Below, in pieces: positions 1 to 64,000 of a stretch of 64,000 nucleotides of DNA; within the stretch, counting starts at the first letter, position 1; every line of letters begins with the position of its first letter. Where the stretch lies: assembly GCF_017656495.1 (NCBI RefSeq), contig NZ_JACDNS010000007.1, forward strand, positions 1 to 64,000, written 5' to 3'. The stretch comes from Thermococcus sp. (lineage in GTDB: Archaea; Methanobacteriota_B; Thermococci; Thermococcales; Thermococcaceae). The translations under genes and the position numbers were made by a program. The notes under the pieces were generated by a model. It was not told the origin of the DNA. It saw only the letters and a program-made list of their open reading frames with translations, and ran no database searches.

Positions 1-52
1 CCGACCTCCGGGTTATGAGCCCGGCGGGCACTCCTAGCTGCCCCACCCCGCT
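1..52 (-). tRNA. initiator tRNA-Met (CAU), 3' part cut by window edge
   Basis: The reverse complement begins AGCGGGGUGGGGCAGCUAGG and contains a CGGGCUCAUAACCCG anticodon arm with three G:C pairs below a CUCAUAA loop, the hallmark of archaeal initiator tRNA (unpaired A at position 1). Only about 52 nt of the gene lie inside the window; the T arm and acceptor 3' strand are missing. A TATA-like element (tttataaa, about 85-92) lies some 33 bp upstream on the minus strand, a normal distance for a Thermococcales tRNA promoter. Confidence 0.9.
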
Positions 53-84
53 GCACAACCCGATACATACTAATATGTGGTGAG

Positions 85-92
85 TTTATAAA
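85..92 (-). promoter_or_regulatory. TATA box of initiator tRNA
   Basis: The palindromic octamer tttataaa lies 33 bp before the first base of the tRNA on the minus strand. The same octamer reads identically on the plus strand, so it could also serve the plus-strand gene starting at 241, though it is far from it. Confidence 0.5.
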
Positions 93-240
93 CTTTACTA
101 TTCAAAAACTCCGATTACAAAACTCTTTTGTTTAATTTGGCTAATTTTAATAGCAAAATAGGGCTTTGCAACTCTCTAGACTATATTTTAGAGACTGTAA
201 AAGCTTTAAACCCTTATGTAATATTTCTTCTGGTGATGAC

Positions 241-1401
241 ATGTATCTAACAAAGGAAGAAGAACTGATTTTAGCAGGAGAGTACGGATATGCTTTGCAG
301 AAAGCTATGGAGATTCTTGTTGCCCTCGGAGAGATTTATGGAGCTGATAGGTTAATTCCAATCAAAAGTGCCCAAATAGCCGGAGTTTCTTATAAAAACA
401 TTGGAGATGCTGGCATAGAATTTTTGAGAGATTTTGTAGATGCAGGGGCTAAGGTTAGTGTTTATACAACATTAAATCCTGCAGGAATTGGTAATGAAGA
501 GTTCATGGAAAAACAAAGAGAAGTTCTAGAGCTTTACAGGGCAATGGGAATTGAAATAACTTCAACATGCACCCCATATTATGGAGCAAATATGCCAAAA
601 TTTGGTGATCACTTAGCTTGGAGTGAAAGTTCTGCTGTAAGCTTCGCAAACTCGATTCTGGGTGCAAGAACAAACCGTGAGGGTGGACCCTCAAGTTTGG
701 CGGCTGCAATTGTGGGAAAAACACCAAATTATGGGCTTCACTTGGAAGAAAACAGAAAAGCAACGGTTATTGTTGAAATCCAAGCTAAAGTTAAAGAGTT
801 CGTTGATTACAGTTTTTTGGGATATCATCTTGGAAAGCTCCTTAAAAATGACATTCCCTATTTTAAAGGGCTAAAACCTGAAAAGATAGATTATTTGAAA
901 GAGCTTGGAGCCTCAATGGCTGCAACAGGTTCAATTGCTTTGTATCATGTTGAGGGCGAAACTCCAGAATATAAAACTGCCATCACAGACAAGCTTGAAA
1001 GAATACAAGTTGATGATAGGGAGCTCGAAGAAGTTAAAGCAAAATACAATGCTGATTGGGGTGAAATTGATGTCATCTTAATTGGCTGTCCACACGCTTC
1101 AATTCAGGAGATTAAAGAAGTTGCTGAGCTTTTGAAGATGAGAGGGAGACCTTTGAAAATACCTCTGTTCATAACAGCGAGTAGGGTTATAAAATATTTA
1201 GCGGACTCTTTGGGCTATACCGAAGTTATAGAACGCTATAACGGTAAGATAATTGTAGATGCTTGCTTAATTGTTTCACCAATTGAGAGTTGGTACAAAG
1301 GTATAGCGACGAATAGCGGAAAGGCGAGCTTCTATTTTTCATCAGCTGGACTAGAAGTAAGGCTTGATAACACAGATAAGCTGATTCTTGAAGCTCCATG
1401 A
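241..1401 (+). CDS. phosphomevalonate dehydratase large subunit (AcnX catalytic subunit)
   Basis: A 386-aa protein of the aconitase X (DUF521) family. In archaea this subunit, with the small subunit encoded next to it, dehydrates 5-phosphomevalonate to trans-anhydromevalonate phosphate in the archaeal mevalonate pathway for isoprenoid lipids. Family features visible are the N-terminal MYLTKEEELILAGEYG segment, the STCTPYY and RTNREGGPSSLAAAI motifs and the cysteine-containing IGCPHAS stretch that help hold the Fe-S cluster. The open frame runs upstream to 166, but ATG 241 is preceded by GGTGAT and matches where the family normally begins. The small subunit starts 10 bp after the stop, so the pair is co-translated. 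Confidence 0.88.
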   Translation: MYLTKEEELILAGEYGYALQKAMEILVALGEIYGADRLIPIKSAQIAGVSYKNIGDAGIEFLRDFVDAGAKVSVYTTLNPAGIGNEEFMEKQREVLELYRAMGIEITSTCTPYYGANMPKFGDHLAWSESSAVSFANSILGARTNREGGPSSLAAAIVGKTPNYGLHLEENRKATVIVEIQAKVKEFVDYSFLGYHLGKLLKNDIPYFKGLKPEKIDYLKELGASMAATGSIALYHVEGETPEYKTAITDKLERIQVDDRELEEVKAKYNADWGEIDVILIGCPHASIQEIKEVAELLKMRGRPLKIPLFITASRVIKYLADSLGYTEVIERYNGKIIVDACLIVSPIESWYKGIATNSGKASFYFSSAGLEVRLDNTDKLILEAP

Positions 1402-1411
1402 GGTGATCGAA

Positions 1412-1819
1412 ATGAAAGTGCTCAAAGGCAGAAAGATAACAAAAGGAAGAGCAAAGGGAGTTGCATTGGTTTCCCAAAAACCTCTCTCATTTTTAGGAGG
1501 CATTGATCCAGAAACTGGAATTGTAAAGGACGCTGAGAGCGATATAAAGGGAGAGAGTGTTAAAGACAAAATCCTTGTATTTCCCAGGGGTAAAGGTTCA
1601 ACTGTTGGCTCTTACGTTATTTACCAACTCAAAAAGAATAATGTTGCTCCAAAAGCTATTGTAGTTGAAGATGCTGAGACAATAGTAGCAACTGGTGCAA
1701 TAATTGCAGAAATTCCGATGGTAGATAAAATTGACACAAAGAAGATTAAGAGTGGCCAGATTATTGAGGTTGATGCCGATAAAGGAGAGGTTATAATCCA
1801 TGAAGAGGAAGGCATTTAA
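1412..1819 (+). CDS. phosphomevalonate dehydratase small subunit (AcnX swivel domain, DUF126)
   Basis: A 135-aa swivelling-domain partner of AcnX. It starts MKVLKGRKITKGRAKGVAL and carries the typical VFPRGKGSTVGSYVIYQL stretch, in which the GKGSTVGS loop reaches into the active site of the large subunit. ATG 1412 is chosen because GGTGAT lies 4 bp upstream; the longer TTG-initiated frame at 1388 overlaps the large subunit. Together the two genes form a complete phosphomevalonate dehydratase. Confidence 0.88.
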   Translation: MKVLKGRKITKGRAKGVALVSQKPLSFLGGIDPETGIVKDAESDIKGESVKDKILVFPRGKGSTVGSYVIYQLKKNNVAPKAIVVEDAETIVATGAIIAEIPMVDKIDTKKIKSGQIIEVDADKGEVIIHEEEGI

Positions 1820-1853
1820 ATGATGGGTTTAAAAAGAGAAATAAGGTGGAAAA

Positions 1854-3080
1854 ATGCCAAAAGGAATTTATGAATGTATTAACTGTGGTTATCGAGAAGT
1901 AAAAGAATCTACAGAACCCTTACTTGAAGATTCATGTCCTAATTGTGGAGGAGATATGGTTCTTGTAGGATTTACTGAAGAAATTGAAGTTGTGGAAGAG
2001 CCAATCCCCCAAGAGTTGATGCATAAAATTAGAGAATTTTACGAGATCGGGGGTATTCTCAGACAAGAGGGTAATTTAGTTGCATTTGAAGTTCATTCAA
2101 TCAAGGAGGAAAACTTTGAAAAAGTACTAAAAGAACTCGAGGTCTTAGGGTACTGGGCAGCACTAAAAAAGAGAAATGGAAAGATTGTCCTCTATGTATT
2201 TCCTGCACAACATGTCAAGGAGGAAAATCCTCTCATTGGAATAATGCTGTTTATAGCAACCTTGATAAGCACTTTTGGTGCTGGCTATGTTTTGTCTTTG
2301 GGTTATGTTCAGGCCTTAGATCAGTATAATCTTCCTGGAATTAGAAACATTTATCTCAATGCTTTGGCATTTTCAATAAGTATAATGGCGATTCTTGGAA
2401 CTCATGAGATGGGGCACAAAATAGCAGCAACTCTCCATGGAGTTAAGTCAACATTTCCCTATTTTATCCCCTTCCCTTCATTTATAGGAACAATGGGAGC
2501 GGTGATTAGGGTAAAATCTCCAATTCCAACAAGAAATGCGGCTATTGACTTAGGAGTCAGTGGACCACTAGGTGGATTTTTAGTTGCATTGCCGGTATCT
2601 ATACTTGGGCTGAAGCTCTCCATAACATTACCTGCCTCACTTGTACCTCTTGAGGGAGGTATAATTTTTGGAACGAATTTGTTCTTTATAATCCTTGAAA
2701 AATATTTCCTCCGTATTGGGGAGAATTATGTAATACTTTTCCATCCGGTAGCGATAGCGGGATGGGTGGGCATTTTGGTAACATTTCTAAATTTGGTTCC
2801 TGCAGCCCAACTTGATGGAGGGCATATAGCTAGGGCATTTCTTAATGAAAAGGCACATGCTTATTTAACTTTTGGCTTGGGGTTTGCTTTGATTGCCTTA
2901 AGCTACCTTTGGATTGGTTGGCTAGTATGGGGTGGAATCATACTTCTAATGGGAAGAATTGGCAATCCAGGAGCTCTTGACGAAGTAAGTCCAATCTCCA
3001 CAAAAAGAAAAATATTAGCAATTGTGGCCCTCCTGATCTTTATACTTTCTGCAACGCCTGTACCTCTAGCCACTAGCTGA
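1854..3080 (+). CDS. site-2-protease family membrane metalloprotease (M50) with N-terminal zinc ribbon
   Basis: A 408-aa protein. Residues 6-35 form a zinc ribbon (YECINCGYRE and SCPNCGGDM). Residues about 45-120 form a soluble region and the rest is six to seven membrane segments. The metal site is HEMGH at about residues 184-188, and the distal Asp lies in the NLVPAAQLDGGHIARAF motif near residue 320, as in S2P/SpoIVFB proteases that cut transmembrane substrates. It begins 34 bp after the AcnX small subunit and may be co-transcribed. Its 3' end overlaps the convergent HTH gene by 15 bp. The substrate cannot be told from sequence. Confidence 0.85.
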   Translation: MPKGIYECINCGYREVKESTEPLLEDSCPNCGGDMVLVGFTEEIEVVEEPIPQELMHKIREFYEIGGILRQEGNLVAFEVHSIKEENFEKVLKELEVLGYWAALKKRNGKIVLYVFPAQHVKEENPLIGIMLFIATLISTFGAGYVLSLGYVQALDQYNLPGIRNIYLNALAFSISIMAILGTHEMGHKIAATLHGVKSTFPYFIPFPSFIGTMGAVIRVKSPIPTRNAAIDLGVSGPLGGFLVALPVSILGLKLSITLPASLVPLEGGIIFGTNLFFIILEKYFLRIGENYVILFHPVAIAGWVGILVTFLNLVPAAQLDGGHIARAFLNEKAHAYLTFGLGFALIALSYLWIGWLVWGGIILLMGRIGNPGALDEVSPISTKRKILAIVALLIFILSATPVPLATS

Positions 3081-3632
3081 TTTTCTTTCTTTTAATATTT
3101 GCTCTATATCATAGTAAATTGAATCTCGAGATACCCCGAAGGTTCTTGCAACCTCTGAGATGTTTAGAACTTTTGGATTATAATTAAACAATTCTAAAGC
3201 TTTTGCAAGTATTTTTCTCCTCTCTCTTATGCTTAACCTGTTAAGTTCTATTTCGTATATTGGGATATTGTATACAACAATTCCTACAGCATATGTCCTT
3301 CTTGTAACTGGGGTTGTATATGTTCCAATTTCAAAATCTACAATTTCCATGGAACTCTTTATCTGTTTGTTAATGAGTTCCTGAAGTTTCTTTGTGGCAT
3401 CTTTTTTGTTTTTTCCGCTTGTATATGCGGTTATTATACCCTTTTCTGCTGCTTGACTTTCATCAATGTCCAAGGTGATTGTAACATTCATAAAAGCTCC
3501 AAAATTTAGGGAAATTTTTGATTTTTCTATTTTACCTGGAGTTTTTAGAAATTCTTTCTTTGAATCTTCTTCGATAGTACTTAGACATTCTCCAATGTTT
3601 GTAGATTCTGCTTGGAAAATTTTTAACACCAT
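3066..3632 (-). CDS. HTH-domain protein, putative regulator facing a pilin-like gene
   Basis: A 188-aa protein. The last 30 residues (LNISEVARTFGVSRDSIYYDIEQIL) form a clear helix-turn-helix. The middle (about 45-140) is a basic alpha/beta domain I do not recognise, with NVTITLDIDESQAAEKG and the conserved-looking YTTPVTRRTYAVGIVVYN. ATG 3632 is chosen because AAGGTG lies 6 bp upstream, rather than the GTG at 3641. It is divergently transcribed from the class III signal peptide gene at 3746 with about 110 bp between, so regulation of that gene is a reasonable guess but not shown. Confidence 0.65.
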   Translation of the reverse strand: MVLKIFQAESTNIGECLSTIEEDSKKEFLKTPGKIEKSKISLNFGAFMNVTITLDIDESQAAEKGIITAYTSGKNKKDATKKLQELINKQIKSSMEIVDFEIGTYTTPVTRRTYAVGIVVYNIPIYEIELNRLSIRERRKILAKALELFNYNPKVLNISEVARTFGVSRDSIYYDIEQILKERKSASG

Positions 3633-3686
3633 CCATAACACCTTGAATAATCATTATTGAGTATAATCATCTCAAATTTGAGTAAA

Positions 3687-3697
3687 AAGATATATAA
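3687..3697 (+). promoter_or_regulatory. TATA box for pilin-like gene
   Basis: The sequence agatatataac lies about 50 bp before ATG 3746 in the divergent intergenic region, with purine-rich AAAA upstream as a possible BRE. It is the strongest TATA match between the HTH gene and the pilin-like gene. Confidence 0.5.
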
Positions 3698-3745
3698 CTT
3701 TTTCCTCCTTAGGGATAATGAAAGAAGCTCATGGAGGTGGAGGTT

Positions 3746-3931
3746 ATGAAAAGAAAGGCCCAAGGAGCAATTGAGTACCTCTTTATGATTGCTGCAGCAT
3801 TGATCATAATTGCTATTGTACTGAAGTACCTGAAGGGAACTGGAAGCTCAACAGGTAGCGCTGTGAGCAGTGCTGCAAGTGAACTAACAGAGCAAGTTTC
3901 CAGCGAATTAAGTGAGGCTGCAAGCAGTTGA
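3746..3931 (+). CDS. small class III signal peptide (pilin-like) protein
   Basis: A 61-aa protein starting MKRKAQGAIEYLFMIAAAL. Basic residues, then QGAIEYL directly before a hydrophobic helix, is the archaeal class III (type IV pilin/DUF361) signal, cleaved after AQG by an EppA/FlaK-like prepilin peptidase. The remaining C-terminus is rich in Ser, Ala, Thr and Glu and may be exposed. ATG 3746 has GGAGGTGGAGG just upstream, so the ATG at 3731 is not used. It is a single gene with no pilus assembly genes beside it and an HTH gene facing it. Confidence 0.8.
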   Translation: MKRKAQGAIEYLFMIAAALIIIAIVLKYLKGTGSSTGSAVSSAASELTEQVSSELSEAASS

Positions 3932-4075
3932 TGTAAGTAGGTGTAAATTACTCTGATTTGATTTTTCAGTTTTTATATTGTTTTTTCTGGCAATATAATT
4001 TTTGTCAGATTATGATCGTAATTTTCTCAAAGTATAAAAGTTTGGATTTATCTTTGGTGTTTAAAGGTATTGCCC

Positions 4076-6241
4076 TCATATTTTCAACAACTCTATTTCA
4101 ACAAATATATATGGTGATTTTCCATAGAACACCATCACATATAGGTTTCCAGGTTTAAATGGGTATCTAAATTCATCAGATCCTTCTGTGGAAATATATC
4201 CAATTGTTTCTCCATTTATTTTGATTTCTACATCTTCGTTAGTTGTTGAAAAGACCTTTACTCGAAAAGCATTATACTCTTCACTCGGAACAAATACTAT
4301 GTAGCTCTCATTAGTCTTGCTTAGTACAAAATTCCATTTGTTCAAAATTATCCCTCTTATTACTGCAGGGTGTCTAAGAAGAAACCCATATGATAAATAT
4401 TTCCAATCTTCAAACTTTGATGCTTCTATGGTATCTTTAGTTAGTATGTAATATTCTCTAAATGTTTTTGGGTACCTTGGGGATTTCTTAGAGATATTAA
4501 AAATCCAAATATTGTCATTAAAGTGTATTAGTTCGTATTTTCCGAAAAAGTCCCATGGATTAAACGGAGAGATTTCAACATCTCCATACCCCCTAGAATC
4601 AATGTACAGTAAGCCATTGTTTATTGTAAGGTTGTTTATGGGGATTATATTCTTAGAGGGACAAAAAATACCTATCCACATTCCAGAATCATAAAATTTG
4701 GGGACAAATATATTCTCACTTGGCAATTTGCATAAAAATCCAAATGTTTCTAAAGCCTCATTCTCTACGGCAACTGATTTTTGATAGGCAAAATTTATGA
4801 CATTCACATAAAACAGCGGGACGATGAGAATTAATACAAACGACATCATGACAAGTTTAGGTTTTGTGGTTCTGCTTAAGAGGAATGAATAGATTTCATA
4901 TGCTCCTATTCCCTCTACAATTGGAATTAACGGAGTCAACAGGACATATATTCTTTCTGAACTCCAAATTCCGGAATAAAATGGGATACCAATGTGGAAG
5001 TAGATTTTGTTAAATATTAGAAAAATATCCCAGATAATTACTGTCAGCAGTGCAAGAGAGTAAATGTTCTTCCTATGTATCAGGTAGTTTACACCTACCA
5101 AAAAGAAGAGACCTAATGGAAACTGTCCATTCCCAATAAATGTCTGTTCAAGGATGTACCCAAACCAATGTGTATTATCCTTAAATATATATTGTAAGGT
5201 GTTGAATATCGGCTTGGAATAATTAGAAAGAGGCAGTCTCATTGGGTATTCCAGGACATAGTATGTTAAGAGACTTCCAAGGGCTTGAATTAGGAATAAT
5301 AGGATGGTTTTATCGAACTTTCTATATTTTAGGATGTAAAAAGTGGTAGTAAAACCAGCATAGGCTTGGAAAAACATATAGGCATATGGGTGAATAATTA
5401 ACATACTTGCAACAACTAAAGTTGTTAGAAATATGTTATAGGGAGTTTTTTGCTCCATAGAATAATTATAAAGACACACAGACACCAGAAAGAAGTAGTA
5501 ATTTAGAAAGTTATGTAGTAGTGAGTAATGTAGGTAGTAATAGTAAAGGTACGAGAGGGGCATTACTATAGCAGAAAAAACTGCAATGTTATCATTTTTG
5601 AATAGGCTTTTAGTTGCGCTATAAGTACCTAATGTAAGAAAAATCCAAGTAAATAACTTTAATATACGCATTGCTTGTGCAACATTTATGTCATGAGTTA
5701 GGGATATAAAAACCACTATTGAATGATACCCCGCGGGATAATTTTTTATATTGTCTGGAAAATCAAGAGGAGTGTGCGATATAAAAACAGTGTCCTCTTT
5801 TATCATTTCCAGTGATTTATAGGCATGGTAAACAGCATCCACTCCAACTGCTCCAGGATATGCAGGAATTTCTTCAAACGGAATCTTAACAACAAGGGAT
5901 AATATCAAAGCAATAGCTAATCCCAGAATTATTTTTCTTTTTATCTTTAATTGAAATCCAAGAGGAGTTAAAAATGACATCCCAATTGTTAGGATTACCA
6001 TTATTGGATACACAAAAGATAAAGAAATGTTAAACCAGCTCAACACATGGATTAAAACGATTATGAATCCAAGACCAATCGCTGGAGCAACTGAAATCCT
6101 AACAATATGCTCTGGCGTGTTGTTCTTACTTATAATTAAAAACCCCAAGTACCAGGGAAGTAGGAGTGTTAAATATGGACTTAATTTGGATAGCAGAATA
6201 AAAATTACTGCTATGGATATGTTCAAAATTTTATAATTCAT
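4076..6241 (-). CDS. large polytopic membrane protein, putative GT-C glycosyltransferase
   Basis: A 721-aa protein with about 12-13 hydrophobic segments in the first 470 residues and an extracytoplasmic C-terminal domain of about 230 residues. After the first helices it has a loop GVDAVYHAYKSLEMI, similar in place and style to the acidic loop-1 motif of GT-C enzymes that use lipid-linked sugars, and PAGYHSIVVF further on. The start has GGAGTTGAGA before ATG. It lies 34 bp downstream of another GT-C gene, so the two probably act together in N-glycan or surface polysaccharide assembly. The exact reaction is unknown. Confidence 0.6.
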   Translation of the reverse strand: MNYKILNISIAVIFILLSKLSPYLTLLLPWYLGFLIISKNNTPEHIVRISVAPAIGLGFIIVLIHVLSWFNISLSFVYPIMVILTIGMSFLTPLGFQLKIKRKIILGLAIALILSLVVKIPFEEIPAYPGAVGVDAVYHAYKSLEMIKEDTVFISHTPLDFPDNIKNYPAGYHSIVVFISLTHDINVAQAMRILKLFTWIFLTLGTYSATKSLFKNDNIAVFSAIVMPLSYLYYYYLHYSLLHNFLNYYFFLVSVCLYNYSMEQKTPYNIFLTTLVVASMLIIHPYAYMFFQAYAGFTTTFYILKYRKFDKTILLFLIQALGSLLTYYVLEYPMRLPLSNYSKPIFNTLQYIFKDNTHWFGYILEQTFIGNGQFPLGLFFLVGVNYLIHRKNIYSLALLTVIIWDIFLIFNKIYFHIGIPFYSGIWSSERIYVLLTPLIPIVEGIGAYEIYSFLLSRTTKPKLVMMSFVLILIVPLFYVNVINFAYQKSVAVENEALETFGFLCKLPSENIFVPKFYDSGMWIGIFCPSKNIIPINNLTINNGLLYIDSRGYGDVEISPFNPWDFFGKYELIHFNDNIWIFNISKKSPRYPKTFREYYILTKDTIEASKFEDWKYLSYGFLLRHPAVIRGIILNKWNFVLSKTNESYIVFVPSEEYNAFRVKVFSTTNEDVEIKINGETIGYISTEGSDEFRYPFKPGNLYVMVFYGKSPYIFVEIELLKI

Positions 6242-6275
6242 ATTCTCAACTCCTTTTATTTACATAACTCCCAAT

Positions 6276-8537
6276 CTATTCATTGATTATTGTAATCTTT
6301 ATCTTTCTTCCTTTAATCTCCAGAGTTCTGTCGTTTCTCTTGGTGAGTTCAAACTTTCCATCAATCTTGAAGTGAATATTTGATGAATACACATCAACAG
6401 ATTCAATGTCAATTATTTCGTTTGTTGTTATGAGTTTGTTCTCATCAAGTACAATTACATCTCTAAAGAATTCCAACATGACACTATTTTCCTCACTAAA
6501 TTTCAATGTAATTGAAGTATTATTTAGATATAATTCAAACTCAACTTTATTAGTGTCATTGGAGTACTGGGTAACTTTATACTTCCTTTCATCTACCAAG
6601 ATAATCTTTGTTCTATAGTTGTAAGATGTATTTCCACGGATAACATGGATGGAGGCAATTGTTGAGTTGTCAACCCATAATTGTAGAGTTCCTTTATAAG
6701 TGCTCAAAGATAACTTTTTATCTGGGTTGTCAAGAGAGCAGAATAGTTCTAAAATCTCCCCATTCTTAAAAGAGTCTGAATACAAAAGTTGATTACTTGT
6801 AACGATTTCAATAGTTAACATTCTCATCTGCTTTCTCAGAATATCAGTCCACCAAAAGTAGCTCCAAGTGCTTAGAATGTAGTACTTTACATTCGTTAGA
6901 TTTCCAAGAATTTGGGTTGCATTCATTCTTTTCAGCAACACTAAACCGAAAGTATCCAAATACCATGGATTAATTTTTAGATTTAGATAATATGTGTTCA
7001 TTGGATTTACAGCATAAAACTTTCCATTTGTAAGATTATTTTTAATCATGTATTCCTTGAGTTCGTCTCTCATTTCTTTTGAATGGTGCGCCCATATAAG
7101 GTTCAACTTACCTTGGGGATATTGGTACATGACTCCAAAATCTGTAATAAGCAAAAATATTGCTGAGATTGCAACAAGCTTTTTGAGTAGCGTTTTATTA
7201 AACTTAATGCTTTGGACAACTTCAAGTGACGTCAAGTACAGCACAAGCCACATAGATATTAAAAATCTGTCATTTGGAACTATTGGGGAAACAAAGAAAT
7301 AAACAAAAAAGTTCATTATGAATAAACTCTTCAGCCAGTTTCTAATTTCTGTTCGAGAGCATTCTAAATGCAACATCCAAGCGAGAAAGATTGTAAAGAC
7401 CATGAGGAACATGACTGTATTTGCCATTAAAAATTCTAAGCTATTTTTGTGGATATAGCTAAACTTGTCTCCTATATACATAAACAAGTTTATAATTGAG
7501 AACAATCTACTTCCTTGAAGCAAATAAGTCTGGTAGATGTAGTCTCTACTAACCAAAATCCCCAGGAACCCTTCGATAATAATCTTTGGGAACAAGAGTG
7601 AAAGTCCGAGCAGTAGGGCAGTCTTAATGTTCTTTATGACAAATATACAGATTTCAAGAATTTTTCGCACATAAGACACGTCAAAGATGTAAATTGTCAG
7701 CATACCCCATATTGCAAGCAAAAATGCAGATGGTATTATCTGCCCATAAACTTCTATTTTATGCAAACCTGGAACAATCATCAACTTTCTTACTAACTCG
7801 GTTGGCCATAGAAAAATTGCTGACATGGAGATAAGAGTTATTAAGATGTAGCTCATTAAACCTATAAACACTTGCTTTTTGTTTAATATCACTTTACTGG
7901 CATTCTTAAAGTACTCGAAGATTTCTTGGGTAAAGGAGAAGAAAATTGTGAGATACAAAGCAATAGCAAATGGGAGTATCGTGAACTTTGAAGTACTTCC
8001 TATCCCAGCCCAGAAAAGTGAAATGTAAGCATATTTAAAATTCTTTGTTTTTGCATACTTTACAAAATAATACAAAGATAATAGAGTAAAAAGTTCAATT
8101 GAACTTTCGTGAAAGACTAAAGGATTCACGTGAATTAACAGTGGATCCATAGCTAGCAATCCAGCAAATGCTACTCCTAGTTTCCAGTCTTTGACTTCTT
8201 TTCCTACATAGTATGCCACAATTAGTGATAGAAATCCCAAAAATACGGAGAGCAACCTGCCAACTACATAATTATCCCCAAATATTCTGAGCCAGAGAGC
8301 AAGCATGTAATAAAAAAGCGGTGGATGAACTGCAAAAATGTCCCTATAGGGTAAATATCCTTGATTAATTAGTCTTGCAATCATAAGATATGTACCTTCA
8401 TCATAGTCAAAGTACTCATTCATATGACCAGAGATTCCATAGAGGCGAGTGACAAAATAGTATAGAAAAATTATCATCATAAATATCAGTGCTTTTCTAT
8501 TGACAGATTTGACTAGGTCTCTCACTATCCTCCCCAT
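6276..8537 (-). CDS. PMT/ArnT-like GT-C glycosyltransferase
   Basis: A 753-aa protein. The segment YFDYDEGTYLMIARLINQG followed by YRDIFAVHPPLFYYMLALW is the classic PMT_2/ArnT signature: an acidic pair in loop 1 and the HPPL motif before the next helix. About 12 membrane segments extend to residue 500, then a 250-residue beta-rich extracytoplasmic domain with many potential N-glycosylation sites. It probably moves a sugar from a polyprenyl-phosphate donor. No good ribosome binding site precedes ATG 8537, so the message may be leaderless. The acceptor is unknown. Confidence 0.72.
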   Translation of the reverse strand: MGRIVRDLVKSVNRKALIFMMIIFLYYFVTRLYGISGHMNEYFDYDEGTYLMIARLINQGYLPYRDIFAVHPPLFYYMLALWLRIFGDNYVVGRLLSVFLGFLSLIVAYYVGKEVKDWKLGVAFAGLLAMDPLLIHVNPLVFHESSIELFTLLSLYYFVKYAKTKNFKYAYISLFWAGIGSTSKFTILPFAIALYLTIFFSFTQEIFEYFKNASKVILNKKQVFIGLMSYILITLISMSAIFLWPTELVRKLMIVPGLHKIEVYGQIIPSAFLLAIWGMLTIYIFDVSYVRKILEICIFVIKNIKTALLLGLSLLFPKIIIEGFLGILVSRDYIYQTYLLQGSRLFSIINLFMYIGDKFSYIHKNSLEFLMANTVMFLMVFTIFLAWMLHLECSRTEIRNWLKSLFIMNFFVYFFVSPIVPNDRFLISMWLVLYLTSLEVVQSIKFNKTLLKKLVAISAIFLLITDFGVMYQYPQGKLNLIWAHHSKEMRDELKEYMIKNNLTNGKFYAVNPMNTYYLNLKINPWYLDTFGLVLLKRMNATQILGNLTNVKYYILSTWSYFWWTDILRKQMRMLTIEIVTSNQLLYSDSFKNGEILELFCSLDNPDKKLSLSTYKGTLQLWVDNSTIASIHVIRGNTSYNYRTKIILVDERKYKVTQYSNDTNKVEFELYLNNTSITLKFSEENSVMLEFFRDVIVLDENKLITTNEIIDIESVDVYSSNIHFKIDGKFELTKRNDRTLEIKGRKIKITIINE

Positions 8538-8616
8538 TATAATTGAGAAAGTTTAATCGTTTTTAGCCTTTTCTTTCTAAAGTTTTACAGACGATATTGA
8601 ATTATAAGATCAACAG

Positions 8617-8907
8617 CTACTCTTTCTCACATTCACATGGACTCTTTCCACAGTAGGGGCATTTATTTGGATACTTTTTGAGTGCTGCTTTTTCAAGGTC
8701 AATATCGGCTAAATTAGCCAAACTCACAAGCCAGGCAAGGACATCAGCAAACTCCTCTTCTATGTCTTCTTTCTTCCCTTTCCTTAAAGCCTCAGCAAGT
8801 TCACCAACTTCTTCAACAAACCATAGGAAAGTCCGCTCTAATCCCCTCTTTGAATCCCTGGGAAAATATATGGCCTTTATCATTTGCTGGAATTCTTTAA
8901 TCTCCAT
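8617..8907 (-). CDS. MazG-like nucleotide pyrophosphohydrolase
   Basis: A 96-aa protein with the all-alpha NTP-PPase core: FVEEVGELAEALRKG gives the EEVGE metal-binding helix and EEFADVLAWLVSLANLADIDLE gives the second acidic helix. The tail CPYCGKSPCECEKE holds four cysteines and is a small zinc knuckle seen in archaeal MazG-like proteins. Start ATG 8907 has GGTGGTAAA upstream; the frame reaches back to 8922. The likely role is cleansing non-canonical nucleotides. Confidence 0.85.
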   Translation of the reverse strand: MEIKEFQQMIKAIYFPRDSKRGLERTFLWFVEEVGELAEALRKGKKEDIEEEFADVLAWLVSLANLADIDLEKAALKKYPNKCPYCGKSPCECEKE

Positions 8908-9073
8908 TTTACCACCTCTCAAGGGCTCCGCAGTGGAGGATCATCATCTTTCAGTGCAATTCGCTCTCTTCATTGCCTAAACTAACCTCTATGTTGAAGT
9001 TTTAAAGTTAACTATGCAAAAAAGCTTTAACCTCTGCTTGCATAACTTCTTAAAAAGAGCGCTGGTGATTGAT

Positions 9074-9640
9074 ATGGGATTATTTTCCTTCGGTTCTAAA
9101 AAGGATAAAGTCAGAAAGATGCTTGAGACAAATCAAATTGAGGTAGTAGTGGAACAAGCATTGAAGGATAAAAAGATTCTTAATGCTCTCTTTGAGCTTC
9201 TTAACGAAAAAAATCCTGGCATTATTGGAGACTCTTTATTAGCCCTCACAAGCATCCTTGAACGGGATAAAAATGTGATTATCAAGAATCTCAAAAGGGA
9301 ATACCTTCTCAAATGCCTCGACCTTACTAAGTCAAGAAACCCTTATGTAAAAGAAAACGCAATGGTATTTCTTAACTTTTTAATCAAAGAAAACCCAAAT
9401 TTATTTGTAGAATTTAAAAACGATGTTATTGCCGAAATCAAAGACACTCTCATCTCTGGAGACAAAAATGACAAAGCTTTTGCCCTTTTAATGATCAAAG
9501 AATTCAAAATAGCAGAACTCAAGCCATATGTTGAGGAACTTGTAAATGTTCAAGAGAAGGTTATTTTGCCGTTTGAGGGTATGAAATGGGTACCCCTTGG
9601 CGAAATAGCAAAAGATGTGTTAAAAGAACTTGAGAGGTGA
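9074..9640 (+). CDS. HEAT-like alpha-solenoid protein
   Basis: A 188-aa soluble protein, MGLFSFGSKKDKVRKML at its start, then repeated pairs of amphipathic helices (LNALFELLNEKNPGIIGDSL, NPYVKENAMVFLNFLI, KNDKAFALLMIKEF) that look like HEAT/armadillo repeats. No catalytic motif is visible. GGTGATTGAT before ATG 9074 fixes the start. It overlaps the ribosome binding site of the small membrane protein at 9646 and the two are likely one transcription unit. Confidence 0.6.
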   Translation: MGLFSFGSKKDKVRKMLETNQIEVVVEQALKDKKILNALFELLNEKNPGIIGDSLLALTSILERDKNVIIKNLKREYLLKCLDLTKSRNPYVKENAMVFLNFLIKENPNLFVEFKNDVIAEIKDTLISGDKNDKAFALLMIKEFKIAELKPYVEELVNVQEKVILPFEGMKWVPLGEIAKDVLKELER

Positions 9641-9645
9641 TTGAG

Positions 9646-9882
9646 ATGTTACAGTGGCTGATATTTTTGATTTTGTTAATTTTGGCAGGCTATTTAATTT
9701 TGAAACTGACACTGGCAATACTAAAGTGGATGGCAGTGAACACAATAGTGGGATTGATTTTGGTGGGTATAATTAATTTCCTCGGCGTTGCTCATATTGA
9801 GCTTAACCTCATCAATCTTTTAATAATAGCTGTAGGAGGAGTTGTTGGAGTTTTCATTTTGTTGGTATTGTCTTTTATCTAG
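9646..9882 (+). CDS. small membrane protein, BofA-like family
   Basis: A 78-aa protein with two or three hydrophobic helices. The pattern VNTIVGLILVGIINFLG followed by LNLINLLIIAVGGVVGVF resembles the archaeal branch of the BofA (pro-sigma-K processing inhibitor) family. In bacteria BofA inhibits an S2P protease; in archaea the role is unknown, though an S2P protease is encoded 6.5 kb away. ATG 9646 follows GGTGATTGAG, which overlaps the upstream stop codon. Confidence 0.6.
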   Translation: MLQWLIFLILLILAGYLILKLTLAILKWMAVNTIVGLILVGIINFLGVAHIELNLINLLIIAVGGVVGVFILLVLSFI

Positions 9883-9907
9883 CCTTTTACCTTTTTGTGA
9901 CCAAATC

Positions 9908-9915
9908 TTTATAAA
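9908..9915 (+). promoter_or_regulatory. TATA box of the aRF1 gene
   Basis: The sequence tttataaa inside aatctttataaattc lies about 50 bp before the aRF1 start at 9964, a typical Thermococcales core promoter spacing for a gene with a short leader. Confidence 0.6.
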
Positions 9916-9963
9916 TTCGAATTCTTTTAAGTCGTTAGCGAGAGCAGTTTTGAGGTGATGCTC

Positions 9964-11211
9964 ATGTCTCACACTTCAGCTGAAATGTATGAATTAAAGA
10001 AAAAGGTTGAGGAACTGAAAAAATTTAGAGGGCGAGCGACTGAGCTTGTCTCCCTTTACATTCCTGCAGGTTATGACCTCAATAAGGTTATGCAGCAGCT
10101 TAGGGAGGAGTATGGCACTGCTCAGAACATCAAGTCAAAATCAACTCGAAAGAACGTCCTTGGAGCTTTGGAAAGAGCAATGCAACACTTAAAACTCTAC
10201 AAACAGACACCACCAACTGGGCTAGCTTTGTTTGTCGGAAACGTGAGCGAGCAAGAAGGAGTCAGCGACATTAGGGTATTTGCAATCATCCCACCAGAGC
10301 CCCTAAAGGTTAGACTATATCGATGTGATCAGACCTTTGTTACAGAGCCTTTAGAAGAGATGCTTCGTGTTAAAGAAGCTTATGGGCTCATAACCGTTGA
10401 GAAAAACGAGGCAACTATAGGGATCCTTAGAGGAAAAAGAATTGAAGTTGTCGATGAGCTCACATCCAATGTTCCAGGAAAAACAAGAGCTGGTGGTCAG
10501 TCCGCTCGAAGATACGAGAGGATTAGAGAACAAGAGACTCATGAGTTCATGAAAAGGATTGGGGAACACGCTAATAAGGCGTTCCTACCTCTCTTAGAGA
10601 AAGGAGAGCTCAAAGGAATTATCATTGGTGGCCCTGGACCAACGAAAGAAGAGTTCATTGAAGGGGATTATCTCCACCACGAGCTTAGGAAAAAAATAAT
10701 TGGTGTCGTTGACATCAGTTATCATGGGGAGTATGGACTGAGAGAGCTTGTTGAAAAAGCAAGTGATATCTTATCAGAACATGAGGCAATTAAGGAGAAG
10801 AAGCTTGTTCAGGACTTCTTCAGGCATCTTGTTAAAGACACTGGATTGATAACTTATGGGGAAAAGGAAGTTAGAAAGGCTTTAGAGCTTGGAGCAGTAG
10901 ATATCTTGTTAATAAGCGAAGGGTACGATAAAGTTAGAGTCAAGGCTAAATGTAACAACTGTGGCTGGGAAGAGTTCAAAACAATGAGCGAGCAAGAGTT
11001 TGAAGTTTACAAGAGAAAGCTTAAGACATGTCCAAAATGTGGAAGTCAGAATATAGACTTTGAAAAATGGGATGTTGCGGAGGAGCTAATAAAAATGGCA
11101 GAAGAAATAGGAGCAAATGTGGAAATAATTTCACTTGACACAGAGGAAGGACAGCAGTTCTATAAAGCCTTTGGTGGATTGGGAGCATTCCTAAGGTATA
11201 AGCTCCAGTGA
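9964..11211 (+). CDS. prf1: peptide chain release factor aRF1
   Basis: A 415-aa class-1 release factor that reads all three stop codons and triggers peptidyl-tRNA hydrolysis. It carries the catalytic GGQ loop ([16 protein letters not shown], about residue 180) and the N-terminal stop-codon recognition region with [14 protein letters not shown] (the NIKS element). A C-terminal zinc ribbon is present (CNNCGWEEF and CPKCGSQN). ATG 9964 is preceded by GAGGTGAT; two upstream in-frame starts at 9955 and 9958 lie within that ribosome binding site. It ends in a 21-bp tail-to-tail overlap with the aldolase gene. Confidence 0.95.
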
Positions 11212-12075
11212 AGCTAAGAGCTTTTTTATCTTATCCCTAGTTTCCTTTCTATCCATCACGTATGGGGGTCTCAACACTGGTTTGATTGAAAATCCTCTAA
11301 GTTGCATTGCAATCTTTATTGCAGAGCCGAAAGAAGATGCTAAGCTATAAATCCGTGAGAGTTTTGCTAGTTTTTTAGCGTATTCAAACATTTCTGAGTT
11401 ATTTTCTTCAAATGCTTTGAAAAGCTTGAGATGAATTTCAGGAGCAAAGTTTGCACACGCCATTATTCCACCATCGCCTCCCAGAATTAATGTGTTTAGG
11501 AAATGGTGATCTAAACCAGTAAACACTTTAAAATCTTTCCTATCTTCTTTAACCTCAAAGATAACGTCTCTCACATGGCTTATGCTATCTATTGTTTCTT
11601 TAATTCCAACTATGTTATCATACTCAAAGGCTAGCTTTTTTATTAGTGGGACACTTAAAGGAGTTGCACAGCTTGGAATGTTGTAGAGAATTATTGGGAT
11701 GTCTGTTTTCTCAGCAATCAGTGAATAATGAGTGAAAAGGGCTTCCTCATTTAAGGGGCAGTAGTATGGAGGGGCGATCACTACATAATCTGCCCCAATA
11801 TCTTCAGCGTGTCTTGTGAGCTCTATAACTTCAAAAGTGTTTGTTGAGGCAGTTCCCACAAGATAAAACGATGCATTTACAAACTCGCGTCCTTTTTCAG
11901 CTAGGAGCTTTCTTTCTTCTTTGGTAAGGCTTGTGAATTCTCCGGTAGTTGCATTCATAAAAATCCCATGGACTCCAGCCCTTTGGAGGTAGCTTATATG
12001 CTCCTCTAAAGCTTGAAAATCCAACGAATAGTCTTCATTGAAGGGGGTAACCAATGGAACGATCACGCCTCTCAT
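11191..12075 (-). CDS. DapA/KDG-aldolase family lyase
   Basis: A 294-aa (beta/alpha)8 class I aldolase of the dihydrodipicolinate synthase superfamily. Visible are the TTGEF substrate loop, the ILYNIP tyrosine, and the Schiff-base lysine in [10 protein letters not shown]. The family covers lysine biosynthesis, 2-keto-3-deoxy sugar acid aldolases and N-acetylneuraminate lyase. The neighbourhood holds no lysine genes, so the substrate is left open. Start ATG 12075 follows GGTGAGTTT. Confidence 0.85.
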
Positions 12076-12194
12076 AAACTCACCGTATTCTTTTAGGTTT
12101 TAGCCTATTTTAGGGTTTCCCAAATTTTAGTTAATACTTAATCTTTGAGTAAAAGTTATATAGATAAATGATGATAATTAAAATAGGTGGGAGT

Positions 12195-12599
12195 ATGAAA
12201 AAACTCCTTGGCGTATCACTCTCATTATGCGGCTTTCTGTATTTGATGTTTCTACTTACTTTGTACCCAATGCTTGTAAGTGGGTATGGCTCACATGAGC
12301 AAATGGTATTAAATGAAAACAACCAGTTTACGGATGCTCTTTATTTGAATGGTGATATTTCAGTGAGGCTGATCTCTGATACACCATTTACAGTAAAAAT
12401 TGATGGAGAGAAAGTCGGAGAATTCAAAATATATTCTGCAAGGTTTAAGGGTGAACACTTGATTGAAGTAGAGAGTAACAAAGAATGCGTTATATATGCA
12501 GAGTTAAAACAGCACCCTAGCCTAAAAAACTATATCCTCTCTCTTCTGCTAATATCTGGTGGAATTGTGATAGTTTGGGAGGAAAAGAGAGCCACATAG
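12195..12599 (+). CDS. small protein with two membrane helices, unknown function
   Basis: A 134-aa protein I do not recognise. It has an N-terminal helix (LLGVSLSLCGFLYLMFLLTL), a 75-residue beta-rich domain with SVRLISDTPFTVKIDGEKVGEF, and a second helix near the C-terminus (YILSLLLISGGIVIV). This suggests an extracytoplasmic domain held between two anchors. GGTGGGAGT precedes ATG 12195 and a TATA-like atatagat lies at about 12158. Confidence 0.6.
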   Translation: MKKLLGVSLSLCGFLYLMFLLTLYPMLVSGYGSHEQMVLNENNQFTDALYLNGDISVRLISDTPFTVKIDGEKVGEFKIYSARFKGEHLIEVESNKECVIYAELKQHPSLKNYILSLLLISGGIVIVWEEKRAT

Positions 12600-12623
12600 A
12601 AATAGAGAAAAATTCAAGAACTA

Positions 12624-14594
<1,971 letters not shown>

Positions 14595-14639
14595 TTAACC
14601 TTTAAAAACTTCTCCGCTCTACATTTCTACGTGAGGACA

Positions 14640-14924
14640 ATGAAGAGAATTGGAGAACATAAAGCAAAGAAAGGTTTAATTAGGTTTGAGATTGAGGAAA
14701 GGGATGGAATTGCAGAGAATGTTAAAATTACAGGAGATTTCTTTATATATCCAGAAAATACTATCGAGGAGCTTGAGGAAAAACTCAAAGGACATAAACT
14801 TGAAGAGCTTGAGCATATAATTGATGAGTTTTTTGCAATGAGATTGGATGTTGAAATGCCTTATATAAATGTTGAAGATTTTAAAATAGCACTGAAGAAT
14901 GCGTTGAGGGGAGAAAATGAATAA
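14640..14924 (+). CDS. lipoate-protein ligase accessory domain protein (LplB-like)
   Basis: A 94-aa protein, MKRIGEHKAKKGLIRFEIEE at its start, with the pattern of the C-terminal domain of lipoate-protein ligase (VKITGDFFIYPENTIEELEEKL, then a helix and AMRLDVEMPYINVEDF). In archaea this domain can be a separate subunit (LplB) needed with LplA for lipoylation. No LplA lies in the window. ATG 14640 is chosen over the upstream frame opening at 14583 because of GTGAGGACA upstream and family length. It overlaps the next gene by 8 bp. Confidence 0.7.
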   Translation: MKRIGEHKAKKGLIRFEIEERDGIAENVKITGDFFIYPENTIEELEEKLKGHKLEELEHIIDEFFAMRLDVEMPYINVEDFKIALKNALRGENE

Positions 14925-15480
14925 GAGCAAGATTTTCCTAGCTCTCCTCGGAACATTTTTGATTGGAGTTTCATTGGGAATAGTTTTTACGGTTTTAAAT
15001 CCCCAATTTGCAGAGAATCTGTTCTCAAATTTAAAACAACTTTTTGGCAACAAACTTGATGGAGTCCAAGATAACTTTAGCCTTTTCAAATTGATATTTT
15101 TGAACAATACACGAGTGGCAATTTTAGCGGCTTTTGGTGGGGTGTTGTTTGGTGTCGTGCCGTTGGGGATTCTCTTCTTTAACGGCTTCTTAGTTGGAAT
15201 TGTCGTGGAATATTCATATCTCCAAGGGGAAAGCTTAACAAAAATCTTGGTCTCAATTCTACCTCATGGGGTTGTTGAAATTCCCGCATTTGCAATTGCT
15301 GGTTTAGGAGGAATAGAGTGGTATTTGGAAATTATTAAGGGAGAGGGAACTGTTGGAGAGAGATTTATAAAAGGATTTAAAATAGCTATGAAAATGCTTG
15401 GTGTAGCAATTTTCTTGCTTTTAATTGCGGCATTCATTGAAGCGTACGTAACTCCAAATCTAGCTGGTTATAACCTTTGA
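14917..15480 (+). CDS. SpoIIM/DUF95 family membrane protein
   Basis: A 187-aa protein with four to five membrane helices. The stretch NNTRVAILAAFGGVLFGVVP, then LPHGVVEIPAFAIAGLGG, is characteristic of the stage II sporulation protein M family, widespread in non-sporulating archaea with unknown role. Translationally coupled to the LplB-like gene (ATG inside its last codons) and convergent with the DUF354 gene, overlapping by 21 bp. Confidence 0.85.
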   Translation: MNKSKIFLALLGTFLIGVSLGIVFTVLNPQFAENLFSNLKQLFGNKLDGVQDNFSLFKLIFLNNTRVAILAAFGGVLFGVVPLGILFFNGFLVGIVVEYSYLQGESLTKILVSILPHGVVEIPAFAIAGLGGIEWYLEIIKGEGTVGERFIKGFKIAMKMLGVAIFLLLIAAFIEAYVTPNLAGYNL

Positions 15481-16539
15481 GTTTTGCAGTGGAGGGAATG
15501 TTCCGAGCTCTTCGTATGTTTCTATTTCCTCAATCATTATTTCGACTGGGTTCTCAAGAGTTGAAACAACACTGCGGATGTAGTTTCTGTATGTACCGTT
15601 TTTCCTAATCATTTCCCACGCTTTGCTTGCAACTTCAATTGGGTTAGTTGAGTGATATTTAATTCCTAGGCTTATGAGCCATCTTGTAACTGCTAAGAGC
15701 TTTCCAGGATATGTTGAAATTGTTGGTGTGCCCAATGCCAATGCTTCTCTATTCATAGTTCCGCCTGCTCCAATCATGAGCTTTGCATAATAAAGAAGGC
15801 TTAAACTGTCGGTTACATGTTTCGGGATTATAACATTTTCAAAGTGCTCAAATCTTTTTGCTTGATCTTCTGTTCTAGGGAATAAGACTATTGGAAGATC
15901 AGGGAGAAGAGGAATTATGCTCTCAAGAATACTCTTCTCTGCATCTCCATTGAAGTAGTTTGCCTTTATGGGCTCGGTTCTCATAACGATGTAATTGTAT
16001 TTTTCAAGCCCAAGCTCTTTTAAGGGAGCTGTGTTTGGCCTAAACCCATACAAATGAGCTATCTCTGGGAATCCATTAATCGGTCTTAAAGAGTTTGCAT
16101 CGGCTCCACATCTAATTAAATCGTAGGCATCAATAGCTTTTGGATAAATCACCCTATTTGTGAAAGGTAACATGAGTTTGTTAACAGGAATTGAAGTGTC
16201 ATTATCGACAAATCCAATCGTTGGGATTCCCAATCCATAAGCTACTCTCGGGGCTTCTGGGGAATTCTTGTATGCACACAAATCCGGCTTCTCCTCAATT
16301 ATAAGCTTTGCTAGCTTGTACTGTCTCTCAGCGCTTGCAATAAGTTTTCCTTCTAAAGTTGATCCACCATGCTTACCAACAACGTAATAATCGATTCCAA
16401 GCATGTCAAGAATGTCAGTTAATCCATCAAACTCTCTTGTTGTAACCAAAATTTCATGACCTCTTTTTTCAAGCTCCTTGATTATGCCTTTGAAAAAGTG
16501 AGCGTGAGGTGAATTTACAATGTCAATCCATATCTTCAT
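15460..16539 (-). CDS. DUF354 family protein, GT-B-like fold
   Basis: A 359-aa protein of the DUF354 family. MKIWIDIVNSPHAHFFKGII opens a Rossmann domain, and the second half has FPRTEDQAKRFE and MIGAGGTMNREALALGTPTIS, resembling the nucleotide-sugar-binding half of MurG/WecB-type GT-B enzymes. It is divergent from WecC/WecB genes for activated ManNAc and ManNAcA, so a surface polysaccharide role fits. The actual reaction is not known. The start follows GGTGGGAATGT. Confidence 0.8.
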   Translation of the reverse strand: MKIWIDIVNSPHAHFFKGIIKELEKRGHEILVTTREFDGLTDILDMLGIDYYVVGKHGGSTLEGKLIASAERQYKLAKLIIEEKPDLCAYKNSPEAPRVAYGLGIPTIGFVDNDTSIPVNKLMLPFTNRVIYPKAIDAYDLIRCGADANSLRPINGFPEIAHLYGFRPNTAPLKELGLEKYNYIVMRTEPIKANYFNGDAEKSILESIIPLLPDLPIVLFPRTEDQAKRFEHFENVIIPKHVTDSLSLLYYAKLMIGAGGTMNREALALGTPTISTYPGKLLAVTRWLISLGIKYHSTNPIEVASKAWEMIRKNGTYRNYIRSVVSTLENPVEIMIEEIETYEELGTFPPLQNSKVITS

Positions 16540-16837
16540 ACATTCCCACCTAATTATAATGAGCAGCTTTGTCCATTAAAAGGGTTTCCGTAAAACGGTT
16601 GTGGGAGCTTGTTTTTTAAGATTTCTTATCGTTGATTTTAATGTTTTAACGTTTATTACACTTTCATCAAGTGATTTGATTTGTCTAAAATATCATTTTT
16701 GGCAAATTTAGGAGGAGAATGCTTGTATATTCATTGAAATCGAAATTTCGTTACAAATGACTCATGTCGAATATTGAAATCGTTACTTGGAAAAGCCTTA
16801 AATTTATTTTTTGACCCTCTATTTTTAGGTGGGAGAT

Positions 16838-18124
16838 ATGAAGGAGAAGATAGAGAGCAAGCAGGCGGAGATAGTCGTAGTTGGATTGGGATATATCGGT
16901 CTCCCAACTGCTATAATGTTTGCAAATTCTGGATTTAATGTAATTGGATATGAAATTAGGAGAGAAGTTGTGGAAAAACTTAACTCTGGTAAGGCTCATA
17001 TAGTTGAGCCGGAAATAAATGAGCTCTTGCAAAAGGCTATTGAAAGTGGAAAGCTTAAAGCTACTTCAGATTCCGAAGACATTAAGGATAAAGATATCTA
17101 CATAATTTGTGTTCAAACTCCACTTAGGGATGATAAAACACCTAATTTAGAATATCTTGAAAGTGCCGTAAAAACTGTGGCAAAAGTTATGAAAAAAGGC
17201 TCCTTGGTGATAATTGAGAGCACTGTTCCTCCTCTGACAACTGTAAGAATGGCAAAATTAATTGAGAGTCTCACTGGATTTAAAGCTGGAGAGGACTTTT
17301 ACATGGTTCATGCTCCAGAAAGAGTAATGCCAGGCAGAATTTTCAAAGAGCTTGTGTATAATTCAAGAATCCTTGGGGGAATAACCAAAGAAAGCGCTGA
17401 TTTGGCTGAAATCTTATATAGGGCCTTTGTTAAAGGGCAGATTTTCAAAACAGATTCCACTACAAGTGAAATGGTTAAGCTTATGGAAAACACATTTAGA
17501 GATGTGAACATTGCATTGGCAAATGAATTCGCCTTTTTAGCTCACCAGTACGGGATTAACATATTTGAAGCTATTGAGCTGGCAAACACCCATCCAAGAG
17601 TTAAAATACATATCCCTGGAATAGGCGTTGGAGGTCACTGTTTACCAAAAGATCCATATTTGTTGCTTAGTTCAGCAAAAGAAGATTTTGGACTGATTAA
17701 GAAAGCGAGAGAAATCAATGAAGACATGCCTTTGATGGCAAAGGACTTGCTATTTGAGGCATTCAAGATGATAAACCTGCCTCCAGAGGAAGCTGTTGTA
17801 ACAGTTCTTGGCTTGGCATATAAAGGAAACTCTGATGACACAAGGAATTCACCAGCCTATGTGTTTATTGAAGCTATCCAAGATGACGTTAAAGAGGTCC
17901 GTTCTTATGACCCATATGTTGATGGAACGCATAAAACCATTGAGGAAGCAGTAAAAGATTCTGATGCAATTGTAATTGCAACTGATCATTCACAGTTTAA
18001 GGAACTTAATTGGGAGAAGCTAGGGAAGTTAATGAGAAATAAAATCCTCGTAGATGGCAGGCATATAATAGACAAACCTCCTAGGGGTTTCATATTTAAG
18101 GGCATTGGGAGGGGCGAGTATTGA
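16838..18124 (+). CDS. wecC: UDP-N-acetyl-D-mannosaminuronate dehydrogenase (WecC-like)
   Basis: A 428-aa NAD-dependent nucleotide-sugar dehydrogenase that would oxidise UDP-ManNAc to UDP-ManNAcA in two steps. Visible are the NAD-binding VVGLGYIGLPTAIMFANSG, the STVPP motif, and the catalytic cysteine in GIGVGGHCLPKDPYLL. The C-terminal UDP-binding domain has GLAYKGNSDDTRNSPA. GGTGGGAGAT precedes ATG 16838. Its last codons overlap the TTG start of the epimerase gene, so the two enzymes are made together. Confidence 0.9.
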   Translation: MKEKIESKQAEIVVVGLGYIGLPTAIMFANSGFNVIGYEIRREVVEKLNSGKAHIVEPEINELLQKAIESGKLKATSDSEDIKDKDIYIICVQTPLRDDKTPNLEYLESAVKTVAKVMKKGSLVIIESTVPPLTTVRMAKLIESLTGFKAGEDFYMVHAPERVMPGRIFKELVYNSRILGGITKESADLAEILYRAFVKGQIFKTDSTTSEMVKLMENTFRDVNIALANEFAFLAHQYGINIFEAIELANTHPRVKIHIPGIGVGGHCLPKDPYLLLSSAKEDFGLIKKAREINEDMPLMAKDLLFEAFKMINLPPEEAVVTVLGLAYKGNSDDTRNSPAYVFIEAIQDDVKEVRSYDPYVDGTHKTIEEAVKDSDAIVIATDHSQFKELNWEKLGKLMRNKILVDGRHIIDKPPRGFIFKGIGRGEY

Positions 18125-19254
18125 AGCCAGCATTTGTCTTCGGAACACGCCCTGAGATTATAAAGCTCGCCCCGGTTATTAGAGCATTTGAGAAAAGAGG
18201 AGTTAAGCCTCTATTAATCCATACGGGACAGCATTATGACTACGAGATGAGCAAAATATTTTTGGAAGAGCTTGAGCTTGACAGCATTGACTATCATCTT
18301 GAAGTTGGCTCTGGAACCCAGGCGGAGCAAACAGGAATTGCCATGATTAAAATCGAGAAGGTTTTGATGAAAGAAAAGCCCGACGTTACACTTGTTCAGG
18401 GAGATACGAATACAGTTTTGGCTGGAGCTTTAGCTAGTGTTAAATTGAAAATCCCTGTGGCTCACGTTGAAGCTGGGCTGAGGAGCTTTGACAGAACAAT
18501 GCCGGAAGAAATAAACAGGATTTTAGCAGACCATGCAAGTGAAGTTCTCTTCGCTCCAACAGAGGAAGCTAGGAAAAATTTGGAGAATGAAGGAATTAGA
18601 AAAGGCGTTTATGTTGTTGGGAATACAATTGTCGACGCTGTTTTGCAGAACTCAGAGATAGCTGAGCGAAAGAGTGATGTTCTTGAGAGATTCAACCTTA
18701 CACCAAAAGAGTACATTCTCATAACAGCTCACAGAGCAGAGAATACTGACAGCAAAGAAAATCTTGAAAAACTAGTTGAGATTCTTGAAGCCCTTCCAAT
18801 GAAGGCCATCTATCCAATGCATCCGAGAACGAGAAACAGGCTTAAAGAGTTTGGGCTGTGGGAGAGGGTCAAAAAAATCGAGAACCTCATTGTCACACAG
18901 CCTCTAGGGTATCTTGACTTTTTAAAATTACAGAAGAATGCTAAGATTGTAATGACTGATTCTGGCGGAGTTCAGGAGGAAGGCATAATTCTCAATGTTC
19001 CATGCTTAACTTTGCGCTACAATACTGAGAGGCCAGAGACAGTTAAAGCTGGCGGTAACATTTTGGTTGGTCTTGAGAAGGATAGAGCACTACATTATGT
19101 TAACAAGCTTTTGAATGATAAGGAATTCTACGAAAAAATGGCATCTGCAGAGAATCCCTTTGGGGATGGAAAGGCTGGAGAAAGAATTGTGAAGATTTTG
19201 CTTGAGCTTTATGAAAGAGGAGAGCTGAAAGTTAGGAGTTCGAGGTTTATTTAG
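18121..19254 (+). CDS. wecB: UDP-N-acetylglucosamine 2-epimerase (WecB-like)
   Basis: A 377-aa GT-B-fold epimerase that interconverts UDP-GlcNAc and UDP-ManNAc, supplying the WecC substrate. It begins FVFGTRPEIIKLAPVIRAF, with LVQGDTNTVLAGALA, HVEAGLRSFDRTMPEEINR, the HRAEN motif and MTDSGGVQEEG, all conserved in the family. The start is an uncommon TTG at 18121, supported by GGGAGGGGCGA upstream and a 4-bp overlap with the wecC stop. Confidence 0.92.
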   Translation: MKPAFVFGTRPEIIKLAPVIRAFEKRGVKPLLIHTGQHYDYEMSKIFLEELELDSIDYHLEVGSGTQAEQTGIAMIKIEKVLMKEKPDVTLVQGDTNTVLAGALASVKLKIPVAHVEAGLRSFDRTMPEEINRILADHASEVLFAPTEEARKNLENEGIRKGVYVVGNTIVDAVLQNSEIAERKSDVLERFNLTPKEYILITAHRAENTDSKENLEKLVEILEALPMKAIYPMHPRTRNRLKEFGLWERVKKIENLIVTQPLGYLDFLKLQKNAKIVMTDSGGVQEEGIILNVPCLTLRYNTERPETVKAGGNILVGLEKDRALHYVNKLLNDKEFYEKMASAENPFGDGKAGERIVKILLELYERGELKVRSSRFI

Positions 19255-19267
19255 TCCTCCGTTTCTT

Positions 19268-19905
19268 CTAGCTTTTATGTGTCATCCAATCATCAAGGAT
19301 TTTAACAATCTCCTGAGCAAGCAGTTTCCAGCATTGTTCTTCATTTAATTGGCTGGATTTTACTCTTATGTTTTTCCAATATGCTACTCCGATTTTTACT
19401 GTCTCATGGTATTCCACTGCATTTTCTTGAACCTCTTTTGAGACTTCAGTAGCAACTTTGTCTAGTGCAAGGGCATTCATCTCAGAACTCATTCTCTCAA
19501 CTACTTGATCAAAGCTCATTATGTCGCCGATTGATGAGTAATAGAGCAGAATGTAAGCAAAGCATTCTTTATGTAGAATTCCATTTCTAACACCTTCAAC
19601 CGGGCTGTAAACAACGATAAGCTGCCCATTGTATTTCTCCTGCATTTTATCGGAAAAATTGGAGTATATCCTAGCTTCTTCACTTTTTTGTAGATTTCGA
19701 ATTTAGGAGATTTTTCCAGATCTCCCTGTGTGATCAGAACAATGTAGACTTCTTTTGAAGTATTCAATGTTTCATTCTGCACCGTTTCAGTTATTGCACT
19801 ACTTGTCCTTATTTCGTCTGATATCACATATGCTTTGGAGGTGAGTGAAAATAATGCGAGGAGTCCAAGTACGAGAGATACTAACGCTACAGCCTTAGCT
19901 TTCAT
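19268..19905 (-). pseudogene. exported protein of unknown function, broken by one frameshift
   Basis: Two overlapping frames make one protein of about 212 aa when one base is added to the A5 run at 19654-19658 (T5 on the coding strand). The N-terminal frame has a signal-like helix (VALVSLVLGLLALFSL) and reads to LGYTPIF; the other frame continues with SDKMQEKYNGQLIVVYSP to the C-terminus WMTHKS. It is a paralogue of the gene just upstream, with a matching ligand-like alpha/beta layout. ATG 19905 follows GGTGATGTTC. It could be a sequencing error, a real mutation, or slippage on the run. Confidence 0.65.
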
Positions 19906-20473
19906 GAACATCACCTTCACTAATTACTTTCACAATTTCTCTAGCTGTAAGCTCAAGAAGATAATCTTGATACCCTCTAAAGCTCATAATGCCTTTTGAA
20001 GAATCCTTGAGTGTAATTATTGTGTATGCTTGAACTTCACCTCTAACATCGCTTACGAAGCTCCTTAGCGCTAGGGTCTTGTTCTCAGCATTTTTGTATT
20101 CCAAACAATGCTTGGGCCTTCCAATGCTCGAGTATATGGGAACAGCTCTAACGACTCCTGATGATTTAATAGGGGTGTAGGTTATGTTGATCTCTTCAAC
20201 CCATACTGCCAAAAACTGTCCATCACACTCTTTTGGTTTCTCCAGAAGTTTCACTTTATGCCCCTTATTTCTGAGCTCTTCTGCCACGAGCTTTCCAAAG
20301 TAGGAATCTGGATAAACACAGAAGCCATCTTTAAAGGTGGGGATATTCCCTGCTTTTGCAATACCTGTCGTGACATTCGAAGTTGAGTAAGACTTGACAA
20401 AGGCGAAGTTTCCTGCAAAGAATATGAGTGCTACAAACAAAAAGCTGACGACTACAACTGTACTCTTTTTCAT
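19895..20473 (-). CDS. exported or membrane-anchored protein of unknown function
   Basis: A 192-aa protein with an N-terminal hydrophobic signal (STVVVVSFLFVALIFFAGNFAF) and a soluble domain starting FCVYPDSYFGKLVAEELRNKG. The central GQFLAVWVEEINITYTPI and PIYSSIGRPKHC, and the C-terminal LTAREIVKVI, line up with GQLIVVYSPVEG, YYSSIGD and LLAQEIVKIL in the downstream gene, so these are tandem paralogues from a duplication. No enzymatic motif is recognised. GGGAGGGTT precedes ATG 20473, and the 3' end overlaps the downstream start by 11 bp. Confidence 0.65.
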   Translation of the reverse strand: MKKSTVVVVSFLFVALIFFAGNFAFVKSYSTSNVTTGIAKAGNIPTFKDGFCVYPDSYFGKLVAEELRNKGHKVKLLEKPKECDGQFLAVWVEEINITYTPIKSSGVVRAVPIYSSIGRPKHCLEYKNAENKTLALRSFVSDVRGEVQAYTIITLKDSSKGIMSFRGYQDYLLELTAREIVKVISEGDVHES

Positions 20474-20544
20474 AACCCTCCCTACAAATAAATTCTCAGG
20501 TAAAAATTTAAACTTTTTGGAGTTATTATTTTAATAATAAACAG

Positions 20545-21813
20545 TTAAACTGGAGTCGCCACATAAATCCCATGCCTTGTCCTCACGATCTTAACCTTTA
20601 TCTTATCTCCAACTCTGGCATTGGTATTAATTACCTCAATCAGTCTGTTCCTTGCAACTGCAAGCATTTCACCTTCAATTCTTCCAGGTAGAACGATCTC
20701 AGCTTTTATGACCTCTCCAGCTCTAAAGGTTAAGGGGATAAACTTCCTTCTGTGCATTCCAAAGTGTTCAGGTCTTAAGACGAGAGGCTTCATTCCAGTC
20801 TTTTTTTCAAGCTCTCTTAACCACTCATAAAACTTCTTAAACGGCACGAGTTTAGCTATTGTTGGATTTCTACCAAATTTATATGGTACGTAGTTCTGAA
20901 AACCCAACGCAGGCCATCTCTTTCCAGCTCCAATCTTTCTTGCAAACTCTATGAATGCCTCGGCCTCGTTGTCATTCACTCCGAAGATAATTACTGGAGC
21001 AAGGAGAACATCAATCCCCGCATTTACCAAAGCTTCTGCCATATCCAAAACATGATTTAGATCATAATTTTTCATGCCCATGAGCATCTTTGCCTTTTCT
21101 GGATCAAGAGAATGTACTGAAAGATTTATCCTATCTAAGCCAGCCTCAGCTAACTCTTCAACAAGCTTATCATTTAAAAGTACACCATTACTTTGCATTG
21201 AAACTATGTCCACATTTGGGTGCTCTTTTAATGTCTGCACAAGCTCAACTATGAATGGATAAAGCAGAGGTTCACCTTGTCCATCTAGGTGTGCCTCAAG
21301 TCCTTTGCCTTTAAATCTTGCAACTTCATCGAACCATTTCATCAAATAGTCCACATCGACAACGTAGTCAATCCTTCTACTCCTTGAATATGGTCCCTCA
21401 TCAACCGAGCAGAAAACACATGAAAGATTGCATCCAGTTGAGCCCCTTACTTGAATCAGGTTTGTGCCTCTATCTATTAAACCAAAGGCGTTGTAGCCCA
21501 ATAGGGGAACACTAATACCTTCATGAATGTAGATTATTTTCCTTCTTGTGTATCTGTTTCTCAAGAACTCTCCAAGATTATTCTGAATGAAAAATGTGAT
21601 GAACTTTTCAACATCCGGATTGTCAACGTTAATGAGGAGATAACCATTTTGAGCTGTGATTTCTGGTTTGACTCTGTATTTCTTTTTTATAGCTCTTACA
21701 AGTAACCTCTTCTCAAAATCTGCATATAATGTGTCTCGCCAGATTAGTCTAATACCCTCACCTAAATCTTCAAAGTATGAATGAGGTAGTTTGAGTTTAA
21801 TCATGTTTGGCAT
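20545..21813 (-). CDS. radical SAM protein with C-terminal TRAM-like domain
   Basis: A 422-aa protein. The radical SAM cluster motif is GCNLSCVFCSVDEG (CxxxCxxC, about residue 130), followed by HLDGQGEPLLYP as the SAM-binding GE-type motif. An N-terminal domain of about 110 residues precedes it. The last 60 residues (VIKAEIVLPGRIEGEMLAVA to VKIVRTRHGIYVATPV) look like a TRAM RNA-binding domain, as in MiaB-like enzymes, suggesting an RNA substrate. It resembles the uncharacterised archaeal COG2100 group. There is no strong ribosome binding site at 21813; TTTTTAAG about 20 bp upstream hints at a leaderless start. Confidence 0.78.
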   Translation of the reverse strand: MPNMIKLKLPHSYFEDLGEGIRLIWRDTLYADFEKRLLVRAIKKKYRVKPEITAQNGYLLINVDNPDVEKFITFFIQNNLGEFLRNRYTRRKIIYIHEGISVPLLGYNAFGLIDRGTNLIQVRGSTGCNLSCVFCSVDEGPYSRSRRIDYVVDVDYLMKWFDEVARFKGKGLEAHLDGQGEPLLYPFIVELVQTLKEHPNVDIVSMQSNGVLLNDKLVEELAEAGLDRINLSVHSLDPEKAKMLMGMKNYDLNHVLDMAEALVNAGIDVLLAPVIIFGVNDNEAEAFIEFARKIGAGKRWPALGFQNYVPYKFGRNPTIAKLVPFKKFYEWLRELEKKTGMKPLVLRPEHFGMHRRKFIPLTFRAGEVIKAEIVLPGRIEGEMLAVARNRLIEVINTNARVGDKIKVKIVRTRHGIYVATPV

Positions 21814-21957
21814 TCATGAGTGATAGCTTAAAAATCTTGAGCAAATTTTTAAAAGCCTAATTCGTACATTCTTAGCGATAAATGTGGACATGGAAACATT
21901 TTAATATTATTGTCGCCTAAAGTATAGTGCTGAACTGGATTGCTCAGGGTGGTACCT

Positions 21958-22458
21958 ATGTGGGGAAAGATTGAGCATTATTTTGATGAATATCCCGTTA
22001 GGAAGCAAATAGCAAAGACACTCTTAAAGTACGGACTTAAGGTTTCCGATGACATGAAGATTAAGTGCGGTAACATTGAAGTACCTTATACAAAAATAGC
22101 AAAGGCACTGGACGTTGACAGAAGGGTTGTTAAAGAAACAGTAGCAATGATCCTTAAAATACCAGAGCTTAGGGAAATTTACACAAACTTGGAACCAACA
22201 GTACACATGAAGTTTGTTGGCAGACATGTAGGGTATGGAGTAATTGAAATTGAACCAGAGCCAAGAGCTATTGGAATTCTAGCAAAGATTGCTGGAAAGA
22301 TTGCGGAGAGGGGGATAAATATCATACAAGTGGTTGCTGAAGATCCAGAGCTTTATCCGGAGGCTACATTAACCATAATCACAGAGAGACCAATTCCTGG
22401 GGACTTGATTAATGAACTTTCAAAACTCGAAGGCGTTAAAAGGATCTCGATTTATTAA
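21958..22458 (+). CDS. ACT-domain protein with N-terminal HTH, predicted amino-acid metabolism regulator
   Basis: A 166-aa protein. Residues 1-80 contain a winged-helix-like region (VPYTKIAKALDVDRRVVKETVAMIL), and residues 90-166 an ACT domain (GYGVIEIEPEPRAIGILAKI, then RGINIIQVVAEDPE). This layout matches archaeal predicted regulators in which the ACT domain binds an amino acid. ATG 21958 follows GGGTGGTACCT; the frame opens at 21940. The ligand and target genes cannot be read from here. Confidence 0.75.
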   Translation: MWGKIEHYFDEYPVRKQIAKTLLKYGLKVSDDMKIKCGNIEVPYTKIAKALDVDRRVVKETVAMILKIPELREIYTNLEPTVHMKFVGRHVGYGVIEIEPEPRAIGILAKIAGKIAERGINIIQVVAEDPELYPEATLTIITERPIPGDLINELSKLEGVKRISIY

Positions 22459-22510
22459 TCCCAATAATTCTTCTCTGCTTAAATTTTTATCATAATCATT
22501 AGGTGGCTGT

Positions 22511-22699
22511 ATGACTTTGTTGCATCTTTGTAGTTTGAAAAATAATTTTAGCATTGATGTTATGTTATGCGCCTCAAAGAATGCCCTACTACAGCAAAGA
22601 ACACTTTTTGCTGCCTTTATTTTAACTTTGGGTTTAAAACTAAAAGTTTATTTGATAAAGTTTATAAACATCAATTTTGAACCAAAAGTTAAGATGTAA
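22511..22699 (+). CDS. doubtful small ORF upstream of the mbx operon
   Basis: A 62-codon frame preceded by a good AGGTGGCTGT ribosome binding site and an upstream TATA-like tttttatcat. The predicted protein has no recognisable domain and its last third runs through the mbx promoter and both SurR-type sites, which argues against coding there. It may be a leader peptide, a decayed gene or chance. Confidence 0.2.
   Translation: MTLLHLCSLKNNFSIDVMLCASKNALLQQRTLFAAFILTLGLKLKVYLIKFININFEPKVKM
22632..22648 (+). promoter_or_regulatory. SurR operator, exact match, upstream of mbx TATA
   Basis: GTTTAAAACTAAAAGTT fits the extended SurR consensus GTTn3AACn5GTT at every fixed position. SurR is the Thermococcales redox switch that binds DNA when reduced and is released when sulfur oxidises its CxxC. 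The site ends 12 bp before the TATA box of the operon for the sulfur reductase, which is a known SurR target in Pyrococcus furiosus. Confidence 0.75.
22661..22668 (+). promoter_or_regulatory. TATA box of the mbx operon
   Basis: The octamer tttataaa lies between the two SurR-type sites and about 65 bp before the first mbx start codon. With usual spacing, transcription would start near 22690. Confidence 0.65.
22674..22690 (+). promoter_or_regulatory. second SurR-type operator, one mismatch, overlapping the start of transcription
   Basis: ATTTTGAACCAAAAGTT matches GTTn3AACn5GTT except for A in place of the first G. It lies just downstream of the TATA box over the expected transcription start, the position where SurR would block polymerase, consistent with repression of sulfur-reductase genes until sulfur appears. 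Confidence 0.5.
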
Positions 22700-22732
22700 A
22701 AAGTTTCAAGTTTAAACTATGGGGGGTTGGTA

Positions 22733-23239
22733 ATGGGAGAAGCAAGCAAAATAAGCCGTTACCTATACACCGTGATTGTACTATTTGTGATTTGGCTTTT
22801 CCTGACTAGTAACTTAGACCCGCAGGAACTTACAATTGGATTGTTGTTTTCTCTCATTGTAGGTGCGTTAACTTATGAAGTGTTTACAGAAAGAGGCTTA
22901 GCAAATTTTCATCCCAGAAGGGTTGCATATGCAATATTATATATCCCGTATTTCCTCTGGGCCATGATTATGGCGAATTTAGATGTGGCGTATAGAGTGC
23001 TACATCCAAAAAGACCAATAAATCCGGGGATTGTTGAGTGCAAAACTGTTCTAACAAATAACGTTGGTAAATTGACTTTAGCAAACTCAATTACACTGAC
23101 ACCAGGTACAATAACTCTTGACGTTAAAGGAGATCGCTATTTTATCCACTGGATTGACGTTAAAGATGCAAGTGTTGAAGGTGCATCAGATCACATAACA
23201 AGACCTTTTGAAAAATTCCTAAAGGTGATTTTCGAATGA
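22733..23239 (+). CDS. mbxA: MBS sulfane-sulfur reductase subunit MbxA (MrpE-like)
   Basis: A 168-aa MnhE/MrpE-family membrane protein: two or three N-terminal helices, then a soluble domain with the family signature LANSITLTPGTITLDV. It opens the Na+/H+ antiporter module of the complex. ATG 22733 follows GGGGGGTTGGTA. The stop overlaps the next start (ATGA), as do most junctions in this 13-gene operon. Confidence 0.9.
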   Translation: MGEASKISRYLYTVIVLFVIWLFLTSNLDPQELTIGLLFSLIVGALTYEVFTERGLANFHPRRVAYAILYIPYFLWAMIMANLDVAYRVLHPKRPINPGIVECKTVLTNNVGKLTLANSITLTPGTITLDVKGDRYFIHWIDVKDASVEGASDHITRPFEKFLKVIFE

Positions 23240-23490
23240 TAGGGATTAACATCTACCTTTTAATTATAGCAATAGCCACTCTGCTGAGCATGTACAGAGT
23301 TTTTAGAGGTCCAACAACAGTTGATAGAGTAGTTGCTGTTGATATCATGACCACAATAACTACTGGACTAATGGTTCTGTTTGCACTTTACTACAAGAGG
23401 GCAATATTCCTTGATGTTGCACTGGTATATGCAGTTCTAGCTTTCTTAGGTGTCATAGCATTCGCAAGATACTTGGAGGGAGGGGTATGA
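23236..23490 (+). CDS. mbxB: MBS subunit MbxB (MrpF-like)
   Basis: An 84-aa protein with three membrane helices and the MrpF-type sequence YRVFRGPTTVDRVVAVDIM between helices 1 and 2. It belongs to the Mrp antiporter part of the complex and is translationally coupled on both sides by ATGA overlaps. Confidence 0.9.
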   Translation: MIGINIYLLIIAIATLLSMYRVFRGPTTVDRVVAVDIMTTITTGLMVLFALYYKRAIFLDVALVYAVLAFLGVIAFARYLEGGV

Positions 23491-23879
23491 TCGCAGAGAT
23501 TGTTGGGGAGTTTTTAGTCCTCTTTGGAACGATATTCTACTTCCTATCATCTCTCGGTCTCATCAGAATGCCCGATGTTTACAACAGAATGCAGACTGCA
23601 ACTAAGAGCGCTACACTTGGTTCATTGGGTGTCATCATTGGAGTTGGCATTTGGGCAATTGGACATGTTGGTTCCTATGCATGGCTTCCAAAGACCCTTG
23701 TGATTGCAGTGTTCTTGCTGTTAACTAACCCAATAAGTGCCCACGCATTAATCAGAGCGGCATATAAGAGCGGAATTCCTCTGTGGGAAGGCAGCGTTGT
23801 TGACAAGTATAGGGAGTATTTGGAAAAAGAAGAGGGCAAAGAGGAAGTTTCTGATGAGACAAAGGAGGGAGAGCAATGA
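23487..23879 (+). CDS. mbxC: MBS subunit MbxC (MrpG-like)
   Basis: A 130-aa MnhG/MrpG protein with three helices and the family motif SSLGLIRMPDVYNRMQTATKS, plus a charged C-terminal tail (EEGKEEVSDETKEGEQ) facing the cytoplasm. ATGA overlaps with neighbours. Confidence 0.9.
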   Translation: MIAEIVGEFLVLFGTIFYFLSSLGLIRMPDVYNRMQTATKSATLGSLGVIIGVGIWAIGHVGSYAWLPKTLVIAVFLLLTNPISAHALIRAAYKSGIPLWEGSVVDKYREYLEKEEGKEEVSDETKEGEQ

Positions 23880-24160
23880 TTAACTGTGTCCAATGTATTG
23901 AGTATCTAATTGTTATCCTCATGATAGTTTCAGCAATCTTCGCAGTAGAGTGGAGGGATTTATTGGCAGCAGTAGTTGGAATGGCGGCAGTGAGCTTATT
24001 CGCGTCAATCGCTTTCTTCCTGCTCCAAGCTCCAGATGTTGCAATGGTTGAAGCTGCTATAGGTGCAGCAATGAGCGCTGCTGTGTTTATCTTCGCAATA
24101 AAGAGGACTGAGAGGTATGAGAGCGAGGAGGAAGGAACAGGGTGGTGGGTCAGATGGTGA
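23876..24160 (+). CDS. mbxD: MBS subunit MbxD (DUF4040/MbhD-like)
   Basis: A 94-aa hydrophobic subunit matching the MbhD/DUF4040 family, equivalent to a part of large MrpA: DLLAAVVGMAAVSLFASIAF then LQAPDVAMVEAAIGAAMSAA. In the Mrp module it contributes to the ion path. The end overlaps mbxF. Confidence 0.88.
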   Translation: MINCVQCIEYLIVILMIVSAIFAVEWRDLLAAVVGMAAVSLFASIAFFLLQAPDVAMVEAAIGAAMSAAVFIFAIKRTERYESEEEGTGWWVRW

Positions 24161-24867
24161 AGAGGGCATTGGCGATTATCATTATATTAATTACAGGATA
24201 TTGGCTTGCAAATGCACTTGCTCAGGTTCCCTTTGGGGCAGATAAAATGCTTGTTGGAAAGTATTACCTTGAGAATGTGAAGGAACAGACTGGTGCCGTA
24301 AATGCCGTTACGGCTGTCGTTGTTAATTACAGAGGTTTCGATACCCTCGGTGAGGTTACAGTCCTGTTCATAGCCGCAACTGGTGTTGCTGCACTCCTTT
24401 GGAGAAAGAAGAGAGAAAGAACAGCAAAGAGCGAAGGCAGCGTTGTTCTCCAGACTGGTTCAAGGTTATTGTTGCCATTCATAATGCTCTTTGGTGCCTA
24501 CATATTCATTCATGGTCACTTAACACCTGGAGGAGGCTTCCCGGGCGGAGCAACGATTGCCACTGCATTTCTGATGCTCTACTTAGCGTTCAGAGAGTAT
24601 GAAATTCCACACAACGTCTTTGAACCTCTCGAAGGCTTAGCGGGAATGAGTTATGTAATCGTTGGCCTTATTGGGCTTGCAATAGGTGGCTACTTCCTCT
24701 TTGACTGGATATGGCAAACATGGCAACTCGGTCATGCCAACATAGGGAGGCTCTTCAGTGCTGGGTTCATACCAATAATCTATACGCTGATTGGTCTCAA
24801 GGTCGGAACCGAGCTTACTGGAATCGTTGACAACATGGTTAAGGAGCCCAAGGAGGGAGGGCAATGA
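24154..24867 (+). CDS. mbxF: MBS subunit MbxF (MrpB-like)
   Basis: A 237-aa MrpB/MnhB-family protein. The C-terminal half has the classic LTPGGGFPGGATIATAFL motif and the N-terminal part has YRGFDTLGEVTVLFIAATGV, which corresponds to the MrpA C-terminal MbhE region, so this subunit joins the E and F parts. ATG 24154 (MVKRALAI) is preferred over 24142 because GGTGGTGGGT lies just upstream. Confidence 0.88.
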   Translation: MVKRALAIIIILITGYWLANALAQVPFGADKMLVGKYYLENVKEQTGAVNAVTAVVVNYRGFDTLGEVTVLFIAATGVAALLWRKKRERTAKSEGSVVLQTGSRLLLPFIMLFGAYIFIHGHLTPGGGFPGGATIATAFLMLYLAFREYEIPHNVFEPLEGLAGMSYVIVGLIGLAIGGYFLFDWIWQTWQLGHANIGRLFSAGFIPIIYTLIGLKVGTELTGIVDNMVKEPKEGGQ

Positions 24868-25208
24868 TTAGTGCCTATTACTTTGGGGCAATCTCGCTCA
24901 TCTTGATTGGGCTTTATGCAATCCTCACAAAGAGAAATCTGCTTAAAATCCTCGTAGGGCTCAGCATAATGGAGACTGGCGTGAACTTGCTCCTAATAAG
25001 CGTTGGATATGTAAGCGGCAGAACTGCACCTATTTTGACAGAAGGCGCAACACCTCAAACGGCAGTTGACCCAATACCACAAGCTCTTGTTCTTACGGCA
25101 ATTGTTATCGGCGTTGCAACTACTGCCTTAGCTTTGACTGTTGCTATAAATCTCTACGAGAAGTACAAGACTTTGGATATCGAAAAGATTAGGGGGTTGA
25201 GAGGATGA
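24864..25208 (+). CDS. mbxG: MBS subunit MbxG (MrpC/NuoK-like)
   Basis: A 114-aa three-helix protein like NuoK/MrpC, with a helix-2 glutamate (LVGLSIMETGVNLLLI) of the kind used in proton or sodium relay and the DPIPQALVLTAIVIG motif. Overlaps mbxF and mbxH by 4 bp. Confidence 0.9.
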   Translation: MISAYYFGAISLILIGLYAILTKRNLLKILVGLSIMETGVNLLLISVGYVSGRTAPILTEGATPQTAVDPIPQALVLTAIVIGVATTALALTVAINLYEKYKTLDIEKIRGLRG

Positions 25209-26695
25209 ATCCCCAATATGCTTCACTCCTCATAGCTTTACCTTTATTCAGCGCATTCCTTGTTCCGCTCATCAAGAGAGCCGGTAAAAAGGTTATCTTA
25301 CCTTATCTGACTTTAGTGACTCTAATCCAGACAGGCATAGCGGCTTGGGCTTTCAAGGAAGTCTACACAACTGGAAAGCCAATAATAGTCCTTGCTGGTG
25401 GATTTCAGCCACCAGTTGGAATAAACCTCTACATTGGACACTTTGCAGCACTGTTTGTGCTGATCATCGCAGTAGTAAGCTTTTTCATGACAGTGTTCAG
25501 CATGAAGGCAATCGACGTTGAGCCAATTGACAAGTATGCAATGCTGTTCCTCCTCTTAATGCTCGGTGCCACCGGAATGATCGCAACAGGAGATATATTC
25601 AACCTCTTTGTCTTCATGGAAATCACAGCAATCAGCGCCTACGCTTTGACAGGCTACAACAAGACCGGAGAAGCGAGTGAGGCGGCAATGAAGTACATCA
25701 TTTTAGGTGGAATTGGCTCAAGCTTCTTCTTAGTTGGTGTAGCATTGCTCTACGGAAGCTTAGGGACATTAAACTTAGCACAAATTGCTATGCTTGCTTC
25801 AAAGATGAATCCAACAGTAGCTCAGGCAGCGTTGGCGTTACTGGTATTTGGCTTAGCAGTTGAAGCTGAACTCTTCCCGCTTAACGCTTGGGCACCAGAT
25901 GCATATCAAGCATCACCTCATCCAGTAACGGTGATGTTCTCGGCCTTCGTAGTTAAAGCTGGTCTGTATGCAATGGTTAGAATTGTCTACCTCTTCAAAG
26001 ATACTCCAGCATTCATGGGAATACTTAACTTAATTCTAATCCTTGGTACGCTTACTGTTGTCATCGGTGAGCTCTCCGCATTGAGGCAGACAAACGTTAA
26101 GAGAATGCTTGCCTACTCAAGTATAGCTCAGATTGGCCTCATAGCTGTAGGTTTTGGAGTTGCAACGCCTCAGGCCGTTGATGCCGCTGTGTTCCACATG
26201 GTTAACCATGCAATAGTTAAGGCCCTGATGTTCTTGGCTGTTGGTTACGTTGCAATAACATTAGGATGCCCATGCATTGAGAGCTTTAAAGGCCTAGGAA
26301 AGAAAATGCCATTAACTGCTTTTGCTATCACAGTTGGTGCAATAAGTATCGTAGGAATCCCACTGTTCAACATCTTCTGGAGTAAATTTAGGCTTTTACT
26401 TGCAGCTCTTCAGGTAGGAAAAACAGGGATAGTGGCGTTAATTCTCGGTGCAAGCCTCGTGGAGGCAGTTTATTACTTTAGGCTGATTCATGCAATGTGG
26501 TTCGAAGAGAGCAAGGATGAGAAAGTTGAAGAGAATTTGGCATTCAGTATAATAATGCTCCTGTTGGTTGCCTTAATAATCGTCATAGGTGTTTATCCAG
26601 AGCCTGTCTGGAACCTTGTCCAGAAAGCTGCTACAGACTTATACAATGTAGCAAATTACATTAAAAATGTCCCACTTCTGGGGGTGAGTCCATGA
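25205..26695 (+). CDS. mbxH: MBS antiporter-like subunit MbxH (MrpD/NuoN-like)
   Basis: A 496-aa antiporter-type protein of about 14 helices. The ion-path residues are visible: Glu in FVFMEITAISAYALTGY (helix 5), lysine-containing segments such as MFSAFVVKAGLYAM, HMVNHAIVKALMF, and the SSIAQIG motif. Together with MrpA-F-like subunits it forms the Na+/H+ translocating module. Confidence 0.92.
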   Translation: MNPQYASLLIALPLFSAFLVPLIKRAGKKVILPYLTLVTLIQTGIAAWAFKEVYTTGKPIIVLAGGFQPPVGINLYIGHFAALFVLIIAVVSFFMTVFSMKAIDVEPIDKYAMLFLLLMLGATGMIATGDIFNLFVFMEITAISAYALTGYNKTGEASEAAMKYIILGGIGSSFFLVGVALLYGSLGTLNLAQIAMLASKMNPTVAQAALALLVFGLAVEAELFPLNAWAPDAYQASPHPVTVMFSAFVVKAGLYAMVRIVYLFKDTPAFMGILNLILILGTLTVVIGELSALRQTNVKRMLAYSSIAQIGLIAVGFGVATPQAVDAAVFHMVNHAIVKALMFLAVGYVAITLGCPCIESFKGLGKKMPLTAFAITVGAISIVGIPLFNIFWSKFRLLLAALQVGKTGIVALILGASLVEAVYYFRLIHAMWFEESKDEKVEENLAFSIIMLLLVALIIVIGVYPEPVWNLVQKAATDLYNVANYIKNVPLLGVSP

Positions 26696-28554
26696 TTAAC
26701 GAACTCATGATAATAATTTTCGCACCATTGTTGGCTGGAGTCCTAGCTTGGTTGCTTGACATCAAGGGGATTAGGGAAGCTATAGGGGTTATTGGTGCTG
26801 CAATTCCTTTGGCCTATCTTATTCAGGCTTATCAAACTCTCAGCACACAGCCGAGTATTCAGTATTCAATAGCCCTTGCAGGCTTTAAGTTCGAGTTTCT
26901 CCTCTATCAAATCAACTGGATATTTGCAATGATTGCTGGAGTTGTAGGCTTTGCAGCAGTGCTGGGAATGGTATCAACAGCGAAGGACAGCTACGAGTGG
27001 CTATTTGCTTTGATAAGCTTAACCGGAGTACTTGGAGTATTCCTAGCAGATGACCTTGCAGGATTCTTCATCTTCTGGGAAGTTATGACATTTGCTTCAT
27101 TTATGATGGTGCTCAAATACAACAGAAAAGCATCTCTCAAATATTTCTTGCTCAGCGTCTTTGGAGCTTATGCCATGCTCATAGCAATAGGCATCATCTA
27201 TGCAAAGGTTGGGGCTTTAGACTTCGCGACAATCCAGCAGGTGCTTTATCAGGATGCCATGAGAGGAGCCTTTGGAACTGATACACTCTTCAGCAGAAAT
27301 GAAATGATATTGGTCTTTGGACTGTTCCTAATAGCATTTGGCGTCAAGGCTGGAATGTTTCCACTTCACGTGTGGGCACCAGATGCATACAGCGAAACCA
27401 ACCAGAGCTATACGGCAATGTTCAGCGGTGTTTTGAGCAAAGCAGGAGTTTACGGTATGCTGGTAATCTACATCCTTTTGGGAACTAGACTCATGTATGA
27501 GTTTGGAAAATTCGGTGCGGCTCCAAAGTTCGGCTACATAATTGCCCTCCTTGGAGGCCTCACCATAATAGTTGGCGGTCTCTTAGCTGCTCTGCAAGAG
27601 GACATTAGAAAGCTCTTTGCTTATTCAAGTATAAGCCAAATCGGTTATATTCTCGTTGGTATAGGTGTCGGAACAGCGTTGAGCATTGAAGCTGCAATTT
27701 ACCACGCAGTAAGCCACGCACTCTTCAAGGGGCTGTTTTTCCTCATAGTGGCAACAATAATCTACCGCACAGGGAAGACAGAGTTTAAAGATATGGGAGG
27801 CTTAGCTGAAAAGATGCCAATAACTTTTGCAATGGCCTTCGTTGCAATCCTCAGCTTAGCTGGAATACCTCCACTAGTGGGATTTGCAAGCAAGTGGCTG
27901 CTCTTTGAAGCAGTAATTCACGAAAACATGCCAATCCTTGGCGGCATGATCTTCTTTGGTAGTGCAATAGGTTTCGTTTACCTCATCAGGTTCACTTATG
28001 CAGTGTGGTTCGGTCAAAGACCTACAGACTTAGATGACACAAAGGATGCCCCGCTTCCGCTTGCAATAGCTATGGGAATACTGGCACTGCTCAACGTTGT
28101 CTTTGGAATTGCACCGGGATTAGTTGCCAAGGAGCTCAACAAGATATTTGGCAAGGAGGTTATTGGGGGAACAATATATGAGCTTAACCTCGGCTTCGGT
28201 AGATACAACGGTTTGCTCATCACAATCTGGCTTGTAGTTGGTCTAGTGATTGCCGCAATAATTTACTTCCTCGGGGCAAAGGTCAGAAAGGTTCCAGTTA
28301 CTGATACATATCAGGCAGGTAATCCAGTAACGATGGAGTACAACTTAACAATCAGGAGGAACTTCTTCCTTCCGCTTAAGGAGACATTAGCTTTCTGGCT
28401 CAGGATAAGCTTTGATAGGCTTTATCAGGACATTGGGAAGTGGATTGAGGACTTAGCAGAAACCATGAGGCACTACATATACAATGGAAGTGTTCAAGCT
28501 TATGCTTGGTATCTGGCGATAGTCCTGTTAATCCTTGCACTTTGGGGGGTGTGA
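26692..28554 (+). CDS. mbxH': MBS antiporter-like subunit MbxH' (second MrpD/NuoL-like)
   Basis: A 620-aa second antiporter-like subunit. Helix-5 Glu is in FIFWEVMTFASFMMVLKY; VSHALFKGLFFL and AYSSISQIGY are family motifs. A C-terminal extension of about 130 residues carries extra helices, including WLAIVLLILALWGV at the end. The presence of H and H' side by side distinguishes the sulfur-reducing MBS/Mbx operon from the hydrogen-evolving Mbh operon, which has one such subunit. Confidence 0.92.
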   Translation: MINELMIIIFAPLLAGVLAWLLDIKGIREAIGVIGAAIPLAYLIQAYQTLSTQPSIQYSIALAGFKFEFLLYQINWIFAMIAGVVGFAAVLGMVSTAKDSYEWLFALISLTGVLGVFLADDLAGFFIFWEVMTFASFMMVLKYNRKASLKYFLLSVFGAYAMLIAIGIIYAKVGALDFATIQQVLYQDAMRGAFGTDTLFSRNEMILVFGLFLIAFGVKAGMFPLHVWAPDAYSETNQSYTAMFSGVLSKAGVYGMLVIYILLGTRLMYEFGKFGAAPKFGYIIALLGGLTIIVGGLLAALQEDIRKLFAYSSISQIGYILVGIGVGTALSIEAAIYHAVSHALFKGLFFLIVATIIYRTGKTEFKDMGGLAEKMPITFAMAFVAILSLAGIPPLVGFASKWLLFEAVIHENMPILGGMIFFGSAIGFVYLIRFTYAVWFGQRPTDLDDTKDAPLPLAIAMGILALLNVVFGIAPGLVAKELNKIFGKEVIGGTIYELNLGFGRYNGLLITIWLVVGLVIAAIIYFLGAKVRKVPVTDTYQAGNPVTMEYNLTIRRNFFLPLKETLAFWLRISFDRLYQDIGKWIEDLAETMRHYIYNGSVQAYAWYLAIVLLILALWGV

Positions 28555-28557
28555 AGA

Positions 28558-29487
28558 ATGTTGATGATAGCCGTGAAAGCTTTCTTAATTTTACTTTATG
28601 CGACGTTCATGGGCTTCATGTTCATGGGGATAATCAGGATTGTGACTGCGAGAATTCATAGAAGAGTTGGACCACCGATTTATCAGCCAATCCTTGATAC
28701 GATTAAGTTGCTTTCAAAGAAGAGTAACATAACCCATGGACTCATCTATGACTTTGGAGTAATCTATGCTTTGGGGGCAACAATCTTGGCATTGATGTTC
28801 ATACCTCTCGGTGGAGTCAGCATACTCAGAGCATATGGGGACCTAATCCTCATCACTTTCCTCCTCGAAATCCCAATGCTCGGTATAATGTTTGCCGCAA
28901 TGAGCTCTGGAAACCCATGGGCTGGTTTAGGTGCCCAGAGAGCTTTACTTACGTTGCTGGCTATCCAAGTGCCATTAGGATTTGCAATAGTTGCTTTGGC
29001 AGAATTTTACGGAACATTCAGCACATATGAGATAGTCATGGCCCAGCAGACAGTGGGATGGAGCATAACCCATTTACCACTTCTCTTAGCAGCGATAGCC
29101 TATGACATTGTTCTGCAGGCAATGTTCGGTAAGGAGCCATTCGACATCATGATTGCTCCAGGTGAAATCTCATTGGGTCCAATGGTTGAGTTTGGTGGAA
29201 AGCACATGGGAATCCTTCAGATACAGCACGCTATAGCACTCTTTGCTGAGACATTGTTCTTCTCAAACATCTTCCTTGGAGGAGCTGTTGTCACAGCATT
29301 TGCAAGCCCAATCCTCAACACGATAGCAAGCTTAGCCGTACTTCTAATCAAGCAGCTTGCAGTGCTGATGATTGCAATATTCATTGGAGTAATATTCCCA
29401 AGATTCACAATTGACCAAGCTGCAAGATTCTATTGGAAGTGGCCAACTATAATAGCAGCTGCAGGTGCGATATTAGCAGCTCTGTGA
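28558..29487 (+). CDS. mbxM: MBS subunit MbxM (NuoH-like)
   Basis: A 309-aa NuoH-family membrane anchor of about eight helices, with RIVTARIHRRVGPPIYQPILD near the N-terminus and KEPFDIMIAPGEISLGPMVE, the conserved glutamate-rich loop that faces the peripheral electron-transfer arm. It links the redox module to the antiporter module. Starts 3 bp after mbxH' with GGGGGGTGTG upstream. Confidence 0.92.
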   Translation: MLMIAVKAFLILLYATFMGFMFMGIIRIVTARIHRRVGPPIYQPILDTIKLLSKKSNITHGLIYDFGVIYALGATILALMFIPLGGVSILRAYGDLILITFLLEIPMLGIMFAAMSSGNPWAGLGAQRALLTLLAIQVPLGFAIVALAEFYGTFSTYEIVMAQQTVGWSITHLPLLLAAIAYDIVLQAMFGKEPFDIMIAPGEISLGPMVEFGGKHMGILQIQHAIALFAETLFFSNIFLGGAVVTAFASPILNTIASLAVLLIKQLAVLMIAIFIGVIFPRFTIDQAARFYWKWPTIIAAAGAILAAL

Positions 29488-29497
29488 GGTGATAAAA

Positions 29498-30073
29498 ATG
29501 GTAGATTGGCGTTTATTTGAACCCCTCTTTGAATTTGCGAGAAAGAGGAGCTTGTGGATTGTAGCGTTTTGTACAGGATGTGGTGGAATAGAGATGCCAC
29601 CACTCATGACATCAAGATATGACTTAGAAAGATTCGGTATGATGCCAAATCCAGCTCCAAGAATGGCTGATTTGTTTTTAATAACCGGTTATGTAACTCC
29701 AAAGACCCTCAAGAGAATCATAATAACCTACGAGATGCAACCCGACCCTAAGTATGTGTTAGCCCACGGCTCATGTCCGCTCAACGGTGGAATCTACTGG
29801 GATGCATACAATGCAATCAAGCACCTTGATAGATACATTCCCGTTGATGTTGTCATAGCTGGATGCATGCCGAGACCAGAGGCAGTGATGGATGGGATTA
29901 AGAAACTCATGGAAATGATTGAGAATGGAACCGCTGATGGTTGGAAGAGATACAGGGAGAACTATGAGTGGTACAAGAAGAACCAAGATGAGCTGTTTGG
30001 AGAAGGATGGCGTGAGAGAGAAGCAAGGAGGTGGATTCCATGGCTAATGGACAAGAAGAAAAAGGAGAAGTGA
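29498..30073 (+). CDS. mbxJ: MBS subunit MbxJ (NuoB-like [4Fe-4S] small subunit)
   Basis: A 191-aa NuoB-type subunit. The cluster ligands are in FCTGCGGIEMPP, HGSCPLNGG and AGCMPRPEAV. In the MBS structure this proximal cluster lies at the polysulfide site because the large subunit lacks a NiFe centre. ATG 29498 follows GAGGTGATAAAA; the 3' end overlaps mbxK by 34 bp. Confidence 0.92.
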   Translation: MVDWRLFEPLFEFARKRSLWIVAFCTGCGGIEMPPLMTSRYDLERFGMMPNPAPRMADLFLITGYVTPKTLKRIIITYEMQPDPKYVLAHGSCPLNGGIYWDAYNAIKHLDRYIPVDVVIAGCMPRPEAVMDGIKKLMEMIENGTADGWKRYRENYEWYKKNQDELFGEGWREREARRWIPWLMDKKKKEK

Positions 30074-30612
30074 AAGAGATGACAGGAGCCAAGTGGGAGA
30101 GAGAGCAAGCCCTTGTTCAGAAGATATTGGAAAAAGCTCCTTATGCTGAAGGAAGAGTCAGAAGAGAGAGGAGAATTGAGTTCAAAGTACCAGCAGATAG
30201 GATAAGAGACTTCTTAATGACTCTTAAAGAAAATAACTTTGAGCTCATGCTGCAGATAACGGTGGTTGACTGGCTAAAAGAGGGGGAATACGAACTGGTT
30301 TACCAGATGTGGAGCATAACTCACAGAACTCATGCAATGGTTAAGACAAGGATTCCAAGGGAGTTAGACAAGGCCAGGATGCCAACAGTCAAGGATATTT
30401 ACCCAGTTGCAGAAACCTATGAGAGAGACGCTCATGACTTCTATGGAGTTTACTTTGAGGGTAATGAGAAGATGGAGATGCCTTGGATTCTTGATGATGC
30501 AGAGCAAGGACTGTTCCCACACAGAAAGGACTTTGACATGCTTGCCTATGTGAAAAAGAAGTACAAGATTTTGGACAGATTTGATGAGAACAAAGACAAT
30601 TACGTGATTTGA
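30040..30612 (+). CDS. mbxK: MBS subunit MbxK (NuoC-like)
   Basis: A 190-aa NuoC-type subunit with the family signature VAETYERDAHDFYGVYFEGN and the conserved LFPHRKDF. It packs against MbxL. ATG 30040 has AAGGAGGTGGATTCC upstream, inside the end of mbxJ; a later ATG at 30079 is an alternative that would shorten it by 13 residues. Confidence 0.9.
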   Translation: MANGQEEKGEVKEMTGAKWEREQALVQKILEKAPYAEGRVRRERRIEFKVPADRIRDFLMTLKENNFELMLQITVVDWLKEGEYELVYQMWSITHRTHAMVKTRIPRELDKARMPTVKDIYPVAETYERDAHDFYGVYFEGNEKMEMPWILDDAEQGLFPHRKDFDMLAYVKKKYKILDRFDENKDNYVI

Positions 30613-30622
30613 GGTGAGAGAA

Positions 30623-31798
30623 ATGGTTTCACAAAGCGAACTTATTAAAGAAGCGAGAGAAAATGGCATGGAGCTTTTACCCCTTGACAAAGATACTTAT
30701 GAGTTGTTCTTCGGTCCGCAGCACATGGCTACTGAAAACTTCAGCATAATCCTCAAAATGGACGGTCATAGAGTAGTTAAAGCCATAGCAAATCCTGGAT
30801 TTTTGCACAGAGGATTTGAAAAGTTAGCTGAACTCAGACCCTGGTACACAAACATCGCCCTGCTCTTAAGAATTTGTGTCCCAGAACCAGATGTTCCAGA
30901 GGCAATTTACTCAATGGCTGTTGATGAATTGATGGGCTGGGAGGTTCCGGAGAGGGCACACTGGATTAGAACAACAGTCTTGGAGATGGCAAGGGTTTCT
31001 GCATACTTATTCTGGATAATGGGTCTCAGCTTCAAGCTTGGTGTTTATACTGCTGGTCAGTGGGCTGCAGCTTACAGAGAAAGGCTCATGGCGCTCTTTG
31101 AGGAGTTAACTGGGGCAAGAGTTTATCACATTTACACAATTCCTGGCGGAGTTAGAAGAGACATTCCTGGGGATAAGTGGCTCCGTCAGCTGAAGGATAC
31201 GGTTGAATACATAAAGAGCAAACTCCCCGACTTTGATCACCTCGTTTTCGAGAACTACATAACATTCAAGAGAATGGAAGGAATTGGTGTTATGGATAAG
31301 AAGTTTGCGCTGGCTGAGGGAGTGACTGGGCCAAACTTAAGGGCAACGGGCGTTCCATATGACGTGAGGAGAATGGATCCCTATCTGCTTTATCCAGAGC
31401 TTGACTTTGAGGTTCCAGTGTTAAAAGAAGGGGATGCACTGGCAAGAGCATTAATTAGAAGATACGAGCTTGAGCAGGACTTATACATACTGGAGCAGCT
31501 CCTTGAAATGGGACCACCAAGTGGGCCTTACAAAGTCCAAGATCCAAGGCTGAAGAACTTACCGAGATTCAAGGTTCCAGCTGGAGATGCATTTGCTCAC
31601 GTTGAAAGCACGAAAGGAGATTTTGGTGCCTATGTAGTCAGCGATGGTGGGAACAAGCCTTATAGGGTGCAGATAAGAGGGCCAAGCATCGCACACGGTA
31701 TCAGAGTCCTTGAGCAGCTGTTAGTTGGAGCGAGGATAGCTGATGTTCCAGTTATATTAATGAGTCTTGATAACTGCCCGCCCGACATTGACAGGTGA
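30623..31798 (+). CDS. mbxL: MBS large subunit MbxL (NuoD-like, no NiFe site)
   Basis: A 391-aa NuoD/hydrogenase-large-subunit homologue. At the place of the first hydrogenase CxxC it reads LRICVPEPDV, and at the second it reads LDNCPPDIDR, so one cysteine of each pair is gone and no NiFe site can form. This is the known difference between Mbx/MBS and Mbh. It supports a sulfane-sulfur (polysulfide) reductase taking electrons from ferredoxin. ATG 30623 follows GAGGTGAGAGA. Confidence 0.93.
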   Translation: MVSQSELIKEARENGMELLPLDKDTYELFFGPQHMATENFSIILKMDGHRVVKAIANPGFLHRGFEKLAELRPWYTNIALLLRICVPEPDVPEAIYSMAVDELMGWEVPERAHWIRTTVLEMARVSAYLFWIMGLSFKLGVYTAGQWAAAYRERLMALFEELTGARVYHIYTIPGGVRRDIPGDKWLRQLKDTVEYIKSKLPDFDHLVFENYITFKRMEGIGVMDKKFALAEGVTGPNLRATGVPYDVRRMDPYLLYPELDFEVPVLKEGDALARALIRRYELEQDLYILEQLLEMGPPSGPYKVQDPRLKNLPRFKVPAGDAFAHVESTKGDFGAYVVSDGGNKPYRVQIRGPSIAHGIRVLEQLLVGARIADVPVILMSLDNCPPDIDR

Positions 31799-31803
31799 TG
31801 GAA

Positions 31804-32439
31804 ATGGAGGAGATTGATTTTAAGGTTGCACCCGAGAGCAAAATCAAGAAAAAACCTTCATACATTAAGCCTTGGCTTGGGTTAAAGTACCTCTTCAAAA
31901 AGCCTGTAACAATCAAAATACCCTACGAAAAAACTCAAATCGCTGAGAAATATAGGGGATTCCATTCACTCGACTGGAAAAAGTGCATTGGCTGTAACTT
32001 CTGCGGCCAGATATGTCCGGCGAGAGCAATTGAGATGACGTGGATTGAAGTTGACGGCAAAGTCGAGAAGAGACCGCATCCGAAGATTGACTATGGCAGA
32101 TGTACCTTCTGCCAGTTCTGTGTGGATGTGTGCCCAACTGGTGCTTTGGGGTTCGTTTCAAACTACATGCTCACAACTGAGTGGAAAGATGAGGAGCTTG
32201 AGCTCTTTGACTGGGTTCCAATTCATCCAGACAAAATCAAGGAAATCAATGAGAAATTCCCAGATTACAGATTCCCGGTTGCAAAGATTGAGTTCAACAA
32301 GGAGACCAAAGAGGTAACGTACTACCTCAGGGATGGTGATGTGTTCAAGTTTAAGATCCTCGGCTATGGACTTAGACCACCAGCTGCTGCTAAGCCCAAG
32401 CCTGCAAAAATCGAAAAGAAGGAAGAAAGTCCTTCATGA
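31804..32439 (+). CDS. mbxN: MBS subunit MbxN (NuoI-like 2x[4Fe-4S] ferredoxin)
   Basis: A 211-aa protein with two [4Fe-4S] motifs, CIGCNFCGQICPARA and CTFCQFCVDVCPTGA, receiving electrons from ferredoxin. The C-terminal region ends in a lysine-proline-rich tail (AAAKPKPAKIEKKEE). The start ATG 31804 follows AGGTGATGGAA, overlapping the mbxL stop. Last gene of the 13-gene operon, followed by a T-rich stretch. Confidence 0.92.
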   Translation: MEEIDFKVAPESKIKKKPSYIKPWLGLKYLFKKPVTIKIPYEKTQIAEKYRGFHSLDWKKCIGCNFCGQICPARAIEMTWIEVDGKVEKRPHPKIDYGRCTFCQFCVDVCPTGALGFVSNYMLTTEWKDEELELFDWVPIHPDKIKEINEKFPDYRFPVAKIEFNKETKEVTYYLRDGDVFKFKILGYGLRPPAAAKPKPAKIEKKEESPS

Positions 32440-32459
32440 TTCTTCTTTTCTTGTTTTTA
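32440..32459 (+). terminator. T-rich terminator after mbx operon
   Basis: Directly after the mbxN stop the coding strand has ttcttcttttcttgttttta. Archaeal RNA polymerase terminates on such oligo-T tracts without needing a hairpin. Confidence 0.45.
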
Positions 32460-32527
32460 CTGAGTTTTCTGTACATACACAAATAATATGTAACAAACTA
32501 ACTTTTAAAAGTTTGGTGGTATAATTG

Positions 32528-33067
32528 GTGAATGTACACAGTGAAAAAGATCAGGGAATGTGGGGTTCTATTTTGATTGTTATCGGAGGGTTTATACCAT
32601 ATTTGGGTCCAATTATAACACTGATAGGGTTTGTAATGCTAGTGTTGGCATTGAAAGGCATAGGTGATGCAGTTGGAGAAAAGAGGTTATTTAAGTATTA
32701 TCTTTATTCAATCTTAACCTGGATTGTTCTCTTAGTTGAGATTGGAATTGGAATAGCCATTTTGGACAAGACGAATTCAAAGCTTGTATTATTCATAATG
32801 CTTTTTGGAGCATACGTACTGATATTTTTGGCCATCTATTTTGAAAAGAATGTCTGGGAAAACATGTATTGGATTACAAAAACGGAGGAATTCAAAAGTG
32901 TTGCTGACTGGTTGTGGCTAGGGGCATTACTTTTAATTGTTTTAGTGGGTGCTATACTATGGTTGCTTGCAAGGATTTATCAAATAATTGCATTTTCAAA
33001 AATGCCCATAAGTGTGGAGCCACGGAAGGAAATAGATGTTAATGAATATTTTGGAGTAGTAAATTAG
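32528..33067 (+). CDS. DUF996 family membrane protein
   Basis: A 179-aa protein with about five membrane helices. GSILIVIGGFIPYLGPIITLIG then VLALKGIGDAVGEKRLFKYYL matches the DUF996 family of unknown function. GGTGGT at about 32514-32519 precedes; GTG 32528 has the better spacing, TTG 32525 is the alternative. It follows mbxN by 88 bp and probably has its own promoter. Confidence 0.7.
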   Translation: MNVHSEKDQGMWGSILIVIGGFIPYLGPIITLIGFVMLVLALKGIGDAVGEKRLFKYYLYSILTWIVLLVEIGIGIAILDKTNSKLVLFIMLFGAYVLIFLAIYFEKNVWENMYWITKTEEFKSVADWLWLGALLLIVLVGAILWLLARIYQIIAFSKMPISVEPRKEIDVNEYFGVVN

Positions 33068-33160
33068 GCTTTTTACATCCTCATTTTTTCTGTAGTAGGA
33101 GCATTCTCTTAGTGGGAACTTTAATATAACTTCGATGCAAATTTTAATGCGGTGATGCAT

Positions 33161-33976
33161 ATGCAAAGGGCTTTAGTTACACTCACTCCACCGGAGAGCA
33201 AGCGCTTAATTGCTAAAGCCGTTGTAGCCTTGGATGAAGTCCAATATGCATTAAAGCATGGCTTTGTTTATATTGCAACGGGCACAACAGCTGCTTATAT
33301 TGCAGAGGAGATTTTGGGCAAGAAAATTGAAAAAGAAAAGTGGACTGTCGGAGTTATAAGCAAAGGAAGGACATGTGTAACCCCAAAGGAGACGTGGCCC
33401 AAACATCTTGTCCTCTACAAGGGGAAGCCATTTGAGGGTGATCCAATAGAGGCGTTGAAAGAAATGGGTCCAGAGGATGTTTTTATCAAAGGAGCAAACG
33501 CTATAGACATCAACTGGAATGTTGCGGTGTTTGCTGCAGCTCCAGATGGAGGAACAATAGGCAGGACATTTGGATGGACGATAACAAAAGGTGTCCTAAC
33601 AATTGCGCCAGTAAGCTTGGAGAAGTTAGTTCCAACACCCGTTGAATACAGCGCAAAGATAACGGGAATTCGTTCCTTTGACTGGGGAACTGGACTTTAT
33701 GCTGCGCTGGTGCCAATACCTCACGCTGTGCCGATAACTGAAGTTGAAGCTTATGACATATTGGCAAACGTTGATGCAATTCCAATAGCCGCTGGAGGAT
33801 CTGGAGGGGCAGAGGGTAGCGTAACTCTGGTCTTGGAAGGTGATGATGAGGATATGAAAAAAGCGAAGGAAATTACAAAGCAGATTAAAGGAGAGCCTTA
33901 TCTCAAACCATACACAGAGAACTGCGAGAACTGTCCTTTTGCAAAGATTTGTGGAATTGGGAGCGGAGCTTTTTAA
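33161..33976 (+). CDS. conserved archaeal protein, NagB/RpiA-like fold, Cys-rich tail
   Basis: A 271-aa protein. The segment HGFVYIATGTTAAYIAEEILG resembles the GxGT phosphate loop of the NagB/RpiA/CoA-transferase superfamily, and DVFIKGANAID resembles its later loop. It also has the glycine-rich SGGAEGSVTLV. The C-terminus carries CENCPFAKIC (CxxCx5C), perhaps a metal or Fe-S site. I do not know its reaction. GCGGTGAT just upstream fixes ATG 33161. Confidence 0.55.
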   Translation: MQRALVTLTPPESKRLIAKAVVALDEVQYALKHGFVYIATGTTAAYIAEEILGKKIEKEKWTVGVISKGRTCVTPKETWPKHLVLYKGKPFEGDPIEALKEMGPEDVFIKGANAIDINWNVAVFAAAPDGGTIGRTFGWTITKGVLTIAPVSLEKLVPTPVEYSAKITGIRSFDWGTGLYAALVPIPHAVPITEVEAYDILANVDAIPIAAGGSGGAEGSVTLVLEGDDEDMKKAKEITKQIKGEPYLKPYTENCENCPFAKICGIGSGAF

Positions 33977-34002
33977 TCTTCCAACTATTTTTGGTGGTGT
34001 AG

Positions 34003-34570
34003 ATGAAGGGTAGCAAAATAACAGTTCTAATGCTTCTCTTCCTTCTTACTCTCCCTGTAACTCTTGCGGATGATGATTATGAAGAGGATAGAGCAGAGTT
34101 CGCTGGACTGGCTGAGGCCGGCTTTGTGCTCATAACTATTGGAGTATTATTCTATTCTACAGTGAAGAGGACGTCATTCATAGACTTCAGAAAAGGAAAA
34201 ATTAGCATAGCAATAAGTCCAGAGATGCCTTTTCTTAAGGGTTAGAGCACCTATAACGCCTCTCGGGGTTCATCAGATACTTGCTATTGCTGGCTCATTA
34301 CTTACAGTGCCCCACTTCCTCTCATGCCAAGACTACACAACACCATTTGGGATTACTGGACTCCTCCTTGGAGTATCTCTGCTTATAGAGAACGTCAGCG
34401 GGTTTTATGGACGCTACCTCCATGCAAAAATAGAGAGACTTAGGGTGAAGGTAGATAACCCTCTGCTCAAAGAGCTCCTTAAAAAGTTTAGACTATGGAG
34501 AAAGCTTCACATCACATGGACAGTGATCATGTACCTTCTCTTAGCACTCCACGTTGCCCTTGCAGACTGA
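34003..34570 (+). pseudogene. small membrane protein with two HX13H helices, broken by a frameshift
   Basis: Two frames join into one protein of about 188 aa if one extra A near 34238 (in cttaaggg) is ignored: ...PEMPFL then RVRAPITPLGVHQILAIAG. Layout: signal peptide (1-23), helix 1 (AEAGFVLITIGVLFYS), a short loop, helix 2 with HQILAIAGSLLTVPH, helix 3 (GITGLLLGVSLLIENVSGFY) and helix 4 with HITWTVIMYLLLALH. Both His pairs are exactly HX13H, the spacing for two stacked haems in ferric reductase/cytochrome b-type proteins. GGTGGTGTAG precedes ATG 34003. Its end overlaps the convergent FTR1 gene by 44 bp. Confidence 0.6.
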
Positions 34571-35390
34571 GCTGGGGCTCTTTTTTATAAGCCCTTATCA
34601 CGAGGTGGAGAGCAAACACCATATAACCAGACTGCAAAATTAATCTCCCCCACTCCATTTTTGTTGAATATCCAAAGAGCACCGCAAATATTGAGCCCAC
34701 AGCACCTTTGTGATACCAGATGCTGTCTTTAGGAATTCCTAAGTCGTAAGCTGTTTGGGCAAACCAACCTAAGCTTATCCCCTCTTCTTCGGCAAATTCA
34801 ATGAGTTCGTGTGTTCCATAGCCTAAAAGTCCAGCGGCAACGAATATCAGGAGTATTGAGCTGTAGTAGAAGAAGGTCCTCATGTTAATCCTCATTCCAA
34901 TACCATAGATGAGATAGGCCAAGCCTAAAGCTCCAGCCAGCCCTAAAATCAAGCCCAATAAAGTACCACCTAAGTCTTGAGTTGCAAACGGTGTTAAAAA
35001 TAGTACAGTCTCTAAGCCTTCTCTAAAGACAACTATGAATGTGAAAGCTGTCAAAGCCAGGGGATTTATTGCCTGAGACACTTTGCTCTCTATCTCCTCC
35101 TTTATGTTCGCGCCCTTAGTCGCCATCCAGTATATCATGCTCGTCAAGACAATGACAGCTAAATATGATGCCAGTCCCTCAAAGAGCTCTTTCTCCTCCA
35201 GTCCGCCATAGATTTTAAGAACTGCTACCCCAAGGGCGAAGCTCGCCAATACTGAGAGCCCAAGTCCCATCCATACGCTTTTAATTTGCTGTTCTCTTTT
35301 TGTCCTCTTCAGGTATGCTATGATAATTGCCACAATTATAGCGGCCTCAAGTGCTTCTCTAAAGGTTATCAGGAAGGCTCCAATGTTCAT
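34527..35390 (-). CDS. FTR1 family iron permease
   Basis: A 287-aa protein with seven membrane helices. It has two REXXE iron-binding motifs, REALE (residues about 10-14, FLITFREALEAAIIVAI) and REGLE (VVFREGLETVLFLTPF), as in FTR1/EfeU high-affinity iron transporters. GGAGGTGCTAATCC precedes ATG. It may import Fe, and the convergent neighbour with haem-type histidine pairs would be a suitable reductase partner. Confidence 0.88.
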   Translation of the reverse strand: MNIGAFLITFREALEAAIIVAIIIAYLKRTKREQQIKSVWMGLGLSVLASFALGVAVLKIYGGLEEKELFEGLASYLAVIVLTSMIYWMATKGANIKEEIESKVSQAINPLALTAFTFIVVFREGLETVLFLTPFATQDLGGTLLGLILGLAGALGLAYLIYGIGMRINMRTFFYYSSILLIFVAAGLLGYGTHELIEFAEEEGISLGWFAQTAYDLGIPKDSIWYHKGAVGSIFAVLFGYSTKMEWGRLILQSGYMVFALHLVIRAYKKEPQLSLQGQRGVLREGT

Positions 35391-35504
35391 GGATTAGCAC
35401 CTCCAACATTTATTAGGGCAATCTAACAGACTTTTGAACAGGATATAACTCTTATTTTTAACAAATTGGCAAAATTATGCATGAACCTTAATCAAAATAT
35501 AAAA

Positions 35505-36602
35505 TCAAAGAGAGAGTGGGGCATCAAAGAGTGTGACGTTCTCAAGTCCTCTGCCGAGTATTATGGTGTCTTCCTTCTTCACAGCACCCTCGGGAATCAT
35601 GAGAGGTGCGTGCACCATTGCTAAAGCCATTCCCTTTTGGGCTTTCATTGCCCTATGTGGAACAACTATTGTCGTTATCGGATCTTCCTCAATTAAGAGC
35701 CCGACTCCATGAGCATAGCCTGTTATGTAGTACTCTTGGAGTCTCTTCTCCCTGTAAACGGCGGCTATTTCTCTCTCTACCTGAGCGAAAGTAACTCCTG
35801 GTCGGGTCTTCTCCAGAGCTATCTGATGAACTCTCTCCATGGCTTCAATAGCTCTCTTGGTTCTTTCTTCTGGTTCACCAATGAAAAAGCTCCTCGTCAT
35901 GTTTGCATAATAGCTATTGTAGTCAGCACCGATTACTATGGTCACAAACTTGCCCCTCTCAACTTTGATGTCTCTAAAAGGCTCAGCGTGTGCTCTTGGA
36001 GTTGCGGAGACGTACACTTTTGGGTCTTCGCTTCCGCTGAGCATGAGCTCTCTAACGATTTCAGCCGCTATCTCAAGCTCACTTTTTCCCGGCCTTATGG
36101 TTTCTACTGCCACTTTCATGCCTTTAACTGCAATTTTTCCAGCCTTTCGTATATTTTCAAGCTCCCACTCGTCTTTTATCATTCTTAGTTGCATCGTAAG
36201 GGGCCTGACATCTTCGATTTCCACGCCGGGATTAAGTCGCTTGAAAATTTCATAAAACAGAATGTATGCATCCCTCTCAATAGAAAACTCCATGCCAATG
36301 GTGTTGTATCCGTTTTTCCTAATCCACATCGTCACAATTGCCATCAAATCTTCCGTCTTTTGAAACTCTTCCACATTTTCAATCCAGCTCCTCTGCATGA
36401 AAAGCTTCTTTTCTCCTTTAGCCACAATAACTAGCGGCTCACCTTCTGCTGGAATAAGGAGCGAAGGCCTGAGCCATTTAGTCCCAGTGAAATAAATAAA
36501 AGTCGAAAGAGTTCTTATAACAGCACCATCTATTTCCTTCTCTCTTAGGAGCTCTTGAAATCTTTCGAGTCTTTTTTTGAATATCTTTTCATTCCCTTTC
36601 AT
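35505..36602 (-). CDS. M24-fold protein (prolidase-like) lacking most metal ligands
   Basis: A 365-aa creatinase/prolidase-like protein: N-terminal domain (residues 1-130) and a pita-bread domain. Compared with archaeal prolidase, the first Asp ligand pair is changed (IVIGADYNSYYANMT; Asp to Val and Asp to Asn). HGVG is kept, the EPG glutamate is replaced (AMVHAPLM) and only the last Glu (KKEDTI) remains. It is therefore unlikely to be a two-metal peptidase. GGTGGAGTGAGCA precedes ATG. It may bind a ligand or have another role. Confidence 0.75.
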   Translation of the reverse strand: MKGNEKIFKKRLERFQELLREKEIDGAVIRTLSTFIYFTGTKWLRPSLLIPAEGEPLVIVAKGEKKLFMQRSWIENVEEFQKTEDLMAIVTMWIRKNGYNTIGMEFSIERDAYILFYEIFKRLNPGVEIEDVRPLTMQLRMIKDEWELENIRKAGKIAVKGMKVAVETIRPGKSELEIAAEIVRELMLSGSEDPKVYVSATPRAHAEPFRDIKVERGKFVTIVIGADYNSYYANMTRSFFIGEPEERTKRAIEAMERVHQIALEKTRPGVTFAQVEREIAAVYREKRLQEYYITGYAHGVGLLIEEDPITTIVVPHRAMKAQKGMALAMVHAPLMIPEGAVKKEDTIILGRGLENVTLFDAPLSL

Positions 36603-36605
36603 TGC

Positions 36606-36917
36606 TCACTCCACCTTAATTACCAAAAACCTCATCTCTAAGCTGCCTGTGTTTACAACTCTATGGGGAACTTCCTTAGGAAGGTAAACAAGGGTAGCTT
36701 TCTTTACCTCTTCTTTTTCCTCTCCTACTTCCACGACACCCTTTCCTTTTATTATGTATAGGAATGCATCCACAGGTGTTGTGTGCCTCTTAAGTTCTTC
36801 TCCAGGCTTTAGTGTTATATGGAATATCTGGGCATTGTCCATACTAATCAGCTTTCTAACATCTACTCCATGAGGGTTCTCAATTCTTTCAGCTTCTTCA
36901 ACTTTTACAACAATCAT
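36606..36917 (-). CDS. small cupin protein
   Basis: A 103-aa single-domain cupin. FHITLKPGEELKRHTTPVDAFLYIIKGKG carries the first cupin motif and LVYLPKEVPHRVVNTG the second, with His and Glu as probable metal ligands. GGAGGGATTGAA precedes ATG 36917. It starts 1 bp after the end of the DUF438-PAS gene and ends just before the M24-like gene, so the three likely form one operon. Confidence 0.8.
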   Translation of the reverse strand: MIVVKVEEAERIENPHGVDVRKLISMDNAQIFHITLKPGEELKRHTTPVDAFLYIIKGKGVVEVGEEKEEVKKATLVYLPKEVPHRVVNTGSLEMRFLVIKVE

Positions 36918-36918
36918 T

Positions 36919-38256
36919 TCAATCCCTCCAGTCCAAAAGTCTCTTTTCCCCTTCAAGCTTTCTAATTTCAGTAACATCTTGAACAACTTCAAGAGTTCCC
37001 AAGTACTCACCGTTCTCGTCTCTCACAGCGAAGTAGCGGATGTGTATGAACCTTCCGCCCATTTGAATCCAGAATTCCGCAACATCTTTTCTGCCTTCTT
37101 TAAATGCCTTGAGAATTTTGTTAACTATATGAACGCTCTTTGGTGGATGGCAGAGCTGCACAGGTCTTCCGATTATCGAGGGTGTCCTCGTAAATATTCT
37201 GTCTCCACCAGAGAAAAACCGTACTCTGTCGTCTTTGTCTATGAATGTTATATCAACGGGAAGGTGTTTGAATATTGCGTCTATTTCTTTTGGCGAGAGA
37301 TATCCGATATCAAGCTCTAGATCACCTTCCCTCTTTACTTTTGTCTTATCTTCCTCAAGCTTCTGTCCCCTAAGTGCCATCTGGACTTCCTTTGGCAAAC
37401 TTAGGATTTGTTCTGCTGTTAGGGTTGTGTCAATCTCGTAGGGGTGCAGGGGCTTAGCTTTTGGCCTCCATTTATTTCCAGGCCTAACTTTGTAGTATCC
37501 CATAGCATCTTCCTGCTGTCTTATAGCGACCCATTCTCCCTCGGAAAGCAGAGCTTTTAGTGTTGGATAGAGTATGTTGTTCTCCCTGAATATCATGTCA
37601 ACTAGAGCTCTTGAAAGTTCTGAAGCTTTTTCTTTGACCTTCTTCACGAAGTCTTCCCAATCCATTTTATTTTCTTTATTTAATATCTCAATTAGCTGCT
37701 TTATCATCGCTCTTATTTCATCATGCTTTGTCCAGAGGACTGTTGGGACGGCTGTAATACCCCTCCTCTCAAGGTAAGGGAAGAGCAGCATCTCCTCCCT
37801 GTTGTAGTGAGTGAATCCAACAGCCCTGAGCTGGTTGGCTATTCCTTTGAGAACTCCAAGGAGTTCCTTTCTCATCTTTTCATCTTTTGTGTTGGCTAAA
37901 GTTGAAGCGTAAAGATTAAGCATCTCTGCATCTTTCATGATCTCTTTGTTCTCTTCATAGAGTGTGTGGAGAGGATGACCCGGAGGAATATCACTCAGCT
38001 CTTCCTTCTCAGCTCCAGAAACTGCTTCTCTGAAAAGCTCAACGTGGATGTCGCACATCTTTGCGATTTCTCTCGCAGAAATACCCTCTTTAACAAGCTC
38101 CTGTTCAATGAGTGGTATTTCTAGCGGTGAGATGCTTCTCAAAAGCTCTTTAAACTCTTCCTTGAGCTTTTCAACGTCTTCTCCTTTGTGGATTTTCTTC
38201 AAAAGCTCTTTCATTTTCTCTTTCTTATACTCACGATTTTTCAAGATTTCAGTCAT
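36919..38256 (-). CDS. DUF438 - hemerythrin-like - PAS domain protein
   Basis: A 445-aa soluble protein. Residues 1-75: DUF438-type helical region ending AREIAKMCDIHVELFREAV. Residues about 90-240: hemerythrin/HHE-like four-helix region with HPLHTLYEENKEIM, THYNREEMLLFPYLE, KHDEIRAMI and ENNILYPTL, whose His and Glu residues could hold a di-iron centre. Residues about 330-440: PAS domain (LPVDITFIDKDDRVRFFSGG to EYLGTLEVVQDVT). Such proteins are thought to sense oxygen, NO or iron. GGTGATAAG precedes ATG 38256. No kinase or output domain is attached. Confidence 0.78.
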   Translation of the reverse strand: MTEILKNREYKKEKMKELLKKIHKGEDVEKLKEEFKELLRSISPLEIPLIEQELVKEGISAREIAKMCDIHVELFREAVSGAEKEELSDIPPGHPLHTLYEENKEIMKDAEMLNLYASTLANTKDEKMRKELLGVLKGIANQLRAVGFTHYNREEMLLFPYLERRGITAVPTVLWTKHDEIRAMIKQLIEILNKENKMDWEDFVKKVKEKASELSRALVDMIFRENNILYPTLKALLSEGEWVAIRQQEDAMGYYKVRPGNKWRPKAKPLHPYEIDTTLTAEQILSLPKEVQMALRGQKLEEDKTKVKREGDLELDIGYLSPKEIDAIFKHLPVDITFIDKDDRVRFFSGGDRIFTRTPSIIGRPVQLCHPPKSVHIVNKILKAFKEGRKDVAEFWIQMGGRFIHIRYFAVRDENGEYLGTLEVVQDVTEIRKLEGEKRLLDWRD

Positions 38257-38594
38257 CTTATCACCTTCATGACACATGTCATATTTAACACTTTTAAATC
38301 TTTCTACACATTTTGGCAATTTCCAAGTTGCTTCCTTTAGGTGGCTTCTTCAGATTTTTGAGGAGCTCCTTATACTTGCTACGAGCAGTTAGATTTTTCT
38401 GCCCACATGGTTCATTCAATTGTTGAGAGATGCACTTACAGCGCTTTTGTTTCAAGAATTTTCTTTCCATTAATATCAACGAGAAACCAAATCCATCAAA
38501 TTTTTTGGCTCTTCAGGACTTGGCTTAGCACAAAATTTAATGTCCTGCATTTTTCTTCAACTTCCCTGTCTCAATTCTTTCAGGTTTTAAGAGG
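38257..38594 (-). other. 338-bp stretch without a convincing gene
   Basis: On the minus strand it holds a 61-codon frame (38294-38479, rich in Lys and Cys, with KQKRCKCI and EPCGQK) and a shorter 24-codon frame beginning MQDIKFCAKPSPEEP. Neither has a good ribosome binding site or recognised domain. It may be remnant sequence between the decayed immunity-like gene and the DUF438 gene. The DUF438 promoter should lie here. Confidence 0.4.
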
Positions 38595-39078
38595 TTCTTT
38601 GTAGTCATTAATCATTTTCTAGTACTCTTTAATCCCGTTCTCCTCAAATATGCGGATGCAGGGTTCCATCTCCCGGATAGCCTCTTCTGTGACGTCAATT
38701 ACAGTTCTTACAAACTCTTTGATTGGCACCCTACAGACCTTCCTGTAGTCTACACTTACGAAATAAATATACTCGCCCCTCCTAAACCCATAGACAAGTA
38801 ATCTCGGATCGTAACTTCCAAGGAAAGACCTTAAAATAGGTTGAAGAGCAGTTCGTTAAATTTCTCCCCTAACAGCCCCCGCAGGGTTTTGACTTCCTCC
38901 CAAGCCAGTTCGGGAGTTCTGTGAGGCTCTTGAAGCTCCATCCGTAGAATCTCACGTTCTTGGGAACTTCTCCAGTTATAGCATAAAATACAGATCGGAG
39001 AAACTCATGGAGGTATGCATTGAAGTTAACGGTCAAATTAAAAACTTTCTCCAGGGTATCTCTTCTTACTCCTTTCAT
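38595..39078 (-). pseudogene. immunity-like paralogue, decayed (copy 7 of array)
   Basis: The minus strand reads VFNLTVNFNAYLHEFLRSVF, matching the core of the intact paralogue at 42573-43250, but needs at least two frameshifts to continue into RSFLGSYDPRLLVYGF and FEENGIKEY. An in-frame TAG (38619-38621) then follows before KMINDYKEPL. The conserved LGSYDP core and the end match the family. About 45 N-terminal residues are missing. Its first ATG overlaps the stop of the upstream intact copy (ATGA). Confidence 0.7.
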
Positions 39079-39722
39079 TCCATGTGGCTATATTTTATCA
39101 CGGCTTTTATCCATTGGATACGAGGTCTAAGCGATTTTAAGGGACTAAACATCTCTACTATTCTTTCCACGTCTCTAACGGCCCTTAAGATATCCTTCTC
39201 AAGGACATCTGCGTACTCTCCAGCATTTACATTAATCTTCAGCATCTTGTCGAGCGATGTTATCTCAAGGATATCTCCCCTTTTATGAAAAAGAAGTGTT
39301 CTTATAGGCTCAAAAGTCCCAAAAAGCAGTTTGAGAGAATCAGTGTAAAAGAGCGATCTCTCTAAATCCATGCCTCTAAGTGGGTTTACCTCCAAGGGAA
39401 GATTTGAGAGATCAAGGATTCCTTTTCTGCCCTTCCTAGCATAAAGTATGGACCAGGCAACATCTTCGAAGAAGTCAATTAAATTCCCTATAGCGGGGGC
39501 TATGAGTTCTATGTCCCCTATCTTTAAACCATATCTAACCATGTCGTATTCAAATGCTCTTGAGATAATGTCTTTGAGGAGCTCGTTAAAATTTTCCTCA
39601 TCCCCTTCTTCAACGGATTCACTGTAGGTTTCCATGGTATCTGAGAGTGACGATAAAACGGCTTCTCTTAGGTAACCAGCGGTCGGAAGAGTGTACCAAA
39701 GGCGAATTTTTATTTTTGTCAT
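39075..39722 (-). CDS. immunity-like protein, intact (copy 6 of array)
   Basis: A 215-aa soluble acidic protein of the same family as the other array members, recognised by LKLLFGTFEPIRTLLFHKRGD, which lines up with FGSYDPSLRIFILNEKEN in copy 1. The N-terminal half is helical (LIAPAIGNLIDFFEDVAWSILYARKG). GGAGGTGTGCTC precedes ATG 39722; the frame opens at 39752. It lies 51 bp after the broken second toxin C-terminus and is likely its cognate immunity gene. No known domain is recognised. Confidence 0.65.
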   Translation of the reverse strand: MTKIKIRLWYTLPTAGYLREAVLSSLSDTMETYSESVEEGDEENFNELLKDIISRAFEYDMVRYGLKIGDIELIAPAIGNLIDFFEDVAWSILYARKGRKGILDLSNLPLEVNPLRGMDLERSLFYTDSLKLLFGTFEPIRTLLFHKRGDILEITSLDKMLKINVNAGEYADVLEKDILRAVRDVERIVEMFSPLKSLRPRIQWIKAVIKYSHME

Positions 39723-39773
39723 GAGCACACCTCCAATTAATATCATCAGCATATTTATAAAAATAAAAGGGGA

Positions 39774-40320
39774 TTACTTTAACAGATATGCTGTGACAAC
39801 CTTATAGCTTTTCGAACCTATCCTCCGGAGCACTACTCTTACCTTTCCAAGCTCAGTATTAACCTCAAGCGCGACTTCTCTGGAGTTTGAATGTTCACAG
39901 TTGACTTCTCCTTAGAGTATTGCTTTTTTAATGACATTTGCGAGCCACTTTCCAGTTACACTCTTTGGAAAGACTATTGCATCAGGTTCTCCGTAGTAAA
40001 CTTTTCCTTCGTAATGCCTCCTAATAATGTGTCTCAAATCACTCTCAAAAAGTTTCACTTTCCCTGGAGGCCAGTATCCACAGGGCGCATCTCTTCCTTT
40101 AAATTTTGGAAGATTTCTAGTCTCTTTGTATAGCTCTTCAGCGAATTCTTTCGCTTTGTTTGCATCCCATCCGTTGAGCCATGCCCTTACAAGGAGTTCT
40201 CCGAATTCTTTTGGGATGAAGAGGTCTTTGACGGCCTTCACTTCGTATCTAGTTATTGTATGGCTGTTTCACTATGATGGCCTCTAGATTTTTGGCTGAT
40301 GACTTTGATGGGTTATGCCT
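39774..40320 (-). pseudogene. second EndoU-like toxin C-terminus, no N-terminus, internal stop
   Basis: The frame EVKAVKDLFIPKEFGELLVRA, then NGWDANKAKEFAEELYKE, then DLRHIIRRHYEGK matches the C-terminal third of the intact toxin at 43367-44359. It breaks at an in-frame TAA (39912-39914) where the intact copy has Gln, then continues in the same frame with GEVNCEH to VRVVLRRIGSKSYKVVTAYL and a final TAA at 39774. Upstream, homology goes on through a 2-bp deletion to about 40310. There is no signal peptide or start signal, so it is a toxin cassette left behind or kept for recombination. Confidence 0.75.
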
Positions 40321-40799
40321 TTAGTCTTTCGAATTCTTTTTTGCGTCTTTGATGGCCTCATCCAGGGCTCTTAAAAGAACTTCCTTTGAAACTTTAATGG
40401 TGATTTTAGCCCACGCAACAAAGAACAAGGCAACACTATCACCAAGGTTGGAAACGTAGATTATCTCTAAAGGATCGTAAGTGCCAAGGGTAAACCTAAC
40501 AAAGGGTGGATTAATACAACTTGCTAATTCGCTTAGGCTAATAAATCCTTTTCCAGATCCTGCTTTAGTTGGGCAATGTCCCATACCACCCTCCACTTTT
40601 CCTTGGGCAGTTTTCCTTCCTTAATGAACTCTTTCAGTTCTTTCAGGTCATCTAGGTAATCCTTTAAGTTGATGGTAGCATTTAGAATGTAAACGTCGCC
40701 ATAAATCTCAATATCATACTCATCTAAGTAGCTCTCATCACTCTCACTCCAGATGAGGAACTCTTCTGGGCGAATGAGTCTGAATCTCAAATATTCCAC
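40321..40799 (-). pseudogene. immunity-like paralogue with one frameshift (copy 5)
   Basis: The first frame starts at GTG 40799 (VEYLRFRLIRPEEFLIWSES) and contains LNATINLKDYLDDLKELKEF, matching FNATVYFNEFLNDL of copy 1. It stops at 40533, while an overlapping frame continues GFISLSELASCINPPFVRFT, LGTYDPLEIIYVS to the C-terminus. Adding one G to the AAAAGGA run near 40550 restores LEKGFISLSELA and one protein of about 158 aa. Confidence 0.65.
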
Positions 40800-41109
40800 T
40801 GTTACTGGCCTCTTCTGTAGAACACAGCTTATATTTTTTATAGAACCCGTCGAAGGCTCTGCAGGAGCTTATCAGCGTTGTGTAGTCCGGCTCGTCCTCA
40901 AGCTCCATCTCCTCAAAATCATCCGAGAGCAGGTAAAGGGTCCCATAGGCCAGGCTCTCGATGGCGAGTATTAACTTTAGGGGATGCACGGTCGAGGACA
41001 CCTCCACGGGGCCGAGCTTTGTCCTGTAGTGTCCGAGCGGAACAATAATAGCTTTCCAGAGTGTTTTATCATGTACCTCGAGGCTATTCCAAGTTATCGA
41101 GCATTCCAC
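40744..41109 (-). CDS. immunity-like paralogue, probably truncated (copy 4)
   Basis: A 121-aa frame with GTG 41109 after GGAGGTTGATGCC. Its middle (TVHPLKLILAIESLAYGTLYLLS) aligns with the corresponding helix of copy 3. It lacks the conserved G(S/T)YDP segment found in all longer copies, and its last residues (EIQTHSPRRVPHLE) are out of frame with copy 5, so the C-terminus may have been lost by deletion. Possibly still expressed. Confidence 0.5.
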   Translation of the reverse strand: MECSITWNSLEVHDKTLWKAIIVPLGHYRTKLGPVEVSSTVHPLKLILAIESLAYGTLYLLSDDFEEMELEDEPDYTTLISSCRAFDGFYKKYKLCSTEEASNSGIFEIQTHSPRRVPHLE

Positions 41110-41113
41110 GGCA

Positions 41114-41625
41114 TCAACCTCCAAGCACGTTCCTGTACTTGCTCTTCCGCACGAGTTCTTTCACGCGTTCAAGCCCCGTCAGGTACGCTTCATCTTTAGT
41201 CCCTTTGAGGTACTCCTCAAGGAATCCTAAGGCGGCCTTCACGTACTCTTGAACTCTAACCTTCTCCCTCCCGACCAATCGTCCGTCCTCAAAAGCCTCA
41301 ATGAGCAAGTAATCACTCTCCTTTCTGAACACCACCGCGTAAATCGGCTCGTATGTCCCAAAACTCACCCCGAGCTCTCCGTTCCTGCAGTTCCTTGTTA
41401 TTGCTCTCCTATCATCCTCCTCGAACTTTTCAAGCACATATAGGATTTCCTCGCATGACGTGACTACATAGGTTATTGTGGCAAGAATCGCTTCTAATGC
41501 CTGTACAATGTAGCAAGCAGCCACACAATCCGCTTTCCATTCACCTCTATGATAATCCAAGCCCCAAATCCCTTAGATTCCTCCAGCTCTTTGAGGGGAG
41601 TGTCTATTGAGAACTTAATCGACAT
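41114..41625 (-). pseudogene. immunity-like paralogue with frameshifted N-terminus (copy 3)
   Basis: The 5' frame from ATG 41625 reads MSIKFSIDTPLKELEESKGF and goes on to IIIEVNGKR before a stop at 41494. The 3' frame from about 41540 reads VQALEAILATITYVVTSCEE, then GVSFGTYEPIYAVVFRKESD and VKAALGFLEEYLKG. One base change near 41525 would join them to a protein of about 170 aa. It belongs to the array family by the FGTYEP core. Confidence 0.55.
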
Positions 41626-41694
41626 TAGGGCTATCTTCCCACATTTTCTCATTAAAAATTTATTAAAGGTGGTGTGTCAGTCCAAGTTCCCGAA

Positions 41695-41724
41695 ACCCAT
41701 TTCGAACTTCTCCATTCATTTTCC
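41695..41724 (-). repeat. 30-bp repeat at immunity gene starts, copy A
   Basis: About 26 of 30 bases match 43245-43274, the ribosome binding site and first codons of the intact immunity gene. Here the copied start codon opens only a seven-codon frame (MGFGNLD) and overlaps the stop of copy 2, so it is a leftover 5' end from a deleted cassette. Confidence 0.6.
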
Positions 41725-42408
41725 AGATATTGTAGATTCATATCTTCCCGTTTTTCTTTTCAAGAGTTCCCAGACATCTTTGAGGGTATTTATGCGCTTG
41801 GCATATTCGTTGATTCCATATTCTTCGAACAGCGGAATATACCCATTGAGTTCCCTAAGTGCCATTTCTACCACTTCAGCAACGTATCTGGCAAATCGTT
41901 TTGTTTCCAGTTTAACAACTTGCTTGTAGGGGATGCTAACGAGGTATAGAGTATCTCTTTCCTTGAAGGCAAACATTGGCACTGTAGGATCATAGCTCCC
42001 AAGAACCGAGTAGAAAACAGGGGTTAAAGTTAAAATTTTGGATTTTTCCTTTAGAATCTCTTCAAGAACCTTAACATCTTCCTTTAGCCATTTTGGAGTG
42101 TCATGTATGTTCTCGAGCATCATGCCGTAGAAATCAATCCTTTTGGGTATATCACCAGAAACGGCATAGAAAGCGAGTGCAATGAGATCTAAAAGAAACA
42201 CATCAAAGTTAACCGTTGCCTAGGATATTTCATTTTCCCTGTAAAACATCCACACTTCATATTCCTCCAAGCATTTGGTGATAATCAACTCATGACTGTC
42301 TCCCTTACTAACTCCGTGCTCTATGATTTCCTTTCCTAATTTTTCAAACGGTTCATAACCTCCATAAAATTCGAATTGAATATTGAATTTTGCACTCTTT
42401 TCTCTCAT
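41716..42408 (-). pseudogene. immunity-like paralogue with single in-frame TAG (copy 2)
   Basis: One frame from ATG 42408 (GGAGGAGAATC upstream) to 41716 is interrupted only by TAG at 42220-42222. Before it: LIITKCLEEYEVWMFYRENEIS; after it: ATVNFDVFLLDLIALAFYAV, which aligns with NATVYFNEFLNDLAGSMLYA of copy 1. The rest has SVLGSYDPTVPMFAFKERDT and a conserved end (GINEYAKRINTLKDV). Without the stop it would be about 230 aa, full family length. Confidence 0.72.
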
Positions 42409-42572
42409 GATTCTCCTCCCTATAATTCTTGAATATTTGATGTCAAATTATTTTAGATCATTGAAAAATAAAAATAAACCCTGGTACCAGATTCACTTGT
42501 CTACGGGAAATGCTGTCTATAACTTCCTATTCAACATAATCACTTTCTTAGTAATGCCCATTTTACATACCA

Positions 42573-43250
42573 TCAACGCATTCTGTGAATTTCTCTCAAA
42601 AATTCTTCTATTGTTTCTACGGTTTTTTCATAAGCCATGATAATGTTGGTGTATTCCCAAATCCCATGCTCTTCAAAGATAGTCTTGTGCCTCTTTAGCT
42701 CACTAATACCAGCTTTTAGAGTATCAAATACAACTTCCATGAATTCTTCTCGAGGAATCATTGCAACTCTTTCATAGTCCAGATTAACAAAATATATATT
42801 CTCTTTTTCATTCAATATAAAAATCCTAAGGCTGGGATCATAACTTCCAAAAGATAGTTTCAAAAATGGTCTTGATGTTAAAGCAGAAAACTTTTCCCCA
42901 AGTAGAAATTTAAGTTCCCCTACTTCTTTTTGGCGCCAAGGTTTTAAATCCCTATTGCAACCCATGAAGTTGTCAAGGTTCATAAATATCCATTCCCCTA
43001 AAATTGACTTAGCCTCCTCCGTCTTACCTAGGGCATAAAGCATGCTTCCAGCCAAATCATTGAGAAATTCATTGAAATAAACAGTGGCATTAAAGAGTTC
43101 TTCCTCATTATGAGATATTATAACATCGTACTCCCTAAGTGCTTCGTTAATGATGTTCGTAGGATTCTCTGTCTCTGAGATATCTTCAAGAATTTCAACA
43201 ATCCAATCCTTAAACGCCTCTGGGAGGACAAACTTCATCCTGAAGCCCAT
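42573..43250 (-). CDS. immunity-like protein, intact (copy 1, next to the toxin)
   Basis: A 225-aa soluble acidic protein, first gene after the toxin and the best candidate for its cognate inhibitor. It has an N-terminal region (VLPEAFKDWIVEILEDIS), the helix NATVYFNEFLNDLAGSMLYA, the family core KLSFGSYDPSLRIFILNEKE with IYFVNLDYERVAMIP, and a helical end (GIWEYTNIIMAYEKTVETIE). AGGGGGAGTTCGAA precedes ATG. I recognise no described immunity family, so the function rests on position and on the repeated paralogues. Confidence 0.65.
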   Translation of the reverse strand: MGFRMKFVLPEAFKDWIVEILEDISETENPTNIINEALREYDVIISHNEEELFNATVYFNEFLNDLAGSMLYALGKTEEAKSILGEWIFMNLDNFMGCNRDLKPWRQKEVGELKFLLGEKFSALTSRPFLKLSFGSYDPSLRIFILNEKENIYFVNLDYERVAMIPREEFMEVVFDTLKAGISELKRHKTIFEEHGIWEYTNIIMAYEKTVETIEEFLREIHRMR

Positions 43251-43274
43251 TTCGAACTCCCCCTTTCATTTTCC
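43245..43274 (-). repeat. 30-bp repeat at immunity gene starts, copy B
   Basis: This is the start region (ribosome binding site and first codons) of the intact immunity gene; a near copy lies at 41695-41724. Shared sequence of this kind at cassette edges would allow recombination between array members. Confidence 0.6.
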
Positions 43275-43366
43275 TAAACATTGTGAATAACAACCATTCC
43301 AATGTTGACAAACCAACCCTGGGCCATGTCATTAGGTAAAAATAAAAAGATATCCTGGTGGAAGTG

Positions 43367-44359
43367 CTATCTCTTTAGGTATGCTGTTATCACCTTGTAA
43401 ACTTTTCTTGTTCTATCGTATGAAAGGATAACTCTCACTTTTTTGCCGACCCATTTTCCTTTAAAATATCCAAATTTTTTCTCAATAGCAAATCTGTCTG
43501 GTGTATGTTTCCTATCATTGCAGTCAATTTCGCCTTGTTCAATAGTTTCTTTAATAATGTCCAAAATGAATCCAGCAGACCAATCTGCTGGAAAGAGCGT
43601 TGGATCTCGTTCTCCAGGTCGTTTCTTTCCTAAAATGTGACGCCTGATGATGTGTCTTGCTGCATTTTTGTCTATAATAACGTCTTCTTCTGGAAAGTAA
43701 CCTCCACAGCTGTATCTCCCCCTGAAACGTGCTCTGAAACTCTTATACTTTTTGTCAAAATCCTCCGCAAGCTTCTTAGCTTTGTTTGCGTCCCATCCGT
43801 TCAGCCAAGCTCTCGCAAGGAGTTTGCCGTATTCTTTCGGAGAAAACAGATCTTCAACGGCTTTCACTTCGCTCCGGGTTATTGTTATAACAGGCTTCAC
43901 TATAACGGCTTCCTTCTTGAGCCCCCACCATTCCTTCTTAACATAACCGTACCCAATCTTCGCCTTGCTTCCCCAAAAGTTCATCTTAACGCCTTTCGCC
44001 AGTTCCTGACCATTGTACGAAATCTTGTCTGGAATTTCGCTTACGAAAGCTTGAGTAAACTCGCTAACCGGTTTTGAGTAAACGTACTTCGCAATTGCTG
44101 CCACAATGCTTCCTATTGCCACTATCCATCCTATGCCCGGGACAAAGACCTCGAGGAAAGGCTCTATCACGATAGTGGCACCGGCGCCCTCTGGCTGGAC
44201 TTCACCTCCCGGCTTCCTCTCGGGAGTGAGTTCTTGCGGAAGCTCCACCGTACTGTTAGTAGTTGCATTCACGAATTCTGCAGTCGCACTTGCACTGCTG
44301 AACGTTAATCCTAAAATCAAAAAACCTAAGAGGAACACAGCAAAATGCTTCCGCCTCAT
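43367..44359 (-). CDS. exported protein with C-terminal EndoU-like RNase toxin domain
   Basis: A 330-aa protein. Residues 1-28: signal peptide (FAVFLLGFLILGLTFSSASA). Residues about 30-60: low-complexity Pro/Thr/Glu region. Residues about 68-95: hydrophobic segment (FVPGIGWIVAIGSIVAAIA). Residues about 150-200: linker with NGWDANKAKKLAEDF. Residues about 225-330: toxin-like domain with ARHIIRRHILGKKRPGERD, then TLFPADWSAGFILDIIKETI and the end GKKVRVILSYD to VYKVITAYLKR. His residues, FPxDWS and a final VxxVITAY strand match the layout of bacterial EndoU toxins (PF14436). GAGGTGATTAC precedes ATG 44359. Immunity-like genes follow at once. Confidence 0.65.
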   Translation of the reverse strand: MRRKHFAVFLLGFLILGLTFSSASATAEFVNATTNSTVELPQELTPERKPGGEVQPEGAGATIVIEPFLEVFVPGIGWIVAIGSIVAAIAKYVYSKPVSEFTQAFVSEIPDKISYNGQELAKGVKMNFWGSKAKIGYGYVKKEWWGLKKEAVIVKPVITITRSEVKAVEDLFSPKEYGKLLARAWLNGWDANKAKKLAEDFDKKYKSFRARFRGRYSCGGYFPEEDVIIDKNAARHIIRRHILGKKRPGERDPTLFPADWSAGFILDIIKETIEQGEIDCNDRKHTPDRFAIEKKFGYFKGKWVGKKVRVILSYDRTRKVYKVITAYLKR

Positions 44360-44394
44360 GTAATCACCTCCAATAGTGTTCAATTAGATAATAA

Positions 44395-44403
44395 TTTTAT
44401 ATC
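44395..44403 (-). promoter_or_regulatory. TATA box of the toxin-immunity block
   Basis: On the minus strand gatataaaatt lies about 40 bp before the toxin start codon, suggesting the toxin and following immunity genes are transcribed together from here. Confidence 0.5.
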
Positions 44404-44630
44404 TTAAAAATATTACTACTTTAAATATTAACACAGCAATGGCAATTGGATATGGAATCCAACCCAATATAGTTTCTGAATTTCAACCGCCAGAAATTGA
44501 CTCTAGATCCAGCTCAACCCTACCAAGTGTGGGCGATCTAATGGCTCAAAGACGCATATCTGTCTGATGCCATTGCGCACTCTAAGAATGAATTATCTAA
44601 AACAGAGAAATGATGGATAGAGAAAAAACC

Positions 44631-45690
44631 TCACTCAAGATCCTCCGCCAGAGCGGAGCCTTCTTCTATTTTTACCTCTTTGTTAAGCATGTTCTTGAGG
44701 TCTTTCTCTGGATCACTTGTAAGTCTCAAGTCAAATTGCTTTCTAAGGATTTCAAAGACTCTGAGTGTTAAAAATTCTGGGGGGCATTGGACCGATATAA
44801 ATTCCCTTAACTCCGAGGTAGAGCAGTGTGTAGAGTATTCCAATTGCCTTTTGCTCCATCCATGAGAGAAGTATTGAATTATTGAATAAACGTTGTTACA
44901 TTGACCGAAGTCGAGGAACCTTGGAATACCTTCAATTGTACCATAATCTCTCGCATTGTAGCGGAACTTGCCACATGCCGCTGAGAATATTAGAGCATCG
45001 TCAGGAATCAGCTCGGTTGGCTTTTCGTAGTAGCCCATGCCCTTGTGCGGCGTATCACAGCCATCCCCCAACAAAGATGTGCTTTGTCTTGTCCCCTGGA
45101 TTAGCTCAATGAGCTTGTCCCTCATGGCCAAAACGTTGGTGTGGTGGAAGCCTGTGAGTAACTTTTCTCCTTCTCTCTTCTTCATTTTTGGCGTTTCCAA
45201 AGCTCTCTTTATCAAAGACTCGAAGTTATAATCTCTAATCCTTTGAGCCCAGCTATCCCGACGGTGAAAAATCCTATCATCGTAGGCATCTGTTGGTTTC
45301 TGAACACAGTTGCTTGTGCCTAAAATAACGTCTGGGAATTCTGTAAACTCTTTCTTTTGACGAAGTCAAATCTTTCCCCTCAATTTTCTACCAAACGGTC
45401 GAACTTTTTGAACTTTGAATATGCATGAGCTGGAAACATCTCTGTATGGGTGTATACGATATCAGTTCCTCCAGTTTATTTGAGGAGTTCATAGAGGGCT
45501 TTATAGTTGTGATCTGTTACCAAAACTCCATAACCTTTTTCTGTACCCGTAGAGCTCATGTTGACTCTGGTCTTCCAAATATCTCTCCTTGTCAAGAGAG
45601 CTTCATAGCCTCCAAGTGTATCCTACCATTTTCAAGAATTAACTCCAAGATTGTACAGCATATTTCTATCTCACTTTTATGAAATTTTAT
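44631..45690 (-). pseudogene. hcp: hybrid cluster protein (hydroxylamine reductase), truncated and decayed
   Basis: Fragments in several frames match Hcp in order: GRIHLEAMKLS, YGVLVTDHNYKALYELLK, a stop, VYTHTEMFPAHAYSKFKKFD, another stop, then one long frame from about 45360 with PDVILGTSNCVQKPTDAYDD, ELIPDDALIFSAACGKFRYN and [17 protein letters not shown]. Several ligand cysteines of the hybrid cluster remain (TSNC, GDGCDT, SAACGK). The N-terminal half is missing, so the gene cannot make a working enzyme. The remaining long frame (44631-45215) might still be translated but is probably without function. Confidence 0.8.
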
Positions 45691-45802
45691 GATATTTATC
45701 ATATTATTTGGACAGATGCTGATTTTTGGAAGTATAATATAAGAATTCGCTAAACCTAAAAATTCGAAATTCTTATATATGCCACGCGTCATATTAGGAA
45801 TC

Positions 45803-46192
45803 ATGAAAATAAATGCCTTTGAGGTTGCGGCTAAATATGTTTATCCTTCATTGAGGAGGCGGTTAGTTGAAATTCTCTACAATGAGCATAAGTTGACCCA
45901 AACTCAAGTCGCTGAACTTCTGCATATTACTCAATCCGCTGTTTCAAGGTATTTGCGAATGAATAGGGGAGCACTTATAGAAGTTTCAAAATTTCCGGAT
46001 ATTGATGCAGATCTCAGAAAGCTTGCAGAGGGGATAATTAGGAAAAAGCCAAGTGAATACCAAATACATGCGGAACTTGTTAAAATTGCACTAAAAATGC
46101 TTGGGAAAGGCTATCTCTGTTCTCTCCATGAGAAAATTGATCCCGAGGTAAATCCTACGGAGTGCAAAATATGTATAGATTTATTCGGGTAG
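45803..46192 (+). CDS. HTH transcriptional regulator with C-terminal Cys cluster
   Basis: A 129-aa protein. Residues about 8-55 form a Fis/XRE-like HTH (LTQTQVAELLHITQSAVSRYL). The C-terminus has C, then 14 residues, then CKIC (CSLHEKIDPEVNPTECKIC), a possible Fe-S or metal site. It resembles archaeal COG2522 regulators. A TATA box (cttatata, about 45771-45778) sits 25 bp before ATG 45803, so the message is nearly leaderless and the ATG at 45779 is too close to the TATA. It lies upstream of the Isc-like operon, which it might control. Confidence 0.68.
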   Translation: MKINAFEVAAKYVYPSLRRRLVEILYNEHKLTQTQVAELLHITQSAVSRYLRMNRGALIEVSKFPDIDADLRKLAEGIIRKKPSEYQIHAELVKIALKMLGKGYLCSLHEKIDPEVNPTECKICIDLFG

Positions 46193-46256
46193 TTACACAG
46201 CTCTGTCCAGCAATACTTAAAAGTGATCTCCGTTTAGTGATAGTCAGGTGAAGAAA

Positions 46257-47405
46257 ATGGTCATTTATTTAGATAATGCAAACACGACTAAGCCCGATCC
46301 AGAGGTAATTAAGGTAATGCTTGAGTATCTGAAAGAGAAATACGGAACTCCAGGAGGCGAATTTGGACATATATTTGACGAGGACGCTAGAGAAGCCATA
46401 GAAGAAGCGAGAGAAAAGATAGCGAAGGAAATAAATGCGTCTCCAGACGAGATTATTTTTGTCTCTGATGAAACTGAAGCTGATAATTTGGCGATAAAAG
46501 GTATAGCATGGGCTAAAGAGAAAGGAAAAGTTCTAGCAAGTAAAATTGAGAGAAAAGCAATTCTTAACACAGTCAAAAGACTGAGAGATTGGGGATTTGA
46601 CACTTATGAAGTTAGTGTTGATAAAGAGGGTTTTATCAACCTTGAAGACCTTCAAAGCAATTTGAAAGGTGCAATTCTCTTCGCTACTCACTTAGGGAAC
46701 TTTGAAATTGGAACTATCCAAGACATTAAAGCAATCTCTGAGATAGTTCATGATAAAGGCGCTCTCCTCTATTTGGATGCAAATCATGCCTTTGGTAAAG
46801 TTAAAATCGATGTCAAAAAGCTGGATGTTGACTTAATGAGCATTACCGCTCACTTGATCCACGGCCCTAAAGGAATTGCTGCACTTTATATAAGGGATGG
46901 GGTTAAACTCAAACCTCTCCTCGATGGAGATGTGAGGGAAAGAGGAATAAGACCAGGAATGATCAATGTTCCAGCAATAGCTGGCTTTGGAAAAGCTGTA
47001 GAGTTGATAAACTACGATGATGCTAAGAGAATGGCAAAGCTCAGGGATAAGCTAATTGATTTGCTCTTGAGCATCCCCAATACAAAGCTCAACGGTCCAA
47101 GAGGAGATAAAAGGTTGCCCAATAATGTAAACGTTTCATTCGGTCATGTTGAAGGAGAAAGCATTTTACTCCACTGTGACTTGAGGGGATTAGTGTTTTC
47201 AACTGGTTCTGCATGTTATTCGCAAGAACTTTTGCCGAGTCATGTAATTAGAGCCCTTGGAGGTTCATTTGAGGACGCCCACGGTTCAGTGAGGCTGAGC
47301 TTAAGCAAGTGGACAACTGAGGAGGAGATAGTAAAAGCGTATGAGATTATAAAGGATGTCGTTGAAAAACTAAGGGAAATCAGCATCTACGGTGGTAAGA
47401 GATGA
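46257..47405 (+). CDS. IscS/NifS-like class V aminotransferase without the PLP lysine
   Basis: A 382-aa protein with the whole cysteine desulfurase layout: IYLDNANTTKPDPEVIKVML at the start, THLGNFEIGTIQ, LYLDANHAFGKVKIDV, and the catalytic-cysteine loop FSTGSACYSQELLPSHVIRALGG. At the PLP-lysine position, normally SAHK(I/F)YGPKG, it reads TAHLIHGPKG, so Leu (codon TTG) replaces Lys. The Gln of DAVQA is also His. It should not form the usual Schiff base. Archaeoglobus fulgidus IscS likewise lacks this Lys and is thought to act in cluster assembly without desulfurase activity. AGGTGAAGAAA precedes ATG 46257. Confidence 0.82.
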   Translation: MVIYLDNANTTKPDPEVIKVMLEYLKEKYGTPGGEFGHIFDEDAREAIEEAREKIAKEINASPDEIIFVSDETEADNLAIKGIAWAKEKGKVLASKIERKAILNTVKRLRDWGFDTYEVSVDKEGFINLEDLQSNLKGAILFATHLGNFEIGTIQDIKAISEIVHDKGALLYLDANHAFGKVKIDVKKLDVDLMSITAHLIHGPKGIAALYIRDGVKLKPLLDGDVRERGIRPGMINVPAIAGFGKAVELINYDDAKRMAKLRDKLIDLLLSIPNTKLNGPRGDKRLPNNVNVSFGHVEGESILLHCDLRGLVFSTGSACYSQELLPSHVIRALGGSFEDAHGSVRLSLSKWTTEEEIVKAYEIIKDVVEKLREISIYGGKR

Positions 47406-47623
47406 TAAAGATCAATGTCATAGGAAAAGAATGTCCAATCCCACTCAATGAATTCAGGAAGGCTTTGAGAAAAGCTAAAGTTGGGGAGATAATTGAGATT
47501 GTTGGCACTCATGAGTTAAGTAAGGGAGAAATAGCACTGGCAGCAGACGAAACTGGGCAAGAAATCCTTGAAATCGACGAGAAAGACGGTGTTTGGAGGA
47601 TCGTCGTGAAAAAGGTGAGGTAA
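47402..47623 (+). CDS. TusA-like sulfur carrier protein
   Basis: A 73-aa protein with the family CPxP motif near the N-terminus (GKECPIPLNEFRKALRKAK), whose cysteine would carry persulfide sulfur, followed by the two-layer alpha/beta fold. It overlaps the IscS-like gene by 4 bp (ATGA) and precedes the IscU-like scaffold by 0 bp, so it belongs to the same pathway. Confidence 0.85.
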   Translation: MIKINVIGKECPIPLNEFRKALRKAKVGEIIEIVGTHELSKGEIALAADETGQEILEIDEKDGVWRIVVKKVR

Positions 47624-48274
47624 ATGGAAAGATTTGATGCTAGAAAATGGGACGAGAAAAAAAGGATAGGTTATTCAAGAAAGGTTCTTTACTATTTTCT
47701 TCATCCAAAAAATGTTGGAGAAATAGAGAATCCAAGTGTCACAGCAAAAGCAGGAAGTCCAGCATGTGGAGATATGATAAAGCTCTATCTAAAGATTGAG
47801 AATGACAAAATAGTTGACGCTAAATTTAGGAGTTATGGTTGTGCCGCGAATATTGCAACTGCCTCAGTGCTCACGGAAATGATAAAAGGAAAGACTGTCG
47901 AAGAAGCTAAGAAAATTAAATTCAAGGACATTGTGGAAGAGCTTGGAGGATTGCCGCAGATCAAATATCATTGTGCAGTTTTAGCAGCTGAAGGACTTAA
48001 GCAGGCTTTGGCGAAGTGGGATGTTATCCAAGGGAGGAGAGAAATTGACGAGAGCTTTGTTAAACTGATTCTTGCAGCAGTTATTGACCCTATTACTGGG
48101 GAAAGCGTTCTTAGAGGGAATAAATATAAGGGATGTAAGATTGAAGGCAGAAAAGTTAAGATAATGCTTAATATTCCAAAGGACAGCCCAGAAGCTGAAG
48201 TTTTCGAAGAACAAATAAGAGAAGCTTTTGAAGGTCTTGACGTTGATTTAGAGATTGAATTTGCGGAATCATGA
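47624..48274 (+). CDS. IscU-like Fe-S scaffold fused to a C-terminal MIP18-like domain
   Basis: A 216-aa protein. Residues 15-140 are IscU-like, with the three ligand regions SPACGDMIKLYLKI, FRSYGCAANIATASVLTEMI and IKYHCAVLAAEGL. Residues about 145-216 are an extra domain (VKLILAAVIDPITGESVLRG to FEGLDVDLEIEF) with a DUF59/MIP18-like pattern. Ordinary IscU is about 130 aa, so this is a fusion. The start follows GGTGAGGTAA directly after tusA. Confidence 0.78.
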   Translation: MERFDARKWDEKKRIGYSRKVLYYFLHPKNVGEIENPSVTAKAGSPACGDMIKLYLKIENDKIVDAKFRSYGCAANIATASVLTEMIKGKTVEEAKKIKFKDIVEELGGLPQIKYHCAVLAAEGLKQALAKWDVIQGRREIDESFVKLILAAVIDPITGESVLRGNKYKGCKIEGRKVKIMLNIPKDSPEAEVFEEQIREAFEGLDVDLEIEFAES

Positions 48275-48331
48275 AATTTTCTTCAACAATTTCTTTTTAA
48301 ACCCTTTTTCTAAGCTCTTCTCGGTGAGAGC

Positions 48332-48682
48332 ATGGATGAGCTTGAGATGATTAGGAGAAAAAAGATGCTTGAGCTCATGAAGAAGATGGGAATGGTTGAG
48401 GTTAAACCAAAGAAGCCAAGAGTTGTTATTGAAGTTATCACGTCACCAACTTGTCCTTACTGTCCAATAGCAGTTCAAATGGCTCAGGAGATAGCGAGGA
48501 GATATCCGGGAGTAATTGTGAAAGAGCTAAGCGTTGCAACTCCAGAAGGGAGAAGAAAAGCAATGGAGCACAACATCTTAGGAACTCCAACGATTCTAAT
48601 GAACGATAGAGTTGAGTTTATTGGAGTCCCGCCGTTTATAGAATTTGAAAGGAAAGTAAAAGAAAAACTCAGCTCTGCTTAA
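48332..48682 (+). CDS. thioredoxin/glutaredoxin-like protein, CPYC
   Basis: A 116-aa protein with a helical basic N-terminus (about 30 residues) and a thioredoxin fold having SPTCPYCPIAVQMAQEIA as active site and the cis-proline in GTPTILMND. GGTGAGAGC precedes ATG. It follows the Isc-like genes by 57 bp and may supply or remove reducing equivalents there. Confidence 0.82.
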   Translation: MDELEMIRRKKMLELMKKMGMVEVKPKKPRVVIEVITSPTCPYCPIAVQMAQEIARRYPGVIVKELSVATPEGRRKAMEHNILGTPTILMNDRVEFIGVPPFIEFERKVKEKLSSA

Positions 48683-49925
48683 TCTTTGCAATTTTCTTCT
48701 TAGTCTCTTTAACTTTCTCTTTCTTAATTTCTGCTTTCTCTTTCTTTCTCCTTTCAACGTCTTCCTTAAATGCCCACTTCAGCAGTGGGGGAGTTATCAG
48801 CACGGAGACAGTGATGAAAATCAGCGTTGCGGCTATGAACTTTTGTGCATCACTTTGGGGTATTGCACCTCCATGAATTGCAACCATCAAATCCACGAGA
48901 GCAACTTCAGTTCTTGGAATTGAACCTATTCCCATTTGAAGAGACTTTTTGAAGTCCCATCCCATCATCATTGCTCCGATTCCTCTTCCTACAACCTTTC
49001 CAATAACCGCAATGCTCGTTAGAACGACTGCTAAAGCCAATGCCTCTCTGCTCGTAAACACTTTCAAATCAAGCATTGCTCCAGTGTACACGAAGAATAT
49101 AGGGATTAAGAAGCCATATCCAATAGCTTTGACATCCTCTGCTATTTTTCTTCCCTCGGGGAGCTTTGATAAAACAAGACCAGCCATAAATGCACCTTCA
49201 ATCGCAGCAGCAAACCATTTTTCCGCAAGGGCTGAAAAGAGAAACATTAATGCCAAGACCATAGCTAAAACGCCTTTTTCCACATGGAGCCATTCAGAAA
49301 AGCGTATGTATTTATCAATGGAATACCATGCTAAGACTCCAGTAATTATGAAAAATGCTGCCATTTTTCCAATTAATCCCAAAATACTTCCTGTTCCAAC
49401 GGCAAAGATTATCAGCGCTATGCCAAGGAAGTCATCCATCACACTTGCACTCAGCGAAGCTGCTCCTACCTCACTCCTCAAAACGCCTAAGTCCATCATT
49501 ACCCTAACTGTAATTCCGATGCTTGTTGCAGTGAGCAGAACACCACCAGCAAAGGCTTCTCTCGAGGGGTATCCCATTAGCTTAAGTCCAAAATAGCCCA
49601 TTATTAACGGAGCAAACACACCCATAAGAGTGGAAACTGTAGCAACTTTTCCCGTTCTTTTTATCATCTCTATGTCAGTATCGAGACCTCCCAAGAAGAG
49701 GAGGAAGATTATTCCTAACTTTGCCAGAAACTCAAAAGTTTCATTTGAATGGAGTGTTAGGTATTCGGGACTTATGAATCCAAAATAGATGAGGTTTCCC
49801 AAGATCATACCCATTAAAATTTCTCCCAAAACACCGGGAAGCTCAAACCTTTCCATTATGTTGTCGCCAATCTTCCCCACAATTAGTGCTACTCCAAGTG
49901 TGAAGAGGATCCACTCTGGCTCCAT
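48669..49925 (-). CDS. CPA2/KefB-type cation:proton antiporter
   Basis: A 418-aa protein with about 12 membrane helices. Family features are LPGVLGEILMGMILGNL, LGIIFLLFLGGLDTDIEMI, ATSIGITVRVMMDLG, the antiporter Asp pair region ASVMDDFLGIALI, and GIGSIPRTEVALVDL. The C-terminus is a Lys/Glu-rich cytoplasmic tail (about 40 residues). Its start overlaps the CBS protein gene by 37 bp, suggesting the CBS domains control it. Na+ or K+ as substrate cannot be decided. Confidence 0.87.
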   Translation of the reverse strand: MEPEWILFTLGVALIVGKIGDNIMERFELPGVLGEILMGMILGNLIYFGFISPEYLTLHSNETFEFLAKLGIIFLLFLGGLDTDIEMIKRTGKVATVSTLMGVFAPLIMGYFGLKLMGYPSREAFAGGVLLTATSIGITVRVMMDLGVLRSEVGAASLSASVMDDFLGIALIIFAVGTGSILGLIGKMAAFFIITGVLAWYSIDKYIRFSEWLHVEKGVLAMVLALMFLFSALAEKWFAAAIEGAFMAGLVLSKLPEGRKIAEDVKAIGYGFLIPIFFVYTGAMLDLKVFTSREALALAVVLTSIAVIGKVVGRGIGAMMMGWDFKKSLQMGIGSIPRTEVALVDLMVAIHGGAIPQSDAQKFIAATLIFITVSVLITPPLLKWAFKEDVERRKKEKAEIKKEKVKETKKKIAKIKQS

Positions 49926-50413
49926 TGAGCACCACCTATGCGCATCAGTCTTATGAACTCATTAATGAGTATCTTGAGGCTTATTTCCCCTACCAATCTT
50001 TCATTTTCGTCAACTATCGCAAGCAGAGGCGTTTTATATCGCTTCATTTTTGTTAATGCCTCAAGAACAGTTGCATCCTCGCTAATTGTGAGAACGTTTC
50101 TTTCCATCACGTGCTCCGCTCTATCTGCTCCTCCTAAGATCGATTTGAAGAGATGACTTATATTTCCAAATCTGGCTTTGTGGGTCTCTGGAGGCAAGAG
50201 AACATCAACCACATTTATATATCTGATGACACCCTCAAGCTTCATGTCCTCTTTACTGTTCACAACCCATACATGGTGTCTTGTCTTAAGCAGTTTTAAT
50301 ACATCAATGATAGACGAATCAACTGTCACAATTGGCATTGACGCTAATGGAGGCATTATTTGTTTGACTTTAAGTGAATGAAATGTTTGAAGGGCTCTTT
50401 CTACTTCACTCAT
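49889..50413 (-). CDS. CBS-pair protein, probable regulator of the antiporter
   Basis: A 174-aa soluble protein with two CBS domains: VKQIMPPLASMPIVTVDSSI to LEGVIRYINVVDVL (about 15-80), and AEHVMERNVLTISEDATVLE to LVGEISLKILINEF (about 98-155). Such pairs bind adenosine ligands. GGTGATAGG precedes ATG 50413, and its last 37 bp overlap the antiporter start. Confidence 0.85.
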   Translation of the reverse strand: MSEVERALQTFHSLKVKQIMPPLASMPIVTVDSSIIDVLKLLKTRHHVWVVNSKEDMKLEGVIRYINVVDVLLPPETHKARFGNISHLFKSILGGADRAEHVMERNVLTISEDATVLEALTKMKRYKTPLLAIVDENERLVGEISLKILINEFIRLMRIGGAQWSQSGSSSHLE

Positions 50414-50546
50414 CCTATCACCAAATCTTTCTAAGTTTTCTGACTATTTAATGATTTTTGTAAAAGGGAATGCATTCATGAGCTTTTATATGCAGCACCC
50501 AAATACTTAAATTGTCTTCATTGGATAAGTGTGTTAGGTGAATTAA

Positions 50547-51116
50547 ATGAAGAGAATTTTGGCTGGAATACTGCTTGTACTCGTTTTAAGCACAGTTATG
50601 AGCATGTGCATCTCTAATAATTCATCAGCTTCGTCGAATCCTTTAACTACTAGCACTGTTCAACAGAGCACTACAACTACTTCCACTACTCAGGAAACTA
50701 GCACTTCTACATCTCAAATTGATATCACAAAACTCCATTTCTACATGTTCGGTGCAGCTGGCTGTCCTCACTGCGGAAGGATGAAGGAAGAAATACCAAA
50801 GCAGTTCGGTAAGGACAAATTCACATACTATGAGCTTCAGGGAAATGAACACAATCAGAAGTTATTTTCTGAACTCTACAGTATCTTGGGTGTAAGCGGT
50901 GTTCCCTTAATTGGAATATTCTATGATAATCATTTGGTCGCTGTAATTGAAGGAGAATATAACGTTAAATCAACCCCTGAGATAGTCCAAGTAGCCTTAA
51001 AAGAAAATGGGGTAGTATTCATTAGCGGCAAAGTGTATCTAATCCCTTCAAACCACACAGAAATAATTAAAAAGCTTGAAGCTATTTTCATGAATGGTGA
51101 GCCCAGTGAAGGATGA
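50547..51116 (+). CDS. thioredoxin-fold lipoprotein, CPHC
   Basis: A 189-aa exported protein. The N-terminal signal (ILAGILLVLVLSTVMSMCIS) ends at a lipobox-like cysteine. A Ser/Thr-rich linker of about 35 residues follows, then a thioredoxin fold with AGCPHCGRMKEEIPKQFG and the cis-proline GVPLIGIFY. It would face outside and handle disulfides or thiols. AGGTGAATTAA precedes ATG. The next gene, CcdA-like, could feed it electrons across the membrane. Confidence 0.82.
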   Translation: MKRILAGILLVLVLSTVMSMCISNNSSASSNPLTTSTVQQSTTTTSTTQETSTSTSQIDITKLHFYMFGAAGCPHCGRMKEEIPKQFGKDKFTYYELQGNEHNQKLFSELYSILGVSGVPLIGIFYDNHLVAVIEGEYNVKSTPEIVQVALKENGVVFISGKVYLIPSNHTEIIKKLEAIFMNGEPSEG

Positions 51117-51831
51117 AATCAAAGCACTACTCCTAATTATTTCTCTATCTTTTGGGCTCACTATTGTAGTACTTTCATTAGTACATCTACAGTCTATGAT
51201 CTTTCCTTTGATTTCGTTAGCGGTTTCTGATTCTATAAACCCCTGTACCTTCGTAATTTATACGATGTTCTTAATTGCCCTTTCCCTTAAGGAAAGCATT
51301 TCAAAAAGGAGAATTTATGCAATAGGCTTGGCATTTGTAGTTGCGATATATATCTCATACTATCTCTTGGGGGTTGGGCTTGTAATTTTCACAAAAAGCA
51401 TTCCTACATGGATTGCTGGTATTGTCTCCATACTCTTTGGTGGGTATACTGTTATAACAGGTTATCTGGAGAAATCCAGAGTTGCTGGAAAGAAAAAAGT
51501 TAGGAAGAGCATCTTTAGACAGGAAGCAAGTATTTTAGGTGCTTTTGCTCTTGGTGTTATGGTATCGTTCACTTTACTCCCATGTTCTGCTGGTAGTTAT
51601 TTGATTTATGCAATTCTCATTTCAAAAATTGGAAAAGCGCTGACATGGATTCTGCTTGGGTTATACAACATTATCTTTGTTTTGCCGCTGTTGATTATTC
51701 TCTTTACTGTTGGGAGCATAACTGAAAGTAAAAGTTTGTCTCAGAAAATAGTTCAAAGATCTAGAGAACTCTCAATAGTAGCTGGTTCTGCGTTAATAAT
51801 CCTTGGAATTTATGTTCTCTTTTTCTATTGA
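51106..51831 (+). CDS. CcdA/DsbD-like transmembrane protein
   Basis: A 241-aa protein with about six helices. It has the CcdA-type motif VSDSINPCTFVIYTMFLIAL in helix 1 and MVSFTLLPCSAGSYLIYAIL in helix 4, whose two cysteines can carry reducing equivalents across the membrane. GTG 51106 with GGTGAG just upstream is preferred to ATG 51094; either overlaps the lipoprotein gene. Its natural partner is the adjacent CPHC lipoprotein. Confidence 0.8.
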   Translation: MKDEIKALLLIISLSFGLTIVVLSLVHLQSMIFPLISLAVSDSINPCTFVIYTMFLIALSLKESISKRRIYAIGLAFVVAIYISYYLLGVGLVIFTKSIPTWIAGIVSILFGGYTVITGYLEKSRVAGKKKVRKSIFRQEASILGAFALGVMVSFTLLPCSAGSYLIYAILISKIGKALTWILLGLYNIIFVLPLLIILFTVGSITESKSLSQKIVQRSRELSIVAGSALIILGIYVLFFY

Positions 51832-51888
51832 TTCTATTTTAGGAAAGCTTAAATCTATTGAAAGCGAAATTTCAGCTTGGTGTTATTG

Positions 51889-52371
51889 ATGCAAGAATGG
51901 TACCAATCAAGAGCTCTGTATGAAGCTATTTCAAAGCTCATAGGTAATCGTGATTTTAAAACTGCAATTCAAGTTGCTGAGACAATTCCTGACAAGGGGA
52001 TAAAAGCAAAAGCTCTCTCAAAAATAACTGTTGAAATGGCCAGACTTGGAGAAGACTATCATAATATCCTAGAAAAAACCCTTGATGTCATTTTTGAAAT
52101 GGGAAAGGAAGATGCTATAACAAAAGCACTTATGAGTCTTGCCTTTGAATTCCTAAATCTTGATTTGATTGATGAGGCGCTTAAAATTGCTTCAATGATC
52201 AAGGATGTCTCAAATCGGTCTAAGATTCAAGCAGAAGTTGCTATAGCACTCGCAAAGAAAGGAAAAATCCCAGAAGCTTTGAAGATAATCAACGATATTC
52301 TTGATGATGATGTTAAAACTTGGGCAACCTCAAGACTCGCTACAGAGCTCAATCAGAGGAGAGAGGATTAA
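51889..52371 (+). CDS. alpha-helical repeat (TPR-like) protein
   Basis: A 160-aa soluble protein of repeated helix pairs (RALYEAISKLIGNRDFKTAI, AKALSKITVEMARLG, ALMSLAFEFLNLDLIDEAL, AEVAIALAKKGKIPEALKI), similar to TPR-like solenoids. No catalytic motif. GGTGTTATTG precedes ATG 51889. Partner unknown. Confidence 0.65.
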   Translation: MQEWYQSRALYEAISKLIGNRDFKTAIQVAETIPDKGIKAKALSKITVEMARLGEDYHNILEKTLDVIFEMGKEDAITKALMSLAFEFLNLDLIDEALKIASMIKDVSNRSKIQAEVAIALAKKGKIPEALKIINDILDDDVKTWATSRLATELNQRRED

Positions 52372-52490
52372 ACATTATTTTGTTAATTTTGTTTTTTTAA
52401 TTATTCTCTTTAGACTAGATTTGATTCACAATGCTTTTTTACTCTTTTCCAAAGGTTTATGAGGCCTGAAAATAAGTGAGGTGAAATGAA

Positions 52491-52742
52491 ATGAGTGGTG
52501 GAGAGATAATAGGACTAATTGGAATGTTACTCTTGGTAAGTTCATGGGTTCCTCAAACAATTGAAACAATAAAAACTAAATACTGCCCACTAAATTTTAG
52601 ATTCATCCTGATATATGTGACTGCCTCAACCTTGCTGACTATTTATTCGTACATAATTGGGGACTGGATATTTTTAATATTAAATGCCCTTGCCGCTTTT
52701 CAGAGCGCTGTTAATCTCTATGTGAAAATTAGATATGGCTGA
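52491..52742 (+). CDS. SemiSWEET/PQ-loop small membrane protein
   Basis: An 83-aa protein with three membrane helices. Helix 1 carries the PQ motif (LLVSSWVPQTIETIKTK), as in SemiSWEET sugar transporters and PQ-loop proteins; helices 2 and 3 follow (FILIYVTASTLLTIYSYIIG and WIFLILNALAAFQSAVNLYV). GAGGTGAAATGAA precedes ATG 52491. Two copies would make a transport unit; the substrate is not known. Confidence 0.72.
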   Translation: MSGGEIIGLIGMLLLVSSWVPQTIETIKTKYCPLNFRFILIYVTASTLLTIYSYIIGDWIFLILNALAAFQSAVNLYVKIRYG

Positions 52743-52759
52743 AAATTATTTTTTTATAA

Positions 52760-53407
52760 TCATTTTATTCTAATTTTTGCCCCTACAACTTCTATTTTTG
52801 GGGATTTTAGAACTTTAAAGTACCATTCATTGTCTTTTTCTTCGAGTTTTATTACAGTAGTGGCTGAATCTTCCAGAAACTCTAGGGCATTGGGGATATT
52901 GGTAACTATGTTTTGATTCACAAAATATATTGCTGTGCGCTTTTTATTCCCTACAAAATCCTTCACTGCCAGTAAGATAGCTTCTAAATCTTTGGGACTC
53001 TCAGAGTAAAATGCAAGGAGCTTATCAAAACCAAGTGTGATGTTTAAAACAAACTCTTTATCCTTTATGGCACTTTCAAAGACCTCTGCATATTTTCTCA
53101 AATGTAAAGTTGCATCTTCATCAACACTGATTCTACTTAGAACATTTCCGACGCTTATTTTTCCTCCTTCTTTTATCACAGAGATTCTTTTATCATTAAT
53201 ATCTGCATCAATTCCTACATACTCCATGTGGATTTTGTAAACATGGAGCATATCGAAAATATCAACAATAAGCAACTCCAAATTCTTTCTTCTACAATAT
53301 TCAATTGTCTCCTTAAGGAGTCTATAAGCAGGCGAAATTGAGGGGTATAAAAATACGACTGTTTCTCCTCTCTTAAAGTTATCTAGAAGTTCAGAAATAC
53401 TCATCAT
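52760..53407 (-). CDS. DUF257 family protein (second of a pair)
   Basis: A 215-aa protein of the mostly Thermococcales DUF257 family. FKRGETVVFLYPSISPAYRL opens the domain, with LLIVDIFDMLHVYKIHMEYV and VLNITLGFDKLLAFY as shared motifs. The RecA-like KaiC order is recalled but no Walker A is present. GGAGGGGATTTAA precedes ATG 53407. It overlaps the upstream paralogue by 17 bp. Function unknown. Confidence 0.75.
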   Translation of the reverse strand: MMSISELLDNFKRGETVVFLYPSISPAYRLLKETIEYCRRKNLELLIVDIFDMLHVYKIHMEYVGIDADINDKRISVIKEGGKISVGNVLSRISVDEDATLHLRKYAEVFESAIKDKEFVLNITLGFDKLLAFYSESPKDLEAILLAVKDFVGNKKRTAIYFVNQNIVTNIPNALEFLEDSATTVIKLEEKDNEWYFKVLKSPKIEVVGAKIRIK

Positions 53408-54104
53408 TTAAATCCCCTCCTTTTAGGTAATTTAATATTTCATATATGCTGAACTCAAATTGTGAACCAACAAGAGATACATTTGGAGATTTCAAAAAAG
53501 TGAGTGCTACTTTTTTATCTTGTTTCTCTATTCTCACAACGGTTGTCGAGATTTCCTCCAAGAATGGAAGTACCAGAGGGAATCTTTTTAACAGATTTAT
53601 ATTAACAAAGTAAAAAGCTACTCTCTTTTTATTTCCAAGATAGTATGCCCGATTTAATAAAAACAGATATCTTTCGTATGGGTTTTGTATTAATGCAATT
53701 CTCCTGTCAAAGCCCAAAACAATATTTACAAAAAACTCTCTTTGTTTCAGAATGGAATCAAAAGCAGTTCTGTAGTTTTCCTGGTGTACATAGAATTCAT
53801 CTGTAAGCCTAATTGTTGCGGCTACATTGCCAACTTCTTTATGTCCTCCAATTTTTAAAACGTAGACATCACTACGATTTAAGAAATCTGTGTTAAGCCC
53901 TGCAAAATTAAGATACGTCTTATAGAGATGGAGTGTGTCCAGGAGATCATCTATTATGAGAGGGTATCCTAGCTTTAATAAATGTGTTGCAAGCACATAG
54001 AATGCCAAGTGGTGCCATGAATAGGGAGTGTGCTCAATTAAAACAATTTCTCCTGGTTTAATTTTAGGAAATTCTTCTAATAAAGGGGATATGTTATTTG
54101 TCAT
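53391..54104 (-). CDS. DUF257 family protein (first of a pair)
   Basis: A 237-aa paralogue of the next gene: IKPGEIVLIEHTPYSWHHLA, LIIDDLLDTLHLYKTYLNFA and VNIVLGFDRRIALIQNPYE match the same positions as its neighbour. The pair probably arose by duplication. No active site can be named. The intergenic region upstream (54105-54195) is AT-rich. Confidence 0.75.
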   Translation of the reverse strand: MTNNISPLLEEFPKIKPGEIVLIEHTPYSWHHLAFYVLATHLLKLGYPLIIDDLLDTLHLYKTYLNFAGLNTDFLNRSDVYVLKIGGHKEVGNVAATIRLTDEFYVHQENYRTAFDSILKQREFFVNIVLGFDRRIALIQNPYERYLFLLNRAYYLGNKKRVAFYFVNINLLKRFPLVLPFLEEISTTVVRIEKQDKKVALTFLKSPNVSLVGSQFEFSIYEILNYLKGGDLNDEYF

Positions 54105-54195
54105 TTAGACACCCCCATTTTGAATTAACAAATGATTATTAAAAACATTTTGGAATTAAGGCTTTAGAAAACAGAAAATTAGAAATAAAACTATC

Positions 54196-54741
54196 TTATT
54201 TCCTCTCATATAACCCAACTAATTCCCCATATTGGATTATATGTCCTTTCATTGCCTTTTCTAAATCCTCTTTGCTTGCCCCAGGTTTTAAATTAAGTTC
54301 TGTATCAAGCACATAAACCTTAAAGTGATAGTGATGGATCCCATGTCCCCTAGGTGGGCAGGGACCGTTATATCCTATCCTTCCAAAGTCATTTCTTCCT
54401 TGAACAATGTGAATTGGAGACTCAATAATCCCTTTCTTTGGTATTCCCTCTGGTATTTCTTCAACTGGGGGAATGTTCCACGCAACCCAGTGCACAAAAG
54501 TTCCTATTGGAGCGTCAGGATCGTCTACAATTATCGCTATGCTAACAGCTTTTTCGCTAAGCCCTTCAAGCTTTAGAGGTGGATTAATGTCTAAGCCCTC
54601 ACAGGTGTATTTGCTTGGTATAAATTCATCCTCCCCAAAAACAGAAGTAACTTTTAAGTTCATTTCTTTCACCTCCTCTTTTTGAAGACAGCCGGATGCC
54701 AAAAGAACGAATACCACAAAGCTAACAAGCAATCTCCTCAT
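54196..54741 (-). CDS. PEBP (YbhB/RKIP) family lipoprotein
   Basis: A 181-aa protein. Residues 1-18 are a signal with lipobox (VFVLLASGCLQ). The rest is a phosphatidylethanolamine-binding-protein-like domain with the signatures VDDPDAPIGTFVHWVAWNIP and NGPCPPRGHGIHHYHFKVYV, whose His residues line the anion pocket. It is probably membrane-anchored outside. Ligand unknown. Confidence 0.88.
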   Translation of the reverse strand: MRRLLVSFVVFVLLASGCLQKEEVKEMNLKVTSVFGEDEFIPSKYTCEGLDINPPLKLEGLSEKAVSIAIIVDDPDAPIGTFVHWVAWNIPPVEEIPEGIPKKGIIESPIHIVQGRNDFGRIGYNGPCPPRGHGIHHYHFKVYVLDTELNLKPGASKEDLEKAMKGHIIQYGELVGLYERK

Positions 54742-54832
54742 GTTATCATGTTTGCTTTTAAAACGTAAAAATATTTCGGGGTATTAAGCAAGAGTTTTTA
54801 ATTTAAAGGTTGTAAATCTTAAAGGTGATAAT

Positions 54833-55555
54833 ATGGAGTTAAGGGAAAAAGTTGCCTTAGTTACCGGAGCTTCAAGAGGAATTGGGAGAGCTATTGCAGT
54901 TGCTTTAGCTCAGAAAGGGGTAAATGTCGTAATAAACTATGCTCACAATGAAGAAGAGGCAAGAAGAACCGAAGAACTTTGCAAAACCTATGGGGTTGAA
55001 ACTCTCGTAGTAAAAGCTGATGTGAGCAAAAGAGAAGAAGTCAAGGCTATGGTTGAAAAGATAATTGAGAAGTTTGGCAGGATAGACATTCTTATTAACA
55101 ATGCGGGAATCCTTGGGAAAGCAATGAAGCCCATGGAGATAACTGATGAGGAATGGGACAGAGTTCTAGATGTAAATCTTAAAGGTGCTTTCATTGTAAC
55201 CCAAGAAGTCCTGAAATACATGAAAAGAGGAAAGATAGTCAACATAGCGTCAATTGCTGGAAAGGATGGTGGAACTGTCGGTGCTCACTATGCTGCCTCA
55301 AAAGGAGGGCTCATTGCTTTAACATTCAATTTGGCAAGACACCTAGCTCCAGATATTTTGGTAAATGCCGTTGCTCCAGGTCCAGTTGATACAGAGCTCA
55401 TAACCCCAGAAATCAAGGAGAAGCTGAGAAAGCTTTCTCTCACTGGAGAGATAGCAAAGCCAGAGGATGTCGCCCATGCAGTGATTTTCCTCTTGGAGAA
55501 TGACCACATAACTGGAGAGTTGATAGATGTGAACGGCGGAAGATTGATGGACTGA
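54833..55555 (+). CDS. short-chain dehydrogenase/reductase (FabG-like)
   Basis: A 240-aa SDR. The cofactor motif is TGASRGIGRAIAVAL, then NNAG, the catalytic Ser in NIASIAGKDGG and the YxxxK in HYAASKGG, and the C-terminal PGPVDTELI. Overall it resembles 3-oxoacyl-ACP reductases, but archaea lack that pathway, so the substrate is a different ketone or alcohol. GGTGATAAT precedes ATG. Confidence 0.88.
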   Translation: MELREKVALVTGASRGIGRAIAVALAQKGVNVVINYAHNEEEARRTEELCKTYGVETLVVKADVSKREEVKAMVEKIIEKFGRIDILINNAGILGKAMKPMEITDEEWDRVLDVNLKGAFIVTQEVLKYMKRGKIVNIASIAGKDGGTVGAHYAASKGGLIALTFNLARHLAPDILVNAVAPGPVDTELITPEIKEKLRKLSLTGEIAKPEDVAHAVIFLLENDHITGELIDVNGGRLMD

Positions 55556-55597
55556 GAAAAGCTTTTATTTTTGCCTTTCTTCTTATCTCTGATAGCC

Positions 55598-56059
55598 ATG
55601 CGGGTTGTTTATGAGAAGGAAATAAATGTAGATGACATTGTTGTTTCTCCTAGACCTATTTGGAAGTGTAGAACCTGCCCAGTTTATGGTAAAAGTCCTT
55701 CATGTCCTCCTTATGCCCCTTCATGGAAGGAGACGAAAGAGTGGATTAGACACTTTAAGAAAGCTCTTCTGATTAAGTTTGAGATTAACTACAAAAATTT
55801 CGAGGAAGAAAAAAGGAAAGTTCTGTTATATTTGCTTGAGAAAGAAGAAAAGCTGTTTAAAGCTGGGAATCCCTACGCATTTGCACTCTTTCCGGGTAAC
55901 TGTAACCTATGTGAAGAGTGTGAATTCGAAAGAAGCAGACGATGCAGAATGCCAACAAAAGTGAGGCCTTCCATTGATGCTGTAGGTATAGAGCTGTCCA
56001 AGATTGTTAACTTAGACTTTAGCGAAAGTGTTTTGTATGGGCTGATATTAGTAGATTAG
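55598..56059 (+). CDS. DUF2284 Cys-rich metal-binding protein
   Basis: A 153-aa protein with two cysteine groups: CRTCPVYGKSPSCPPYAPSW near the N-terminus and NCNLCEECEFERSRRC later, typical of the DUF2284 metal-binding family. It may carry an Fe-S cluster. ATG 55598 (MRVVYEKE) is chosen; the frame opens at 55571 inside the end region of the SDR gene. It is followed at 7 bp by the CARF-like gene. Confidence 0.8.
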   Translation: MRVVYEKEINVDDIVVSPRPIWKCRTCPVYGKSPSCPPYAPSWKETKEWIRHFKKALLIKFEINYKNFEEEKRKVLLYLLEKEEKLFKAGNPYAFALFPGNCNLCEECEFERSRRCRMPTKVRPSIDAVGIELSKIVNLDFSESVLYGLILVD

Positions 56060-56066
56060 GATAAAA

Positions 56067-56537
56067 ATGAAAGCCTACATAACAATGCTGGGCCGCTCCA
56101 CATGGGCTATGATAAATGCATACTATGCCGTTATAATGGAAAAGAAGTACAAACCGGATGAAATTTACATATTTTTTGAGGACATATATCAAGATAAACT
56201 CCCTAAGGCTGTTAGAGCGCTTGAAATAATTTCTAACGCATTTGGATTTTCTCCCAAGATTGAATGGAGGGTAGTAAAGGAAGCAAATTTTAAGGAAGCA
56301 CGGAGAGAGGTCGAGAAACTCTTGAAGAAGCTCAAGAATAAAGAGGCTGAGATTGCTATAGATATAACCTCAGGGAGAAAAGCCTTAGTAGCTGGAGCAC
56401 TTGTCCAGGGAGTTCCGCTAAAAGTTGAGCACGTCTTTTACTTGGCATTGGCTGATAAGGACATACAGTTTGCAAATAGACCGTATATGATGATTCCACT
56501 TCATGCACAAAAGCTTGAAGATCTTATGGAGGGTTGA
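56067..56537 (+). CDS. stand-alone CARF-like Rossmann protein
   Basis: A 156-aa protein. It starts with a strand and loop (ITMLGRSTWAMINAYYAVIM), alternates helices and strands, and has IAIDITSGRKALVAGALVQG, the kind of D-x-T-x-G-x-K ligand loop found in CARF domains that bind cyclic oligoadenylate in type III CRISPR systems. No effector domain is fused; the PIN gene directly after it could supply that. There is no CRISPR array or cas gene in the window. Confidence 0.6.
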   Translation: MKAYITMLGRSTWAMINAYYAVIMEKKYKPDEIYIFFEDIYQDKLPKAVRALEIISNAFGFSPKIEWRVVKEANFKEARREVEKLLKKLKNKEAEIAIDITSGRKALVAGALVQGVPLKVEHVFYLALADKDIQFANRPYMMIPLHAQKLEDLMEG

Positions 56538-56539
56538 TT

Positions 56540-57538
56540 ATGGAGTTAATCATAGATAAACCTGAGCTCCAAATTTTGCTTAACCTTCTTCCTGATGATA
56601 CACTTATTTCTTATCCGCTTTATGGTAATTTTCCTCTCTTGAAATTTAGAAGAAAAGGTTATGGTTATGAAATTGAAGCCTTAGCAAAGCCAGAGGACTT
56701 TTCTAGGGTTTTATCAGAGAAGAAGAACTCCTTGCATGATTTGCCAAACTATAGGGACTTTCATGAATGCGTCTTAGCTTCAGGTGTAATAAAGTATGCG
56801 AATCTTGATGATTTTAAGAAACATCTTGAGAGTTATCAGCTTTTAAGCAAGAGGGTAATTTTTGCTCCAGATACAAACATTTTTTATCATCGCTTTATTT
56901 CTACATACCCTCCTCTTAGAAAGTATGAACTTGCAGTAGTTGATGTAGTTATATGGGAGATTGAACAATCTATGAACTACAAGTATCATTCAGGACACAT
57001 AAGTGCTTTAAAACGCATTCTTTACAATTCTCATCTTTTGGACGAATTTTACAATAGAAGAATGAAAAAATCAAGAAAAGCAGCATATATAGCTCTCAAG
57101 GAGTTTAAAGCTCTGAAAGACAGAATAATAGAAGTCAGAAGGATTCATGAAAACACAGGTACAAATGATGAACTCATCGTTAAATCACTCAAACAGTTTG
57201 ATAAAGAAACTCCATCTCTCGTTATTCTCCTGACAGCGGATGTTGCGATGACAGATATTGCAGAGCTTGAAGGGCTTGAGTATTTCCTCTTTGAGTATCC
57301 CTATGAAGAGATCTCAACCCATTATGCAACTTCTTATCAGATGAGGACTTTGCTTTTTAATTTAGCTGCAGTTTTTGGGGTTATACAGATTGGAAATGTA
57401 TTAATTTTTGGAGAATTTGGCGGAAAAGTAAAGCTCAACGAGCTTAAATTAAAATTCCTACGTAATTCAATCTACCATAAGTTTACTTTTCATTTAAAGC
57501 TCAGCAGAAAGCTTAGAGAGTTAAAAATAGAGAAATAG
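56540..57538 (+). CDS. PIN-domain nuclease paired with CARF-like protein
   Basis: A 332-aa protein. N-terminal 110 residues: unknown alpha/beta domain. Residues about 112-255: PIN domain with the acidic residues expected for metal binding: RVIFAPDTNIFYHRF, VIWEIEQSM, GTNDELIVKSL and LLTADVAMTDIAE. The last 75 residues (TLLFNLAAVFGVIQIGNVLI to the end) are a beta/alpha extension that could bind RNA or the partner. ATG 56540 lies 2 bp after the CARF stop with GGAGGGTTGATT upstream, so the two are co-translated. It resembles the archaeal COG1458 PIN group. Confidence 0.7.
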   Translation: MELIIDKPELQILLNLLPDDTLISYPLYGNFPLLKFRRKGYGYEIEALAKPEDFSRVLSEKKNSLHDLPNYRDFHECVLASGVIKYANLDDFKKHLESYQLLSKRVIFAPDTNIFYHRFISTYPPLRKYELAVVDVVIWEIEQSMNYKYHSGHISALKRILYNSHLLDEFYNRRMKKSRKAAYIALKEFKALKDRIIEVRRIHENTGTNDELIVKSLKQFDKETPSLVILLTADVAMTDIAELEGLEYFLFEYPYEEISTHYATSYQMRTLLFNLAAVFGVIQIGNVLIFGEFGGKVKLNELKLKFLRNSIYHKFTFHLKLSRKLRELKIEK

Positions 57539-58864
57539 TCAGCGGAGCATTCCTTCCAAGTTTTCTACATAACTTATGCTCCTCTTTATGTCTGCAAAGT
57601 ATTCTTCGGCTTTTATAACATGTTTCTTTTCGACTTTGTTACCACTTGCCAATATGCTTGCTGGAGCTAGAAGCTGCACCGCATATCTTAAGCTTGTCTT
57701 TTCTCCAAGTTCTGCCAGATATTCAATGGCTTCATCGCTTATTTCAATTCCTTCTTCTTTGGCTCTGATTTTCACAATTTCCCTGATTTCTTCCTTCTTA
57801 TATGGCTCCGTGTTGATGATGAGCAATCTATCGAGCATATCAATTGGAATTCCATGAGGTGATTCAATGTCAGCCCCCCTGATCTTTGTTCTTCCTCTGT
57901 TGGTTGCGAGAATTAAAATTGGTGCCAACTCACTTTCCATAGCCCTTGCAAGGAATGAAAATGCTTCAATGTCAAGCATGTGGCACTCGTCGATGAACAG
58001 AACTCCCGGCACTAGCATCGCCTTGCCTTCTTCCACCCACTGCTTAACGGTCTCATCGACCCTTTCCCTGACTTCATCTGTAATCTCCAGCCCTCCTCCG
58101 AAAAAGAAGCTGAATATTCCGCCTGCCCTCGCATTTACAACGTCCAGATCGTGAAGCGTTACTGTGTACGTAAACTCCTTGATCTTGAGCACTGGACCGC
58201 TTGGCATCTCCACTTTTTTCTTTAGGAAAATTCCCTCCTCTTCATTTGTTGTACCAATTTTTGAAATTCTTCCAGTTTCAGCATCAATTTGAATTACATC
58301 TCCTTCTTCAATTCCAAGCTCAAGGAGCTGGTAAGCTATTTCTCTTCCTGCCCTGATGGTCTTTTCGTCGTCTTTTGTCTTCAAAGTAATTATGACGGAT
58401 TCGGGAATTTCGATATAAGGATTGAACGGGTGCCTCGTTCTTCTAATTTCAATTTTCTCAACTTTTCCCTCGTAAACTTTCCTTTCCTCGCTTATTCTAA
58501 CACCGATTGCTCTTCTCAAGGCCTGTTTTAAGAATTCAGTCTTCTTGATCTCTGCGGAATAAATTTCACTTCCGCTTATCTGGACGAATGGGACGTCTTC
58601 ACCAAGCTCTTTGGCAATTCCTATTGCTATTGCTGTTTTACCGCTTCCAGTAGGCCCAGCAAGAAGGATGCCTTTTCCAGCAAGTTTTCCTCTCTTTATC
58701 AGCTTAACTGCAATTCCAGCAGCTTCTCTTGCTTTTGTTTGCCCCACCATTCCATCTGCAATGAACTTTGCTTTTCCGTTCTCGTCTAAGCCTAATCCTT
58801 TAATGTGGGAATGGCTCCCTACTCTTTCAAAGCTAACTTTTGTAATTTCCTCTATCACTGGCAT
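57539..58864 (-). CDS. RuvB-like AAA+ ATPase (TIP49/Pontin family)
   Basis: A 441-aa protein with Walker A GPTGSGKTAIAIG (about residue 70), a large insertion domain after it (residues 130-225, OB-fold-like, characteristic of TIP49), Walker B GVLFIDECHML, sensor 1 ATNRGRT and sensor 2 TSLRYAVQLL. In eukaryotes the relatives act in snoRNP assembly and chromatin remodelling; here it is divergent from gar1, an H/ACA RNP gene, which fits an RNP role. GGGGGTGAAAAT precedes ATG. Confidence 0.92.
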   Translation of the reverse strand: MPVIEEITKVSFERVGSHSHIKGLGLDENGKAKFIADGMVGQTKAREAAGIAVKLIKRGKLAGKGILLAGPTGSGKTAIAIGIAKELGEDVPFVQISGSEIYSAEIKKTEFLKQALRRAIGVRISEERKVYEGKVEKIEIRRTRHPFNPYIEIPESVIITLKTKDDEKTIRAGREIAYQLLELGIEEGDVIQIDAETGRISKIGTTNEEEGIFLKKKVEMPSGPVLKIKEFTYTVTLHDLDVVNARAGGIFSFFFGGGLEITDEVRERVDETVKQWVEEGKAMLVPGVLFIDECHMLDIEAFSFLARAMESELAPILILATNRGRTKIRGADIESPHGIPIDMLDRLLIINTEPYKKEEIREIVKIRAKEEGIEISDEAIEYLAELGEKTSLRYAVQLLAPASILASGNKVEKKHVIKAEEYFADIKRSISYVENLEGMLR

Positions 58865-59049
58865 ATTTTCACCCCCTGCTTCTCTTAAAGTACCATTTTG
58901 TTATTAAAATATCATGATTTTAAAAGCTTAACGGGATATTTTTAGAAAAGTTTGGGAAATAGTAGGATTGTATAATATAAAATTCCACTGGATACATAAC
59001 TTATTTCTTAAAAATCTTTTGCTTCAAATTACGAAGCAAAATGATAATA

Positions 59050-59089
59050 CGAAAGATTTAAAAAGAACCAAGCGAAAGATTTAAAAAGA
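59050..59089 (+). repeat. tandem duplication of gar1 promoter element
   Basis: The 17-mer cgaaagatttaaaaaga occurs at 59050-59066 and again at 59073-59089, 23 bp apart. Each copy has a BRE-like CGAAAG and a TATA-like TTTAAAAA, so two core promoters sit in a row; the second would give a transcript starting near or past the ATG at 59110. Confidence 0.75.
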
Positions 59090-59109
59090 TTTTGGTTTGG
59101 GGTGGGGCT

Positions 59110-59415
59110 ATGAAGCGCTTAGGTAAAGTTTCTCACTATGCAAAACAGGGGTTTTTGATACTCCGTTCTGATTGGATACCTTCTTTAAATGATCCCGTTG
59201 TAGATAAAAATCTCAAGTTTATTGGCGTTGTTAAGGATGTATTTGGACCCGTCAAAATGCCTTATGTAGCTGTGAAACCAAAAGTGAAGGATCCCGAAGA
59301 GTACATTGGACAAGTTCTTTATGTCGATGAAAGAAGGAAGAAAAAAAGAATGGAACAGAAAGGTAGGGGCAGAAAATTCAAGAAAAAACGCCCTGCCCCC
59401 AATAAGAGGGGGTGA
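59110..59415 (+). CDS. gar1: H/ACA RNP protein Gar1
   Basis: A 101-aa protein. The beta-barrel core [20 protein letters not shown] with [20 protein letters not shown] is the Gar1 signature; a Lys/Arg-rich tail follows ([20 protein letters not shown]). Gar1 aids pseudouridylation by the Cbf5 complex. GGGGTGGGGCT precedes ATG 59110. The TFB start follows directly. Confidence 0.9.
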
Positions 59416-59420
59416 TTCCT

Positions 59421-60341
59421 TTGCCTTCTGCGGAAGATTTTAAAAAATGTCCTATTTGTGGATCAGTTAAGTTAATTTATGATCCCGAGAGGGGAGAAAT
59501 CGTATGCACAACTTGTGGTTATGTTGTTGCTCAGAACATTATTGATTCTGGTCCAGAATGGAGAGCCTTTGATGCAGACCAAAGAGCTAGAAGGGGAAGA
59601 GTCGGTGCTCCGATGACAATGATGATACATGACAAAGGCCTCTCTAGCACTATTGATTGGAAAAACAAGGACATTCATGGGCATGATATTTCAGGTACTA
59701 TGAGAGCAAAGATGTATCGCCTTAGGAAATGGCAGAGGAGAATTAGAGTTAGTGATGCAGCTGAAAGAAATTTAGCGTTTGCATTAAGCGAACTTGATAG
59801 AATGGCATCTCAGTTGGGTCTTCCAAGGAATGTTAAAGAAATGGCTGCCGCTCTTTACAGAAAGGCGGTAATGGAGAAGCTTATTAGAGGTAGGTCAATT
59901 GAAGGTGTTACCGCGGCTTGTCTATATGCCGCGTGTAGAATGGCAAAAGTTCCCAGAACTTTAGATGAGATTGAAGAGGTTGCAAGAGTAGATAAGAAAG
60001 AAATAGGAAGGAGCTATAGATTTATAGCAAGGGAACTTCATCTAAAATTAACTCCCACGAGTCCAATTGATTACGTGAATAGATTTGCTGATCAACTAAG
60101 ACTAAGTGAAAGAACAAAAAATAGGGCTGTAAAAATTCTTCAAAAGGCTATTAAACTGGGCCTGACAAGTGGAAGAGGTCCTATGGGTGTTGCTGCTGCT
60201 GCATTGTATATTGCAAGTGTTCTTGAAGGTGAAAAGAGAACACAGAGGGAAGTTGCTGAAGTTGCCCATGTCACTGAAGTCACTGTGAGAAATAGATATA
60301 AGGAGCTTGTTGAGAAGCTTAATATAAAGCTGACCCTTTGA
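59421..60341 (+). CDS. tfb: transcription initiation factor TFB
   Basis: A 306-aa TFIIB homologue. N-terminal zinc ribbon [17 protein letters not shown] with CTTCGYV, B-finger/reader region [20 protein letters not shown], then two cyclin-fold repeats ([20 protein letters not shown] and [20 protein letters not shown]) ending in [15 protein letters not shown]. It recruits polymerase to TBP-bound promoters. The start is probably TTG 59421, with GGGGGTGATT 5 bp upstream. The gar1-tfb order is common in Thermococcales. Confidence 0.92.
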
Positions 60342-60344
60342 CCA

Positions 60345-60400
60345 GATGAGGATTCAAACCCGTCGCTGATGGATGATGAGAGGGGACCTCGCCGATGGTT
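60345..60400 (+). ncRNA. possible C/D box guide RNA (weak)
   Basis: Between tfb and the phosphoesterase gene there is a series like C (atgagga, near 60348), D' (ctga, about 60366), C' (atgatga, about 60374) and a D-like (ccga, about 60392) box, with 12-14 nt between. The inner C'/D' pair is exact, but both outer boxes depart from consensus, and the last box overlaps the next start codon. Confidence 0.25.
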
Positions 60401-60913
60401 AGAATTGGGATTCTAAGCGACACACATTATCCTGACAAGACCTCCTATATCCCCGACTTAGTTTTTGAGAAATTTCATGAGAAGAATGTCGAGCTTATTA
60501 TTCATGCTGGAGATTTAACGGCTCCAAGCGTTAAAGAAGTATTGGAAAGTATTGCTCCTGTGGTTGTTGTCAGAGGAAATTTAGATCAACCAATTTTTCC
60601 AGAAGAAGAGATTGTTGAGGTTGAAGATCTTAAAATTGGAATCCTACATGGACATCAATTCCTTTCTTTAGACACCCAGACGCTTAAATACAAAGCTCTC
60701 GAGATGGATGTTGATATTTTGATTTTTGGACATACTCACAGATTCTTTTATGATGTCTATGAGTTCATGGAGAAAAAGATAGCTCTTTTAAATCCTGGTT
60801 CTCCAACAGTGCCAAGAAGAAGTGATCCAACTTTTGTAATCGGAGATATTAAAGATAGAAAATTCCATTTTAGCGTCTTTAAGCCCTGGGAAACTCAGTG
60901 GAAATATCCATAG
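60395..60913 (+). CDS. YfcE/MJ0936-like metallophosphoesterase
   Basis: A 172-aa calcineurin-like phosphodiesterase of the YfcE type. It has the metal-ligand motifs GILSDTHYP, IHAGDL, VRGNLDQ, GILHGHQF and FGHTHRFFYD, all in the expected order. It probably cleaves phosphodiesters; natural substrate unknown. The leader before ATG 60395 carries the possible C/D RNA noted separately. Confidence 0.9.
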   Translation: MVRIGILSDTHYPDKTSYIPDLVFEKFHEKNVELIIHAGDLTAPSVKEVLESIAPVVVVRGNLDQPIFPEEEIVEVEDLKIGILHGHQFLSLDTQTLKYKALEMDVDILIFGHTHRFFYDVYEFMEKKIALLNPGSPTVPRRSDPTFVIGDIKDRKFHFSVFKPWETQWKYP

Positions 60914-60954
60914 AAAAGCAAAAATTGGAAAAAGTCAAAAGAACGAAAAGGACT

Positions 60955-61158
60955 TCAGCTCTTAATAGCGAGCTTGATGTCCTCGGCCTTGACTGTCTTT
61001 CTGCCGGCGTGCTTTGCAAGGTCGACAGCCTTCTTGGCAATCTCAATAGCCTTCTCCTCGAGGTGCTCGGCTAAGAGCTTGGCGGCTTCTTCGCTAACTC
61101 TCTGTGCACCGGCCTTTCTAATCAATCTATCAACTGGGGCAATTGGTAACTCAGCCAT
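60955..61158 (-). CDS. archaeal histone
   Basis: A 67-aa HMfB-type histone: [20 protein letters not shown] starts the fold, and [20 protein letters not shown] ends it. It has the RKAGA and RKTV DNA-contact residues. GGAGGTAGGGGAA precedes ATG. Its TATA box is 63 bp further on (61221-61228). Confidence 0.95.
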
Positions 61159-61687
61159 TTCCCCTACCTCCTTAAAGTTGTTTTGTTAATATTTGCATTT
61201 TATTCTTTGAAAGAAGTCCTATATAAACCTTTCGGAAAAACACCGTTTTCGGCTGGTTATCAGCCAATCTTCCTTATATTTATTGAGAGTTAAGGGAAAA
61301 TACTTCAGATAGCACAAAGTTGGAAATTTTTAGGCTTGTTATTCTATATTGATATTAGTCAAGATAACCTTTTTCTGATGGATGATACCTTTTCCTGCTG
61401 CTATTTTGTGTAACATGGTGTTGAAAATAAGAGCTTTTCGTGATACAAAGTACAGATAATATGGTCATATTGAGTCATTAATCCAAAATTAATTATTAAA
61501 ACATAACATGTATGTAGTCATAGTAGCAGCGATAATAGTAGTCAGTTTAGTCACAAAGCCAAAGGAATATGGAGAACTCATGAAAGCCATGGAATAGAGT
61601 CTTTCTTTTTAAACATTTCTGACCAATAATGTTTATATATGCCTCAATATGATTTTATCATTACTTAGGAAATAGGAGGGAGTAGCA
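61159..61687 (+). other. 529-bp intergenic region between histone and RuBisCO
   Basis: Holds the histone promoter (atataaac at 61221-61228 read on the minus strand with CGAAAGG before it), an inverted repeat ggctg-gttat-cagcc at 61251-61265, a 29-codon frame at 61508-61597 (MYVVIVAAIIVVSLVTKPKE...) that looks like the last helix and tail of a transporter, and the RuBisCO promoter. The middle (61270-61500) shows no gene I can support. Confidence 0.5.
61632..61639 (+). promoter_or_regulatory. TATA box of the RuBisCO gene
   Basis: tttatata within gtttatatatgcc lies about 50 bp before ATG 61688, a standard spacing. Confidence 0.6.
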
Positions 61688-63019
61688 ATGCCCGAGAAAT
61701 TTGAGATATATGATAAATATGTAGATAAGGAATATGAACCAAATCCTAAGAGGGACTTGATAGCAGTTTTTAGAATAACTCCTGCAGAGGGCTTTACCAT
61801 CGAAGACGCCGCTGGAGCAGTTGCCGCTGAGAGTTCTACAGGGACATGGACAAGCCTCTATCCCTGGTATGAGCAAGAGAGATGGGAGGACATGTCTGCC
61901 AAAGCCTATTACTTCTACGATATGGGCGATGGAAGCTGGATTGTTAGGATAGCATATCCTGTTCACCTTTTTGAAGAAGGTAACATGCCTGGAATGCTGG
62001 CTTCAGTTGCTGGAAACGTCTTTGGAATGAAGCGTGTTAAGGGATTGAGACTTGAGGATATTTATCTTCCAGAAAGATTCCTAAGAGAGTTCAGCGGGCC
62101 CGCCCACGGTATCGAAGGTGTTAGGAAAATATTTGGCATCAAAGATAGACCAATTGTGGGAACTGTGCCCAAGCCAAAAGTTGGCTATTCTCCGGAAGAG
62201 CTAGAAAAGCTTGCTTATGAGTTGCTCAGCGGGGGAATGGATTATATCAAGGACGATGAGAACCTAACTAGCCCATGGTACAACCGCTTCGAGGACAGAG
62301 CGGAAGTCATCATGAAGGTTATTGAAAAGGTCGAAAACGAGACTGGAGAAAAGAAGAGCTGGTTTGCCAACATAACAGCTGACATAAGGGAGATGGAGCG
62401 CAGATTGGAAATCCTCGCGGACTACGGTAATCCACATGCAATGGTTGATGTAGTTGTTACAGGCTGGGGAGCTCTGGAGTACATTAGGGATTTGGCTGAA
62501 GATTATGGCATTGCTCTGCATGCTCACAGAGCAATGCACGCGGCATTTACTAGGAACAAATACCATGGCATTTCAATGTTCGTTTTGGCTAAGCTTTATA
62601 GAGTAATAGGCCTTGACCAGCTCCATGTTGGAACAGCTGGAGCAGGAAAGCTTGAAGGTGGAAAATGGGAAGTTATACAATTTGCAAGAATATTCAAAGA
62701 GAGTCACTACGTTCCAGATGAGAACGATGTATATCACTTAGAGCAGAAGTTCTATCACATAAAGCCAGCAATGCCCGTCAGCTCTGGTGGCCTCCACCCA
62801 GGTAACCTTGAGCCAGTCATAGATGCATTAGGAACAGAACTTGTCCTCCAGATTGGTGGTGGAACCCTCGGACACCCAGATGGGCCAAAGGCTGGAGCAA
62901 TGGCTGTGAGACAGGCTTTAGATGCCATAATACAAGGAATACCTCTCGATGAATACGCAAAGACCCACAAGGAACTTGCGAGAGCTTTAGAGAAGTGGGG
63001 TCACGTAACTCCAGTTTGA
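61688..63019 (+). CDS. rbcL: type III ribulose-1,5-bisphosphate carboxylase
   Basis: A 443-aa RuBisCO large chain. The carbamylated lysine and metal ligands are in GGMDYIKDDENL (about residue 190), the substrate-binding His in HAHRAMHAAF, loop 6 Lys region in GTAGAGKLEGG, and GGLHPG plus IGGGTLGHPDG bind phosphate. In Thermococcales this enzyme works in AMP salvage (with AMP phosphorylase and R15P isomerase), giving 3-phosphoglycerate. GGAGGGAGTAGCA precedes ATG. Confidence 0.95.
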   Translation: MPEKFEIYDKYVDKEYEPNPKRDLIAVFRITPAEGFTIEDAAGAVAAESSTGTWTSLYPWYEQERWEDMSAKAYYFYDMGDGSWIVRIAYPVHLFEEGNMPGMLASVAGNVFGMKRVKGLRLEDIYLPERFLREFSGPAHGIEGVRKIFGIKDRPIVGTVPKPKVGYSPEELEKLAYELLSGGMDYIKDDENLTSPWYNRFEDRAEVIMKVIEKVENETGEKKSWFANITADIREMERRLEILADYGNPHAMVDVVVTGWGALEYIRDLAEDYGIALHAHRAMHAAFTRNKYHGISMFVLAKLYRVIGLDQLHVGTAGAGKLEGGKWEVIQFARIFKESHYVPDENDVYHLEQKFYHIKPAMPVSSGGLHPGNLEPVIDALGTELVLQIGGGTLGHPDGPKAGAMAVRQALDAIIQGIPLDEYAKTHKELARALEKWGHVTPV

Positions 63020-63167
63020 CTTTTCTTTCTCTTTCCTTAAATGTTTAGAGGGATTATAAATAGTACACATAAACTCCAACATTTTTCATTGCTGATTGCC
63101 TATCTGTCAAAATTTGAAGGAAAAGAAGTTTTAACATCTTGCTTCCCATTTAACATTGGTGAGTCTA

Positions 63168-63746
63168 ATGCATCCAGAAGGATTTTTGGAAATCATCACT
63201 GGCCCCATGTTTGCTGGCAAAACTACAGAGCTCATAAAAAGGATTGAGAGACAGATCTTTGCAAAAAGGAAAGCCGCACTCTTTAAACCTTCAATAGACA
63301 ATAGATACAGCGAAAGTGAAGTAGTTGCCCATAATGGCTTAAGGTATGAAGCATACGTTATCCCAACTACAGAAGAAGGGGTTGAGATGATTTATAACAT
63401 AACAAAGAGAGAGAAACTTGAAGTTATAGGTGTTGATGAAGTCCAGTTTTTCCCGTTCTCAATTGTTGAAACCCTGAATAAATTAGCGGATGAAGGCATT
63501 TATGTTATTGCTGCCGGGCTTAATCTTGATTTTAAAGGTGATCCATTTCCAGTCACTAAGGAGCTTCTGGTCAGAGCGGATAACATAGTTTATTTGACAG
63601 CAATTTGCACTGTCTGTGGAGCACCAGCAACGAGAAGTCAGCGCTTGATTAACGGTAAACCTGCTCCAAGGGATTCACCTGTGATTTTAGTTGGTGGGCT
63701 TGAAAGCTATGAAGCAAGATGTAGGAGGCATCATATAGTCCCTTAG
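63168..63746 (+). CDS. tdk: thymidine kinase (type II)
   Basis: A 192-aa kinase with P-loop GPMFAGKTTELIKRI, the VDEVQFF Walker B, the lasso-type loop AAGLNLDFKGDPF, and structural zinc cysteines (CTVCGAPA and the C of EARCRRHH). It phosphorylates thymidine for DNA precursor salvage. GGTGAGTCTA precedes ATG 63168; the frame opens at 63156. Confidence 0.92.
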   Translation: MHPEGFLEIITGPMFAGKTTELIKRIERQIFAKRKAALFKPSIDNRYSESEVVAHNGLRYEAYVIPTTEEGVEMIYNITKREKLEVIGVDEVQFFPFSIVETLNKLADEGIYVIAAGLNLDFKGDPFPVTKELLVRADNIVYLTAICTVCGAPATRSQRLINGKPAPRDSPVILVGGLESYEARCRRHHIVP

Positions 63747-63917
63747 CACTTTGATTTTTGAATTCCTCTTTATTCTTGTGGTCATTCTAAAAATATCTGT
63801 TTCCATTCTGTCTCTCCAAGAATTATACTTATCATTAACGTTTGCTTTTGCTTCTTTAACCGAAAAGCTTAAGTTTAAACTTTTCTAACATTAAGTTAGA
63901 TAAGTGGGGGTGAGAGT

Positions 63918-64000
63918 ATGGTGTTAAATAATGAGATGGGAAAGCTACTAGATGTGTTAGGAAATGAAACCAGACGTAGGATACTCTTACTTCTCACTAG
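63918..64000 (+). CDS. ArsR-like HTH regulator, N-terminal fragment (cut by window end)
   Basis: Only 27 codons are visible: MVLNNEMGKLLDVLGNETRR then RILLLLT. The phrase LLDVLGNETRRRILLLL is the typical first helix of ArsR-type winged-helix regulators in Thermococcales. GGGGGTGAGAGT precedes ATG 63918. The rest, including any ligand site, lies outside the window. Confidence 0.7.
   Translation, partial: MVLNNEMGKLLDVLGNETRRRILLLLT

Follow-up and report, generated by a model that had tools for sequence, protein, structure and literature searches.

The 64,000-nucleotide stretch of Thermococcus DNA analysed here (the window) contains, at 34003-34570 on the forward strand, one gene broken by a single-base frameshift. 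Its product, when intact, is rather probably a small membrane cytochrome that holds two haems across the membrane and passes electrons to or from an acceptor outside, plausibly the iron handled by the FTR1 permease, with the haem itself being scavenged. The haem-type reading of the family is well supported by the conservation of the putative ligands in aligned sequences; an iron role of the candidate cytochrome is plausible and held with moderate confidence, and ferric reductase activity would be a guess.

A single gene interrupted by a frameshift

Read in frame 0, the gene extends over 34003-34245 (80 aa) to a stop codon at 34243-34245, and it continues in frame +1 (Table 1). The preliminary description had regarded the two parts as one frameshifted gene with an extra base near 34238. 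There is indeed one extra base, and comparison with the nearest intact relative, G088, which encodes a 95% identical protein of 188 aa in one frame, places it slightly upstream, in the T run listed in Table 1; the repaired gene has ~188 codons. Two separate proteins in two frames are ruled out, because each of the 29 aligned homologues is encoded in a single frame, and the full-length protein is probably absent in this strain.

Table 1. Features of the candidate cytochrome gene and its neighbours in the window
Feature	Position	Strand	Remarks
Conserved soluble protein, 274 aa	33152..33976	+	no Pfam match; C-terminal CxxCPFAKxC; 26 bp upstream of the candidate cytochrome gene
5' part of candidate cytochrome gene	34003..34233	+	homologous to residues 1-77 of intact relatives; signal peptide-like helix (residues 1-22), acidic outer stretch, first membrane helix (about 36-54), start of positive inner loop
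Frameshift	34230..34233	+	four T against three in the nearest intact relative, G088; pairwise DNA alignment
3' part of gene, frame +1	34234..34570	+	three membrane helices with the four histidines; stop 34568-34570
First HX13H helix	34271..34315	+	His90 codon 34271-34273, His104 codon 34313-34315; both invariant in 29/29
Second HX13H helix	34508..34552	+	His169 codon 34508-34510, His183 codon 34550-34552; both invariant in 29/29
FTR1 iron permease	34527..35390	-	PF03239 E=3e-73; REXXE motifs REALE and REGLE; convergent, overlaps the 3' end of the candidate cytochrome gene

The state of a second gene suggests that a dispensable haem function is decaying in this genome and in its sister genome G090. 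An unlinked paralogue of this genome, which belongs to the DUF4405 family, has an HX13H helix and lies outside the window (G000:C7 about 84620-85228, locus L140:521-1128), is also frameshifted; in G090 the present gene is truncated and the DUF4405 paralogue is broken at another place than in this genome, and G088 has both genes intact. That two lineages each have both cytochromes broken, and differently, suggests a reduced need for haem electron transfer. The decay reading, not the cytochrome reading, competes with the explanation that the frameshift is a homopolymer base-calling error and that the gene is intact in the organism, which we consider possible but on the whole doubtful. The difference is one T within a T run, just one of the five codons changed relative to G088 downstream of the shift is non-synonymous, and the syntenic neighbours are full length, all of which would fit such an error, but the broken paralogue and the differently placed lesions in G090 point to real decay.

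Relatives of the gene are found in 39 of 94 Thermococcaceae genomes; the copies in this genome, G090, G073 and G069 are broken or partial. A single-sequence scan of 84,980 species genomes returned no relative, a scan of species genomes with the alignment, whose pattern was narrow, returned only three Thermococcus MAGs, and a profile search of the whole phylum gave nothing convincing beyond Thermococcaceae, its one weak match (E=6e-4) lying in a 609-aa frame.

Four invariant histidines and the likeness to b-type cytochromes

The read-through protein has five histidines, at residues 90, 104, 140, 169 and 183, and the pairs 90/104 and 169/183 both have the HX13H spacing that had been claimed for two of its helices. 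At least two HX13H pairs arise in 0.3% of shuffles, and two pairs with any common spacing of 11-16 in 1.8%; thus, chance is not strongly excluded from the single sequence alone, and it is conservation among the homologues that settles the four-histidine pattern. In an alignment of 29 intact copies (~188 aa, identities to the reference 36-64%), His90, His104, His169 and His183 are the sole invariant histidines, being kept in 29/29 homologues down to ~36% identity. Gly133-Phe134, Gly136-Arg137, Trp165 and Cys108 are further invariant columns of this alignment; no invariant cysteine pair occurs in it. Neither of the two outcomes named beforehand as refuting the preliminary description, poorly conserved histidines and frames that code for separate proteins elsewhere, was observed.

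Averaged hydropathy gives five segments, at 4-22 (signal peptide-like), 36-54, 89-107, 117-135 and 168-186, i.e. the four helices expected from the first inspection plus an N-terminal signal peptide-like one. The stretch that follows the signal peptide carries a net charge of -6.0; the two loops placed on the inside have +3.8 and +8.4, and those placed on the outside -0.5 and -1.0. By hydropathy and the positive-inside rule the histidine helices are parallel, with His90 and His169 near the inner face and His104 and His183 near the outer face. An AlphaFold model built from a five-row alignment was too weak to be informative (pLDDT 68, pTM 0.60), and a Foldseek search of the PDB with it found no cytochrome fold and no match; a sequence search of the PDB with the alignment gave only a chance match to the signal peptide.

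On sequence grounds the protein is best read as a divergent b-type cytochrome that is DUF4405/FezC-like, not a DUF4405 member. When the 29 members were scanned one by one, 14 matched DUF4405 (PF14358; best E=4e-4) and eight matched cytochrome b561 (PF01292; best E=1.3e-3), all below threshold. Two members score, in genome searches, 22.5 and 21.3 bits against the curated DUF4405 cut-off of 26.7 bits, the window protein scores 12.8 bits against the PF01292 cut-off of 30.1 bits, and neither the window protein nor any of the 29 members passes a Pfam cut-off. The invariant His169 and His183 form an HX13H membrane helix of the DUF4405 type, and hhalign against an alignment of thermococcal DUF4405 proteins, which are widespread paralogues with such a helix, aligned the second histidine helix only (W-xxx-H-x13-H, E=0.0024, 23 columns). 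The likeness to b-type cytochromes proposed earlier is therefore upheld as a weak kinship to cytochrome b families together with a bis-haem arrangement of four invariant histidines.

DUF4405 (arCOG04002) has been assigned to the cytochrome b family with a predicted role in electron transfer in Thermococci, which carry several DUF4405 paralogues, one of them fused to cytochrome b5 (Makarova 2015, PMC5898192). A haem-type protein is thus less surprising in Thermococcales than the preliminary description had it. DUF4405 proteins share with the present one the HX13H membrane helix after a conserved W and occur in the same genomes, but the present protein combines two histidine helices in a single chain of four helices, where the thermococcal DUF4405 proteins that were read have one histidine helix; it also differs in its signal peptide and beta-like inner loop, and scores below the family cut-off. 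A bacterial DUF4405 protein and FezC, a protein of the iron organelle called the ferrosome, were purified in a 2024 study and shown to contain haem b (PMC11334425). Compared by its description, FezC is likewise a haem protein of DUF4405-like type that cooperates with an iron transporter (PMC11334425), but it is modelled as a homodimer and encoded in ferrosome operons, whereas the partner here would be FTR1. The ferric reductase superfamily (NOX, FRE, short bFRE and YedZ/MsrQ; PF01794) resembles the present protein in having four histidines in two parallel helices with one helix between them, the canonical ones of PF01794 lying two in TM3 and two in TM5, and in the nearly equal spacing of the inner and outer histidine pairs. 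In NOX2 the haem ligand pairs are 101/209 inside and 115/222 outside (PMC3591440), the same inner/outer pairing as 90/169 and 104/183, which is a likeness in arrangement. Unlike the six-helix PF01794 domain, however, the present protein has four helices plus a signal peptide, and it lacks a flavin/NAD(P)H domain; PF01794 matched neither the window protein nor, among the 25 families listed for them, the 29 members.

The supply of haem bears on the alternative that metal ions (iron, copper or zinc) take the place of haem at the four histidines, in a membrane protein for metal transport or sensing of organisms that have no haem. HemB (PF00490) and HemC (PF01379) are found in 0 of the 94 Thermococcaceae genomes, with positive controls, which confirms the earlier remark on haem synthesis, and seven Pyrococcus and Thermococcus genomes likewise lack haem genes in a published table (PMC3004389); cytochromes c have not been found in these two genera either (PMC4429474). 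Archaeal haem synthesis via AhbD was also considered and rejected as a signal, the matches being unspecific: they occur in every genome, none above the cut-off, and all controls matched too. With HemB and HemC missing throughout the 94 genomes, haem would have to be scavenged, and the proteins, if they carry it, would presumably acquire it by import. This absence, together with the adjoining iron permease gene, would suit binding of metal ions. That explanation is nevertheless improbable in our view, since two parallel helices with HX13H show the spacing of the haem ligands in NOX/FRD proteins, cytochrome b5 domains that are clear (PF00173 E=1e-22) in some of these genomes indicate that haem is probably available, and the related DUF4405 protein and FezC bind haem b.

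Genomic association with FTR1 and with thiol-redox genes

The convergent FTR1 gene with two REXXE motifs was confirmed (Table 1), and its coupling to the candidate cytochrome was examined across the 94 genomes. FTR1 occurs in 41 of them, the candidate cytochrome in 39 and both in 25 (Fisher p=0.0014, genomes not independent). The two genes lie side by side and converge in five genomes, which belong to three genera. In three others the distance is 1.6-4 kb, with peroxiredoxin and FMN reductase genes in between in one of them, G070, and in three further genomes it is 9-18 kb. FTR1 thus lies within 20 kb in 11 of the 25 genomes that hold both, in several arrangements, far above the ~2% expected per genome for about one copy per 2 Mb, with the five convergent cases sharing synteny.

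A second, separate family of haem-type membrane proteins near FTR1 in the same genomes is the DUF4405-cytochrome b5 fusion of Thermococcaceae, which differs from the present protein in having one HX13H helix and an extramembrane cytochrome b5 domain (PF00173 E=1e-22; His49/His63 and the b5 histidines invariant). It occurs in 19 genomes, 18 of which have FTR1 (Fisher p=3e-7, genomes not independent) and 17 the present cytochrome (p=2e-6), and its gene lies within 3 kb of FTR1 in 12 genomes. One or the other candidate cytochrome is found within 5 kb of 20 of the 41 FTR1 genes. We consider the FTR1 link of the present protein to be moderate, and that of the fusion to be the stronger. The suggested coupling to iron uptake is therefore borne out in part: proximity beyond chance and the existence of a second FTR1-linked haem family favour it, but the genes are adjacent in only five genomes, and 14 of the 39 genomes with the present gene lack FTR1. 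As a side observation, the fusion at L070:7868-8473 (+) has 18 relatives, L116-L133 among them, and in G076 a peroxiredoxin gene, an FMN reductase remnant and a gene for a YgaP-like membrane protein stand between the fusion gene and FTR1.

In many genomes the closest neighbours are thiol-redox genes, not iron genes. Many Thermococcus-type genomes have in succession the 274-aa gene, the candidate cytochrome, a thioredoxin-like gene and a converging gene for a membrane protein with a DSINPC motif, and genes for a hybrid cluster protein and a DUF438-hemerythrin-PAS protein lie close to the cytochrome gene in relatives. Such neighbours are the basis of the main rival explanation, in which the b-type cytochrome serves thiol or oxidative-stress metabolism, not iron uptake, and supplies electrons across the membrane for extracytoplasmic disulfide or peroxide reduction, with FTR1 being a neighbour by shared synteny. 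The CPYC thioredoxin-like gene and the DSINPC gene that follow the cytochrome in many genomes would agree with it, as would the nearby genes for hybrid cluster protein, hemerythrin-PAS, DsbD-type, peroxiredoxin and FMN reductase proteins and the 14 genomes that lack FTR1. We nonetheless judge it unlikely, because the proximity to FTR1 recurs in differing arrangements, the second haem family is closely associated with FTR1, and Cys108 is the only invariant cysteine.

The 274-aa protein is found in 58 of the 94 genomes and is about 80-99% identical across the family; its gene is next to that of the cytochrome in the majority of relatives, though not in all of them, and is found in genomes without the cytochrome as well. 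It is ruled out as an obligate partner, since many of the 58 genomes have no candidate cytochrome and it is absent beside several cytochrome copies. A faint match of the protein to the C-terminus of Cas4 (E=0.0013) is below the cut-off. The regular DUF438-hemerythrin-PAS neighbour is represented in the window at 36919-38319 (-), and is possibly a di-iron or redox sensor. At L043:7468-8939 (-) an extracytoplasmic thioredoxin-like protein with a CGP-CTERM anchor is encoded beside a 248-aa DSINPC membrane protein without a Pfam match, and pairs of this type stand near the cytochrome gene in many Thermococcus genomes.

Proposed function and implications

The intact protein, with its signal peptide and four membrane helices, including a parallel pair that bear one HX13H motif each, would work as follows. 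One haem b would sit between His90 and His169 close to the cytoplasmic side, and a second between His104 and His183 close to the outer side, so that a two-haem wire would span the membrane. Electrons would most likely pass between a donor in the cytoplasm, linked to flavin, thiol or ferredoxin, and an acceptor outside, plausibly iron that is handed to the FTR1 permease or comes from it. The haem would be scavenged from outside.

The redox partners of FTR1 known from other organisms are ferroxidases, P19 and flavin/thioredoxin systems. A tentative extension, to which we give little weight at present, is that haem-auxotrophic Thermococcales pair FTR1 with cytochromes built on scavenged haem, namely the bis-HX13H protein and the DUF4405-cytochrome b5 fusion, as its anaerobic redox partner, and that these would be lost together where haem is not to be had.

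To our knowledge, Thermococcales are usually regarded as cytochrome-free. Many of them nevertheless retain, close to an iron permease, membrane proteins in which haem-ligand patterns are strictly conserved, despite having no haem synthesis. Should these proteins bind haem, it must be imported by the organisms, and there would be a testable redox partner for FTR1 in these archaea. A four-helix protein with two haems would, if the reading is true, be a minimal, heat-stable transmembrane electron conductor.

Follow-up and report, generated by a model that had tools for sequence, protein, structure and literature searches.

The window, a 64,000-nucleotide stretch of Thermococcus sp. DNA, very probably carries a polymorphic toxin-immunity locus of a Thermococcaceae genome, working by the mechanism given below. 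The original prediction of such a locus is upheld. At the sequence level, the locus and its relatives display an export signal and a carrier that stays constant while the ends vary; C-terminus and immunity subtypes pair strictly, remnants of cassettes are present, and the chromosomal site is a hotspot. Polymorphic toxin systems are recognised by a shared exported carrier, toxic-type predicted C-termini, co-varying downstream immunity and downstream cassettes, all of which are found here. In the proposed mechanism, a short Sec-exported carrier, near-constant across the Thermococcaceae, would bring an interchangeable C-terminal nuclease to competing relatives, whose cells would take it up; here the nuclease would be a toxic BECR-type RNase, most likely metal-independent. 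Each C-terminus would move together with the gene of a cytosolic immunity protein of its own, as one cassette, and this protein would protect by binding and blocking that toxin subtype. New cassettes of C-terminus and immunity gene would be inserted behind the carrier by recombination, with the conserved pretoxin linker (DLFSPKE..LNGWDAN) as the junction; the displaced cassettes would decay downstream, at the hotspot, giving rise to the array seen in the window.

The toxin gene and its predicted active end are located as follows.

43367-44359, minus strand: predicted exported polymorphic toxin, 330 aa (translation, relatives, alignment, structure model)
43370-43732, minus strand: C-terminal toxin domain, subtype d (alignment columns, profile matches, structure model)

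The gene starts with an ATG at 44359, has GGAGGTGAT just 5' of this ATG, and stops at 43367. The N-terminus consists of an n-region (MRRK) and a hydrophobic core, with a cleavage site between ASA and TA. The signal peptide occupies residues 1-25 and a conserved N-terminal scaffold extends to about residue 65, after which come a middle domain with a hydrophobic segment, the pretoxin linker (DLFSPKEYG..LNGWDANKAKKLAE) and the C-terminal BECR-type domain of subtype d. HIIRRH, FPADWS and VITAYLK, the three motifs named earlier, are all found in the translation. The toxin is 73% identical over residues 4-328 to its counterpart in G018 (L003/L060), and its type-d end is 59-81% identical to the type-d ends of relatives; dN/dS against the L060 relative is about 0.06, a rough figure because dS is saturated.

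Judged by profile matches, which agree with the earlier reading as a BECR-type RNase end, the C-terminal domain belongs to the BECR superfamily, a predicted RNase type. A relative with a type-e end (L077) passes PBECR2 (PF18810; 28.9 bits versus a cut-off of 27.1), and profile E-values among family members are 1.5e-6 for PBECR2 (above cut-off), 2.5e-5 for PBECR3 and 0.015 for EndoU. The window toxin's own domain lies below every Pfam cut-off; its best match is to EndoU at a sub-threshold 15.4 bits, with 13.2 bits for PBECR3 and no match to PBECR2. Three columns are invariant in alignment A1, namely H236 (43652-43654), H241 (43637-43639) and T325 (43385-43387), and they match the pattern of two His and a Thr on the last strand reported for BECR toxins by Zhang et al. 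(PMC3482391). In the AlphaFold model of the toxin, pLDDT is mostly 80-97 across this domain, with helices at 206-218 and 237-250, strands at 200-204, 264-270, 282-290 and 295-304; the last strand bears the conserved Thr. A BECR fold is expected to begin with a helical segment and to continue with a sheet of four strands, the fourth carrying S/T.

The toxin end had been read as EndoU-like, but membership of EndoU (PF14436) in particular is not supported: the scores are 13.6-16.1 bits for type d and 17.3 bits for L073, against a curated cut-off of 25.3 that no family member reaches, whereas one relative passes PBECR2. EndoU is built from a pair of BECR-fold units whose catalytic residues are H, H, [SNT] and [SNT] (PMC3482391); a single helix-plus-sheet unit is apparent in the toxin model. 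The BECR-type ends of the family resemble PBECR2, PBECR3 (PF18810, PF18812) and EndoU_bacteria (PF14436) in profile along the HxxxxH helix and the strands at the C-terminus, but the window toxin's own domain reaches none of the cut-offs, and the PBECR families were described from phages, whereas here the BECR domain ends an exported cellular toxin.

Foldseek searches of the PDB with the whole mature toxin gave nothing at E<=0.001; among the weak hits, the folds of RelE, HigB, YoeB and CdiA-CT (Kp342) recur. Against viral models a single hit had an E-value under 0.001; its target is a large polyvalent protein of a phage, and it allows no further interpretation. Sequence searches of the PDB with the toxin and with a C-terminus profile found nothing meaningful, and NCBIfam and PHROGs profile searches nothing useful. 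RelE/ParE toxins have the BECR fold, and the weak hits to RelE and HigB would suit a type II toxin-antitoxin system whose RelE-like toxins act inside the cell; this is hardly credible, however, since complete copies have a signal peptide and a carrier, the toxin gene precedes the immunity gene, and unrelated nuclease ends occur on the same carrier.

Behind the polymorphic toxin gene lies an array whose pieces were each assigned by tblastn with intact relatives as queries.

42573-43250, minus strand: I1, intact, immA-like, divergent immunity-family protein (36-38% to immA, 37% in the tblastn search; none of the relatives found exceeds 44%)
42493-42516, minus strand: type-h toxin C-terminus remnant (TAFPVDK, stop) directly upstream of I2; compare ..RIVTAFPVDK and stop in type-h toxins
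41716-42408, minus strand: I2, broken, type-h immunity (imm_h, 73% to L071), in-frame TAG at 42220-42222
41114-41634, minus strand: I3, broken by a one-base frameshift near 41515, type-d immunity, the toxin's predicted family cognate (78% to the L060 imm_d)
40840-41109, minus strand: I4, N-terminal fragment (residues 1-90 of 304), type-j immunity (imm_j, 71%)
40321-40844, minus strand: I5, broken, C-terminal part of a type-e immunity gene (imm_e, 63-75%), frameshifted near 40540
39777-40259, minus strand: CT, broken, type-c orphan toxin end (81%) that includes the pretoxin linker, in-frame stop TAA at 39912-39914
39075-39752, minus strand: I6, intact type-c immunity (imm_c, 55% to L080), partner type of the orphan type-c end
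38586-39051, minus strand: I7, broken, type-A immunity pieces (immA, 47% and 67%), N-terminus lost and frame broken

The order previously given for the minus strand (toxin, I1, I2, I3, I4, I5, CT, I6, I7) is thus correct, and the core (F/L)G(S/T)(Y/F)(D/E)P, said to be shared by the immunity genes, is present in I1, I2, I3, I5, I6 and I7. I4, taken before as unbroken, must also be counted as broken, since it covers just the first third of a gene of 304 aa and the core is missing from it. The type-h tail remnant at 42493-42516 had been overlooked. As read from these homologies, most of the array consists of decayed cassettes that belong to other pair types, with I1 and I6 as the only intact immunity genes. 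The toxin ends of types c and h sit between immunity genes; thus the array is not a polyimmunity locus, in which immunity genes are never interrupted by toxin cassettes (Zhang et al. 2012).

Of the seven immunity pieces five are broken, the family cognate I3 among them, as is the orphan C-terminus, and the locus might accordingly be a decayed, non-functional relic in this genome while functional in relatives. This is unlikely, because the toxin, I1 and I6 are intact, and the toxin keeps its conserved active-site residues, a ribosome-binding site and a low dN/dS against L060, although the latter is rough owing to saturated dS.

Pairing across the family also supports the polymorphic toxin reading. 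The C-terminal subtype and the immunity subtype of the next gene are closely coupled (Mantel r=0.87 over 32 non-redundant pairs; 0 of 20000 permutations as high, maximum permuted r 0.378), and the PD-(D/E)XK toxin group has its own immunity family in 7/7 cases. The gene directly downstream is thus of the cognate type across the pairs, with one exception, the window's own toxin, the sole outlier of the coupling: its type-d end is followed by the immA-like I1. By family pairing, its cognate would be the frameshifted I3, which shares 78% identity with the gene that follows the toxin of the nearest relative; no other copy of this type was found in the genome with a composite type-d sequence as query. 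The pairing of the toxin with the gene at 42573-43250 had been proposed before; I1 does adjoin the toxin and is intact, but its role as cognate is doubtful given the family pairing with I3. That I1 is nevertheless the true cognate, a view compatible with a polymorphic toxin, we rate at a little below even: it is the intact gene directly adjoining the toxin, and in other pairs the adjoining gene is of the cognate type, but type-d partners are FGTYEP-type genes whereas I1 is immA-like at 36-38%, and the gap between toxin and I1 is 117 nt versus 38-56 nt in other type-d pairs. Either protection in this genome has passed to I1, or the loss of the family cognate I3 is recent.

Matches to the toxin or its parts were found in 33 of 94 Thermococcaceae genomes, and the 65-residue N-terminus recurs across the family, joined, as had been foreseen, to different C-termini: BECR-type, PD-(D/E)XK and other ends. 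The 25 carriers of at least 290 aa comprise 15 with BECR ends (A1 profile), seven with PD-(D/E)XK ends, two further BECR/EndoU-like ones and one unclassified; the C-terminal profile matches are to BECR and PD-(D/E)XK types, with one member above a Pfam cut-off and the others sub-threshold but consistent. Intact toxins and immunity genes have dN/dS of 0.06-0.23, with dS saturated in the pair that includes the window toxin. Neither the phylum's 21 genomes from other families, nor plasmid and phage records, nor viral contigs gave a match. A 3.4-kb Thermotogota MAG contig (L100) holds genes of this array only and may be mis-binned; save for this contig of doubtful binning, the system was found only in Thermococcaceae.

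Distant stand-alone BECR proteins also occur inside the family (L116, L117): in these two examined loci an exported protein of about 184 aa lies beside hisS with no immunity neighbour, as would befit a family of secreted scavenging nucleases for nutrient acquisition, the downstream genes having nothing to do with protection. We regard this as very improbable for the window locus, because a scavenging enzyme would not predict strict pairing, several unrelated nuclease ends on one carrier, cassette arrays or rapid turnover at one site.

The immunity proteins, which look soluble by sequence, had been proposed as a new family, and this is supported: they have no Pfam or NCBIfam match, and the confident AlphaFold model of I1 (pLDDT 86.8) has no fold match in the PDB. 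The family is apparently undescribed so far, and from the model its fold appears to be new. The paralogues are not widespread without a linked toxin; each of the 28 immunity matches has a toxin match no more than about 8 kb away on its contig.

Like the bacterial polymorphic toxins (Rhs, CDI, MafB and LXG; Zhang et al. 2012, PMC3482391), the system combines a constant exported carrier, a variable C-terminal nuclease, adjoining cognate immunity, displaced cassettes downstream and a pretoxin linker at the junction. It differs from them in its short carrier (about 330 aa), without RHS, filamentous haemagglutinin, HINT or other recognised secretion domains, in its restriction here to Thermococcaceae apart from the doubtful MAG contig, and in that one immunity superfamily, lacking Pfam and PDB-fold matches, serves many BECR subtypes. 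The carrier showed no identifiable domain for trafficking or receptor binding. With archaeal polymorphic toxins the system has in common that nuclease ends and immunity genes are predicted, to go by the accounts of Makarova et al. (2019, mBio, as cited in PMC8416519) and PMC3482391; the archaeal cases in the 2012 survey are from Methanosarcina/methanoarchaea and haloarchaea only (PMC3482391), and the 2019 survey may list some of the present loci. The VARTIG modules of Thermococcales (PMC8416519) are likewise Thermococcales-specific and hypervariable, with an exported first gene and downstream genes of matching type, but they carry Ig domains and membrane proteins and no nuclease was found in them, whereas here the toxins end in predicted nucleases and the immunity proteins look soluble; we therefore rejected VARTIG membership, there being no Ig-domain match in the toxin. 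The locus is a new, lineage-specific member of the polymorphic toxin systems. The chance is slightly better than even that it represents a system for antagonism between archaea that is native to the hyperthermophilic Thermococcaceae and free of any known bacterial delivery module, with a minimal Sec-exported carrier that would enter neighbouring cells by a route of its own and a fast-evolving, new-fold immunity superfamily whose subtypes specifically neutralise matching BECR RNase subtypes.

Predicted archaeal polymorphic toxins were called experimentally uncharacterised in 2021 (PMC8416519), and antagonism between archaea has been little tested; predicted loci in about a third of related genomes make a direct test possible. 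About ten defined toxin-immunity subtype pairs, in natural matched and mismatched combinations, are available from relatives of genetically tractable Thermococcus, and with them specificity, activity and delivery are directly testable. The immunity family is also a natural series for the study of toxin-recognition co-evolution.

The site between hcp and the genes for DUF438, cupin and M24 peptidase is a hotspot in about a dozen genomes. Its borders in the window are these.

44631-45215, minus strand: hybrid-cluster-protein (prismane) gene, truncated here (other genomes mostly have about 440-465 aa), upstream border
36919-38319, minus strand: DUF438/hemerythrin/PAS protein, downstream border, from neighbourhood comparison
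36606-37010: cupin, beyond the DUF438 gene
35505-36602: M24 peptidase, beyond the cupin

A search for a tRNA integration site found none. Among the relatives, L070 has several stand-alone cassettes of C-terminus and immunity gene, and in L103 a type-h C-terminus and immunity cassette lies inside an M24 peptidase gene.

Reading of the minus strand bore out the block layout proposed in the original prediction, in which a putative exported toxin is followed by immunity-family genes. The toxin gene starts with an ATG at 44359, with GGAGGTGAT just before it, and ends at 43367. Its product has a predicted, typical Sec signal peptide, ending in SSASA before TA, and carries all three expected motifs (HIIRRH, FPADWS and VITAYLK). 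A genome-wide search with the toxin matched only itself and the orphan C-terminus at 39777-40259. The features are as follows, with letters denoting subtypes of toxin end and of the matching immunity gene:

43367-44359, minus: toxin, type d
42573-43250, minus: I1, divergent type A
41716-42408, minus: I2, type h, interrupted by an in-frame stop; accompanied by what is left of a type-h toxin end
41114-41634, minus: I3, type d, frameshifted by one base
40840-41109, minus: I4, fragment of type j
40321-40844, minus: I5, part of type e
39777-40259, minus: orphan toxin end, type c, interrupted by an in-frame stop
39075-39752, minus: I6, type c, intact, matched to the orphan toxin end before it
38586-39051, minus: I7, broken type A

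We assembled 34 toxin ends, each with its following gene, and tested 32 non-redundant pairs. Similarity between toxin ends predicts similarity between the following genes (Mantel r 0.87); none of 20000 permutations was as high, a count that is not an exact probability because the pairs are related by descent. Ends with TAHPVDWD are followed by FLGSYDP genes, those with TAFPPSSRRY by FTLSTYDP genes, and type-c ends by M..VHLWYTLP..FGTF(D/E)P genes, and the subtypes recur across different genera, sites and carriers. Ends of the PD-(D/E)XK type precede a different immunity family, starting VAVF..PW or YFVFDK. Purifying selection acts on toxin and immunity genes (dN/dS about 0.06-0.23, with dS saturated in the pair that includes the window toxin).

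The immunity family has the core (F/L)(G/S)(S/T)(Y/F/S)(D/E)P. None of the members tested scored above cut-off in Pfam, and the window members tested had no NCBIfam match. The model of I1 is confident (pLDDT 86.8, pTM 0.84) and found nothing among PDB structures at E<=0.001. By position, I1 would be the toxin's partner. However, the closest complete toxin relative (L060 in genome G018, 73% identity) is followed by a type-d gene 78% identical to I3, and by family we favour I3 as the partner by ancestry; I1 is possibly the present-day protector. A composite type-d query, distinct from the exact L060 protein, found no further type-d copy in the window genome. A type-j immunity gene elsewhere (L067:6778-7692), relevant to the I4-I5 region (40321-41109), matches type b at 78% identity over part of its length, which suggests that recombination occurs inside immunity genes and not just between cassettes.

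PBECR1, PBECR2, PBECR3 and EndoU all belong to the Barnase-EndoU-ColicinE5/D-RelE (BECR) superfamily. The best PBECR2 match, to a type-e relative (L077), was above cut-off (1.5e-6; 28.9 bits against 27.1), and matches of members to PBECR3 (2.5e-5) and PBECR1 (0.0033) were below it, as was PBECR3 for the window domain itself (13.2 bits). Three residues never vary in the alignment of window-type ends: a helix carries two histidines, H236 and H241, and the final strand carries a threonine, T325. N-terminal histidines with a strand-4 S/T form one BECR active-site arrangement described by Zhang et al. (PMC3482391), with probably metal-independent chemistry. In the AlphaFold prediction for the mature toxin the C-terminal part is well modelled, as a helix and antiparallel sheet, and Foldseek with the whole chain gave RelE, HigB, YoeB and a CDI toxin only as weak matches. 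Together these profiles, residues and models indicate that the toxin end is likely of BECR type. Assignment to the EndoU family, as first proposed, is not supported, the EndoU matches being below cut-off for the window domain (15.4 bits) and for members of the family (E 0.015).

The expectation that one N-terminus would be joined to different C-termini in other Thermococcales was confirmed among Thermococcaceae carriers, which have BECR, PD-(D/E)XK and other ends. The first 65 residues, a signal peptide and then approximately FVN.TVN.TV.VP.EFSPE.KPGDEVQPQ, recur in proteins that differ in the middle, where at least three types occur, and in the C-terminus, of which there are several kinds. Of the carriers, 25 reach 290 aa or more; 15 of these terminate in the window's BECR-type domain and seven in a PD-(D/E)XK nuclease (UPF0102 1.2e-4 and Mrr_cat 0.0015 in the one member scanned), and single carriers have an EndoU-like end (0.0065), a PBECR3-like end (7.5e-5) and an unclassified end. 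The near-constant linker DLFSPKE.G.LLA.A.LNGWDANKAKKLAE precedes the window-type BECR ends. Two Thermococcaceae genomes encode, adjoining hisS, a stand-alone, putatively exported BECR-domain protein of ~184 aa (L116:2233-2787 and L117:1985-2533) with a signal peptide, HxxxRH and TAYP motifs and no immunity neighbour; several more genomes have similar-sized weak profile matches. It is possibly the ancestor of the toxin ends.

Toxin genes or pieces lie in about a dozen other genomes, counting contigs that show one border alone, between winged-helix and hybrid-cluster-protein genes and DUF438, cupin and M24-peptidase genes, and the toxin content between these borders varies from genome to genome. 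In the window the hybrid-cluster-protein (prismane) gene (44631-45215) encodes only 194 aa, against ~440-465 aa in most of the other genomes, and may have lost its start to the array. In one MAG (L103:6986-8821), the M24 peptidase gene is interrupted, with ~140 bases replaced by a type-h toxin end with its immunity gene, plus a type-d remnant; a mobile cassette would be expected to do this, although the assembly could be chimeric.

Matches to the toxin were found in 33 of 94 Thermococcaceae genomes and to I1 in 19. The immunity paralogues proved to be linked to toxins throughout, each of the 28 immunity matches having a toxin match no more than ~8 kb away on its contig. The C-terminus profile matched 32 of 115 genomes of the phylum, every one Thermococcaceae. 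Searches of plasmid, phage and viral collections gave no match. On a contig labelled as a Thermotogota MAG (L100:1-3419), four genes of the window's immunity family accompany a type-c2 toxin end, which may reflect either transfer to a bacterium or mis-binning.
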